NCBI GenBank assembly: GCA_037349105.1
Contig: JAYJMM010000118.1
Span: 1,116,001 to 1,180,000, forward strand
Length of the DNA: 64,000 bases
Reading direction: 5' to 3'
Source of the DNA: Limnomonas spitsbergensis
Lineage: Eukaryota > Chlorophyta > Chlorophyceae > Chlamydomonadales
This document shows, piece by piece, positions 1 through 64,000 of the stretch (position 1 is its first letter; the number at the start of each line of letters is the position of its first letter). The notes beneath the pieces are model-generated. The model saw only the letters and a program-made list of their open reading frames with translations. It was not told the origin of the DNA and did no database searches. The translations under genes were made by a program, and so were the position numbers.

Positions 1-3000
1 CCAGCGCCCTCATTGCGGTCTTGCTTGACAGCATGGCCATTGCTTAGACTAGACAAGTGACGCGTAATACCTTATGGCGTCAATTTGGCACCGTCGAATA
101 GCCTCAAACCCCACTCGGTTTTATGATCCGTACATAAAAAGGTCACTCCTCCGACCCCAGCAGGCCGTGCCGAGCAGACCGACCCTAGTCCAAGCCACTG
201 CTCCAAGTAGATATAATATATAGTCGTCTCGATTGTCGCCAGCTGTTGAGCCAAGCCACACCCGCTAAGCGAGTCTAACGCCCGTTAAAAATATCACCTA
301 TAAAAACTGCTTCTCTTCGTTTCGCTCGATCTTGCACGTGAATGCGTACAAATTCGATCATTCAATCATGCATGTGAAGGCCATATAACTCCTAACGAAA
401 CTTTGAGCCTCAGGCATCCATGTAAGTGCTGAAATACGAAGACAGGTTGACTAAGTAAATAGGAAACTGCGATGCACATCAAGTTGGCATATCCCACAAG
501 ATATTTCAGCATATTTTAACTTTATTTGAACTCTCTTACAAATGGGACATTGTGTGAATGGACTGCTTCACTTCACACGAGCCTGAGGCTGCTGAGGCAT
601 GGCATGCATCAGCCAGCCAGCACTGCAATTCATCTTCATATTGGTAACCTTTCATTTGCTTGGACTTCATAACTATCCTAATCAGACACAAAAGATAGCT
701 TGATTGCCCAGCTTCTGAACCCAAGACGCAACCATATGGCACCGTTTTTTCATTCGACCAGGGCGAGGGTTTAGTGGGGGCAAATAAGAACTGGGAATAC
801 CCATCGCCCAAAGCTGTTAAGCTTGACGAGAGTTTTCCAATCTGGTCTTAAAATATATTTGGCCAAGGCCAGGATGGGTGGGGGCTATGGGGGGTCAAAG
901 TGGGGGTGGGGGGGGAGTGGGGTAAAAGAAACACTTCTTCTTCGAAATTATATTCTTTTTTTAGTCATCAGATTTAGACCATACCTACACCGTTGCATTC
1001 CTCATGTCAATAATTGTCAATCTGCGTCATAAAAGATAACTCACATAGAAGCCTTTACGCGTGCAATTTTGGCATAGAGGGTGTCGTTGCTCCGCAACTA
1101 GAAGCACTGTTATTCTACGTCCATTATTGAGTCAAACAATCTACCGTAGCTGCCTGGGTATTTGCTATAAATTAAGCATTTACAATCTGTGGGCATCGTT
1201 AAAGGGTCTTAAATTCAAAGACAGCAAAGTGGTTCTAAGGAAACAGCAACAGGGGGAAAAGTGCAAGAAAATAATTGAGAGGCTGACCAATGAGACAAGC
1301 CACAGTTACATTAATATTCTTTCCTACTGCAACTACTCTGGCAGCTCTTGCTCCTGCTCCTGTTTAAGGACAGGATGGCCTTGTGGGCAGGCTCTTTTAA
1401 CAAGAGCTGTTAAAGGAGCCTGCCCACAAGGCCATCCCCATTTGGCCTCCCTTCTCCGGGTATATATCATTGCGACGTGCAAGGTGTTGACCCTCACTGG
1501 ACATCATCTTTAGCTACCTGCAAGCCTAGTTGGCGGGCGTTCCCGGTCAGCTGCCACAGCTTCGCGCGACAGCTTGAGCATGCCAGCTGAGTTTACGTAC
1601 CAAGGTGATGAGACCACGCCCTGGCCACTCTATGATAACATCCCTCGACAGAAGGAGGAACTTAAGGCAGATCAGGGCCCCTCCGCAGCTGGGGATGTCC
1701 TTAGCCGCTCATGGTGTGGAAAGAACATGGATATTTGCTGTTTGTGAGGCAGGCTCATTGTTTGACACCATAGAAGCGCACTGTTGAGCTGATTGGAGTT
1801 GACCCTTGCCCCCCCTCAGAATTCTGATTTTAACTGGGAAATTAAGGTTTTACTGGGTTCTGGAGGCATGGGGAGAAGAAAGCCATGGGTCATTGCACAT
1901 ATTTTGATCTTCAACTTGTTTGTGTACCATGGCCAGCAGGGGGGCTGATCCAACTCCATGTTGGATCACATCATAGTAAAGACCTCTATTGGGAGGCATG
2001 TGTTCTTGCCAGATTGTTTTGGGAGAGCAAACAAGAAACCCGCATGCCTTTGACCTTACACAACCTTGTCATAGTACACTGCAACGGGTCTCACACAGTC
2101 AAAATAAATACCATGTGCAGCCGGCTTGCATGCACTCAGATAAGCAAGCTGGTTGGTTCTGACGTGTTGCTGTTCCTTTACCAAGATTAACAGTGCTAGC
2201 TCTATTCTTTGGCAGCTGCTTACATTATCATATCACGCCAAGTCGCCAACTATCATGCGCTAAGCTGTCAGGACAATTAGTCTCACAGACTTGCCTCGCT
2301 CAGTGATGGATACTTCAGTAAATAAGTTTGCTGTCACTCACAACATGCCCTTGCGTCCACAGGGCAGCCAGTAAGCTAGTGCAGGTAGGAGAACTACAGG
2401 AGCCGATTGCTCGCATGGGCTGACCTTGCCAGGGATGTGCAGGGACCGAGCTCGAATGTACCAGATACACCATCTTGTAGCAATATTTCCCCCCCGACAC
2501 AATGAGGTAACTGCCCTCTTTAGGCTGACAAACATATAATACTGTTGATAAGCATCAGTAATAAGTGGACAACCACTCCGGGCCACCAGAGGCAAACATC
2601 ATAAGCAGACACCCTCGTTTATGAAGCAATGAACCAAGGAAAAGCAGGTTCCCAATCAGGGGGGAACAATCTGCACACTACTCGGTATAAGAGATGTGCA
2701 AAATGGGAAATTGTACATCATGGACCAAGATGGTCGTACGTTCTCTGCAGTATTACTTTCTTGTATTCCGTGTTCTTTATTTCTTGATGCCTTCATCCCA
2801 GCAGGTACCTTGCATGGACCGCGTGTCCCCTAACAAGGGGGATGCTTGAGCTAACATGCTGATTTCAGTGCACTCGGCGCTCACGTCGCATTCATTAGCA
2901 GCCTGTGTCATGCTCATTTTTGCATGTATGATGAGGCAGTGGATCCACCCTGCTGGAGGAAGGAGGAGCGTTGGCACTCCATTGTCGCATCATGCTGTCC

Positions 3001-3729
3001 TGCTTGAACAATGGTAGGGCAGGCAGTTGCACCCTCATTGTGCTCGGCATTACAGCCGCCATCGCCATTGCAGCTTAATCAGCTCAAGTTTGTAAGTTTG
3101 CCATCATGTCAAATCTTGTCCTCAAACTCCTACTAAGATATGCGCCACTCCATGGAACCCAGACCATATGAAGCGGACCTGCACAGGAAGAGGCGGAAAA
3201 GAGGAGATGTCAGGCGGGCAATCATGTGATGCCACTGTGGTAATTAGCACACCCAGGCCACTGCCAAGCTGCTGGGGTCACAGCTATAAAAGCAAGGTCA
3301 CCGTGCAAGTAAGCAGGATACAGGGGCGTAGTGATGGGCCAAACCGTTTAGCAATGTCTTCAGGGGCACACTGGGATTCCTTGGCGTTTAATGTGAGAGG
3401 CATGAAGGGGTGAGGGGATGGGTGAGCTTTACTTTTAGTCAACAACATGCAGGGAGGCATAGAGCACATGCGAGGTCGTGTCAGTGCATAGTGCACAAAC
3501 GCACATGGGTATCTATCATCCAACCTGCCAGTTCTCTAATTCCAATTACTTCTCACATCAGGATAGGAAGCTGCGTCTGAAATGGTGTCTGAGCATGAAG
3601 GGGACTGCAGCTTGGGGCAGAGGCCCCATCCACACGTTGACCATCAGATACACCAGACCCCAAAGCTCGTGGCATCTACAGTGGCTAGCCTTTTCGGAGT
3701 TGTTTAGGGATATGTTTCCTGTTTCTCAC
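1..3729. other. Gene-poor stretch, no supported gene
   Basis: Open frames here are short, overlap on both strands and lack recognisable motifs, so I call no gene. The only clear structure is the perfect-looking hairpin at 1373-1437, listed separately. A G-rich patch lies near 868-925. Confidence 0.5.
1373..1437. repeat. Snap-back inverted repeat, 30-bp arms, 5-nt loop
   Basis: Arm 1 (1373-1402, beginning GGATGGCCTTGTGGGCAGG) is the reverse complement of arm 2 (1408-1437) apart from one position. That position would be a U-G wobble in a plus-strand transcript. The loop is only 5 nt (AGAGC). No gene surrounds it. It could be a small-RNA precursor, a cruciform, or the scar of a template-switch during replication. 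Confidence 0.85.
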
Positions 3730-3860
3730 CATGTCGTCGACAACAAGATTGAGGTCAGCGTAGTCTCCAATCTGGGCGGGGAAACTCCAATCGGGGATCA
3801 GGACTTGGATAGGCACATGCCCAGCCGGGGCTGCCCCCACCGTGATCTTGAAGTCATGCC
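3730..3860 (-). CDS. Exon-like segment, unknown protein
   Basis: On the minus strand an acceptor (CTCTACAG) before 3860 and a donor (GTGAGA) after 3730 bracket a 131-nt open segment. It contains HDFKITVGAAPAG and later IPDWSFPAQIGDYADLNL, a composition typical of a folded, possibly beta-rich domain. It may be a downstream exon of the disrupted minus-strand gene at 4385-8444, which has the same direction. I do not recognise the family, and no start or stop codon is assigned. Confidence 0.35.
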
Positions 3861-4529
3861 CTGTAGAGCCACAGCAGACAAGGGAAGGACACGTAAGACC
3901 GGGCTTCATGATGAGACCACATGCCACCAATCAGCCAGACATGCATGAACGCAAGGCCCAATAAAGTTTGAGGCTCAGCCAAACCAGAGTCACCTTGACC
4001 TTGGGATTTCACTAACTTTGAGCAGGCAGGGGGGGGGTAAACTGGTATGAGATGCCATGGAATGTTTCAGTGCTACCACGGGATTCAGTGCATGGTACCT
4101 GGAATTGAGCTTGCTCATCCAATACCAGCCCCACGCGGCCAAGCGTTCAGCTATGCCCAGCGGGTATGCACCATTATGAATATGCTCTTCGAGGGGGCGA
4201 AGCCCCTCCGGCACTGTACTAGTTCGATAGACACGCCATCAGCAGCATGGGATTCAGGCTCATCCGAGTACAGGTATCTGACCCTATTTTCGCCCTGGAT
4301 ACTTTAGGGCACATGTCCCCCGATACCACTGCAGGGATCATCTGGCAGAACGGCAAGCCAAGGCAATTAAGCAAAGCAGCTTACCGCTTGACAATGTCCT
4401 CGAGGTTGGCAAAACATGCAGATTGGGCCGAGCTCAGTGGCAGTCCACACGTAATCGCCTCCATCAAAAGTTTCGGGAACCAGATCAGTGTATACCTGCC
4501 CAAACGCAGGGTAGAATGCCGCAGGAGGA

Positions 4530-4815
4530 GCAGAGACGGGGGAGGGGATGGGGGAGGACATGGGGGAAGGGACAGGTGAGGGGATGGGGGAAGGGACAGG
4601 TGAGGGGATGGGTGAGGGGACGGGGGAAGGGATGGGAGAGGGGGCGGGAGAGGGGACGGGGGAGGGGACAGGGGAGGGGGCAGGTGAGGGGATGGGGGAA
4701 GGGATGGGAGAGGGGACGGGGGAAGGGACGAAAGAGGGGACGGGAGAGGGGAAGGGGGAGGGGATGGGGGACGGGGATGGATCAGGGCAAGGTGCAGGGG
4801 AAGGGGATGGATCAA
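4530..4815. repeat. Degenerate GA-rich minisatellite encoding Pro-Ser repeats
   Basis: Units of 12-18 bp built on GGGGA(C/T)GGG. Because unit lengths are multiples of 3, all frames stay open. The minus strand gives [11 protein letters not shown] in the disrupted exon. The plus-strand [11 protein letters not shown] frame is taken as a shadow. Confidence 0.85.
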
Positions 4816-4911
4816 GGCCATATACAGGAGGAGCCGGGTACATTCCATAGACAGGAGGGTAAGACCCATAGCCTCCATAGCCTGCTGTGTGGCTCCCTCC
4901 ATGGAGAGATC

Positions 4912-4916
4912 GCCTT
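4912..4916. repeat. Target-site duplication GCCTT (left)
   Basis: Five bases GCCTT directly abut the left LTR. The same five bases follow the right LTR at 8326-8330. A 5-bp duplication is standard for LTR retrotransposon integration. Confidence 0.9.
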
Positions 4917-5390
4917 TGAAGCATGGCAGTATAGACAATAATGCCCTTACTTGTATCTCTTATCTGTCAATGCTGAGAGAGGAAGCGGAGACCGGGGAGT
5001 CGGGATCACGGTGGAGAATCGCTGGTTACATCTTGATATAATCGGTAAAGCAACAGAGTCGGCGTACTATAAGATCACGAATCAACAGAGTCTCAGTATA
5101 AGAAGACAGGGCAAACAAGGCATGCCCTAGTCTATGACAAATCGGAATTACTACCACGCATAGTAGAGTCATGAGCACAGTCATAGTGTCATGGCTAACG
5201 TGTCACTAGTCAAGGCAACTAAAGTAATCACATAACTTCGGAAGGAAGTTACTTAAAACAAACACACACGGAAACGAGCTTCAATCCGCACAGAGTAATA
5301 TGCGAACTAGCATGACTAAAAGCATGGCATCCTAGCTACCATCTCTGACAAGCATTAGCATGGCACTTGCTAGGTGCCAGCTCTGTTACA
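4917..5390 (-). repeat. LTR, left copy (3' LTR)
   Basis: 474 bp, beginning TGAAGCATGGCAG on the plus strand and ending CTCTGTTACA. It matches 7852-8325 at an offset of 2935. Differences seen: TGG versus GAG-type bases at positions 8-9. It is preceded on the minus strand by the polypurine tract, making it the 3' LTR. Confidence 0.93.
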
Positions 5391-5405
5391 TTCTCCCCCC
5401 TTTTC
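5391..5405 (-). other. Polypurine tract of the retrotransposon
   Basis: The minus strand reads GAAAAGGGGGGAGAA directly before the LTR start TGTAACAG. This is the expected place and composition for priming plus-strand DNA synthesis. Confidence 0.88.
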
Positions 5406-7317
5406 AAACAGGCTACGCCCTCGGAGCCATCCAAAATTAACATGCTTCTGGCAAAATAACTAGAATACCCTACGATGATCAATTGGCGGGCGTCCAACGT
5501 AATCGTTCATAAACAATCATCTAACTGCTAACTAATTTATTTTCTCAAAAGTCAGAACATTATTTCTTGTAACATATCATGTCATGGGAACTATAGAAGG
5601 ACGTCAACATATCGAGGACATACATCGGAGCCTAACAACAATAGGTATGCTACTTTTCATCACGCCGTAGTAAGCATTTCAACCATCTAATAGCTCCTCT
5701 TCACGCGTCTGCATTTCCATCTTTGTCTTGTTCGTCTTCTTCGTCTTCTTGAACATAATCCGTAATTTCCTTTCCCCCGGGACTGTATTTCCTTTCCCCC
5801 GGGACTGACGGCAGGCTCCCGCTCCTCTAAAATCCTGACGTAAAAGGTGGTGGAGGCTATGCATAAATCCTAGAGAGCGACTCCGGAGGAACTACAAAAA
5901 CCTAGGTAGCGTGGCCATGGGATATATGTTGAAGCGATGCATGAAGGCATGCTCAAAATCTTTACAAGCAAATGCGTAGAACGCAATCAATGCTCGACCC
6001 ATGAATGGATAAAGTGCAACATAGTACACGATATCACCCCCCATCTCACCAGACGGGGCAGGCCAGGGATAATGACTCTCCTGCCTGGAGCGAGGGTGTA
6101 CCCTGGTACGAAACCCAAGCTATGGCTTGGTTACTCTGTCGCAACCTGGCCTGATGGACTGATGTGCTTTGCAAAACTCATCCACCAGATGATGAAGCTA
6201 AGGCCACTAAAATACGCGTGAGGCAATCGCTCGCTTGTCGCGCTCCGCAGCCGGAAGCAAGTGGAAACATCATAAGCCATGAATCAGCTGGTGGCGCATA
6301 TGCAAGATCTGCAGATCCTATGCGTCACATACAACCATGAACCATGATTGTGCATTCCTGATGTGAGCTGAACATCCTCATCTATCCGCGAGCTCATCTC
6401 GGCCAGTTACGGTGAGAGTGCATAAGAGCTCCAGATCAGATGGCATGGTGACACACACGCGAAGACAAACTGCCGTTTGGTCAAAGCCGTGTTCTAGATG
6501 TCGCCGAAAAAGTCCGGATGGCTTATCCGCAACCTAGAGGAGGAAAATCCGTAATCCATTGGCATGTCACAACGGGCCGTTGAAAATGGAATACCCAAGA
6601 CGAATCACGCAAAGGATCCCGTGGGCGGTGTATAGATATCGGGTTGATTCTAGGAACACCTCATCTCCGTGCAAAGAAACCTCTGTTTTGACATGTAAGA
6701 ATCTACGTCTCGAAACTTAGCACAGTCTTGACATTACCCGAAGGAGTTGAGGCTAATCTGCCTATCGTGGTCATTGGTCCCAAGTGGATGCACGGCAATT
6801 ACTCTTCACCGGCTCCTCATGGGTCCTAGCTTGACGCACTGTATTAACTCCTCTCATGCCCGTCTGTTGAGTGCTGACCCATCTCTCCTCCTCCCTCAAA
6901 ACAAATGTGTGCACTCCGGGCACATCTAATAATTTCGCATGACAGGTTTCCGTGAGTTGCCCCACCATCAAAGTGATGCATCCGGCCTAGGCAATACAAC
7001 TCTTAAGGTCTATGCCATGGTTTCAGATGGGAATTGCGTTACCTGACAACCTTTGAGTTGGACGGTAGAGGACGGTCACATGGGACACACAGTAAAACGA
7101 GACGTTTTGGCCGGGGGAAAATTCTGGGAAATTGAGAACCGGACGTGCTGAAACTGGGTGCCATAGTCCCGTCATCTTCTAGCCACGCCGTTATGAAATA
7201 AAACATCTGCAAATTCAGCTGACGTCTGATAGCAGCTCGAGCGAGCCATGAATCGCTAGGCACTGGCTTGTCGAGATTAACCTAGCCTGCCTAGAACGAC
7301 CTTGATGAGGCCGACTG

Positions 7318-7675
7318 TGGCGATGACTGGTCATTTAACTGACAGCTGAAGTTCACGCTGAAGTTCAGGCTGACTGTCGACTGCTGCCCAACTGAAGTGC
7401 TGACCAAATTTGGCTGAAGCGAGGGCACAAGCGAGAGATACAACGAGGGCACAGGCGAGACTGGGTGTCACGCGAGATACACAGGTTATATTCATATGGC
7501 GATGACTGGTCATTTAACTGACAGCTGAGGTTCACGCTGAAGTTCAGGCTGACTGCTGCCCACCGAAAGTGCTGACCAAATCTGGCTGAAGCGAGGGCAC
7601 ACGCGAGAGGTACACGCGAGGGCACAAGCGAGACGGGATGTCAAGCGAGATACACAGGCGATACTCAGGCAATGT
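7318..7675. repeat. Tandem duplication, about 179-bp unit
   Basis: The block starting TGGCGATGACTGG at 7318 recurs at 7497 with small indels. Each unit itself has GCGAGGGCAC/GCGAGA short repeats. It lies inside the retrotransposon near its 5' end and may be part of its leader. Confidence 0.85.
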
Positions 7676-7837
7676 ACACAAGTGACAGCAATGCAACATG
7701 GCTGGCTGACAGTGCGCGTACGACACTACTGCGCGGAGGTTGGGCCAACATGTAGCGATTTCGCAGTCGCAGGGACGCAGGCCAGGCGTGACATGTCCGT
7801 CAAAAATTGCCAGGGATGGCAATTCAGGATCAATCAG

Positions 7838-7849
7838 GCTTTGAAACCA
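7838..7849 (-). other. Retrotransposon primer-binding site
   Basis: The minus strand reads TGGTTTCAAAGC, two bases inside the 5' LTR. It matches 10 of 12 positions of TGGTATCAGAGC, the binding site for initiator tRNA-Met common in plant elements (from memory). Confidence 0.8.
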
Positions 7850-7851
7850 AG

Positions 7852-8325
7852 TGAAGCAGAGCAGTATAGACAATAATGCCCTTACTTGTATCTCTTATCT
7901 GTCAATGCTGAGAGAGGAAGCGGAGACCGGGGAGTCGGGATCACGGTGGAGAATCGCTGGTTACATCTTGATATAATCGGTAAAGCAACAGAGTCGGCGT
8001 ACTATAAGATCACGAATCAACAGAGTCTCAGTATAAGAAGACAGGGCAAACAAGGCATGCCCTAGTCTATGACAAATCGGAATTACTACCACGCATAGTA
8101 GAGTCATGAGCACAGTCATAGTGTCATGGCTAACGTGTCACTAGTCAAGGCAACTAAAGTAATCACATAACTTCGGAAGGAAGTTACTTAAAACAAACAC
8201 ACACGGAAACGAGCTTCAATCCGCACAGAGTAATATGCGAACTAGCATGACTAAAAGCATGGCATCCTAGCTACCATCTCTGACAAGCATTAGCATGGCA
8301 CTTGCTAGGTGCCAGCTCTGTTACA
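7852..8325 (-). repeat. LTR, right copy (5' LTR)
   Basis: 474-bp partner of 4917-5390. Its inner edge meets the primer-binding site, so it is the 5' LTR and would hold the promoter for a minus-strand transcript. Confidence 0.93.
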
Positions 8326-8330
8326 GCCTT
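8326..8330. repeat. Target-site duplication GCCTT (right)
   Basis: Partner of 4912-4916, immediately after the right LTR. Confidence 0.9.
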
Positions 8331-8512
8331 GGTATGTTGAGCTCAGTCAGATCCAAGTCGTCGGCCTCGTTGAGGGCTGACAGGAGCAGCTTGTGCAGCC
8401 TGGCCTGTTGCAGCCTTCCTGAGCACCTCAATTTGGCATCAAAGCTGCGCACGGCATTCAAAATAAAGCAATCTTAGTTGATCAAAATTCAAGAGATTCA
8501 GGGAAAGCAAGG

Positions 8513-8737
8513 CTAAAAGGGGCTATCCTCTCGAGCCATATCGGTATGGGATGGTGTAGCCTGAGGAGGCCAGCCCCGAGCGGTACTGAAGGGGCAGAGC
8601 CAGTGCCATGCCTGGGTGATTGAAGGCCTCCAGGAGCTAGTGTCATCACCGTCATTGACCAGTAATGCTAGATACTGCTTAACGTCATCAAGTCGTACAG
8701 AAATCCCATCAGCGTCCTCAAATACATTAACGACACG
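8513..8737 (-). CDS. Possible exon of the disrupted minus-strand gene
   Basis: An open minus-strand segment contains RVVNVFEDADGISVRLDD and then VKQYLALLVNDG, which reads like a real charged helical segment. It lies just upstream of the exon at 8331-8444 in the same direction. Boundaries are not resolved, and the tail rich in Trp/Pro is probably intron. Function unknown. Confidence 0.25.
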   Translation of the reverse strand, partial: RVVNVFEDADGISVRLDDVKQYLALLVNDGDDTSSWRPSITQAWHWLCPFSTARGWPPQATPSHTDMAREDSPF

Positions 8738-8899
8738 TATCGACAAGTACGATCAGGGTGCCTGTGCACTTGAACGCATGGGCGATTCAAAATAGCAGGA
8801 CGCCGGCGGGCGAAGAAAAGTGGGTGGGGCATCAAGGTGGGGCACTTGCTGCTTGCCTGCTGGCCGCGTCGCAGGAAATGCAAGCCCCTGCCACCAGGG

Positions 8900-9639
8900 C
8901 AATCAAGCTCAAGATGGCCACGTTAAGTGGAAGGAGGGGTCCTGTGAGCGTGGCAGCATATCAGACAGGGGATGCGATGCTCGAATGAACGAAGCCTTGC
9001 CACCACAAGCATAGTCAGTCGATAAACGCGGAGAAGTCACGCATGCATGGCAGTGCCGGCTGGCTTCCAAATAATCGACAAGACGACGGCGCGCTTCCCA
9101 CTACTGCCCGCGTGCCTCACCACTCATTTATCAAAGGCTCAAAGTTGCTTGGGTTTCAAAAATTGAGTAATGCCGTTAGTATTGAAGGATGTCAACCGTC
9201 GATGTCTCTCTACGTGTGGGCATCAACAACTGGCCTGCCACAAAATGGCCACACGCTCTCAGCCAAACTAAATGTACTGCAGTGACGCAACACACCCATA
9301 AGATGACATAACTGACATGTCATCAGGTACCATACCGATATGGCATCTTAATAGCATGTAATAGATCAGCAGGGCATCAAATATCACCTAAGATTAGCGT
9401 CTACGGTCCTGTAAGACACTAATACCGTAGAACCGGATAGGGTTCGCGCACCCCGGATTCGAATATTTTAGCAAATCGTCCGCACGGCGAAATACGCTGT
9501 GTGTCCGCGCAGCGCTTTTACCGCGCAGCAGCCATTGCCAGCAAGTAGTTGAATTTCCTGAGCGCGCAGCCCTTCAGATGTTATTAATACATACAGGTCC
9601 GCGCAGCTAAAAAGAACTTCGCAAAGGGCAAATAGCCAC
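8900..9639. other. Intergenic, no gene seen
   Basis: Only short frames on either strand. Nothing resembles a conserved protein or structural RNA. Confidence 0.45.
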
Positions 9640-10466
9640 CAGGGACACAGGAAACGGGTTACTGTTGATACGGTATCACGTTACGCTATGTTACGATACG
9701 TTACGTTACGATACGGGCCTTTGGCCCGATACGGGATTCAATACGACCCCCCCCCCAAATCCCACATTGAGGTGGAGGTGCCATGGCCCAAACCGGCATG
9801 CATGGCTGCATGCCAGCCCCCATGCATTTTTGCATGACCCCAGCAAGTAACCCCTAATAATGGTCACCATGTATGCATGCAGATTGACCATGCAGAATGC
9901 TAGTTTAAGCAGACAATCATCCGGGCAATGATGGATATTTAACTTCTTATTTCACCCAGTCTGTATAAGCACTAGCTCATCCCCTCTCCGTTGAGTACTT
10001 GATTCAGTTCCTCTTACGTCTCACTCTCCCGCCTCATTATCTGTTACATCTGACTAGCTGAGCAGCTGAGGTGCAGGCTTGAATTCCGTGAGCTCCTGAA
10101 GTGCTAGTTCATCGGAAGGTAAACATAAGAGACGAATGAAGGATCCCCAAGCGTTAAACGGGTGCATTATCCACGAAATTTCGAGCGGGCTGTCCGAACA
10201 TAACTTGCGTCGATTACTCTGTTCCCTACACTCTGTGCTCACAAACTCACAATGCCATTATAAAGTAGACGCATTCTTTTGCGCGATGCATCGCTGCAAA
10301 TGTGCAATGCACCAGTTGTTGGGCTTATCACTAGCGATGGTCGTGTCGCTGTGTGGAATCTCAGCGCGGTCATTCCACACATACTCATATGATACGTTAC
10401 GTTACGACTTACGATACGTTACGTTCCGGGATATTTTGCCCATACGGGCCGTATCCTGTGTCCCTG
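9640..10466. mobile_element. hAT-like MITE, copy 1
   Basis: The 827-bp element begins CAGGGACACAGG and ends CCTGTGTCCCTG, giving 12-bp terminal inverted repeats. Subterminal stretches on both sides repeat ACGTTACGATACG. The 8-bp sequence ATAGCCAC flanks it on both sides (9632-9639 and 10467-10474). Terminal CAGGG and 8-bp duplications are typical of hAT elements. There is no transposase frame inside. It is closely similar to 18155-18997 in the same orientation. Confidence 0.85.
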
Positions 10467-10474
10467 ATAGCCAC

Positions 10475-11558
10475 TACGTACTGTCAACCCAATCAAAAAC
10501 ATCGTGTCGGTAGCTGAATGAACAGTCAGACAAACAGTGCAACTAAGGTGTCGAATTCTTAATCTTTACCTTAGTTGTCGATTAGACGCAGTGACGAGTA
10601 TTGTAAGTATTTCAGAATACTGATGTCAAATGACATTTTGACATTTTGGTACAAACTGTAGTCAGCACCCCCCCCCAAACTAGTTTTTCGGCCTATGACT
10701 ACCAATTTCGCGCAACGGGATTTTGAATTATTTACACCGTGCATATTGTTCGCGCACCCCAAAATAATTAATTCAATGCGGAGTGAAACCGGTTCCATGG
10801 CACGCTTCCAACCACCCGCTTTGAGCTCGGCTTCCAGTGAGAGGTACATCTTCCAATAATGCGAGGGAGATGTTCTTGATGACGCAAGGCAAGTATGAGA
10901 GGGAAGAGCATACAATGCATTTTTCATTTGTCAGGGTGCAAGCGTGTGGGCTTTTGAGTCGAGGTATGTTGAGGTCTGAATGACAGAAAGAAGATAAAAG
11001 CCAGAGCGAGCTAGCGAGCAAGTAAGCATGAGTGCCTCGAGTCTCGATTCTGGGAGGAATATGACGACGGCATCACCGAGATTTTCCCCAGTATAAATAT
11101 GTGGGTTTTACTGGAAGGCAGTGTGCATGCTCATCTGGTAGCCAGTTTGCATGTTCTTATGTTCTGCTGGTATAGCATTGACAAATGAGTTTGTGTAATG
11201 CCTTCGTGCTTTATATATTGTACCGTAGTCACGGACGTGTTTCGTTGTTTTCGAAGTTCGTTGTTGCTTTAGAAAGCGAATTGATTTATCGCTGACCTTT
11301 TCGTTGTTTTGATTCGCTGCCCCTTCAATTTTTTCAAAACTTTGGTTCGTTTACCCGTAAAAACGCTTAATTCCGTAGCCGATTGGATTGTAAATCGGTA
11401 GTGTTCAGTTCGTAGGATTCCAAGCTCGTTTGGGTGTTGCTACGCAGCGAGGAGGGACTGGTACCAAGTACCAACCCATAACGTCCACACACCGGTACCG
11501 TACAGATGCACGTGCAACATCTACACCGCGACCACCACCGCGACCAGTTTACCGACCT
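10475..11558. other. Intergenic, no gene seen
   Basis: AT-richer DNA with short frames only. Nothing assignable. Confidence 0.4.
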
Positions 11559-12167
11559 AGGGCCCAATTCCACTTGGGCGCTCACCGGAACGCGTTCCGG
11601 TGGCGATTTATCTGGTTGGGCGAGGCTTCTGCCACGCTGGATGAAAATACTTGAAACGCAATTCCACTTGTATCCGGAACGGTGTTCGGGTACGGCTGAG
11701 ACCGACTCTCGCTGTCTAGTAGACAGCCTGTCAGGCATTTGCCTTATCGCTTCGTGTATCTAGAGTGTTCTCTCTGCTTGTCTCGCTTAGCATGATAGTC
11801 ATGCTTGACAAAATGTCGAGTTGCAAGGTACGTGCAGCAAGGGATGCCCTGGCACTGTCGAAGTTGGGTGTAGCAAATGGCAGGCCGCTGCTAAACGATA
11901 GCCCAGGCGATCGGAGGGACTGCTAGGGGGCATGCGTCGAAATTCGAAGATGAGGACGAAGTTATCCACGCTGTCGGAGCGTTGATGCGAAGTACTTTTG
12001 CATCGCTCAAAATAGGAGCGATGCAAAATATGGCACTTAACGGGTACGGCAGCGCCACGCTGGCGCCACGCTGGCGTTCCGGTGCCATTCCGGTGACAAG
12101 TGGAATTGGGGAGGGTGAGCTGGCATGCCATTTCCGCGTTCCGGTGACAAGAGGAATTGGGCCCCTA
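11559..12167. mobile_element. Short inverted-repeat element (MITE-like)
   Basis: The left end TAGGGCCCAATTCC, followed by CTTG and then TCACCGGAACGCG, recurs inverted at the right end (GGAATTGGGCCCCTA, preceded by CGCGTTCCGGTGA). About 608 bp lie between the outer ends. No protein is encoded. The superfamily is unclear and the target duplication is not certain. Confidence 0.55.
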
Positions 12168-12229
12168 CAGTAACAACGGCACTGCGCAACCTCTTTTAAC
12201 GTCGTTACCGGTAGTACCGTACCGTTGCT

Positions 12230-12940
12230 AGCTGCATGTACCATACATTACCGGTGCAAGCGGCAGGTGAATCACCGGTGCAGCTTTACCGGCAGCTACA
12301 GCCCAACCAGGAGCATGCATGGTGCCTGCAGCATGATACCGGTACCAGCAGCATGGATTTACCGCTGTTGTCCAGATCCATACTCAGGTGCGCACTGCAT
12401 AGGCATGCCGAAGACCGGTCCTGGTGTGATCCCAATCAGTGCAGTTGTTATCAATACCGTAGTCTCATGCATGCCCAACCAGGAGATTGCATGACCAAAA
12501 AAATGATGTCAATAGCATGGAGTTGACGATGCAGCACGTATCCATACACGTAGTGGGGGCAACCGGAGGCATCGTAGTAGGCTGGTCCATGTGTCGTCCC
12601 AATCAGCGCAAGTGCAGCACCGTTGCAGCTGTGAGCTACATGCGCAACCAGGGGAATGCATGATACCCACATTATATTATCATAAGCATGGAGCTGCTGC
12701 TGCGGCACGGGTCCATTCTCAAATGCGCGCTGCGGGGGCAACCGGCCGTAGGCCGGTCTAGGTGTGGTCCCAATCAGTGCAGGTATCACACCGGTGCTAC
12801 TGTTAGCCTTGTGCCCAACCGGGTGAATGCATGATACCCACATGATATAATCATGAGCATGGAGCTGCTGCTGCGGCACGGGTCCATTCTCAAATGCACG
12901 TTGCGGGGGCAAGACCGGTGCCTTGTGCACATAGATCTTG
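12230..12940. repeat. About 170-bp tandem repeat, four diverged units
   Basis: The motif AGCATGGA followed by a CATTCTCAAATGCGC-type segment occurs near 12348, 12519, 12688 and 12858, spacing 169-171 bp. The last two units are close to identical, the first two degraded. ACCGGT-type hexamers are frequent. Confidence 0.75.
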
Positions 12941-13149
12941 CTATTGAACACAGGTTTGCGGCCGCCTACCATACATGGTATCGGCCTACGGTACGGCGGG
13001 AGCCGTGCTGGAGCAGACCAGGGGCCGCACTAGCCGAAGGGAGTGTGCTTGCGTGCGCACAAACAGGTTGCGGCTCGGCTGACCCTAGAGGACGTCACAG
13101 CGGTCAGCGGCGTAACAGACGGTGTTGCCAGCGAGGTTGGGCTAGGGAG

Positions 13150-13305
13150 ACGGCCAACATGTGGGGGGCGCTTTTGTCTGTCCCTTCATTTTATTACCGC
13201 TGTTGCTTCTTTATTTGTTTTGCCCCCTTGTGTTTGTCTCGCTCCCATTAGTAAGGCGCCCACGCGGCCGAGCCTTTTTTAGCATGGCCCAGAGGTGTAT
13301 CGTCA
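13150..13305. mobile_element. Relic end of a foldback element
   Basis: GCGCCCACGCGGCCGAGC, followed by a GGCCCAGAGGTGT motif, matches the right terminus of the foldback element at 49001-49879. Only one end is seen, and the rest has decayed or never inserted as a whole. Confidence 0.5.
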
Positions 13306-13373
13306 TTGACCTATGCCTCAGACTTCTGCTCATTGTACCGTAATCTGATGTCAGCTACCGCCTTCAGCTACAG

Positions 13374-13836
13374 TATGGCCTAGGGCATCCGGCTGTAAGA
13401 CCGGTTGTTATTGAATACATTAAGAAACCCTGGCCGGAAAGCTGCTTGATTGCTTTGCACATCCGCTCTCAGCCGGTCCTCTTTCTGTTTAGGCTTGTTA
13501 GGCTATTGGCCTGAGTGGATCAGGAGTATGGCCTAGGGCATCCGGTTGTAAGGCAGGTTGTTATTGAAAACCGGTACATTAAGAAACCCTGGCCGGAAAG
13601 CTGCTTGATTGATTTGCACATCCACTCTCAGTCGATGCTCTTTCTGTTTAGGCTTGTTCGGCTATTGGCCTTAGTGGATTAGCGGTATGGCCTAGGGCAT
13701 CTGGCTGTAAGACAGGTTGTTATTGAATACATTAAGAAACCCTGACCGGAAAGCTGCTTGATTGCTTTGCACATCCGCTCTCAGTCGATTCTCTTTCTGT
13801 TTAGGCTTGTCAGGCTACTGGCCTGAGTGGATCAGA
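13374..13836. repeat. Tandem repeat, three units of 153-159 bp
   Basis: Units start TATGGCCTAGGGCATC at 13374, 13527 and 13686. Each contains AAGAAACCCTGGCCGGAAAG and ends GGCCTGAGTGGATCA. Identity is high with few substitutions and a small insertion in unit 2. No coding frame is conserved. Confidence 0.9.
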
Positions 13837-14810
13837 CATGCCTAAATGGGGCTCACGACTCACAACTGATCTGCAAAAAACAATGTGGCCGGACATGCGG
13901 CCATATCTCGTGGGGGGACCAGGAACTGCTTGACATGACATGTGGCGTCTTCATGTTGGGTGGACTGCTGAAGGCCTACCCGTATGCACCATGCTTTAAT
14001 CCCGCCTGGGCGTATCGAGGCAGATGGATCAGAGTTCGCCTTGCTGAGGTAAGTTTGCCCTGGGCTATACTGTAAATTCGCTAACTCCAAGCTTTTCTAT
14101 AAACAGGGGCAAATGTACATCACGAGTGGATTTATACAGAGCATGCCATGGATCAAGCCTTTGTTGCCCCGGTCTATTATTCAAGAGCCCATTTTGATGT
14201 ACAATTCTTTCGCGTACGGCACCATATTAGATTAAAGAGCCCATTTTGATGTACAAACCGACAGCAACCGACGCGTCGTCAGCCAGTCATCGCTGGCCAA
14301 CGCTCGTCACCACGACCTCGTGTGAATGCGAACATTAACATCGCTGGTGTATTTAGCTACTGTTAGGTATCAGATCATATCGAGTGGAACAGCGAGAGGA
14401 AACCGCGAGCCAGAGAGTGAACAGCGATGACTGCCAGGGACAGTGCCTGTCACAGCTGACAGCTGGGATTCAAATTGTGTCCACACACTTCATACCTCAC
14501 ACTGCCAGCCGATGCTGGTCACAGCCCGCGGTCCGCCCGCGTCCCTGTGAGTAGTGTCGGGATGCGACGAATGTGAAGTCGAAATCGTCGTCGTCATCGG
14601 GCGTTGCAGCTCCCGCCAAATTTGAATCAGTATGATATCGGATATCTCCCGCCACGCGAGGCGCATAAATACCAGCTATTCATCGCAGAGGACCAAGACG
14701 TGCTAATTGGCTGAGCTGCAGCCCAGAGTTAAATGGACAGATCGTAGCTTAAAAAACCCGTTTACTAAAGCTCCATCTGAAGTCAATAGGTTGTTTGCCT
14801 TGCGACTTCA
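13837..14810. other. No gene seen
   Basis: Short frames only. The segment GAGCCCATTTTGATGTACAA occurs twice (near 14187 and 14237), a small local duplication upstream of the Helitron remnant. Confidence 0.4.
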
Positions 14811-17429
14811 GTGGTTTCATTATCGACACCTTGGCAAGCGACTAAGCGAGACCGTTCCATCTTCAGGAAGGTAAAGTACTGGGTTTGTAAGATCGAGTTC
14901 CAGTCTCGAGGCTCAGCCCATGCGCACATTGCTATATGGATGACTGAACGTGATGATGTTGAGCTGTTAAACAATGAAATCACTGCTGTTGTGCCTGACC
15001 TGAACATGTACCCTGAGTGCGCTAAGCCATTCTGGAAGAGTGTGTATCATTTGGTTATGACCTGTATGCTGCAATACAGCTGCATGATCGTAAAAAGCAC
15101 AATGGAGCTTGCAAGAATGACCAAGGCATGTGCACCAAAGGTTTCCCTGAACCCATAACTAGAAAAGCCTTCCTTTGCCCTATTATGGATCGCTGGCGCT
15201 ACCCTCACCGCTCCAAGGCTGACCAGTTCATTGTGAACCACCACCATGGCCTGCTTCTCCAGTGGGGTGGACACTGCCACCTCCAGAGAGCTAGTGCAAC
15301 TGTCTGGATAAAATACCTAACGAAATACTTGGTCAAGGTTGATACACATGGTAAGTGCAACCTCACTGTTTATAACAAGGCAGCCTTTGGACTCCCTGAA
15401 GAGGTAAGTGCTGGAGTGGTGACTGCATCTGCTGCTTGTGTCCACACTGGTATCATAACAACTCCTGAAGCTGCCTGGAACCTGAAAATTCACTTTGTCC
15501 TACACTCTGGCACACACAAGTTTGTGTATGTCAGCATTAAATCCCCAACTGCCCAGTTTTTTAAACGAGCCATGCAAAGAGCTGATACAACTCCCATGGT
15601 GGAGAAGTATTTTGCTCGGCCCGCTGCCATGGCAGATCTAAAACTTGAAGAATATTTCCGTAAATATGAGGTTCACACAGCCTCATCTGCCAAAGCCTTA
15701 GGTAAGGACCGTGTTAAGCACATTGATAAAAAAAATTGCATGACTGTTGTATTGGTTTCCTCACCCACTGTCCCTGTCATTTGTACCTACTTCCCCCAAG
15801 CAGGTGAAAATTTCTGGTACAACGAGTTGTTTCGAGCTAAACCCCAGTCCTCACACCATGACATGTTAAACCCTGTGATTGATAGTGTGCGAAAATTAAA
15901 TAAAACTAAGGGTTGGCAAGAATCTGCAGTCCTGCATAATGTGTGGAGCACAGACGCAGTGCTGCAGACTTATGTCAAGGGAGGTAGGAGATTTCGGTGG
16001 GAGGATTGGCAAGTAAAACATGCTGTGTCTTTCATTGAGAGTGAGGACCCCATTCAAGCCTCCAAGAATATCATAGCTGACTAAGCTGACCGTGCAACTG
16101 CAATGGAAGGTGATGATATGCACGCTACCATGTTGACTAAACCCCTTGATGCTGTAAATGCCTTTTTCAAATCGGTTCTAAAGCGCATGTACTCACCGAC
16201 CAAACCAATCGAGGCTGTTGCCCTCGACATAAATCTGTTGTTCACGTCCCCTGAGCAGGCTGCAGCTCTAAAAGCAATTGGAGATGCATCGAAAAACCCG
16301 GCTCTGCCTCGTCTTTATCGAATCCAAGGTCCAGGAGGCACTGGTAAATCGTTCTTCATAAAGACGTTCACCTACGCCGAAGCCAGCGACCTTATTGATG
16401 AAAAGAAGGATGCGTTCAATGCCTTTAAGCTGGGTCATGAGGGCTCCAGGCCTGCTTCAGGAAGACAGCGCCTCAAGGCGTCACAGATTGGTCTGACGCT
16501 GCCACCAGGTGAACATTCTATTGCATTGCCCCTTATGAATTCTTCTGTCCCCTAATTTAGCTGTCCCTTATTTTCTGCCAAGTAGTGTCAATGACCTGTC
16601 AATTTACCAGACCTCATCATTTGCCTGCTTATTCACCCTGCCTAATTTACCTGCTTATTCACCCTGCCCCTTGATTAACCTGTCCATTCATGCTCAGGCT
16701 GTACAATGTTGGAGGCCAAGGATCTGATAAGTGACCACATCGTGGAGCAGGGTGTGCAGAACAAGTCAGATGACGTACCCCCTACGGAGCCGCAGCTCAC
16801 CCTCTTACGAAGGCGGCTGGGTGACAAGTTTGTTATGCCTGCAAGCAAGGCTGCATCCTCAGCCCTTATTTCGAGTATGACAGTCTCAGCTGCCTCCGTT
16901 GCACAAGACAAGCCTGCAACTGCAGCCCAGCTGAAGTACATCCTCGGTCTCCTCCAAGGCTTAAACAAGGGTACAGCTCAGGTCAGGCATGCCCTTTGTG
17001 ACTCACACATTGCAATTGAGCTCCAACTAGCTAAGAGGCTAGGCCTATCATGCTTATGCAGCACATATCGTTCAAGAATTGTCAAATTGCTTCTCATTCG
17101 TGCAGCCCTCAATGTTGCCCCCGCATTTGCCCGCTTGGATGCACTTGCAAGCATGATCTTGGGCACTTTCGTCTTCATTCTCATTTTTTGCCTGTTGTGT
17201 TCTTTGCTCTCACATGCCTGTTAGGTGCTCTCCACTTTTCAGTTTTCTTTTTCCAGATTTTAATCTATCTCATTCCCTCAAACCCACGTCCATTTTTGAT
17301 CTTGTAATTCTGTTAATTACGACATTTAATCTAATGCAGGCCGTGTACGACAGATTTGTGGACAGTGATCCAACCACCGCCCAAGCCCAGCAGCTGATTA
17401 CCGGGTACACAGTTGAAGCAAAAGGCTGA
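14811..17429 (+). pseudogene. Helitron Rep/helicase remnant with odd spliced 3' exons
   Basis: The Rep part shows the HUH motif in SRGSAHAHIAIWM and, further on, the two-tyrosine motif in KYLTKYLVK, both hallmarks of Helitron rolling-circle transposases. A helicase start follows with Walker A GPGGTGKS. The gene is broken: the frame shifts near 15040-15065 (the natural continuation YDLYAAIQLHDRKKHNG is in another frame) and a TAA sits in frame at 16082-16084. After Walker A, canonical helicase motifs are missing. Instead an intron-like gap (16509-16697) leads in the same frame to 16698-16981 and then, across another gap, to 17340-17429 ending in TGA. These last exons carry two TxxQLxxLxxxL-type segments (TEPQLTLLRRRLG, TAAQLKYILGLLQ) and might be captured host exons. 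Element ends were not found. Confidence 0.82.
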
Positions 17430-18029
17430 TAAGAACAAAGCTGCTAGGAACCGTAGCTAGGGTCAGAGATCTTTCATAGTCACTAGCTGTTGATTGCCCT
17501 TACATTGTGACATGTCAGTGTTTGGCAGTGAACTTGGCAGTGAACTAGTGTTTGGCAGTGAACGTTCGGAGTCCCCTATTTGTAATCATAATGAATGCAG
17601 CCAAAACCTGTATCACCGCACCTCCTCTGTTCATACAAAGTCAGACTCCACAATACAAAGGTCTTCCCCCATATGTGCACTAGCCGTAATAGAACCGGGG
17701 CCTATAACCACTCACTACACGTTGTGATAATGTATCACTTTCTCTTTCCCTTACCCCGCTTAGGTACAGCCCCATGTGCTGCTTCTCGTATAAGGTCATG
17801 TATGACTGGTCAGCGCAATGTACGGTATCGGCTGATGGAACTTCTTCCGCACATTGCAACTTCTTCTTGGCACATTGCACCTGCTCCATTTCCTCAGTTT
17901 TACCATTCATGCCCCTCGAAGGTATCACATAGTGCCTCTGACAGGCTCCACAGAGGTCAGTGCGGCCGTTGTTGCTACAGCGAAGCAGCGCTTGCTCAGC
18001 AACGAGTCGCCGCTCTTTCATGCAGCAGT
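17430..18029. other. No gene seen
   Basis: Short overlapping frames. A TTTGGCAGTGAAC motif is repeated three times near 17520-17563. It may be the 3' flank of the Helitron. Confidence 0.4.
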
Positions 18030-19264
18030 ATGGTGGTATCACAATTGGCTTTCACCAAGACTGGTGTTGCATCGCGGCCCCTTGTTTGGCAGATCTTGAG
18101 GCGCCGCTTATTTGGTGGTCAAGCTTCAAGGACATATGCTTTGTCCAGGAGTACCAGGGACACAGGGAACGGGTTACCGTATCACGTTACGTTACGATAC
18201 GTTACGTTACGATACGGGCCTTTGGCCCGATACGGGATTCAATACGACCTCCCCCCCCACATCCCACATTAGAGGTGGAGGTGCCATGGCCCAAACCGGC
18301 ATGCATGGCTGTATGCCAGCCCCCATGCAATCTTGCATGGCCCCCAAGTACCCCTAAGGGTCACCATGTATGCATGCAGATTGACCATGCGGCAGAGTGC
18401 TAGTTTAAGCAGACAATCATCCGGGCAATGATGGATATTCAACTCCTAATTTCACCCAGTCCGTATAAGCACTAGCACATCCCCTCTCAGTTGAATACTT
18501 GAATCAGTTCCTCTTACGTCTCACTCTCCCACCTGATCTGTTACATCTGACTAGCTGAGCAGCTGAGCTACAGACTTGAATTCCGTGAGCTCCTGAAGTG
18601 CTAGTTCATCGGAAGGTGAACATAAGAGACGAATGAAGGATCCCCCAGCGTTAAACGGGTGCATTATCCACGAAATTTCGAACGGGCTGTCCGAACATGA
18701 CATGCGTCTGTTCCTTACTATCTGTGCTCACAAACTCACAATGCCATTGTAAAGTCTCTTCATGAAGCATATGTTTTGCGCGATGCATCGCTGCAAATGT
18801 GCAATGCACCAGTTGCTGGGCTTATCACTAGCGATGACAGTCGTGTCGCTGTGTGGAATCTCAGCGCGGTCATTCCACACATACTCCAAAAGTGCGGATT
18901 TCCAGTCGGTGCACCGTAGTGGACCGTAACGATACGTTACGTTACGATATGTTACATTACGGGATTTTTTGCCCATACGGGCCGTATCCTGTGTCCCATA
19001 GCCACCGTATATCACGGCTAGCCCTGGTGCAAGACAGCAGCTACTCTGCTGGTATCTCTGAGGAGAAGCTTCATGACTTGAGGGCTGCTTTCGCTAGGAT
19101 GCGCAACGACCGCTTGGGGCATTCACTATACTAATCAGGAGTTTGGAGAGCAACTGCGGATACATGTCTCATATTGTTTTCCTTCTGTGCGTGCGGTACT
19201 TTGTGCACCACATGAACACAGTTCAGAGGGAGAAGGAGTCAGGGGAGCGCTTCTTTGCGAAGTG
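18030..19264 (+). pseudogene. Possible organelle-targeted small gene interrupted by MITE
   Basis: An ATG at 18030 opens a frame rich in Arg, Ser and hydrophobics with no acids (contains SRPLVWQILRRRLFGGQ), like a mitochondrial or plastid presequence. It runs up to the MITE at 18155. Beyond the MITE, open segments read SYSAGISEEKLHDLRAAF (about 19040-19130) and VHHMNTVQREKESGERFFAK with a stop at 19262-19264. Whether these belong together is unproven. Introns are likely, and the MITE might lie in one. The family is not recognised. Confidence 0.3.
18155..18997. mobile_element. hAT-like MITE, copy 2
   Basis: 843 bp, same orientation and organisation as 9640-10466: start CAGGGACACAGG, subterminal ACGTTACGATACG repeats, end CCGTATCCTGTGTCCC. 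The final TG of the right end is missing. The right flank begins ATAGCCAC as in copy 1, but the left flank (AGGAGTAC) does not, so there is no clean target duplication. Confidence 0.83.
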
Positions 19265-20379
19265 ACAAAAAACTTCAGCCTGTCTTCAGTTGTCTATGCT
19301 TGGCTCGTATTTCCGCCAATATTGAGATTTCCATCATGTAATATACAGTGGTTTTGAACTTGACTCAACAGCCTTACAGAAGCCGTTATACCGTTACATG
19401 AATCCTGAACTATACAATCTTCGAGGGGACAACAGGAAACCAAGATTTCAGTTAGAAGCCCCGCTCAAAGCCGAGAGGCACGTCTCGTGCGTATCAAGCA
19501 AAATGAAGGTGCCTCAAACATCATGAAACAAAGGGCATGGCTAGGCAATATGGTCTGCATAGTGAATCCGCTTAAAAAGTAGAAAATAAAAGGTGGGAAT
19601 CAGGGGAATTCGCCGGAACCCCCCTCTCGCTTTTCCCCGGCTTTTTTTTCTTTTGTCCAATTCTGCCCGGGAACCGGCCGGTTTGTAGACCCCCACTGGG
19701 AATGAGACCCGACTGAGCAGGTTGGTTGCGCATCATGACGCGAGCAGTGACACCCACTGAGAACTTGGTTGACTCCACTCCTAGGGGGTAGTCTGGTAGA
19801 TGGCCCATGCCAAATTCCTTCCTTTTAGGCACAAAAGCTATCAAGATTTCTGGGCTAGTGCCAATAGAAAGAGCTGCCTCCAGGACTGATGCGGACATGC
19901 TCTCTTCAGATGAACCTGGGGGAGGAAGGCTGCTGGGGCTGCATGGGCTACATGGGCTGTAGGGGCAGCAGGGGTGGCCATGATAGCAGCTGGTTCTCTG
20001 GATGGCACACCCGCATACCGCAAGAACTCCGCTTGCCGCTTGCATATCTGTGACACATTCAATAGGAGGCTCCCAATGGAGCTTGCACCCGTCTCGGCTA
20101 ATGAATCAATGTACAACATAGCTTGCTGTTTCTGAAGGGTCTGCCTCACAACCTTCTGCCTCGCTAACAGCTTCGAGCAGGGGCATGAGCATGCCGGCAT
20201 GCGCTGCACGTGACGAGTTGCTGCGATGCACATTCCCCCCGAATGCACATTCCCCGCCCAAATGTAGTGACCCATGCATGTGCATGCAGGCTGGGGTCTG
20301 TGCATGCTGGCCATGGTCTATGTAATATGCATACGGGCTGTGCGCATACACGGGGGCTGTATTAACATACGGCCGTAGG
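19265..20379. other. No supported gene
   Basis: Minus-strand frames here (for example around 19572-20314) are Ala/Pro/His-rich, overlap each other and lack motifs. I treat them as chance frames in skewed sequence. Confidence 0.4.
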
Positions 20380-21250
20380 GCAGTAAATGCAGATGGACAG
20401 CTACACATACGGCAGGGCGCTGTTAACAATTAATGCGGGTGGAGGACTGTGTGGGCAGGCGGGGAATGTGCACGTGGACGGGAGTCTGCATATGTTGGCG
20501 GGGCACATAGCTTACGGGTTGGGAATGCGGGTGGGGGGCTGTTGCGTGCAAGCGTGGGGCTGCGCATACGGGCGGGACTTGTGCATACATATGGGGGACT
20601 GTGCATACGGGCAGTGCCTACGGGTGGATAACAGTGTATGCGGATGGGGGATGGGGGACCGTGCAGGCGGATGGGGTAACATTGCATACATGTGGGGGTC
20701 TGCAGAATGTGGAATCTGAATGGGGATGGGGGGCCATACCAGCGGATGGGAGTAACAGTACATACAAGTGGGGGCCTGTGCATACGGGCTGTGTCTATGG
20801 GTGGGGAGCAGTGAAAGCCGATGGGGGACTGGGGGGCCGTGCGGGAAATGTGCATGGGGGTGTGGAATGTGCATACAGGTAGGGGATGGCTCATGTGGTT
20901 GAAATACTGTTTATGCGGGAAGGAGCTGAGAATGTAGGTGGAGGGTTGCGAGCGCGGCTACGTGGAGCTACGAATGCAGGCAGGGACCTGTACATGCAAG
21001 GAATGCGTACGCGTGTGGGGCGCTCCGCAAGCAGGCAGGATGCTGTGCATGTGTGCATGGGTGTGTGCATGTAGGCAGAGTGTATGTGGGTGGGGGCTGT
21101 GCATGCAAGCGGTGCGCAAGCGGGCGGGGTAATGTGCATGCATGCGGGGGGCTGGGCATGCATTCGAGGGCTGTCAGTACTGGTGGAAGCTGCGCATGCA
21201 TGAAAGATGTTGCCCAAAAGGGTGGGATGCTGTGTTCGATGGCTCAATGC
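20380..21250. repeat. Degenerate GT/GC-rich repeat tract
   Basis: Loosely repeated TGTGCATACGGGTGGGGG and TGCATGCA-type words give strand asymmetry, with G on the plus strand. Minus-strand frames become His/Pro/Met-rich. Unit length wanders (about 20-45 bp), so this is an old, decayed satellite-like tract. Confidence 0.7.
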
Positions 21251-22006
21251 TGTGCATGTGGGCTGAATCGGCACACCAAAATGCAGTGAATGCTCTTGTA
21301 GCAGGCAAAGGTGCAGGCAAGCTTCATACCAGTAAAAATAGGACCTGCAGCTTTAGATGGTAATCGCGCCTCAGGATGGGCTGCAGCAGCGATCAGTCCA
21401 CCCTCGCCTGCAACACCCCCCCTTCCATGAAGGCCCTCTGGGCACTTGGTACGATCGGAATCGAGGTCGATAAATAACAAGTAATGCATGTTCTTAATGG
21501 CATGCGCTCCTCTTCAAATATGACGGACTTAGGAAAAAATGACGTCACTCACTTGCCAACGTTGGCAAATAATGCCATGTCATTTGACTGAAACGTTGGA
21601 GAGTAAAAGTATGTTTTTAAGGGAGATCGATATCTGGATTGGAGCCACGTCACATGATCGCCGTACAATGTGAAGGTGGTTAATAGCGGTTAAACGTCTC
21701 GGAAGCTCGACGCGACCGATGGACGCGACCACCAAACCCACCTGCCAGGCCTCGGGGGTATATGCGACCAGGGAGTCCTACAGGGATGCGACCGAGCCTG
21801 CACTGAAATTGAGCGTCGTTCGGCAGTCCACCTCTCAGTGTACAGAGAATTCATTTCAAAGACTGATTACAAATGTATCACAATCAAAAATAAATAGCGC
21901 GACATCGCTGTCTATAAGGTGTTTCGTTTGTGAAGGCCATTGGAAGTTCGGCCTCGCCTTGGCCTTTTTCCTCTCCTTAAAATCACATCAGAATACCACT
22001 GGAGAA
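21251..22006 (+). promoter_or_regulatory. Upstream region of the channel-like gene
   Basis: No separate gene seen. The reading frame of exon 1 remains open upstream to an ATG at 21719, so the true start may lie there rather than at 22007. No TATA box or other element stands out. Confidence 0.3.
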
Positions 22007-25000
22007 ATGACGAATGTTTCGGAAGCATACGACGAATTTGAGCCTGATGACAAGCCTCAAGGAATGGAGTGCAATGGGGAGCCCATCGACGACACGAAGC
22101 CCCGTACCTGGTGGCAGACACGCTACGTCGACAGCTCTGAGGTCCTCTCCGTGCACGGGGAATGGAAGGAGCCGTTGGAAGAAGTCGCGCTGTGAGTAGC
22201 CACCCCTGCTTCTCTCATGACACAGCAACCTACCAGCACAGTGCATGACCATGCCAATGCCATGCCTGACGACTCCTGCATTGTTGAGGTGCCATGCATG
22301 TTTAACTTGCAAGGATGGTATGTGGCACCGCATACGGCACAACTCTTACCACGCGCCACGCAGGGCACGGTATCACAAGCTACACACGCATCACGCCATC
22401 TACACTGACACCTCCTCCACCCGCACCATCGACCTCAAGGTCTTTGGACAAGGCCACATGCTATACTTCTACTTCATCAAGGTGCGCCCTCCTGACTACC
22501 AACTATCCAGTACCATGGTCAGCAACTGCCGCTGATGCAACTGGCGCCCATTTTGCTGGAGGACCGCTCTGCCACTGGCGTACGACTTCAGGCATGAAGC
22601 ATGACATGTCAGCGCTCCGCAGTCACTGGCTGCAAACTCAACCAGCCTCATGAGCTCTTGTTGCATGGCATATGCGCGCCATGATCGCCTATGATTGCAT
22701 GGCACATGACTGCAATGGGTCACTGTGACATTGGGCCTGTGCCTGCATGCCATGCCATGCCATGCACCTGGCCAGCCAAATTTTCTTTCATTCAGCATTC
22801 AGCTCAACTGAGCCTTAACTTCACATCACTGATGCCCCCCAAGGCCCGGACCTGCCTCCTCTCCGTGCCGCATGACCCTTTTCTCATGCCCCACACCACA
22901 GTACATGGCCATGGTGTTTGGAGCCCTTTCCATCTTCCCCGCCTTCATCGCCATCATTCTGTTCCTGAATGGCAGCTGGTTCACCACGGGATCTCTGGAG
23001 AAGACTTCAATCGGCAACTATGGCCTTGTGTCGACAACCAATGGGACGGCCAAGCTAGGCTACCTCCTGTCCTCAGATCCAACGCTGACAGCGGGTGTGG
23101 ATCTCACTTCATTCAGCTCCTCAAAAAGTGAGGTGGGGAGGTTAGCAGGAGCCGTTACATGGGAATAAATATGTCAAGTGTGAGGGGGGGCAGCACAGTA
23201 CGATGGTGGGGAAATCAAGCTGGGATGGAAGACGTGACTAGACTCCCTGAGACGGGGAGAGCTGGGAGACAAGTCGTCTCATCAGGGAAGTATCCAGAGG
23301 GAGGGGATGGGGGGAACAGACTTCATCCATACCTTGATTTCATGCGTGTCGGACCTCCTTGACTTCAACCTTAGCTCCCCTTACCCCTGACTGAGACCTG
23401 CCTGGCTTCATGGATGTGAGAGCAGCGATGATCCGAACCTATGACTCCTTTGCAGCTATGACAGACGGAGGGTCTGCAGCAATGGCATTGTCACTCGATG
23501 GGTGTCTGAATTTCTGATGGCTGTCTATCTCCTGGAAGCGTGCCGCACCCATGGCCCCTATCAAATCTTACATCGATTTTATGCCGCCCCTCTCCCCCCA
23601 TACTTTGCATTTAACCTTGAACCTTGAACCTGAGACTGAAATCTCCCTTGGGTTGGCTGGGTTCACAGATGCCGAGATGGAGATTGCCATTGGGCTGTTG
23701 TTCCGCGGGGACGCCAACAAGGACCCGGCCACCATCGCTGGCTCCAACAAGCGTACCACCATCATCGCCATGTCATGGCTGGACCTGCTGGGGTGAGATG
23801 GACATGGGTAGGGTGAAGGGGAGATGGGTGGAGGGAGGGGGAGATGGGTGGGGTTGGGGACGACTATTCTCCAAAGGGGGCATGGGACCTGGGTCCAAAA
23901 ACCAAAACAAGGTTAGTGCACGATTGATCCAAGGCCAGGGGTCGCTCTAATTATGGAGGATGGGCACTCTACCCATCTAAACAGAAATAACTCCATCAAG
24001 CCTGTAACCTCTTATTCAAATGGACAAAATGAAGACTGCAAATGACAGAGCTACAACTCGTCCATTCTGCATGAGACCCCGGCACTTCCCAGCCTATGAA
24101 GCCCCTCCACATCCCCCTCCTCCCATCAGACACCTCTCAGGTGCCTATATGGTGCCCTCTCGAGCCTCTCACCCCTCTCACCCGTATGCTTCCCTTCTTG
24201 TGACCTGGAACCTGCCTGGAACCCAACTCCCTATGCCCTCCCGCGAGGTGCATTGGTTTATTTTGCTCCCCCGTCACCCTTCATCACCCTTATTGTGACC
24301 TGGAACCGTATCCCTTCTCACCAGGTGCATTGGTTTCTTCTGCTCCTCCCTCTACTTCATTGTGTGGACCCGGCGCCTGGCTCAGCGCGCGGATGACATG
24401 ACAGTCACCATCAAGGACTACAGCGTGAGGGTGCAGGGCCTGCCGAGTGATGTCACGGAGGAGGAGGTGAAGAGGCACTTTGAGCAGTGGGGAGAGGTGA
24501 GCGGTTTGGAGGGGCCATGAGATCACGAGATGGTGGGGAAGGGTGGAGAAGCATATGATGATTCAATGAAAGCTCTGTGGATGAGAGTGGAAAGTGAGAA
24601 CCCCCTCCTTGCCCTCGGTTGATTGCGTGGACTGTTCCGCCCCCCTTTTCTCTCCTCCTTACGTCCCTGTGTATGTGGCTTCACCTTACGTGCCCTCACA
24701 CCTCTACCCCTCCTCCATTATTGCCCGTCTAGTATCTCATGTTCACCTTCTGTGACCCGACACCCCTACCCCTCCTTCATAGCTTGAGGGTGAGATCAAC
24801 ACAAGCCACTCAACAGGCAGGTGTCTAGGTGGCTTGTGTTGATCTCACCCTCTACCTCCCTGTTGAGTGGCTTGTGCTGACCCTATGTGCCCCTCTCCCC
24901 CCCTCTGCTTGCTTGCTTAGGTGGCCCGTGTTGATCTGGCACACGCTTGCTATGACTTCATTGACATGGTGATGGAGCGCAAGGATATCACCGCTGCTGA

Positions 25001-28000
25001 GGAGAGGGCACTGGCAGTGCTGCAGAGATCAGCCATCACCTTCCCCAGGGTGAGGAGGAAATGAGGGTGGGGGGCACAAGGGTGAGGAATATTGAGCTGA
25101 AGGGGGGCACTAGGGGGAGATTTATAAATGAGGGAGGGGGGGCAAGGAGGTGAGAACTTTATGAATGGCAGGGGGCACAACAGGGTGAGGAGTAATTTGA
25201 AGGGAAGGGGGCACAAGGAGGGGAGGATGAAGTGGGGATGGGGCGCGAACGGGGGACAGAAATCAGGGGATGGGAGGTGCAAGGAGTGGGGGCTGAGTGG
25301 GGGGAAAGGAGGCACCAGGTGTAAAGAGGAGGGGGTCTTTGGATGCAAATTCGTGTACAGCCCTGACCTTTGGGGCCTGAAATGTAAAGCATCGCCTTAA
25401 GCACTAGACCAGTAGACCTAAGATGCCTACGCTGGTACCCAATGTCCTGATCCCTTATCCATGAATCCATAACGCCTTGCCTTGAACTCTTGATCTTGCA
25501 CCCCCGCCCTGATCCTTGGACCCTGTCTCTGGCAGGTGGATGAGGAGCTGGAGACGGAGGTGCTTCAGTGCCGCTTTGACCTGGTGCTGATCAACCGGGC
25601 GATACGCGCGCAACAGGCAATGCATGGCGCACAAGATGTGGTGGAGGCGTTTGTGGTGTATAAGGTCGGGGGCAGATGTGGGGTGGAGGCGGTTGGGGAC
25701 TTAAGGTTTGAATGTAGGGGGGAGGAATGGGATGGAAGTGTTGGTGGTTTTGAGGGAATGGGCAGTTTGGAATTTGGAGGCATCTGTTGCGTGAACAGAA
25801 GGGTGGGAAGGTGGGGCATGGGCGTCTGTGGCGAGCAAGGTCAGTGGGTGTGGGAGAGCGCAGTGGAGTAAAGGCAATGCAGGGCTGGCGCTTCCACACC
25901 TGCACGGACATTTGTTTAGCAAAGTAGGGTCCAAGCGCGAGCCTCCTCCAGCACTGCTACCGCACCTCTGTAATCATCTGATCTGTTCCATTAGTGCTTA
26001 TTTTAGGGTGCTTCAGCAACAATTCAGCTACATGAGTAATATGATGACCTGCAGCCATGGGAGCTTGATACAGCAAGCTCTGTTGTTTCGGCCACCAGCC
26101 GCCGGCTGGTCCCCATCGGCCCAGTGTAGCCGCCCGGCGGCCTTCCCTAGGGGGGTATGGCGCGGCAGCGCGCACTTCAATAAAATGTTGCTCTCCTGCA
26201 TCCGTTCCAGGCCACGGCGACCAGGGTCAAGACCTTGAACCACGGGGCCTGTGTTTATCCCTGCATGTTCCCCGGGGCATATGTGTGAAAGGGGGCAAAG
26301 CAGTAGGGTGCACCGCAAGTGTCTCACCTGATCCTACACCCTGGAAGTGTGATGTCCTTGCAGCCTTCCCTGGGGCCTGTAGCTGCACCCTGTAGCTCTA
26401 TCACCAGCCCCCTCCTGCAACCTCTTCTTGGACCGATTCCACCCGGCCAGCGCCCAGGAACAGTGCTGCCCTAGCCATACTTCTGGTTTCATGCCCTCCT
26501 GTTTCTGCAGTCTTCCTGTCCTTGTTTCTCAGGAGTTTGCTTTTTAGTCCCTATCCATGGGAAGGGGGGAAATGGGAGCTGCCTGCACCCTATCCGCCCA
26601 TGGCATAAATCATAATTCATAACCATTAACCGTCGATCACTGACCTCACACTCTCATAGGAGGAGACCAGCCGAGCGACGTGCGTATTTGATCAGCCGCG
26701 TCACTTCTGGAACGTCTGGAAAGAGCCGATGGAGAATAGGTTCAGAGGCCAGCACCAGATCAAGATCACGCAGGCGCCCGAGCCAACAGACGTCATATTT
26801 GAAAACCTGGAGCTGAACTGGGTATGAGGGGGCGGTAGGGGAGGGCCCCACATTTTCTGTAAGCCAAGTTCAGCTTTAGTTCAGCTACATCAAAGCCTGC
26901 AGCCGAGGGGGCCTAGTGGAGCATGCCCCGCTGCTTGGGCCATCGGCCAAAGGCTGGTCGTAGCTTGGTCCAAATCAGCCCAGCAGAGGCCGTTCAGCTG
27001 CCTGTGGAAGGTGGCTTGGCGTGGGGTAGATAAAGAATGGAGGGCACAACTTAAAGACGTGCCCCCTGCCCTGAAACCCTCACCTTCTTTGGAAGGTTGT
27101 CAACATGCACAGGTACTGAACACCTGTAGGCTTTTAGAGGTTAAGGATTTAGGGGCAAAGAGCCCCTTTGTCAATACTAAAAGCTGACTGGAGCAATCTT
27201 TCCAATCTGCCCTAAGGAAGCCCTGTTCATACCCCAGCCACAGCCCTGCACTAGCCAGACTCATAGCCCTGCCATAGCCGTAGTCCAGCCCCAACCATAG
27301 CCCTAGTCATGCCCCAGCCATAGCCCCAGCCAGATCCCTGCACCAGCCACAGCCCTTCTCCTGTCTCTGTCCCTACTCCAGCTGACCAAACCTCAACCCT
27401 GTCCCCCGCCTGCCCTGCCCTGGTGTCTGTTTCCAGGTCTCCCGTGCTCGCCTGTGGATCAGCAGTTGGAGCATGAAGTGTACGCTGCTGGTCATTGGCT
27501 TCTTCATCATCAGCATCGCGCCGGCCATTCAGACCAACCTGGGTGCTTGGAAGGGCAGGGCCTCTCAAAGCAACTGCAACGCATATTGCACGTAGGTCCC
27601 GAGAAGGGTTGTTTTTTTAGGCCTGATTCCTGAAGCTTGCCTGAAGCATTTTTTAACCCTAAAGCATTGAACATTCCACAGGGCAGCCGCAATGCGTATT
27701 GCACATGTGTCCAGATGAGGGTTCCTTTTTACATGAAGCCTGATCCCTTACATTTCCCCAAGGCCTTCACTCTTTGAAGGCAGGCCTCTCATGATTGCAT
27801 GTGCTGACCCTTAACCTTTAACCCTAGACAAATGAAATTCATTGCGCATGGGTCAAGTAGAAAGGGGCTGGCGAGGAGAATACCGCAGGAGCAGCAGCAG
27901 CATTGGGATGCCTGGGTTTGGTCGTGCAGAGGTTAGCTGGGCTGGGGTAGGCAAACAGTAGAAGCAGCATCTAAAACAGAAGGGTGTCTGGGTGTACTGC

Positions 28001-29044
28001 ATTGGACAAGGAGAGTGGCACCCCCTTCCCCCTCTTCCCTCAGCTTTGATTGATTGAGCGGGAGGGGGGTCGGGCTTTGGGGATACAAATGAAGTTGGCC
28101 TGCCTGCAGTACCAGGACAAACAGTCCTTGAACAATGTGTGTGGTCTGTTCACTATGGGGGACACTGAGCAGGGCAGAGCTATGAATAAACAAAATCTAC
28201 TCCTGGCTACCATAATCTACGCCCCAACTTTAGTGAGGCGTAGATTATGGTAGCCAGGAGTAGATGGAGGAAGCCACCAGCTTTGTTGCGCACGTAGAAA
28301 CAACAGCGAGGGAGTACGCGCTGAACCTTGAACCTAAGACCAGGACCCATCACCCCTGTATCTCTACATTCACAAATTCACCGTCTCGTTACCCCTTCAT
28401 CTCCACACACACAAATGCACCGCCCCAACACTCTTTCAACTCCACACCCACAAGTTCACCATTCCGTTACCCCTTCAACTCCACACCTACAGGTATACCA
28501 GTGAGGGCGGCGTCCCCACGTTGAATGACACGCTGTCATCCTATTACCAGCTATGCCACACCACGGGCACCGACATCAACCAGCTCAGCTGCGGCAACCA
28601 GGTCATCTGCTTTGAATGCTTCTGTCACCTGACGCTGTCCACGGGCTCGCTGACAAACCTCAACCTCTGCTTCGAGTTCAAGTGAGCCGGTGACAAGCTG
28701 TGCAGCAGCACCCTGCACTGTGCATTGCTTCTTGCTTTCGACCTCTGCTTGGTCTGTTGAGAGCCCCAGTTTGGGGAAGGTGTGAACCTCTGTCCCTCCC
28801 TGACCACGCAATCCCACCTCCCTATGCCGTCCCCCTCCAGGCTTTCATTCTCCCCGACACCATTCTTACCCCTTGCCTCCCCCCTCTCCTCTGTGTAGCT
28901 CAGTCCTACTGATCCAGGTGGGTGCCCAAACGTTGGCAGTTGTGACCATCGTGCTGGTCAACATCATCCTGCCGCGCTTCATCAGCCTCTTGTCCGCCCT
29001 AGAAAGGCACCACACGCGCAGCTCAGAGGCACGCTCAACGACGC

Positions 29045-29077
<33 letters not shown>

Positions 29078-32000
29078 TGGTGGCATCATGGAGGGACGTG
29101 CACTGGTGAGGACATGTTGGGAGGATAGCAGCAGTTGCGGTGAGATGCATGCGGGCAGGGACTCGTGTTTCAGAGTTTATGACTGTATGCCTATTGTTTG
29201 TAAAGCTGTGGCCCGTTTTAACATGAGAAAATGAGAAGGCAAGGTTGTTTTCTGAATGAATGGCCCTTGATCGGCAGACGTGGTAGAAGAAGAAAGCATG
29301 CATATATAAATGAATCAATGACTGAATGAATGAGCAGATGATTGAAGGCCTGACCCCTGCTGTAGGCGCTGCTCATCATGTACTTCCTCAACACAGCAAT
29401 CTCCATCATGGTCGCCAACACGTGAGATCTGGGTTCAGGGTTAAGGCCGCCAACGCGTAAGGCTGCCAACACGTGAGAGCTGGGTTCAGGGTTAAGGCTG
29501 CCAATGCGTGAGATCTGGGTTCAGGGTTAAGGCTGCCAACTCGTGAGAGCTGGGTTCAGGGTTAATGCTGCCAACGCGTGAGAGCTGGGTTCAGGGTTAA
29601 GGCTGCCAACACGTGAGAGCTGGGTTCAGGGTTAAGGCTGCCAATGCGTGAGAGCTGGGTTCAGGGTTAATGCTGCCAACGCGTGAGAGCTGGGTTCAGG
29701 GTTAAGGCTGCCAACACGTGAGAGCTGGGTTCAGGGTCAAGGCTGCCAACGTGTGAGAGCTGGGTTCAGGGTTAAAGCTGCCAACGCGTGAGAGCTGGGT
29801 TCAGGGTTAAGGCCGCCAACGCGTGAGAGCTGGGTTCAGGGTTAAGGCTGCCAATGCGTGAGAGCTGGGTTCAGGGTTAAGGCTGCCAACTCGTGAGAGC
29901 TGGGTTCAGGGTTAAGGCTGCCAACACGTGAGAGCTGGGTTCAGGGTTAAGGCTGCTGCCAACATGTTATATCTGGGTTCAGGGTATAGGTGGCCAGCAC
30001 ATGAGAGCTGGAAGGGTTGAAGGGTGAAGGCTGTCAACCCTGTCACTGTTTACGTCGCATTTGTAAGGGAGGCTTGAGCATGGGGGGGGGACATGAAACC
30101 TAGCCTCATCTCCATTGTGATGAGGATATGAGGAAGGGGAATGAGCTTTACAATATTTTGATCCACCCATGGCTCTTCCAGTTTTGGCGGTATGGACATT
30201 CATTGAAGGTGCTAGCAATGAGTCTGTGAATAGGGGAGAAGATTTTGAATGGGGGGGTCAATTCTCTATGATCGGGGTTCCAAACTTTCAACACGGTTTC
30301 GGATCAGGGTCCATTTAAACCCTGCTCTGGCCAATTTCTCCCCCCCTCCCCTAGGTCCTTGCCTCTCCTGCACAATGCAATCAAAGACACCTGGCTGGGT
30401 ACCTTCCTCCTGCTGGGAATCTACAGTGACCTAACGCCCAACTGGTATGCCTATGTGAGTAATGCCTGGGTATGGACGAAGATGCTTCGGCCTCAACTCG
30501 AGCCTGGACTAGATTGGCAGTTCATGAATGGTAAGGAAGGCAGATGTGTTGCACAAATAGATGGATACCCGTATTGTGGATCATTCAGGGACTTCAGCAA
30601 CTGCAGCTGAGTTGCTTTGGGATGATGCAGGGGCCTCATGGGCCTTGAGTCCGTGTGATCATGGCTGTGGCTTTAAGGAATGCGTGTCCGCTTGTGCCCG
30701 GGGCTGTGGGGCTATGGGGTTGGCGGCTGGAGGACGAACCACTGTGTGTTGTGTACTGGCCTGCAGGAACTTGCCTTGCTGGCTGCATTGTAGGGCATGT
30801 AACACAACGTAACACACAGGTATGGCCATCGGAGAGCCATTATCATATCGCACCGGTCCCTGCTCGCCCGCCCATCCGTCACATGCTAATGCGCATCGTA
30901 GTTGCATTAATGAGGACAGCGTAGTACGGGAGCCTCGGGACCTGAGGATGGGGCGGCGGCGAGAACAGAGGGAGGAGCTGTGTAAAGCGCACGCCTTTCA
31001 TTCCACTCCTCTCCCTCATCATTTCTGTGCCCTCCTCTGCTTCAGGTGGGCAAATCTCTGATGCTGTCCCAGATGCTGGGCATTGCGTCACGCCTGGCAG
31101 AGACAGGCTTCTACATATATATGTACCGCAGAAAGGTGAGAACTGTGGACTGGGAATTTGAAGGTGGAAGCCTGTGAGGAGGATAGGGTCATACTACAGG
31201 ACTCTGTTGACACCCCTGCACCTCTCTCTCCATGCTGCAGCAAGGTCGGGTTGTCAGACTGGGCCCAGGATGCGATGACGATGCAGCACGACGCTGAAGC
31301 CCCCTCCTTCCTGCCACCTGGTCCCCCCCCGCCCTCTCCTGCAGATCAAGAACCGCTGGAAAAGCCTGACGCAGCGAGAGCTGAACAAGTCATACGAGGG
31401 GCCGCACTTTGATCTAGCCAGCAGGTGACAGCAGCGGGCAGGATCATCTGGGGCAGCTGAGCGGGTTTGAAGTGAATGACGTTATCAGGGCACTCTGGTC
31501 TGACAGCTTCCATGCACCTAACGGACAGTTTAGCAGGCCCAGTCAGCTCCGCAACCACAAACTATAGAAGGAATCCTGAGTAGTCTGTGACCATATAGAT
31601 CCGGTGTCCACTGTTCAGATATGGAGGGCTGGGATCCTGACAAGTGTGTGCCCTTGCAAAACTTGATTCCCCTGTTCAATCCTTGAGGGCGTGAAACCTT
31701 AAGCTCCACGTGCAAACCCTGACCCCCTGTTGCCCAGGTATGGCGAGCACCTCGGCGTCGTGTTTGTGTGCATGCTGTACGGCTCGGCTATGCCCATCAT
31801 GTTCTTTATATGCCTCATCTCCTTCTCTGCGACCTATCACCTGGAGAAGTACTACATGCTACAGGTGAGGCAGCCTGGCGCACCTTGCAATGCTTTGCAA
31901 TGGCACTTAATGCAACGGCAATCCGGCATGCCTGCCACATCTCCTAGTATAATCAGACCTCTGTGCCGGGGCTGTGGGCAGCAGTGCAGCTGTGCAGTGT

Positions 32001-35000
32001 AGCTCTGCAGATTCTATCTGTTGAAGTATTTTTTGCGGGTATGGATTATTTGTGGGTATGGTTCAGGGGATTTCCCTCAGCGCCTCCTTGGCAACCAATG
32101 GCAGGGTGCAGCTCTGCTGTGCAGGGGACTCACAGCTCACCTCCCCTACATCCACCAAGGCACCTCTGACCCTGACTGCTCAATTACTAAGCATGACCCC
32201 CTAATCCCCTATGCATGTGGTATAACCCTCCTGCTGGATCCACCCACCTGCCCGCTTGCCCTGCACAATCACCATGAGTGCGGCTCCCTTGGGCATGTGG
32301 TATAACCCTCCTGCTGGATCCACCCACCTGCCCGCTTGCCCTGCACGATCACCATGAGTGCGGCTCCCTTGGGCATGTGGTATAATCCTCCTGCTGGATC
32401 CACCCACCTGCCCGCTTGCCCCGCACGATCACCATGAGTGCGGCTCCCTTGGGCACGTGGTATAACCCTCCTGCTGGATCCACCCACCTGCCCGCTTGCC
32501 CCGCACGATCACCATGAGTGCGGCTCCCTTGGGCACGTGGTATAACCCTCCTGCTGGATCCACCCACCTGCCCGCTTGCCCCGCACGATCACCATGAGTG
32601 CGGCTCCCTTGGGCACGTGGTATAACCCTCCTGCTGGATCCACCCACCTGCCCGCTTGCCCCGCACCATCACCATGAGTGCGGCTCCCTTGGGCACGTGG
32701 TATAACCCTCCTGCTGGATCCACCCACCTGCCCGCTTGCCCCGCACGACCACCATGAGTGCGGCTCCCTTGGGCATGTGGTATAACCCTCCTGCTGGATC
32801 CACCCACCTGCCCGCTTGCCCCGCACGATCACCATGAGTGCGGCTCCCTTGGGCACGTGGTATAACCCTCCTGCTGGATCCACCCACCTGCCCGCTTGCC
32901 CCGCACGACCACCATGAGTGCGGCTCCCTTGGGCACGTGGTATAACCCTCCTGCTGGATCCACCCACCTGCCCGCTTGCCCCGCACGACCACCATGAATG
33001 CGGCTCCCTTGGGCACGTGGTATAACCCTCCTGCTGGATCCACCCACCTGCCCGCTTGCCCCGCACGATCACCATGAGTGCGGCTCCCTTGGGCATGTGG
33101 TATAACCCTCCTGCTGGATCCACCCACCTGCCCGCTTGCCCCGCACGATCACCATGAGTGCGGCTCACTTGGGCATGTGGTATAACCCTCCTGCTGGATC
33201 CACCCACCTGCCCGCTTGCCCCGCACGATCACCATGAGTGCGGCTCCCTTGGGCATGTGGTATAACCCTCCTGCTGGATCCACCCACCTGCCCGCTTGCC
33301 CTCCTGCTCCCCGCAGGTGTGCCAGTGGCCCATCACGTACAGCGCCAACCTGCCCATCTTTGTCTCTTCAACGCTGCCGTTTGCGGCGCTCTGGCATGTC
33401 CTGTTTGCGCTGTGGGTCTTCTCCATGATCGCGGTGCCACAGAGCGGAGTGGTAGGTGGCCTTTGAAATGCAGCAATATGGAGCGTCTGTAATATTATGA
33501 TTGTTTTCAATGGTGATGACGCAATTGGATCTGGTGTTCAAAAGCAAATGTTTCATAAGCTTGCTGGCTCCTTGGGCCTGTGCACCTGCTGCCCTCATGG
33601 GATGGGACAGCCATCTCTCAATGAGGTAACTCTATAAAACGGATGCCATTCAGTGTGTGAAGCAGATCTGAAGCATGTGTGAAGCGGATCTGTAGCATGT
33701 ATGAACTGCAAAGACGTTTTCATGCATCCCATGCATTGAGACAGGTGATCAGCCCACGCCCGGCCATCATATCCTCAGTCAGTTGCATTTTCTTGAACGG
33801 AGCCCCTGCTGCACCTCGCGTTGTCTGCAGGCAGGCAGCTCGATTGTGGCGCTCTGCAGTTCCATATCTCGCACCTTCGAGAAGGTCTGGCAGAACACCA
33901 ATGGCCTCTCCACAGCCCAGGTAGGGCTAGGAGCTTCATTAATAGGTAAACATCGACAGATGTACAGATATGATACAAATGGGGGATCTCGGGAATTAAC
34001 AATTGTCAATCCTTGAAATTATAACATATAGATTGAGGAAATCAATTTGTTTTTAATCGTGCTGAGAGGGCAGGTTGAGTTGATGGTGATGCAGAATGCT
34101 GAGCTGCCGGGGTGGTCATTAGTGCTAATGTCCGAGGGGCACTTTAGAGATGGCATCTTGCAGCCAGGCTTTGCTGCTGTTTGTGCAAGCGGGCGTCTGT
34201 TGCAGCGGTATAATTTGAGCAGCGTCTGCCAGAGTGTCAGCATGGGGATGTATCTCCCAGCCCCACCTTACCCTGCAGTGACCCTATCCCTCACACTTGC
34301 GTACACACCACACACCTTCCCCTGACCTCGCACATGATGACATGACTCATCCACACGGCCTCATCTCCCTTCTGCTGCATAATTCTGTCCATTGCACCTT
34401 ACATGCTGCCCCCCCCCCCCTTGCTACCACCTTCCTTGATGTAGATCCTGTGCCACATCCCCCCATGCTGCAGATGGCGGCCCGTCTGGCTCAAGGCAAC
34501 GCCCTCCACTTCCTGGGGGGCCTCTTCTTCTTGATAGCGTCCCTCCTGGTGTTCTGGTTCCTAGATCCCATTGTCAAGGTTTGAGGAGGGCTGGGGGATG
34601 AGGAGCAGGTTAAGGAGGCATCATGTCTGTGGAGGGGCGATTGGACAGGGGTTCTGGCTTTGAAGATAGCAGGGTCAGAGCATCGTTGCGCATCTTTTGT
34701 GCGGGGTCCAGCTGCCAGATACTGGTGTGGTCCTATACATTTTATGACATTGGGGAATTTATAGCATGTGCTGTGTAGAGCAGAAATGCCTTGGTACCTT
34801 ACATTGAGCGGCAGACGTCAAGTCATGGGTCCTTTCAATGCTCCCCCAACCCATTTCCTCCCCACCTGCTGCCCTGCCTTGCCCCTTCGCCCATGCATGC
34901 CCTGCAGCCCTGCCATCTACCCCGCTGCAATTCCCCCTTGCCTCGCCCCCACCACCTCTGCAGGCCTTGGAGCCCCTGGTGACGCCTCTGCTGCTGAAAT

Positions 35001-36673
35001 TTCTGGGCCGTAACACGATCGTCCCGGCGCAGTCTGATGGCAAGAAGGGCGACAAGGATGGCAGTGACGGCAACGGCCCGCTGGAGGACGGCCCACAGGA
35101 GGACAAGCCCTGGACTGTCTCAGACTACCCTTCGGACCCTGTCCAGCGGAGGGGCGACTCAGCAACTGACCAGGCTGGCAAGGCGCCGCTCAGCGCAACG
35201 GACAAGCTGGTTGCCGCCGGGGTCAAGCTGCAGGGCATTCCTGAGTTTGATGTGGCGGTGCGCTCTCAGCTGCTGGTTGGCCCGGCAACCTATCTCATCG
35301 AGGATGTGCCGGCGTACGACGAGGCGTTTTCTTATGTCGAGGAGGAGAAGGCGGGGAGAGCCGACGAACTTAAGGCAAAGTGGGTTGCGGTGCAGTGGAA
35401 CAGAGGGCGCAGGATCATATGCACGTGCTGGGAGTTCTAGGGCAGTGCAGTCTGCGGGAATTTTATACCACATATCAGCGTACTGAGGGATGGACTTGTT
35501 TTTTTCTCTGTGTTTGTGGGAGGTACCAGATAGGAGATGGGCCTCCTCAGACCTAGTTTTTGAATTCAAATATCTGGACGCCCTGGATTTGAATTTGGTC
35601 TCTCCCTCCTCTGCAGGCTGAAGGTTCGAGAAGCCCGCGAAGGCAAGAACCCGATCATGAACCTGCTGAAAGACAAGAAGAGGAAGGCGTTGCGTGAGAA
35701 GGCGGACCGCCTGGCACAGGTCAGCTTGCACCCTGCATCAGCGCCTGGTGCATTCTTCTGTTCAGATTTGTGCAGTGCGGGCATGCAGCTTAAAGCTGTT
35801 TTACGAGTGAGGGTGCACTTGGTCTATTGCTTGCTTGCCCTTACAAATGTAAAACAACGTTGGGGTTTCTCCTCAGCCGACTAGACGAGTTGCAGCACAT
35901 CAGTACGTGTAGCATGCTGTATGGTAGTCACTCTAGCATGTTATATCTTTCTATATGGTAGGACCTGCAGCATGCTGTGTGTTAGTAACTTCAGCATGCT
36001 GTACGGTAGTAAATGTAGCATGCTGTATAGTAGTAACTGCTTCAGGTACGGTAGTAACTGAAGCATTATGTTTGGTAGTACCTTCAGGCACAGGCCATTG
36101 ACGGGAAAGGCAGAAAGCCACAAGATGACTGCACACCCGCCAACAGTGTGCATTGGGGCAGTGAAGCCAGTGTGGCTAGTGCACAACGGTATTTGAGTCA
36201 TCTGAGCTGCATTATGCTTTTGCCTGAAAGCTTGCCGTGCACCGAGCTTTTTGTTCTCCTTTGTGCAGACCCCTCTGTCCAAGCCCGAGATACGTGCGGC
36301 TCTGGCAACAGCGGGGGACCAGCCCAGGGCGCCAGCGGAAATCGCACGGGCAGAGATAGAGCCGGAGCCCGTTGCGCAAGCGTCGCAGGCGCCCATTCCT
36401 TCGTCACCGTCAGCGGGCTGGCACCCAGAGAACAACGGCAACGGTTCTGAACCGACGGCTGCGTCCAGCAGGCCCAAGAAGAGCAAGAAGAGCAAGATGG
36501 GGGGGGCAGATGGCAAGCACAAACACGCGGACGCACAGTATGGGGCCGAAGCGACCACAGTGGTCAAGCTGCACCGAGATGAGGAGTCCGGCCCCAGGGT
36601 GCACCGGCCTGTGTTAGGGGCAGGCAGCACGGGGATCGTGCCGCAAGTGTCGGATGTGTATGGTAGGCTCTGA
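22007..36673 (+). CDS. OSCA/CSC1/TMEM63-anoctamin-type membrane protein
   Basis: Polytopic membrane protein of at least 1148 residues, probably an ion channel or scramblase-like protein of the OSCA/TMEM63/anoctamin superfamily. An early membrane helix (MVFGALSIFPAFIAIILFL) is followed by an RRM-like cytosolic segment (YSVRVQGLPSDVTEEEVKRH), then helices including LLVIGFFIISIAPAI and VTIVLVNIILP. A C-terminal core has FDLASRYGEHLGVVFVCMLY and LHFLGGLFFLIASLLVFWFL. The tail is basic and disordered. Exons: 22007-22191, 22364-22481, 22902-23127, one unresolved near 23458-23507, 23669-23792, 24325-24496, 24921-25049, 25536-25664, 26660-26821, 27437-27591, 28493-28681, 28899-29046, 29366-29421, 30355-30454, 31046-31135, 31345-31424, 31738-31864, 33317-33451, 33831-33920, 34474-34578, 34964-35379, 35617-35719, 36269-36673. 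Phases agree at all joins except around exon 4. The subfamily resembles protist rather than plant OSCA proteins (recollection). Ion selectivity cannot be read from sequence. Confidence 0.85.
24786..24852. repeat. Intronic snap-back repeat, 24-bp arms
   Basis: 24786-24809 and 24829-24852 are perfect reverse complements (GAGGGTGAGATCAACACAAG...). A third related piece (CCTGTTGAGTGGCTTGTG, about 24862-24879) can pair with 24802-24817. Arm 2 resembles the start of the next exon (TAG-GTGGCCCGTGTTGATCT at 24921), so the hairpin probably arose from that acceptor region. Confidence 0.85.
28195..28265. repeat. Intronic snap-back repeat, perfect 29-bp arms
   Basis: 28195-28223 and 28237-28265 are exact reverse complements around a 13-nt loop. 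It lies inside the intron 27592-28492 of the channel-like gene. It has no terminal features of a transposon. Confidence 0.9.
29047..29075 (+). repeat. (GT)n microsatellite that forms the 5' splice site
   Basis: About 14.5 GT units begin exactly at the exon end (CAG|GTGTGT). The donor GT is the first repeat unit, so length changes do not remove it but offer many alternative in-register donors. Confidence 0.85.
29406..29990 (+). repeat. 35-bp minisatellite that copies the 5' splice site
   Basis: About 16 units of GTGAGAGCTGGGTTCAGGGTTAAGGCTGCCAAC(A/G)C-type sequence follow exon 29366-29421. The first unit overlaps the exon end (GCCAACAC|GTGAG), and each further unit repeats the same CCAACRCGTGAG context. 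Variation between units is mostly A/G/T at one position. Confidence 0.93.
32199..33308. repeat. 80-bp minisatellite, about 14 units
   Basis: Exact 80-bp periodicity, with units containing GTGGTATAACCCTCCTGCTG and CACCATGAGTGCGGCTCCC. Only a handful of positions vary (for example CAT/CAC before GTGG). The last unit merges into the acceptor at 33316, so the array fills the 3' part of the intron. All three minus-strand frames are open through a unit. Confidence 0.95.
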
Positions 36674-37675
36674 TTGGAGACCTTTTAGCCATGGAAACCT
36701 CCCTCCAGTGCATTGCTCGGAAGGTGTGTTTGGGAATCGTGGTAGTTATGGTTTTTACATGATGCATGGGGGGAAATAGGGCTGTCTGCTCTGACGTTCA
36801 ACAGCTGGAATACGCTGTGCTTCAGGCAGCATAACTGATTTGTGGTGTTAGTTGCTCGAGCTGTTTGTTATTATCAATGGCAGGCCGCTCTTTTCCGTTG
36901 GGATTGGACCCCAGCCTTTGTTCTTCAGATTTCCACACTTTTAAGCGGGGCACCATTCCGTGTGATTCACGTGTGGAACGGTTTGTTGTTGGGCTCTTAG
37001 ACATGCACTGCTGACCCCTGGAGAATAATCTGGTACATTCGCCAGATATTATGTCACTGTCCTAATTCCTAGGGGGTGCCCGGTTTGAATCCAAGTTTAT
37101 GCGTAGGTTTTCTTACTCGAACCTGTACTCCAAACTACAGGTTTCACTCCTGCGCAGCTGGTCAGTGGTCTTGATCAATGAGCTGGCCCATGTTAGCAAC
37201 TGGCTTGCAGGCACCTGCCCCATTCATCACGTTTCATGCTTTATTTGACTGAATACAATTCTCCGACACGCAAAAATAAACGGTGACCTATTTGTTGATT
37301 TACATTGCGTTGGGCACATACATTCAACTCGCTTGCTTGTCCCCTGGTGCACCTAAGTGGCCTTTCTCGAACATTTATTTACTTTACCAACCGCAACCTC
37401 ATCAAACAACATGCATGATTGGTGTCCAGGACATGGTCAATGTATTCCAGCAATAAACCACAGCTTCTCTTGCCAACGCCAGTGATACCAGAGGTAAATA
37501 ATACCACAGGTAAAAAATAAAATACTGAAAGCAACTGCTAGTCGAGCAACTGCATCCGACTTGGCACGGTCAGGAAATGGCATGCCTCACACGGCTGGAA
37601 AAGCTGTCAGGTGCGGTCACAGACTAATCTAAAAATACTGAATACTGAATTGAAGTCGGAGACACAGTACACTCC
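36674..37675. other. Convergent intergenic region
   Basis: 3' flanks of two convergent genes. No open frame of note, and no polyadenylation motif is clear enough to call. Confidence 0.4.
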
Positions 37676-40600
37676 TTATGTGGCCGCCTTGATGAAGTTC
37701 GCGACATCCGACAGCCCTGCCTGCACATTTTGGAAATCGAATTATGTAGGTTAGCTAGGTCATCGGATTGCTTCAATTGGTTGAATGCGAGGGGAGGAGC
37801 CACCACTCTGCTTCTACCTAAAATCCTACATCATGGAGCCTTGATCGACATGAACCAGGTGCAAATATTTTGTGCCCGGCGTGTGCACCCAGCCATGTGT
37901 TCCAGCGAAACCCATGCAACATGGGGGCAAGCCATATCTTCCACTCAAGGAGCTACATGTCCATGCAAAGCACCCTTACCTGAACATAGGCCTCGGCCAG
38001 GCGCTCCCGTACTCCGTCATAAGAAGGCTCGACACCGGCTACCACCATGTCCAGCAGCTCAGCAGCCTTGTCCAGAGAAGGCTGCACAGTGACAGATTTG
38101 AGGAGCAAGCGATGGGCTTAAGGACAGGTGAGCATGGTGTGAGATGTATTGGAAGTTGAGCTCTCCTTCCTATGCCTTGGACTCAAGGTGGCATGCCCTT
38201 TATACCTGCTATTTTCGGAAATGTGAATCCAGGTCCTATGCCCCGTCCTGTGCCCCATGGACTGCCCTAGCCTATAGATCTGGCATAAAAGGATGCACAG
38301 GCAACCGGGCAGGAGATGTCAGAAGAAAACTCAGTAGTCCAGGCAGCACAAGAATGCGGACGCACAGCAGCAGAAAGCTTTGTCATGGTTCAGGGATATG
38401 AGTGGCAGGGGTCTGTAAGCCCTTTGACCAGCCATTTCGGATACCTTGTGTACAAGCATCAATGAAAGACATTCATTACTGGTACTCACCGCTTGCGACT
38501 TCTCTCTGAAGCTGACTCCTTGACTCATCTGCAGATCACCATCAGGGCAAGGCGGTCATCAGAGACTAGGGGGGAAGGGGAGCTTCATCCTTTCAAAAGC
38601 GTTTAGGTACATTCAGGGACTGCGGCGCGTCAGCCGGGGCTCACCCGCATGCGAGCCCCGGGGTCCTGTACCTAGAGGTCAACAGACAGTGCGTGGCAAG
38701 AAACACAATAGTTTAAACTAACGCACGGCCACTGAGATCATGCAAACGCTGGGGAGCATTTTAAGTGGGGGCGAAAAGGGATAAGCACACATTCGCCTGG
38801 CCCCGACCAGGCCTGGTTCTTGCAACCACTTAGCCCTGTCCCCCCTGGCCCTCAGTCGCCCCTCGCTCACCTGCGCCTGTGCTGCTGCCGCCGCCTCTTC
38901 GCTCAGGCTGTACCGCACCTCTTGAGGTGTCCCCTTGAGCTGAGCCATCTCACGGGCAGCCTCGTAGCTCCCCTGCAGCGTCCACCAGGGCAGCCGCAGG
39001 GCGACTCTGCAGACACACATACACACACACACACACACAGCGTTAGCTATCTGCGCTGACAACATAATCTTCATGGTCACCACTCACCAGCTTCTTGTTT
39101 GGCCGGTGTGTAAGAAGAAGAATGCATCATACAGTATCACTTGGTGTGCATTTAAAGGTTTGCTGAAGTACTCACAAACGTGCACCGTTACACAAAGCAT
39201 GGCATCACAGCACCAGTCACAAAGGGCTCATTGAACATAGGCACATGCATGACATGTCACAGGCACATGGACTGGATCAGGATGCGGCCTGGAATCCCAG
39301 CACTAATCACAAAAAAATGATGAGGGTGGATAAGGATATAGTGATTGCAACAATGGGGTGGCTGCAACATGCCAAGATGGATCAGACCAGCTTAGTCAGA
39401 AGATTGTGAAGATGGTGGAGAGAATTTGCAGGACTGGGCAGTTTATGGGCAATGGCAAAATAGACAGGATGGCAGCATTGGCCAAAATGTCAACGACGTT
39501 ACACCTCTGGGCCAATGGTGTGACCTACAGGGGGCTCTCTGAAGGTTCAGTACCCCCTCCAGGTATGCCACCCCGTTTTCCGGGGGTAGATGAGTCCTTT
39601 CTCCTTCCTAGTGTGCCCCTGCCATAAGCCCCAGCCCTGTTCCAGATCAGAACCTGCCCCCACCTGGCCATGTCCCGCGCCTCCTCATCCCTCTTGCCCA
39701 AATCCTTAAAGAGCTCTGCCGCAAACTCGTAGGGCCGCGCCCAGCCGTTGAAGTGGTTGTTGCGCATGTACCATTCGCTAGCCACCAGGGCTGAGGTCTG
39801 GGGAGGCATCAGGGCAGGGGGGGTCATGAATAAAAGTATAAGAGGCAAGGAGGAAATGGAACAGGTGGGGGTGCTTGTATATTTACAAGTGGCGGCACAG
39901 GAGCTGGTGCTTTATAGGTCCAAATCAGGGCTGTCCTGAGGTGGACAACTTGTGACCAGGGTTCCATAACAGCAGTACGGTTTACTCCTGGGAAGAGTCA
40001 TGCGGGGATTGGATTCAAATAAAAAAACTAGGATACCGTTCCTGTAAAGGAATAGTCAAAATGGGCTCTGAGGGGCTATCAGAAAAAGTTCAGATGAGAA
40101 CAATGTTCCAGAAGGGTCAAGCCCTCAACCGCTGGACCCACGGCAACTACTGTGAGGACTGCGATTGTCGTACAGTATAGGACGCACCGCTGGTGCCAGG
40201 TGTCCCTGGGCCCTGCCTCCTCAGCCCCTGCCCCCATCCCACCTGATCTCCCTTGCTGAGGTGCCCCTTCGCCAGAGACTCGCAGACATCTGTGAACATG
40301 CCCACCTGTGGCCACAGTGAGGGAAGGAAGAGCAAATGTGCAGTTCCCCTTTTTGAAGGATCAGCATACTTCAGCAGAGGCCTTAGCAAGCTTACAAGCC
40401 AAAGACCCCCCTTGCATAGGACTCAATCTCTCTTCACAAGGGTAGCCATCACTGCTTGCTGGGGCGGGCAGACATGGACAAGTGCGCCAGGTTGGTGATA
40501 GCTAACCAACAAGCGGTTTATGGTCAACATGATGACGCCTTTCCTAGCCCGAGGGGGCGCACACAAGTTTAGATTTCTTTTTATCAATGAAAAGAAAAAC

Positions 40601-43600
40601 GATTCTTTTTGTAGATAAAGAAAGAAAAATACCCCCCGCAGGGGCGTGAGGGTTAAGGAAACAGTGCGGCATACAACGGGCCACGACTGCGCCGTTACCA
40701 TCAAGGGGGGCAAAACAACATGTGACCCCTCCCATGCTGCACGATAAGAAGCTTGCATCCCTCCCAGCCCCCCTTGCACCTTCTTGATGACGTATAACTG
40801 GGGCTTGCCAGCCAAGCCAGCTGCCGCCATGTCCCCCGGCTTGTACAAGGAGGCGCCGTCAGGACCAGCTGCCTCTGACAGCGGACCTGGCCCAGAGCAG
40901 TCATCCTCGGCCAACAGCCTGATAGGAAGGAGGGGACTGTTGAATCCGGGTTTGTTTACAAGGATCAAGCAGGCAGCAGGAGGGAGGCAGCAGCAGAGAA
41001 GGTGGGGGAGGGGTGCGAGGTGAGTGAGTCCAGACATAGGGGCGGCTAGCATGCAAAGCTGCTGTATCTTCATGACTGCCAATATTTATCTCATGGCTCC
41101 GCTTGCATGCTGTGGGATAGTGCTTGGTAAAGGCAAACAATGGAATCAGGGTACAGTTCGAGATTTCCCCATTCTTGAAGCTGAACCCTTGACCCAATGC
41201 TAGCAACATAGCTGAACTGGAGGTTGTAAATGCCAACCAGGTGGGGACGAGATGGGCTTCTAGAGGGAAGGAAGTGTGCTGACAGAGCATACACGAAATC
41301 AGGGCAACATGCCCCATTCCCTCGCCGCATTTAACAGCAGTCGTGTATGGTGGGCTATGAGAGTGGTACCTCAGATTGTAACGGTAATATCAACCTGGCT
41401 TGGCCAGTCAATTACTATCTAGCGTTGTACAAGAATGGATCATCACGGGCCTTTCAAATGCAGTGCGAAATGATGGGCTATGAGAGTGGTACCTCAGATT
41501 GTAACGGTAATATCAATCTGGCTAGGCCAATCAATTACTATCTAGCGTTTTACAAGAATGGATCATCACAGACCTTTCAAATGCATTGTAAAATGATGGG
41601 CTATAAGAGTGGTACCTCAGATTGTAACGGTAATATCAATCTGGCTAGGCCAGTCAATTACTATCTAGCGTTTTACAAGAATGGATCATCATAGGCCTTT
41701 CAAATGCAGTGCAAAATGATGGGCTATGAGAGTGGTACCTCAGATTGTAACGGTAATATCAATCTGGCTAGGCCAGTCAATTACTATCTAGCGTTTTACA
41801 AGAATGGATCATCATAGACCTTTCAAATGCGATGCAAAATGATGGGCTATGAGAGTGGTACCTCAGATTGTAACGGTAATATCAATCTGGCTAGGCCAGT
41901 CAATTACTATCTAGCGTTGTACAAGAATGGATCATCACGGGCCTTTCAAATGCAGTGCGAAATGATGGGCTATGAGAGTGGCACCTCAGATTGTAACGGT
42001 AATATCAATCTGGCTAGGCCAGTCAATTACTATCTAGCGTTTTACAAGAATGGATCATCACAAGCCTTTCAAATGCAGTGCAAAATGATGGGCTATGAGA
42101 GTGGCACCTCAGATTGTAACGGTAATATCAATCTGGCTAGGCCAGTCAATTACTATCTAGCGTTGTACAAGAATGGATCATCACGGGCCTTTCAAATGCA
42201 GTGCAAAATGATGGGCTATGAGAGTGGCACCTCAGATTGTAACGGTAATATCAATCTGGCTAGGCCAGTCAATTACTATCTAGCGTTTTACAAGAATGGA
42301 TCATCACAGACCTTTCAAATGCAGTGTAAAATGATGGGCTATAAGAGTGGTACCTCAGATTGTAACGGTAATATCAATCTGGCTAGGCCAGTCAATTACT
42401 ATCTAGCGTTTTACAAGAATAGATCATCATAGGCCTTTCAAATGCAGTGCAAAATGATGGGCTCTGAGAGTGGTACCTCAGATTGTAACGGTAATATCAA
42501 TCTGGCTAGGCCAGTCAATTACTATCTAGCGTTTTACAAGAATGGATCATCATAGGCCTTTCAAATGCGATGCGAAATGATGGGCTATGAGAGTGGTACC
42601 TCAGATTGTAACGGTAATATCAATCTGGCTAGGCCAGTCAATTATTATCTAGCGTTGTACAAGAATGGATCATCACGGGCCTTTCAAATGCAGTGCGAAA
42701 TGATGGGCTATGAGAGTGGCACCTCAGATTGTAACGGTAATATCAATCTGGCTAGGCCAGTCAATTACTATCTAGCGTTGTACAAGAATGGATCATCACG
42801 GGCCTTTCAAATGCAGTGCAAAATGATGGGCTATCAGAGTGGCACCCCAGATTGTAACGGTAATATCAATCTGGCTAGGCCAGTCAATTACTATCTAGCG
42901 TTTTACAAGAATGGATTATCACAGACCTTTCAAATGCATTGTAAAAATGATGGGCTATAAGAGTGGTACCTCAGATTGTAACGGTAATATCAATCTGGCT
43001 AGGCCAGTCAATTACTATCTAGCGTTTTACAAGAATGGATCATCATAGGCCTTTCAAATGCAGTGCAAAATGATGGGCTATGAGAGTGGTACCTCAGATT
43101 GTAACGGTAATATCAATCTGGCTAGGCCAGTCAATTACTATCTAGCGTTTTACAAGAATGGATCATCATAGGCCTTTCAAATGCAGTGCAAAATGATGGG
43201 CTATCAGAGTGGCACCTCAGATTGTAACGGTAATATCAATCTGGCTAGGCCAGTCAATTACTATCTAGCGTTTTACAAGAATGGATTATCACAGACCTTT
43301 CAAATGCAGTGTAAAATGATGGGCTATAAGAGTGGTACCTCAGATTGTAACGGTAATATCAATCTGGCTAGGCCAGTCAATTACTATCTAGCGTTTTACA
43401 AGAATGGATCATCAAGGGCACTCCGCAAAGCGTCGTCACTGACAAGGAAGGCCAAGTATTCCCCTAAGTAAGCACAGACCAGGCTATGCGACGAAGTGTC
43501 ATATATGAACCAAGCTATGCCATCGTGCAAGTTCATGTCTAACGGTAACCATGCCATGACGAGATAATCTTTGGCCGTTGAGATAATCCATCCAGGCAGG

Positions 43601-44420
43601 CACAAGATATGTCACGGCACATTGTCAACACCAAAACCAGAGTACCGAAACCATGCACATTAGATTAGCAGCTGATTTAATTTCGTCCTGACTCCTCAGC
43701 CCTTTAGATATTACACTACCGGAACCTGAAATTCAAACACTTTTTATGGCTCCCCAACATCCCAGTCCCCTACGTTCCCTTAAGCCCCCAAGCAGCAGTA
43801 CATTTCCTTGACTTATTCCACGATTCAAATAGTCAGGAGGAGGCCCGGCTACTAGTGGACACACCTGTGCAAGTACTCATCCACACTCCTAGCCAGTAGC
43901 GTCACTGCCTTTCCTCCCCGAGACATGCCGACCACTGGCAGCGTCAACGGCTGTGGAGGGGGGAGGCACAGCGCAGGGGAGTCCATTAGGACCATCACGA
44001 ACGCAAGTGGCCAGCAGACTGCGCTGATGCAGGTAGATCAAGGGCTGGCTGAGCGCCCTCAAGGTACCGCAATCTTGTCAAGGGAGGACTTTCACTTCAG
44101 TCTCATTTGAACATTCAGTAATTAGCATGACCGCATGACACGCTCATGCAATGCCCTGCACCCCCAGGTGTCCCCTGGACTCCATGTATGACTTCCCTTA
44201 GTGGCCACACACGTATTTCTGCTACAGCTCGTGCTGTCCTCCCTGACTCAGCCCTGGTCACCCACTTTCGCCTTGGCGGGCTCTGGCCATCGCAACAGAC
44301 ACGTGACGAGGTCTGAATCCGACGCGTCGCAAGCAAGGGGTATGAGCAGCGGGTGCAGCCCTGCCCGATCTGTCGGCAGCAGCTTGCGTCCACCTTGGGC
44401 CTGAAGCACCTGGTGGAGGG
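37676..44420 (-). CDS. Conserved helical protein, probably plastid-located
   Basis: Minus-strand exons: about 44420-44266, 43950-43865, 40918-40780, 40305-40243, 39797-39664, 39006-38871, 38528-38490, 38081-37980, 37720-37676 (stop TAA). All junctions keep phase. Successive motifs are GLHPLLIPLACDASDSDLVT, LLRWPEP, TLLARSVDEYLHR, LYVIKKVQVGMF, KGHLSKGDQTSALVASEWYM, RDMARVALRLPWWTLQGSYE, and a tail DKAAELLDMVVAGVEPSYDG then AGLSDVANFIKAAT. The central part is TPR-like: paired helices with charged loops. I recall plant plastid proteins with the same motif order but cannot name the family safely, so I give no symbol. The first exon and any transit peptide are not resolved. The intron 40919-43864 carries a 2-kb minisatellite. 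Confidence 0.8.
39013..39039 (-). repeat. (TG)n tract in a 3' splice site
   Basis: On the minus strand a (TG)n tract interrupted once by TA runs to within a few bases of TCTGCAG before exon 39006-38871. It occupies the place of the pyrimidine tract. Confidence 0.8.
41341..43425. repeat. 123-bp minisatellite, 17 units
   Basis: Units begin ATGATGGGCTATGAGAGTGG every 123 bp from 41347. One unit has a single extra A near 42945. As 123 is divisible by three, a plus-strand 41-residue frame (MMGYESGTSDCNGNINLA...) repeats. Several units have TAG at the same place (TCATCATAG) and the insertion breaks the frame, so coding is unlikely. The array is inside an intron of the minus-strand gene 37676-44420. 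Confidence 0.95.
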
Positions 44421-46012
44421 TGACGGGGTTTAGGGTTAAGATGGAGCGCCTGCAGCCCCTGAGGGAAGTGGGATCAATGGAGGCAGGGCGCAGTAAGGGG
44501 GTGCAGGAGGCACGCGGGATCTTTGTTCCTTATACTGCGTGGGCCTGTATTTAAGCCATAAATTTGGCCAAGAAGAAGAAACATACAAGATTCCCACAAG
44601 GCCTTGAGAGGGAGTAGTAAGAAGCCCAAGCCCAACCATCACAGCTGGAACTGTGGGAATGTGAGTATTTTGGGGGTTCAGAGTTTATCTGTAGACTGCC
44701 AAAGAGGTCTGCTGAAAATGAAACCTGACAGACTGGATATCAAGGTTGAGGGCATGTGATAGAACATGGTCTGCTGAGCTTCCTAATAAAAGCGAGGCCC
44801 TACAATGCAGAAGACACCAGCAGCGCGCGTGAGGGTAGTACGAGGGCAACAGGTTTTCAGCCACCTGCCTCGATGAGTGCGCCCAGCCGCTTGGGGCTGT
44901 GACACACCGCCATCTCCTCCAGATACAACGAATGCTCTGATGGTCAGGGGGGCACACAAGCATTGTAGATCAGGACTCTTCAGCCTGCATGTTCCCAGGG
45001 GGCGAACAAAAAATGGAGGAGCTGCGGCTCAAGCTCTGCTTTGCACTTTAGAGAATCATCAGTTTAGCTCTGCTAGGCCTCAGGGTACTCAAGCAGAGCT
45101 ATACCGATGATTCTCTAAACTGCAAAGCATCTCCTAAGGCCCGCCTCTGCATCTTTCAAGAGTTTGGGAAGAAGCGTAGCCTCCAAAGGAAATTTCGCTT
45201 CTTCTCCAACTGTTTTAAGGCGTGTCGCGCTAAAGAGAATAATCGGGACCCGTCTTTAAAGAGTTAGAGAAGAAGCGGAGCATGCCTGAGTAACAACTCT
45301 GCAGCTGTGCCCATGCAGCTCAGCAAGATCGGCATTTGCATGCACAGGTACACAGTAACATGTATATTTTTGAGGCAATATGTGGCATGTGCGAAGGGTC
45401 ACTCTGACATGGTCCATAGAGCAGCTGGGCCCAGGGGCGACTGGTGTGACCATGCCCACAGCCGATTTAACCAGACTGGTAGCTTCTTACCCGTGAGCTG
45501 AACTGCACGCGCTACTTGAATATATTGCCTTGCAACTTTATTGCTCACGACAACGCTCGGTCTGCAAAGCGACCACCTAGATCCTACCAGACCGCTGCCG
45601 GTCCGCATGGTGAGGCGTTGCATCGGCACCCGACTAACCGTGTAAAGTATTTAAAATTATGGAATGTGCTGAAGCGCTCACAGTTGTCAGATACGTTGAA
45701 CAACATGAAATCGTGGGCTGGGCTGACATCCGCCCCAGGTAGGGCCAACGTAAAACCCTAAGGCTTTGTGGCTGATCTCTATCCGCACCGCTCTCGTTTC
45801 CTTCATTCATGATGCTGCGTCTGCATGGAAAACGTGCACTTCGCTGGTCCCAGTCCCATGCCAGGTGGGGAATGGCACACTTCACTGCCGCTTGCCTCGT
45901 GCGGCTCTGCCTTATTTAAACACCCATTCCCTGCCCCCGGCCGCCTTACAGATCTATCAAATTTGCGGGATTGCATCGATCAGGCATAGCGTCCTCATCA
46001 ACGCCAACACTT
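44421..46012. other. Divergent intergenic region
   Basis: Separates the minus-strand plastid-type gene from the plus-strand phosphatase gene. It probably holds both promoters and the unresolved first exons. It contains the hairpin 45038-45128. Near 45942-46012 the frame upstream of the phosphatase ATG is open and Ser/Thr-rich, which could be part of a transit peptide. Confidence 0.35.
45038..45128. repeat. Hairpin, 37-bp arms, 17-nt loop
   Basis: 45038-45074 pairs with 45092-45128 with three mismatches in 37. Arms contain TTTAGAGAATCATC and its complement. Its size and mismatch pattern resemble a small-RNA precursor, but nothing proves expression. Confidence 0.85.
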
Positions 46013-48286
46013 ATGAGTGATATGGCGGATCGAAAGACACAGAAGCAGATCTTGCTCTTGGACGTCATGGTGAGGTTCCGAGCGTCCACTTTACATCTCC
46101 ATTTCCAGTTGTTACATCCCCGGCCGCCCTATTAAGACTTGCTTGTCTATCTGCATCTACAGGAGGCTGTCATACTTGAGCTTCCTGTTGATGAGGATGC
46201 TCCTGGTGATGACTTCAGGACACCATCGTCGTCGACCCGTTCTTCAAGACGATGCCTAAGTTCTTCGGCCTGACGTTTGACGAGCTGATGCGCGCCAAAC
46301 ACCCCAGCGCCTGGGTCGAATTCGAGCGTGGGGAGATCGATCAGTCTGAGTTGTTCCGGAAGTTCTTCAAGGACGGCCGCAGCTTTGACGGAGAAGCCCT
46401 TATGCACACCATGGTGTGTGATGATTTTTCCTCAGTGGAAAGTTACTACATACAGCTGGCTACAAACATCTGTGCCTCTGTGAACGATGCCTCTCTTGAT
46501 TCCTGATCCTGATTTTGATACAAGGGAACATGCCTGCACAACCTGTAAACAGAGCAGGGAGTGACCCAATCACAAATCAGTGCCCTCTCTTGATTTCTGC
46601 TCAGGTAGAAGCTTACGAGTACATCCAGGGCATGGAGAGCCTTCTACAGCGGCTGAAAGATTCAGGGCATGAGATGCACGCGCTGAGCAATTATCCGGAT
46701 TGGTACAGGTGGGGCTGGGCAACCCTGATACATACCTGCTGCTGATGAACTTCATGCTTGTGCTTCGAGTTGTTAGACACCAGCTTGTTGCTGTCATGAT
46801 TTTTGCTCGTCTTGTTCTTTGCACTATATCTACACTAAGTGAACTGGTGTGATTTTGTTATGAATTGCTTGTATGTTGTGGCTCTTGCTGTTAGGTGTAT
46901 TGAAAACAAGCTGACCCTCTCGCGCTACATCAGCTGGACCTTCATCTCATGCACCGGCCCCATGAAGGTAAGATTCCTTAAGGATAATTGTTGCTGATCA
47001 ACAAAGTGACCTAAGTGTGTGCCAATTAATACACACTTTCATGTCATGCCAGTGCCTCCAATATTGCTTTCAGTCCTGACATGCACTGGGGTATGATGAT
47101 TATTATCTTTTGAGGGATACTGTCCCGATCAAAGACGTTCCCATTTGTGAAAATATGTTTTGCTTGAACGCTTGGCTTCTGACCCCCTCGAGTACACTCA
47201 CATCAGCATGCATCCTGTGTAGTGTCCATTGTTTGAAAACTTAAACTAACATGACCACCTGGACTTCACCCAGCAATGGAGGAGTGATGATTTTAATATG
47301 TTTGAGGGATCCCGTCCCGATCAAAGACGGCCCCATTTTTGAAAATATTCTATGCTTGAACGCTTGGCTTCTGATCTCCATTTGCTTAAACGTCCGCTCT
47401 TAACTCCATTAGACCATCACCGGTAGATTTCTTCATGAAATTGTAGTACAAGGTTTCAAAGCCTGAAGCAAGCCGTGTTAAAATATTTTGTCATCATTCG
47501 CCGTCATGTCCCCACCATTGAAGCTTTTGAGAAATGATGATTTTATCTTTTTGAGGGATCCCGTCCCGATCAAAGACGGCCCCGTATATGAAACGATCAA
47601 ATGCTTGAACGCTTGGCTTCTGATCTCAATACGCTTTGAATTCAGCACTCCATGACACATAGATTTGACCTTGAAAAATGTTGTGACTCATGACGCCGCA
47701 AAATATGCAGTAATGCATGTATCTGATCGATTGTTTTCAATTAAGGGCCATAACATTTTCCAACCATCCCGACACCGGTCATTGAGATATGATGATTTTT
47801 ATCTTTTGAGGGATCCCGTCCCGATCAAAGACGGCCCCATTTATGATAAAACCAAATGCTTGAACGCTTGGCTTCTGATCTCCTTCCAACATCATGCTGT
47901 GAAACGCTTCATGACTACAACAGTTAACTGAAGTACTTTGCTATGGTGAAACTTGCTTTCTTGGCAGGGCTTGAGGAAGCCAGATGTCGAGGCATATGGA
48001 GTGGCTGTGAGGGAGCTGAGCACTCCTGCAGGTGCGATACGGAGTTTGCAGTATTGTATGTGCTAATACATTCCAGCCTGGGAATAAACCACCACCAGGA
48101 TATGCCCTGAGTCTGACTCTGCTGATAACATGATTGTTGTCCTTATCCTGTGTAGGCCAGCTAATTTTTGTGGACGACCGCGCAGTGAATGTGGACGCTG
48201 CCCAAGCTGCAGGCCTCGATGGCATTCTCTTCAAGGGCGCGGTTGGACTAGAAGAGAGTCTGAAGCAGCGGGGTCTGCAATTTTGA
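46013..48286 (+). CDS. HAD phosphatase, plant FMN-hydrolase-like
   Basis: HAD-superfamily phosphatase resembling the chloroplast FMN hydrolase (FHY1 type, Arabidopsis At1g79790 as I recall), which would dephosphorylate FMN to riboflavin. Exons: 46013-46069, 46219-46413, 46605-46708, 46895-46967, 47968-48031, 48156-48286. Motif I is LLLDVMDTIV, split by intron 1. Then come FFGLTFDELMRAKHPSAWVE, motif II in HALSNYPDWY, SWTFISCTG, motif III Lys in LRKPD, and motif IV IFVDDRAVNVDAA. In motif I the residue two after the nucleophilic Asp is Met rather than Asp, with an Asp at +3. I believe plant homologues share this. The start is the ATG at 46013, but the frame is open upstream (SIKFAGLHRSGIASSSTP), so a spliced transit peptide is likely. 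Intron 4 (46968-47967) hosts four snoRNAs. Confidence 0.88.
47088..47187 (+). ncRNA. Box C/D snoRNA, copy 1 (intronic)
   Basis: C box ATGATGA at 47093-47099, D box CTGA at 47179-47182, 90 nt apart end to end. The flanks GGGG (47088-47091) and CCCC (47183-47186) form a terminal stem. Guide TGAACGCTTGGCT (47165-47177) ends one base before the D box. It should pair with large-subunit rRNA AGCCAAGCGUUCA and, by the D+5 rule, direct 2'-O-methylation of the second C. The central part has three differences from the other copies (ACTG, GTT). Confidence 0.82.
47275..47382 (+). ncRNA. Box C/D snoRNA, copy 2 (intronic)
   Basis: C box GTGATGA at 47284-47290, D box CTGA at 47371-47374. A seven-base terminal stem AATGGAG/CTCCATT (47275-47281 with 47376-47382) pairs perfectly. 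The guide is the same 13 nt before the D box. The stem sequence differs wholly from the other copies, which supports selection for pairing. Confidence 0.88.
47527..47629 (+). ncRNA. Box C/D snoRNA, copy 3 (intronic)
   Basis: C box ATGATGA at 47534-47540, D box CTGA at 47620-47623, terminal stem TTGAGA/TCTCAA (47527-47532 with 47624-47629). Same guide next to the D box. The central block GGGATCCCGTCCCGATCAAA is shared with copies 2 and 4. Confidence 0.88.
47784..47882 (+). ncRNA. Box C/D snoRNA, copy 4 (intronic)
   Basis: C box ATGATGA at 47789-47795, D box CTGA at 47875-47878, short terminal stem GAGA/TCTC. Same guide. The copy lies about 85 nt before the 3' splice site at 47967, close to the spacing favoured for intronic C/D snoRNAs. 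Confidence 0.85.
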
Positions 48287-49000
48287 GTGCAAATGGGTTG
48301 GTTGGTAGACTCCCCTAGTGTATTTGTACATGTTCTGGTATGGTGTCGTGTCAATCATAGACAACTGCTTCATGTTTGTTTCTTTCACTAATACAATTTT
48401 GGCAGTGATGTATTTGTTTCCATTGTAATGTTCACATGCAATCCCCCCGATAAGCTTCATTGTTGTTGTTGCTAACCGGTAACTGTATTTTTAAACTGCC
48501 TCTGGTGAAGTGGCGATTGAGATATGGTTAATAGTGTATCTGAAGTCCCGGGGCACAGATTCAAAACTAGCAAGCCTTCTTGTGCAGAGCTCAGTGGTGT
48601 AACGACATTGACAGATTCAAACTGATTTGTTCTCCTTTCATGAGGATCATCCCCCAGTCTTGAGACACTAGGACCAAGGTGTGACAACCCACAGTGCACC
48701 AGATTCAACCCGAGACGCGATAACTCTGACTTAACTTACGAGTGACTTGCAATACGTGCCACAAGACAGACCAGGGTAAGATAATCTAGGACATGCTAGA
48801 TCACCAGCCATGCGAGCTGGGCAGGCTAGAACCAGACCACCAGAACTCTTGCCGCAGGGCACAGTTTAAGATCATGGACAGCGCTCCTGAACGAACGATC
48901 GGATTAGTAAGCAGTTGTCTTCATCCCTGGCTTTCCAGTTTAGGCCGCCACCTGCAGGGCCAGGCAACAAGTCCGGTCGAGTAATCGTTGTTATGTCAAT
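48287..49000. other. Intergenic, no gene seen
   Basis: 3' flank of the phosphatase gene. Short frames only. Confidence 0.4.
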
Positions 49001-49879
49001 AACGTCACACCTCTGGGTCCGCCCAAAGCTCTGCCGCGTGGGCGCCCAACTGTTCAGAAGGGAGAAAAGAAGAAACTAAAAGGAAGAGGGGGGAAAGGAA
49101 CAAAAGGAGAGGCCGGGAAGGCAAAGAAGACCAAGTCCGACAACTGAGTTCCACTAGAGTGTAGCCCTGAACAAAGCCTCTAAAAAAATCCACAAAAGCA
49201 AGCGTATCCTACCCCTGCTTGGCCATGAGGGCGCCTCACTGATCAGAAGGGAGCAGAGAAGAAACTAAAAAGGGGGAAAACAACGACAACAAACAAAACA
49301 TGACCAAAAGAGAAGGCCGGAAGGGCAAACGACACCGGCGCCTCAGAATCCCTAGAGACTAACCCTCCACAATGCCCACAGCAGAGTCCACAAAAGCAAG
49401 TGCATCCCACCCCAATCATTGTTATGTGCATGCAGCTTTAGTGACTGAGTGCTATCAGCACTTCGGTGTCCCCGCCGTCTGAAAGTGGATGGGGGGCTGG
49501 ACTTGGGTGATGCAGTCAAAGAGGGCACCATGGCGAAGGATTCCCACATCATGTTGCAGGAAGGTCAGTACCCCAGGGGCAGGGGTTGTTGTTTGCCCCC
49601 TTTTTAGTTTCTTCTCTTCTCCCTTCTGCTCAGTGGGGCGCCTTCGCGGCCAAGGAAGGGTGGGATACGCTTGCTTTTCTGGACTTATCTTTTCTTAGAG
49701 GCTTTGTTGGGGGCTAGTCTCTAGTGGAACTCAGGTGTTGGACTTGGTCTTCTTTGCCTTCCCGGCCTCTCCTTTTGTTCCTTTCCCCCTCTCTTCCTTT
49801 TAGTTCCTTCTTTACTCCCTTCTGAACAGTTGGGCGCCCACGCGGCCGAGCTTTGAGCGGGACCAAAGGTGTGACGTTT
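49001..49879. mobile_element. Foldback (long inverted repeat) element
   Basis: The left arm from about 49001 (AACGTCACACCTCTGGGTCC) is matched inverted by the right arm ending at 49879 (read inward AACGTCACACCTTTGGTCCC). Arms are about 200 bp at roughly 90 percent identity and share GCCGCGTGGGCGCCCAACTG. The middle (49210-49430 and 49580-49690) is a second, more diverged inverted pair related to the arms. No transposase frame is present. Relatives of one end occur at 13150-13305. It sits 154 bp before the TrpRS start. Confidence 0.8.
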
Positions 49880-50033
49880 CTTATTCGAAGAGCAGAAGCG
49901 CTTGAAACTATGGGAACCCTATCCCGGCTAATGACCTAGGGTCAATCGGATACTCTTTAACCACAAGATTACCCAGGTGGTACATAAGCGACGACCCGAC
50001 GTGCATCGCCCTACAACCGCCGTTCCTTGAGCA

Positions 50034-55513
<5,480 letters not shown>

Positions 55514-56987
55514 AGATGCAGGCAGGGGGCTGGATTGTACACCCTGTCCCGTTTCAAACCTGTTCTTGTATTTTTTGTGATGAAGCAACTGTGTCCTTCT
55601 TGTGATTATAAGAAAACGTTCTGGGGCATCCATCCCTCATTGTAAGAAACAGGTCGAATTGACTACCGCTGTTTGTTCATGGGAGTGTCAGATACATGAC
55701 GACCATATCCCAGCCGACGGCCGGACCTGATGCATGGGCCACCAGCCATAGGCTCATCAAGGTTATGACCCTATCAGCCAAGTGGTGGCTACCAAGCGGC
55801 CAGGGCAAAGGGGGCTCATGCATTTCCGGTATATGCTGTTCGTCTGCTACACACCCTTAAGGTGGCGGTGCCTAGGATTGGACTACAGCTTCCTCACACC
55901 CAGTGCCGCAACAGGATTCAGCATGCCGCATGCACAATGGCGCTAACATAGGCGAGAGATGTATGCATGCGCAGGCGGTACTACTTAATACGATGTACAT
56001 GACTTTCCAACGGCTGATATGCCCAGATTGAAAGCCTGGGACTTGACTCTGCACACTTAATAGGTGGTAATCCATTCTCTCCATGAGAGCGACAAGTACC
56101 TAATAGAAACAAAATCGGATTTCAGCTTTCTGTGATGTCATGACACAGATGCTGGGCACTCTAGATACTGTCAAATAAATGTAAGTAAAAAATCTGTAAG
56201 GAGCCTTGAAGCTCTGAAGTCCCATGCGTCTTATCGGCGCCCAATACCATGCTGAAGACTAAAAATCTGAAATATATTTAAACGATGTAAAGTGAAGAAG
56301 GTCTTCAACATAGCTGATACCAGTGCTCAATGTTACTCAAACAAACAATACCAGGCTCGGACAGGCAAGCTATGGTACAATTAGACCGCATGATCCTCTC
56401 AACTAGGCTGGGGAACGTGTAGTAGTGCATGCCAGTACGGAGGTGCAATGCTATCTGGCGTCATCCTATGCTGTGCACCAGTCCTTCTGTTTCTACAATA
56501 AGCTTACAGGATGGGCAATAGTACATAAAAGCTAGTGGATGCGTTTGCCCTTTTCATGGCATTACCGGTATGGTACCCATGTCTCCTGTGGCTAAAAAGG
56601 GAGGCTACCCGATCCAAGTCCCCTATATATATGATGAATTTACTTACTTACGGCATGAAATAAAAGCTGCATAGCCATCCTCGTTCCAGAGAAAACTTCA
56701 TAAATGAGGGACTCAGAATTTCCACACTTATGTTGAACAATGGGACAATAACTGAAGAGCGAGACAGCACACCCGCATTAGTCGATGGTCTGACTAGGCA
56801 GAGAATCTCTTGATCTGATCCCACCAACTACAGGGTACAAACTGCGGAGGACTTCGCAACATACATTATCTGCTTGGCGTAAGTTGATATTTGAAAGAAA
56901 ATAACCAGAGGACATCTGGCAGACAAGCATCAAAATATGATACCTGCTTACCGTTATACTGCTCGTCTCACAATACTAAATTAGGAA
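55514..56987. other. Convergent intergenic region
   Basis: 3' flanks of TrpRS and of the minus-strand gene that follows. No gene or RNA recognised, and the sequence becomes AT-richer. Confidence 0.4.
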
Positions 56988-58202
56988 TCAGGATGCTGAC
57001 CTGAATTTCTTAGAAGGTGCGCCGGGCCTGCTACATGCGGCAGTAGAAGCAACAACATCTGGCCCACCGCAGGGCCCATCAGGGCAAGCCTGAGCACCGC
57101 TCACAGAAGTTGCGCTGGCAAGTAGCCCTGGCAACAGACCGTCCAGGGCAGGCACGTTGAGATCTGCGCCCTGAGCAGCTTTGAGGGCCCAGGCGATGGA
57201 CTTGATGCGCCGGTGCGCATTGCCCGGCCCTGCCAGGTTTGACAGAGCGGGGGGATTCGGGGCATGATGCAAGGGTGGCAGAGCTGCGGCTCCCCAAGCT
57301 CTCGCCAGCGCCACCTCCGTGCCACCATCCAACGAGAAGGCCGGTCGCGACCAGTCGCCCTCAGATTTCGTCCATAAGGCGGCTCGCCCCATGCCCCGCC
57401 TTCGGGAAGCCATACCGCCTTTGCTACCTCTGCTGCCTTCTGTCTGCTCTGACGGGGATGGCAGCCAAGGCCCTGGCTTGGATGCATCAGCACACCTCGA
57501 TGTAGGCATGGTGTCAGCGGTGTCCCAGACATTCGCAAACTCGCACCAGGTGGGCTCCAGCAGCGGCACCTCAGCCCCCGAAGCTGACAGCATGACCAGA
57601 TGAGTGGCCTCAGCCGGCGCCTCGTTCGCACGCCGCCCTGGTGCGGCGGCGTTGCATGCGCGGGCAAACCCGGGCGACTGGAGCGATAGGGCACTCGAGA
57701 CCGTAGTATTTTCCATAGGGGAGAGGGGCGACACGCTGCTGGACACGTTTGTCGGTATCGGCCACTTTGGGGGTAACCCCGGACCCTGCTGCAGCAGAAC
57801 GGAGGAGGATGAGGAGAAAGGGCTCTTGCCCTCCTGCTGCCTGTCTTTAAGCAGGGGCCTGTGGGCCTTACTTGCTGCGCTAGCAGCCTGCAGGGAGAGG
57901 TCTGCCGGCCGGTTGTTGAAATGCATTGACAGCAGCGACACATGGGGGTTCCCCGGGGCTGCATTCCTTGCTGGGGTTGGCTGCTGCATCCTTGGCACAG
58001 CATTCCTGACTATGCTCTCCCCTCCTCCTGGCGACGAGCGCTTGCCATCAGCTTCTGCAGCTATGCTGTGAGATGCTAGGCTGGAGCTGGAGCTGGACCT
58101 AATCCTCCCCAACAAGGCAGGGAGGCCCTCGAGTTCCGGTCTCATTGACCAGCCATGCTGCGGAGGACTGTTGGTGAGAATGCTCGTCTCCTGCGACGGC
58201 AT
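56988..58202 (-). CDS. Unknown low-complexity protein
   Basis: A single open frame of 404 residues starts at the ATG at 58202 (MPSQETSILTNSPP) and ends PSKKFRSAS. It is rich in Ser, Pro, Ala and Gly with poly-Ser runs and no membrane segment or known catalytic motif. The most ordered part is LEPTWCEFANVWDTADTMP in the middle and HRRIKSIAWALKAAQGADLN near the end. The frame stays open upstream (NIGSTPRTSLL), so an earlier exon may exist. Its length without stops is unusual for this region, which favours a real gene, probably largely disordered and perhaps regulatory. A plus-strand frame at 57604-58071 is taken as a shadow. Confidence 0.6.
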   Translation of the reverse strand: MPSQETSILTNSPPQHGWSMRPELEGLPALLGRIRSSSSSSLASHSIAAEADGKRSSPGGGESIVRNAVPRMQQPTPARNAAPGNPHVSLLSMHFNNRPADLSLQAASAASKAHRPLLKDRQQEGKSPFSSSSSVLLQQGPGLPPKWPIPTNVSSSVSPLSPMENTTVSSALSLQSPGFARACNAAAPGRRANEAPAEATHLVMLSASGAEVPLLEPTWCEFANVWDTADTMPTSRCADASKPGPWLPSPSEQTEGSRGSKGGMASRRRGMGRAALWTKSEGDWSRPAFSLDGGTEVALARAWGAAALPPLHHAPNPPALSNLAGPGNAHRRIKSIAWALKAAQGADLNVPALDGLLPGLLASATSVSGAQACPDGPCGGPDVVASTAACSRPGAPSKKFRSAS

Positions 58203-59130
58203 CAAGAGGCTCGTGCGCGGCGTCGATCCGATGTTTTTCTTTTGCCTAGCCAGATCGAATCTCTCTCATCTGCTGCATGAAGCAGGCGGCAGGCTCCAAG
58301 GTAGAGCTTAAGTTTCGTCCGATGCAGGACGTCTCAAAAAATGGCACCCGGAGAGCGAAGGTGAGGCGTGACCTGAGCTTAACAGCAGGGGTAACAGATT
58401 TCAGGTTGGTCCTATGTGTTTCCTGCTGTCAGCTTTCTTTTTTAAGCTGTACTAGGAGCTCTGCGAGGACCTCTAGGAAGCCCGGACTGAGGCTGATTGT
58501 GTGATTGCATCCCCTGGATTGCATCGCATGTCTACGCCTTAGGGTTTTAGGGTTTGAAACTTTGAACCTCATACCTGATGGTGACGAAGAGGAGCATACA
58601 CATTACAGTGCCTTGTTGCGCATAAATCGCAGTAAATGTGTGAACGCATATTTATCATGTTGCACTTTTCCTGAAGCTGAGCTTCCTGCAAAGATCCGGA
58701 CCAGGGGATCCGGACTGACGCAAACAAACAAACTCATGCGAATGGTGGTTATCTACATATCTCGCTTTCGTAGTTCGATACCTGTTCTGATAATCTGAAG
58801 CTGCCCTAGAGAATTTCACAGGTGGAGCGTGTTGCCGTTGTCTCTGGTTTCCGAATTCCGATACCTGTTTTTTCTGCACCCCTGGTCCACACTTTGTTGA
58901 TCTAAAAGTTCGCACCGACGAGGGCGAGCATTTGCGGGTCTGAGCTCCGGCTATCGTACCAGGACTGCTTCCTGAGGGCGACATGACAATGATAAATCCA
59001 CATATAGATATTCATCCATCCAACTGTCTTGAGGGATACAAAAAGCCGCAATAGAGCAGCAGTAGGGAATCGGGGAATCGGGGTGCCATCTGAGGTGCCG
59101 GCCGAGGCCGACAAGAAATCACATTCGGGT
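58203..59130 (+). promoter_or_regulatory. Divergent upstream region; possible first exon 58277-58360
   Basis: An ATG at 58277 opens MKQAAGSKVELKFRPMQD up to a plausible donor (GCGAAG|GTGAGG at about 58360). Its phase does not obviously join the 59131 frame, so it may be another gene's exon or the true 5' end of the rhodanese-type gene after a missed exon. The minus-strand gene starts 75 bp away, so one divergent promoter may serve both. TTTTAGGG/TTTAGGG words lie near 58536-58550. Confidence 0.35.
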
Positions 59131-62100
59131 ATGACAAGCAACAGAGAGAATGACAGAGATATCACCAAGAAGAAGAAGAGGAGGCGGTCTGAGGGCCATG
59201 CACCTGGGCAGCCACCTGAGCAGGCCCCTGCTGCCAACATGGCGGCCAAGGGGCCATCTCCGCGTAAGAAGAAGAAAAAGCGGCATGCAGAGGTCCATGC
59301 AGCTGATCCAGCCGCAAATGGATCCTTGCCAGCCTCATCACCGGAAGCGGGGCCGCGCCATGACAGGAAAAAGGCAAAGCGGGACAGGCTGAACAAGAAG
59401 AAAAAGCTGCGCAAGGCGCAGGCCACTGCAGGCACCTCACAGGTTGCAGCTAAATCGGAAGGTAGCACCCCTGGCTTTATGCAGCAGGCTGGTGCTAGTC
59501 CAGAGCAAGAAAAGAAGCAGGAGAGGCAGCAACAGAAGCAGCAGCTGGAGCACCGACAACAGGCAGAACAGCATCAGGAGCAGCAGCAGTCAGGCAGCAA
59601 GAGGAAGATGCTCAAAGGCTGGTTCCCCGGCGCAGTCCAGGTCAAGGTTGATAATGGTGGAGGTGGGGGCGCAGCTGCAGCGCATCCCGGCTGCTCTGTC
59701 TCGATCGTCCTCTTCTACCAGTACATCGAGCCTGTCTGGTCTGAGACACGCAAACAGGCCGTCATGCAGCACTTTGTGGACAAGGTGCGCCCCCAGCTGA
59801 AACGGCTCTTGATATCTGCTGTTTAGTGCTTTATCGGAGTGGGGCTGCGATAAAGGGAAGGCTTGTCCGTACTGATCAATTAGACCAGCCACGCTGTTTG
59901 ATAATTTTAGCCACACTGATGGATTGAGTCGGCCATACATTCGCAGACCAGCTTAGCTGTGCATAGCAAGCGATGGCTCTCTCGAATGCCACCTCCTGTC
60001 ACCTGTGTGAATATCTTTGCAGGGCACTGAGCTGGGAATAGGAGGAAGAGCACGCGTTGCGCAAGAGGGCGTCAACTGCACCCTGTCGGGCAAGCAGGCA
60101 AGACCCAGTTGCATACGACAACGGTATCGGTACATAATAATCATACATTTTGGCCTAACGTCCTTTATCCCTAATGAGATCAGAGATTAAGAGGCAGGTT
60201 ATCAAAGCTTATCTCGGTAGAAGCTTGTATGATTTTTCAGATAAGCTCCTTTCCGCTCAGCAGCAGCATTGCCTTGTGCTGACCATGGACCAATCCTTGA
60301 ACGCATGGGCTGCCTACATGCCCACAAATTCAGCAGAGTGTATTGCCACTGGCTGTCCCAGCAATCTGTTTCTCTCGGACCCCTTAAGCTCGCCCTCCCC
60401 CCCCCGGACTCCTGCCTTGACACTCTCAGTGGACTGGCCTCAGCAATTGGCTGGCCTCAGCCCTCTGGCATGATTAGCTTGATCCCTGGGGTCTTTGGGG
60501 ATGGGTTGCTCTATACCCCTCCAGAGGTCTCAATGGCCTTACTCTCCATGCACCCTGCAACAGTGTGGTGCCTGCTCTCCCGACTGCCCACTGCCCCCTT
60601 CCCTCCGCTGCCTGCTCCCACTGATCCACTGCCACCTTCCCTCCGTTGCCTTCCAGGATGCCCTGGAGCGCATGGCCGCCTCGCTCGTCCAGCTGGACCC
60701 GGCATTCTCTCGAACGGACTTTAAGTATATCGCGGACCTCCCCGCTAGCCGCCACTTTGCACAGCTGACGGTGTTCCCCGTCAGAGAGCTGGTCACGTAT
60801 GGGATTAAAGACCCGTCCTTAGCGCCCACCTCACAGGTACGCATCAGGGGCCACAACACGGGTCTGACCACTTGCACTGATTAAACAAGAACACCTATTT
60901 TGCAGTTCAGGTATCCAACTTAATGCAGGATCAGGCTGGGAGTGTGTGGGGCAGGCTCAGACCAGAATCAGCTCAGGCATGTATACGGGAACAGATGACG
61001 AGCCAGTCAAACTAGGACATTGGACTTAAGTCAAGACTCTTCACCGGACGACTTATAACACAGTCTTTTGTCTGATTGACAGGGCAACGTTCGGATGTTG
61101 CGATGCTAAACTGTGGGGGGGGTGGGAAGTTCTCAAGAGTGCGCTCTTTCACATAGGGCCTCAGTTCCGGGGTTTGTGCCTTTACGAACGCTGTTTGTGC
61201 TTTTCTTAGGTGACAGTGCTTCGCCTAGCCTTGTGCACTGCAAGAGGAGGAAACAAAGCCACAGTGCCACATACCCCTAGGGCCTTGGCACATGAAAGTG
61301 TTTTCACGCGCCAAGCACGTGAGCACGCAATTTAATAAGATTATTGCGCGGCGTAGGGTTAAAGCCACAGCCACACCGATACCAAAGCACAGTTCCTCTG
61401 TCACAAGTCTCCTATTTGAAACGTGAACCGCCCTCCTATTTGAATTGCAATCTCGTTGCCTCCTCTAGGGGGGCGTGCACCTGGAACCCTTGGACTTCCA
61501 CAAGAAGATGGAGTGTCCCAACACAGTAATCGTCGACGTGCGCAACTTCTACGAGGTGCGACAGGCTGAACGGCTCTCATGCCTGACATAGGTGGTGTGA
61601 AGGCCCATGCTGTGGTTGTGAGGATGGGCTGTGGGAGGGAGAGCGGAACGAGGGCTCGCTACCAATCCAGGCTCAGATGACGCTTTTACCGTCTCTTCAG
61701 CAGCAGCCATGCTGTCCTCCAATGATGCCCCTGCTGCAGGAGTGTATTCTATTCGACACCATTGCCCCCTGAGTACTAGAATCCTCCCCATTAAGACGCC
61801 CGCCTCACGCACGTTCCTCGTCACGATGGCCTCCCTTGACGTGTGCCCCGCCCTCTCACAGGCTGACATCGGCAATTTCAACCCGGCCACCAGCACGGGC
61901 GCCTCAGGCAAGGACGTGGCCAAGCTCGTGAACCCCAAGATGCGTCAGAGCACCGACTTCCCGGACTGGCTGCGGAGGGAGGAGACCAAGGAGGAGCTGG
62001 CAGGTGGGAACTTGGGGCTACTGTGAGGATGGGGGGGCTGCATCCTACCGGCATGGCGGGAAGGGACTGGTAGCTGCCTAGCTGGTCAGCTTCAGTCTTA

Positions 62101-63768
62101 AAGAAGCTAAATACCTCTTTTAAGCTCCCGTTTGCTGGAAAAATTCGTAACACACAAACACTGAGCATGGCCCTGCCTTGCTTCATCTGCCGTGCACACT
62201 CGTGGCATCTGAACGTACATGTCCGTGTGTCGCCTGAAGTACTGCCATCCACACACACCAGGCAAGACTGTACTGATGTACTGCACGGGCGGCATCCGCT
62301 GCGAACGCGCTTCCGCGCTGTTGAGGAAGAAGCTTGGGGATCAAGTGCAAGACGTGTTCCAGCTGCAGGTAGGGGGTGGACATGACTTACATCAGGTACT
62401 TGGCCGGAAAGGGAGAGCGGGGAGGGAGGGACTGGAGGTAAGGGCTCATAATGACTTTTTGGGGTGTGTTGCCATAAGGGGCGAGTGGGCCAGGGTGGGG
62501 TGGGCCAGCGGGGAGCGGGACAGGGTGAGGCAGTGGGCCAGTGGAGGGCGGCCCAGCCTAGAGCGGGCAAAGGGGGATGAGAGCTAAGCGGGCAAAGGGG
62601 GATGAGAGCTAAGCGGGCAAAGGGGGATGAGAGCTAAGCGGGCAAAGGGGGATGAGAGCTAAGCGGGCAAAGGCGGATGAGAGCTAAGCGGGCAAAGGGG
62701 GATGAGAGCTAAGCGGGCAAAGGGGGATGAGAGCTAAGCGGGCAAAGGGGGATGAGAGCTAAGCGGGCAAAGGGGGATGAGAGCTAAGCGGGCAAAGGGG
62801 GATGAGAGCTAAGCGGGCAAAGGGGGATGAGAGCTAAGCGGGCAAAGGGGGACGAGAGCTAAGCGGGCAAAGGGGATGAGAGCTAAGCGGGCAAAGGGGG
62901 ATGAGAGCTAAGCGTCTGGACTAAGCGCAGCCAAAAGCGCAGCCAAAGCGTATACCACACCGCCGCCTTAATTCCAGCTAGACTCTTCGGCCGTGTATTC
63001 TGCTGCTGCTGAAGGGTGGCATCGAGAAGTACCTGCTGGCATTCCCAGACGGAGGACACTGGAAAGGGCTCAATTTCACGTTTGACAAGAGGTCGGTCTC
63101 GGCAGCGGCGGGGGCACCAGCGGCAGCAGAAGCAGCGGGGATCGCGGCAGCAGCAGCGGCGGCGCAGCAGCCTCTGAGCAAGTGCATCCTTTGCACCAAG
63201 CCGTGGGACACATACTTGGGTGAGCTGGGGATATGGGCATAATGGGAGGTATGCGCTGCAGGCTCTGTCTGCTCTAAAACATCTGGTTGGACTCAGCACC
63301 TGCTAATGAAATCTCACTCTTTGGTGATAACTGATAGGCTTAGGCCTGAATTCCTTATGGTACAGGATGCCCTTTTGTGTGCTCCTGTAGCTTTGAGGAG
63401 TGAACCGGTCTAGTGTTCAAGGGCCTCAGCTGCCGTATTCATGCTGTTGCATGCCCTTCCCCCTCTCCTTCCTTGCCCCCCCAGGCAAGCATAAATGTGC
63501 CACCTGTGACAGCCCGGTGCTTTTGTGCACCCCATGCCTCGACCGTGGTGCGCACCGGGGTGCGGGCGTGGTGCTGCGGTGCCCGCTGTGCGTGGAGCAG
63601 GGCAGGAGCGCCAGGGAGCGCACCATGCACCACGAAGTGACGCTCAAGGCACAGACCACGACCGCGAGGCTGCTGGCAGAGCAGAGGGCGGGTGCTGCTG
63701 GTGGGAGGCCTCAGCAGCATGGGCAGCAGTGGGGAGGAGGGAAGGAGAAGCACAGGGGGACACGGTGA
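59131..63768 (+). CDS. TrhO/TSTD2-like rhodanese protein with zinc-binding tail
   Basis: Probable relative of bacterial TrhO (tRNA uridine-34 hydroxylase) and animal TSTD2. Exons: 59131 (or upstream)-59784, 60023-60097, 60657-60836, 61469-61555, 61862-62003, 62262-62368, 63015-63219, 63485-63768. Phases agree. The N-terminal third is basic and coiled (KKKKRRR, PRKKKKKRH, then Gln-rich), perhaps a nuclear signal. The TrhO N-terminal domain follows (ELGIGGRARVAQEGVNCTLS). The rhodanese domain has VIVDVRNFYE, ADIGNFNPA and the catalytic loop MYCTGGIRCERA with its Cys present. An Ala-rich insert leads to cysteines CILCTKPW, CATCDSPVLLCTPC and RCPLC, a likely zinc site as in TSTD2-type proteins. 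The exon ending at 60097 has a GC donor. TrhO activity in this alga is inference. The start at 59131 is the first in-frame ATG. Confidence 0.88.
62563..62913. repeat. 25-bp minisatellite, about 14 units
   Basis: Unit GCGGGCAAAGGGGGATGAGAGCTAA repeats at 25-bp spacing with rare changes and one single-base deletion near 62870. It lies in the intron 62369-63014 of the rhodanese-type gene. Confidence 0.95.
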
Positions 63769-64000
63769 CATGATCTACTTCCACCTGCACACGCAGAGGG
63801 GGACATGGCGACATGATTTACTGCTGCCTGCAAGTGCAGCCTATCTAAGGAATTGAGATTAGCTCCTGATGATGGAATTCACTGGTTGGATGATTTTCAA
63901 TGCATGCTGCGAAGGGCTCGCAGCCGACGTGGACTGCTAAGTAGCATCTGAGGGTACTGGCGTTGGCTTATTAGCTAGCTAAGGTCACATACCTGGTTGG
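63769..64000. other. 3' flank of the last gene
   Basis: No further gene. The phrase GGGGGACA(C/T)GG...GACATGAT(C/T)TACT occurs twice (near 63757 and 63798), a small duplication spanning the stop codon. Confidence 0.4.

Follow-up and report, generated by a model that had tools for sequence, protein, structure and literature searches.

Why does a single intron of a protein-coding gene carry four copies of what appears to be one small RNA, and what would those copies do? The window, by which we mean the whole 64-kb stretch of Limnomonas spitsbergensis DNA analysed here, contains a six-exon gene, and the fourth intron of this gene holds four units bearing box C and box D motifs. The explanation that best accounts for them, and very probably the right one, is that the four are box C/D snoRNAs, an intronic homocluster guiding one site in large-subunit (LSU) rRNA. 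The features concerned are as follows.

46013..48286, forward strand: host gene, six exons, HAD family (FMN hydrolase 1-like), 207 amino acids
46013-46069, 46219-46413, 46605-46708, 46895-46967, 47968-48031 and 48156-48286, forward strand: host exons, with GT..AG boundaries and an open frame
46968..47967, forward strand: intron 4, which holds the array; 1000 nt, GTAAGA..GGCAG
47093..47182, forward strand: candidate snoRNA copy W1; guide 47165-47177, D box 47179-47182, outer stem GGGG/CCCC
47284..47374, forward strand: candidate snoRNA copy W2; guide 47357-47369, D box 47371-47374, outer stem AATGGAG/CTCCATT
47534..47623, forward strand: candidate snoRNA copy W3; guide 47606-47618, D box 47620-47623, outer stem TTGAGA/TCTCAA
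47789..47878, forward strand: candidate snoRNA copy W4; guide 47861-47873, D box 47875-47878, outer stem GAGA/TCTC

The gene model was built from sequence alone, and its spliced product matches the Pfam families HAD_2 and Hydrolase, both above their cut-offs. A search against 5.8 billion proteins passed 279, and among the best 120 of these 279 the top match is an unnamed metagenome protein (64%), whilst the best named relatives come from Chlamydomonas eustigma (66%), classed in Chlamydomonadales, and from other chlamydomonadaleans (58-61%). Named relatives within the same 120 include proteins of C. incerta, Edaphochlamys, C. reinhardtii and Scenedesmus, one of them named FHY1, with flowering-plant flavin mononucleotide hydrolase 1 at about 50% and bacterial HAD proteins at up to 56%. 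The look of the locus had at first suggested a grass or another angiosperm, an origin rejected in view of these relatives, which for this one protein point most likely to a chlamydomonadalean alga. A HAD-family sequence with named FHY1 relatives, as membership of FMN hydrolase 1 entails, was therefore found, and the Pfam matches and named relatives agree with the initial annotation of the host, supporting its reading as an FMN-hydrolase-like gene.

That annotation had also called the host unusual, a view that we would temper. Probably belonging to a green alga, the array is less of an exception than it was made out to be, since intronic snoRNA gene clusters are reportedly extensive in Chlamydomonas reinhardtii, to go by the title of a 2008 paper. 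As far as the partial sources tell, the array resembles the clusters of C. reinhardtii and rice in that several snoRNAs share one intron of a protein gene, and an excerpt of a rice study describes intronic snoRNA clusters as frequent in that plant (PMC3022908). Within the open-licence literature we found no paper that brings a snoRNA together with FMN hydrolase, although others may exist. Guide RNAs of this kind are ordinarily arranged in this way; the unusual detail is the presence of two further copies, P1 and P2, in a decayed duplicate of the host gene on contig C106.

Successive C boxes of the array, starting at 47093, 47284, 47534 and 47789, lie 191, 250 and 255 positions apart, and the C-to-D lengths of W1-W4 are 90, 91, 90 and 90 nt. 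The C box (RTGATGA, as ATGATGA or GTGATGA) and the D box (CTGA) are exact in all four window copies, each of which also carries the 13-nt guide TGAACGCTTGGCT, separated from the D box by a single T. On re-measurement, the coordinates, spacings, motifs and identical guide initially given for a four-unit C/D array all proved correct. Both paralogue copies likewise have box C (RUGAUGA) and box D (CUGA). Pairwise identity between the C and D boxes of W1-W4 is 80-89%, and a central block, TTGAGGGATC..GATCAAAGACG, is almost invariant over the six copies, W1 deviating in the central hairpin. No convincing D' box was found by eye in the copies, and a C'-like TGAAAA/TGATAA is present. By every sequence feature examined, the array is of the box C/D snoRNA class.

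In RNAs of this class, boxes C and D form a kink-turn to which fibrillarin and the core C/D proteins bind. The boxes of W1-W4, closed by short terminal stems, would form such a kink-turn, each unit being released from intron 46968-47967 after transcription of the host gene and splicing. The four copies would most likely stem from local duplication, raising the dosage of a single guide.

The terminal stems had been said to differ completely in sequence whilst always pairing, and to lend covariation-like support to a structured RNA. Pairing was indeed found, with 3-8 consecutive pairs in each of the six copies, but the stems do not differ completely, since W3 and W4 both have GAGA/TCTC. Changes on both sides also stood: alignment pairs 7/105 and 9/103 are paired in all six copies with both sides changed, and pair 5/107 is changed on both sides yet paired in just four of six. 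The strength of this support, however, is modest by both permutation and shuffling. Overall, 89.3% of cells are paired, a value reached by five of 500 shuffles, and both the covariation score and the count of cells in which the two sides have changed are matched by 11 of 500. The remaining two covariation measures, of five in all, are unexceptional among the shuffles, as many pairs changed on both sides being obtained in 85 of 500 and as many further pair types in 257 of 500. When the 3' flanks were permuted, 28 of 720 orders (own order counted) did as well as the copies' own pairing in duplex energy and 20 did so in helix length, and random pairs of intron 12-mers (n = 20,000) form a helix of at least four pairs in 22% of cases and of at least five in 9%. 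Stem support for a structured RNA is modest because 28 of the 720 permutations equal it by energy and single stems of 3-4 pairs are not unusual for random flanks. The central hairpin is paired in 100% of cells at GGG/CCC and in 93% at CCGTC/GACGG, and it gives little test of covariation because its sequence hardly varies. Whole-unit folding energy gave no signal against shuffles in the six copies (z -1.28 to +1.01); unremarkable folding energy is usual for C/D snoRNAs and counts as no support.

These stems bear on the question of whether all four copies are alive. Only some might be live guides, the others being snoRNA pseudogenes left by duplication, which would be compatible with the homocluster reading for the rest. 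W1 and W4 have only four stem pairs in register, the length reached by 22% of random flank pairs, and W1 is also the copy that departs in the central hairpin. We nonetheless consider such a mixture unlikely, as all four retain both boxes and the whole guide even though their ungapped flanks beyond the stems are dissimilar. Mean identity 12-42 nt beyond the boxes is 25% on either side (ungapped; 15 pairs from the six genomic copies), and a gapped alignment finds upstream-flank similarity in two window/paralogue pairs. Flanks without ungapped similarity make the duplications look old.

If the array is a homocluster of guides, its target should be legible in rRNA. The guide is fully complementary to AGCCAAGCGUUCA of eukaryotic LSU rRNA in the Rfam consensus, in a duplex of 13 bp, all Watson-Crick, that extends from D+2 to D+14 in five of the six genomic copies, P1 being the exception. 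Under the D+5 rule this designates the second C of AGCCAAGCGUUCA, with which the guide would pair so as to place a 2'-O-methyl group there; guiding 2'-O-methylation at that C is the reading with the best support. A 13-nt match would arise by chance in rRNA of some 5.4 kb with a probability of about 8e-5 (arithmetic). The target was read from the Rfam consensus, a sugarcane primer and a degenerate rDNA relic of this genome. The relic, on contig C93 (locus L021 1061-1544), is a degenerate LSU rRNA fragment scoring 38.6 bits to RF02543 (gathering score 50), and it retains AGCCAAGCGTTCA where the Rfam eukaryotic LSU consensus reads GCaGCCAAGCGUUCAUAGCGACGUuGCUUUUUgAUCCU, so that the site is kept. 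The sugarcane 25S primer contains GCAGCCAAGCGTTCATAG, according to an excerpt of its source (PMC4060590).

A site in Arabidopsis provides a further indication. Arabidopsis 25S C2837 is methylated, as mapped by RiboMeth-seq, and is assigned to snoR24 (PMC8053127 Table 1). The second C of AGCCAAGCGUUCA would, from the shared guide and D box described below, be the position of C2837. The target given in the initial annotation is supported by four sources: the Rfam LSU consensus, the sugarcane primer, the rDNA relic and the snoR24 assignment. The 13-bp duplex is of typical length, because Arabidopsis guide-target duplexes are mostly 10-14 bp (PMC8053127). In the main text of a second Arabidopsis rRNA paper, neither '2837' nor 'R24' appears (PMC8351944).

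Across the genome the target 13-mer has 27 exact matches and a reversed control pattern has none. Sorted by eye, the 27 comprise five snoRNA guides, the rDNA relic, 16 members of one dispersed repeat family and five others. The dispersed repeat holds the exact guide-complementary 13-mer within about ccagccccacgcAGCCAAGCGTTCAgcagggcccagcggg (16 of the 27 matches); if transcribed, it could act as a fortuitous decoy or target, the match itself being probably coincidence. A few hundred bases beyond the rDNA relic on C93, repeats with CCTAAACCCT were also seen by eye.

Assignment to a known snoRNA family gave a divided answer. No Rfam family reached its gathering score in the window or at the C106 paralogue. 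The best scores below threshold on the array strand were snoZ157 (21.0 bits, threshold 55) and snoR24 (18.2 bits, threshold 38; E 3.8), and the opposite strand scored equal or higher, with the H/ACA family SNORA50 at 24 of 90 bits and TtnuCD29 at 20.2 of 90. A whole-genome search with snoR24 (RF00132) at E <= 0.001 returned no match, and 14 control genomes were silent too. The gathering threshold of snoR24 was thus not reached, whilst its guide and D box are shared: the array has the identical ACGCUUGGCUUCUGA guide plus D box (15 nt) of the plant RNA and would hence address the same D+5 nucleotide. It departs from snoR24 in the stretch from box C to the guide, in the greater length of its complement (13 bp) and in having a central hairpin. 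Because its score lies below the Rfam threshold, we file the array as a C/D snoRNA that would work like snoR24, not as a member of that family. Plant snoZ157/R69/R10 serves another rRNA site. The array resembles it (RF00333) in C/D architecture and in a CUUGGCU core in the guide, whereas the rest of the guide is different and the 21.0 bits fall short of 55.

Both RNAs have a U between guide and D box and both use the D-side guide, which are weak hints of common descent with snoR24. The shared pairing bases say little about descent because the rRNA target dictates them, and the likeness of the guides may reflect either common descent or constraint from a conserved target. According to a survey of plant snoRNA families, land-plant snoRNAs are, with very few exceptions, without identifiable green-algal homologues, a limit of the search method being suspected (PMC5122169). 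The array is probably an algal guide with the same target, guide side and guide-to-D-box base as a land-plant snoRNA, yet it scores far below the Rfam threshold, making it a test case for guide-anchored versus whole-sequence homology search.

The central block may add to the contact with rRNA. In W2, W3, W4 and P1, its conserved UUGAGGGAUC might form a 10-bp helix (8 of the pairs Watson-Crick) with GAUCCUUCGA, a stretch of rRNA located 17 nt downstream of the main duplex; the helix reaches 13 bp in P2 and only 9 bp in W1. Within the 3'-adjacent stretch, shuffle p values are 0.016 (W2), 0.014 (W3), 0.018 (W4), 0.027 (P1) and 0.001 (P2), whilst the best helix of W1 in that stretch is a different one (GAUCAAAGA, p 0.076). 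The last bases of the rRNA used in this test were taken from a mouse 28S probe. Extra pairs of like kind occur at 45 of 104 Arabidopsis sites (PMC8053127), and the extra pairing here is suggestive only.

It could nevertheless be argued that these C/D snoRNAs have another main job, such as a second target of the central block or control of host splicing. The near-invariance of that block over six copies is not required by the guide, and in five of the six its first part can base-pair over 10 bp or more with rRNA lying 17 nt to the 3' side of the target duplex. We regard this as improbable: a land-plant guide serves the very site to which the conserved guide here is complementary, the copies are not independent, and with the whole 170 nt of rRNA examined p rises to 0.06-0.34 for the window copies and 0.097 for P1 (0.008 for P2).

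The 260-Mb assembly was searched with a 22-base word from the guide (<=1 mismatch) and with one whole unit, and each search returned the same six copies, a lower bound: four in the window and two on contig C106, all of them thus at the two host loci. Four similar copies close together might suggest a dispersed repeat, or a mobile element, with a chance resemblance to a snoRNA, but this is scarcely credible given that so few copies were found and that the boxes and guide are exact.

contig C106:1821919-1823961 (locus L013 3420-5462): decayed host-gene paralogue with two candidate snoRNAs; in-frame stops

A protein search of the genome listed only the window gene (six exon matches) and the C106 locus (two matches, E 0.18 and 0.91), the first C106 match having two TGA and one TAG in frame. 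DNA alignment recovers what is left of exons 1, 2, 4 and 6, in their original order and 63-74% identical in the global alignment, whereas exons 3 (42%) and 5 (40%) do not exceed the identity of the non-coding columns (50%), and their alignment may not be genuine. P1 and P2 are 82-90% identical to the window units; snoRNA columns in the global alignment total only 70% (203/289), as C106 lacks an equivalent for two of the four window units. Compared at the DNA level, the window and some 50 kb either side of the paralogue share 35 matches, seven falling within the host gene and snoRNAs, and the remaining 28 form no collinear run and are mostly short-repeat-like.

Upstream flanks pair P1 with W1 and P2 with W3, a similarity which suggests that at least two units are older than the host-gene duplication. 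Unit identity disagrees with this pairing, P1 being closest to W4 (88.9%; W1 82.2%) and P2 to W2 and W4 (90%; W3 84.4%). Gene conversion between copies could have caused the mismatch, and also the likeness of the copies.

One base of the P1 guide is changed (GAACACTTGG), breaking the 13-bp duplex, whilst P2 keeps this duplex, with its boxes, stem and full guide intact. The C106 snoRNAs are better conserved than the host exons beside them, and the locus suggests that the snoRNAs were kept whilst the host protein decayed, constraint on the C106 snoRNAs having outlasted that on the protein. More tentatively, the paralogue may now be a non-coding snoRNA host gene from which at least P2 is still made, a possibility that we would not yet favour; if true, a guide RNA has outlived the gene that carried it. 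The paralogue's snoRNA intron keeps a donor-like GTAAGG, and the idea that its splicing is retained was set aside because the best alignment of exon 5 lies elsewhere than its placement by eye.

Two observations concern the surroundings of the host gene. At 45714-45760, 253-299 bp upstream of the host ATG, lie a site II motif (TGGGCT) and a telo box (AAACCCTA), a layout described, in sources available in part, for angiosperm snoRNA and ribosomal-protein promoters. AAACCCTA occurs five times in the window against 1.44 expected (two of 100 shuffles reach five), and neither motif was found upstream of the C106 paralogue (locus L013 2200-3500). As the layout is described in angiosperms and the relatives of the host are green algal, such a promoter was dropped as evidence on the array. 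Just downstream of the host gene, 48997-49131 and 49747-49878 both match one and the same place on contig C106, with about 88% identity but in opposite orientations; they are apparently two copies of a dispersed repeat that form an inverted pair.
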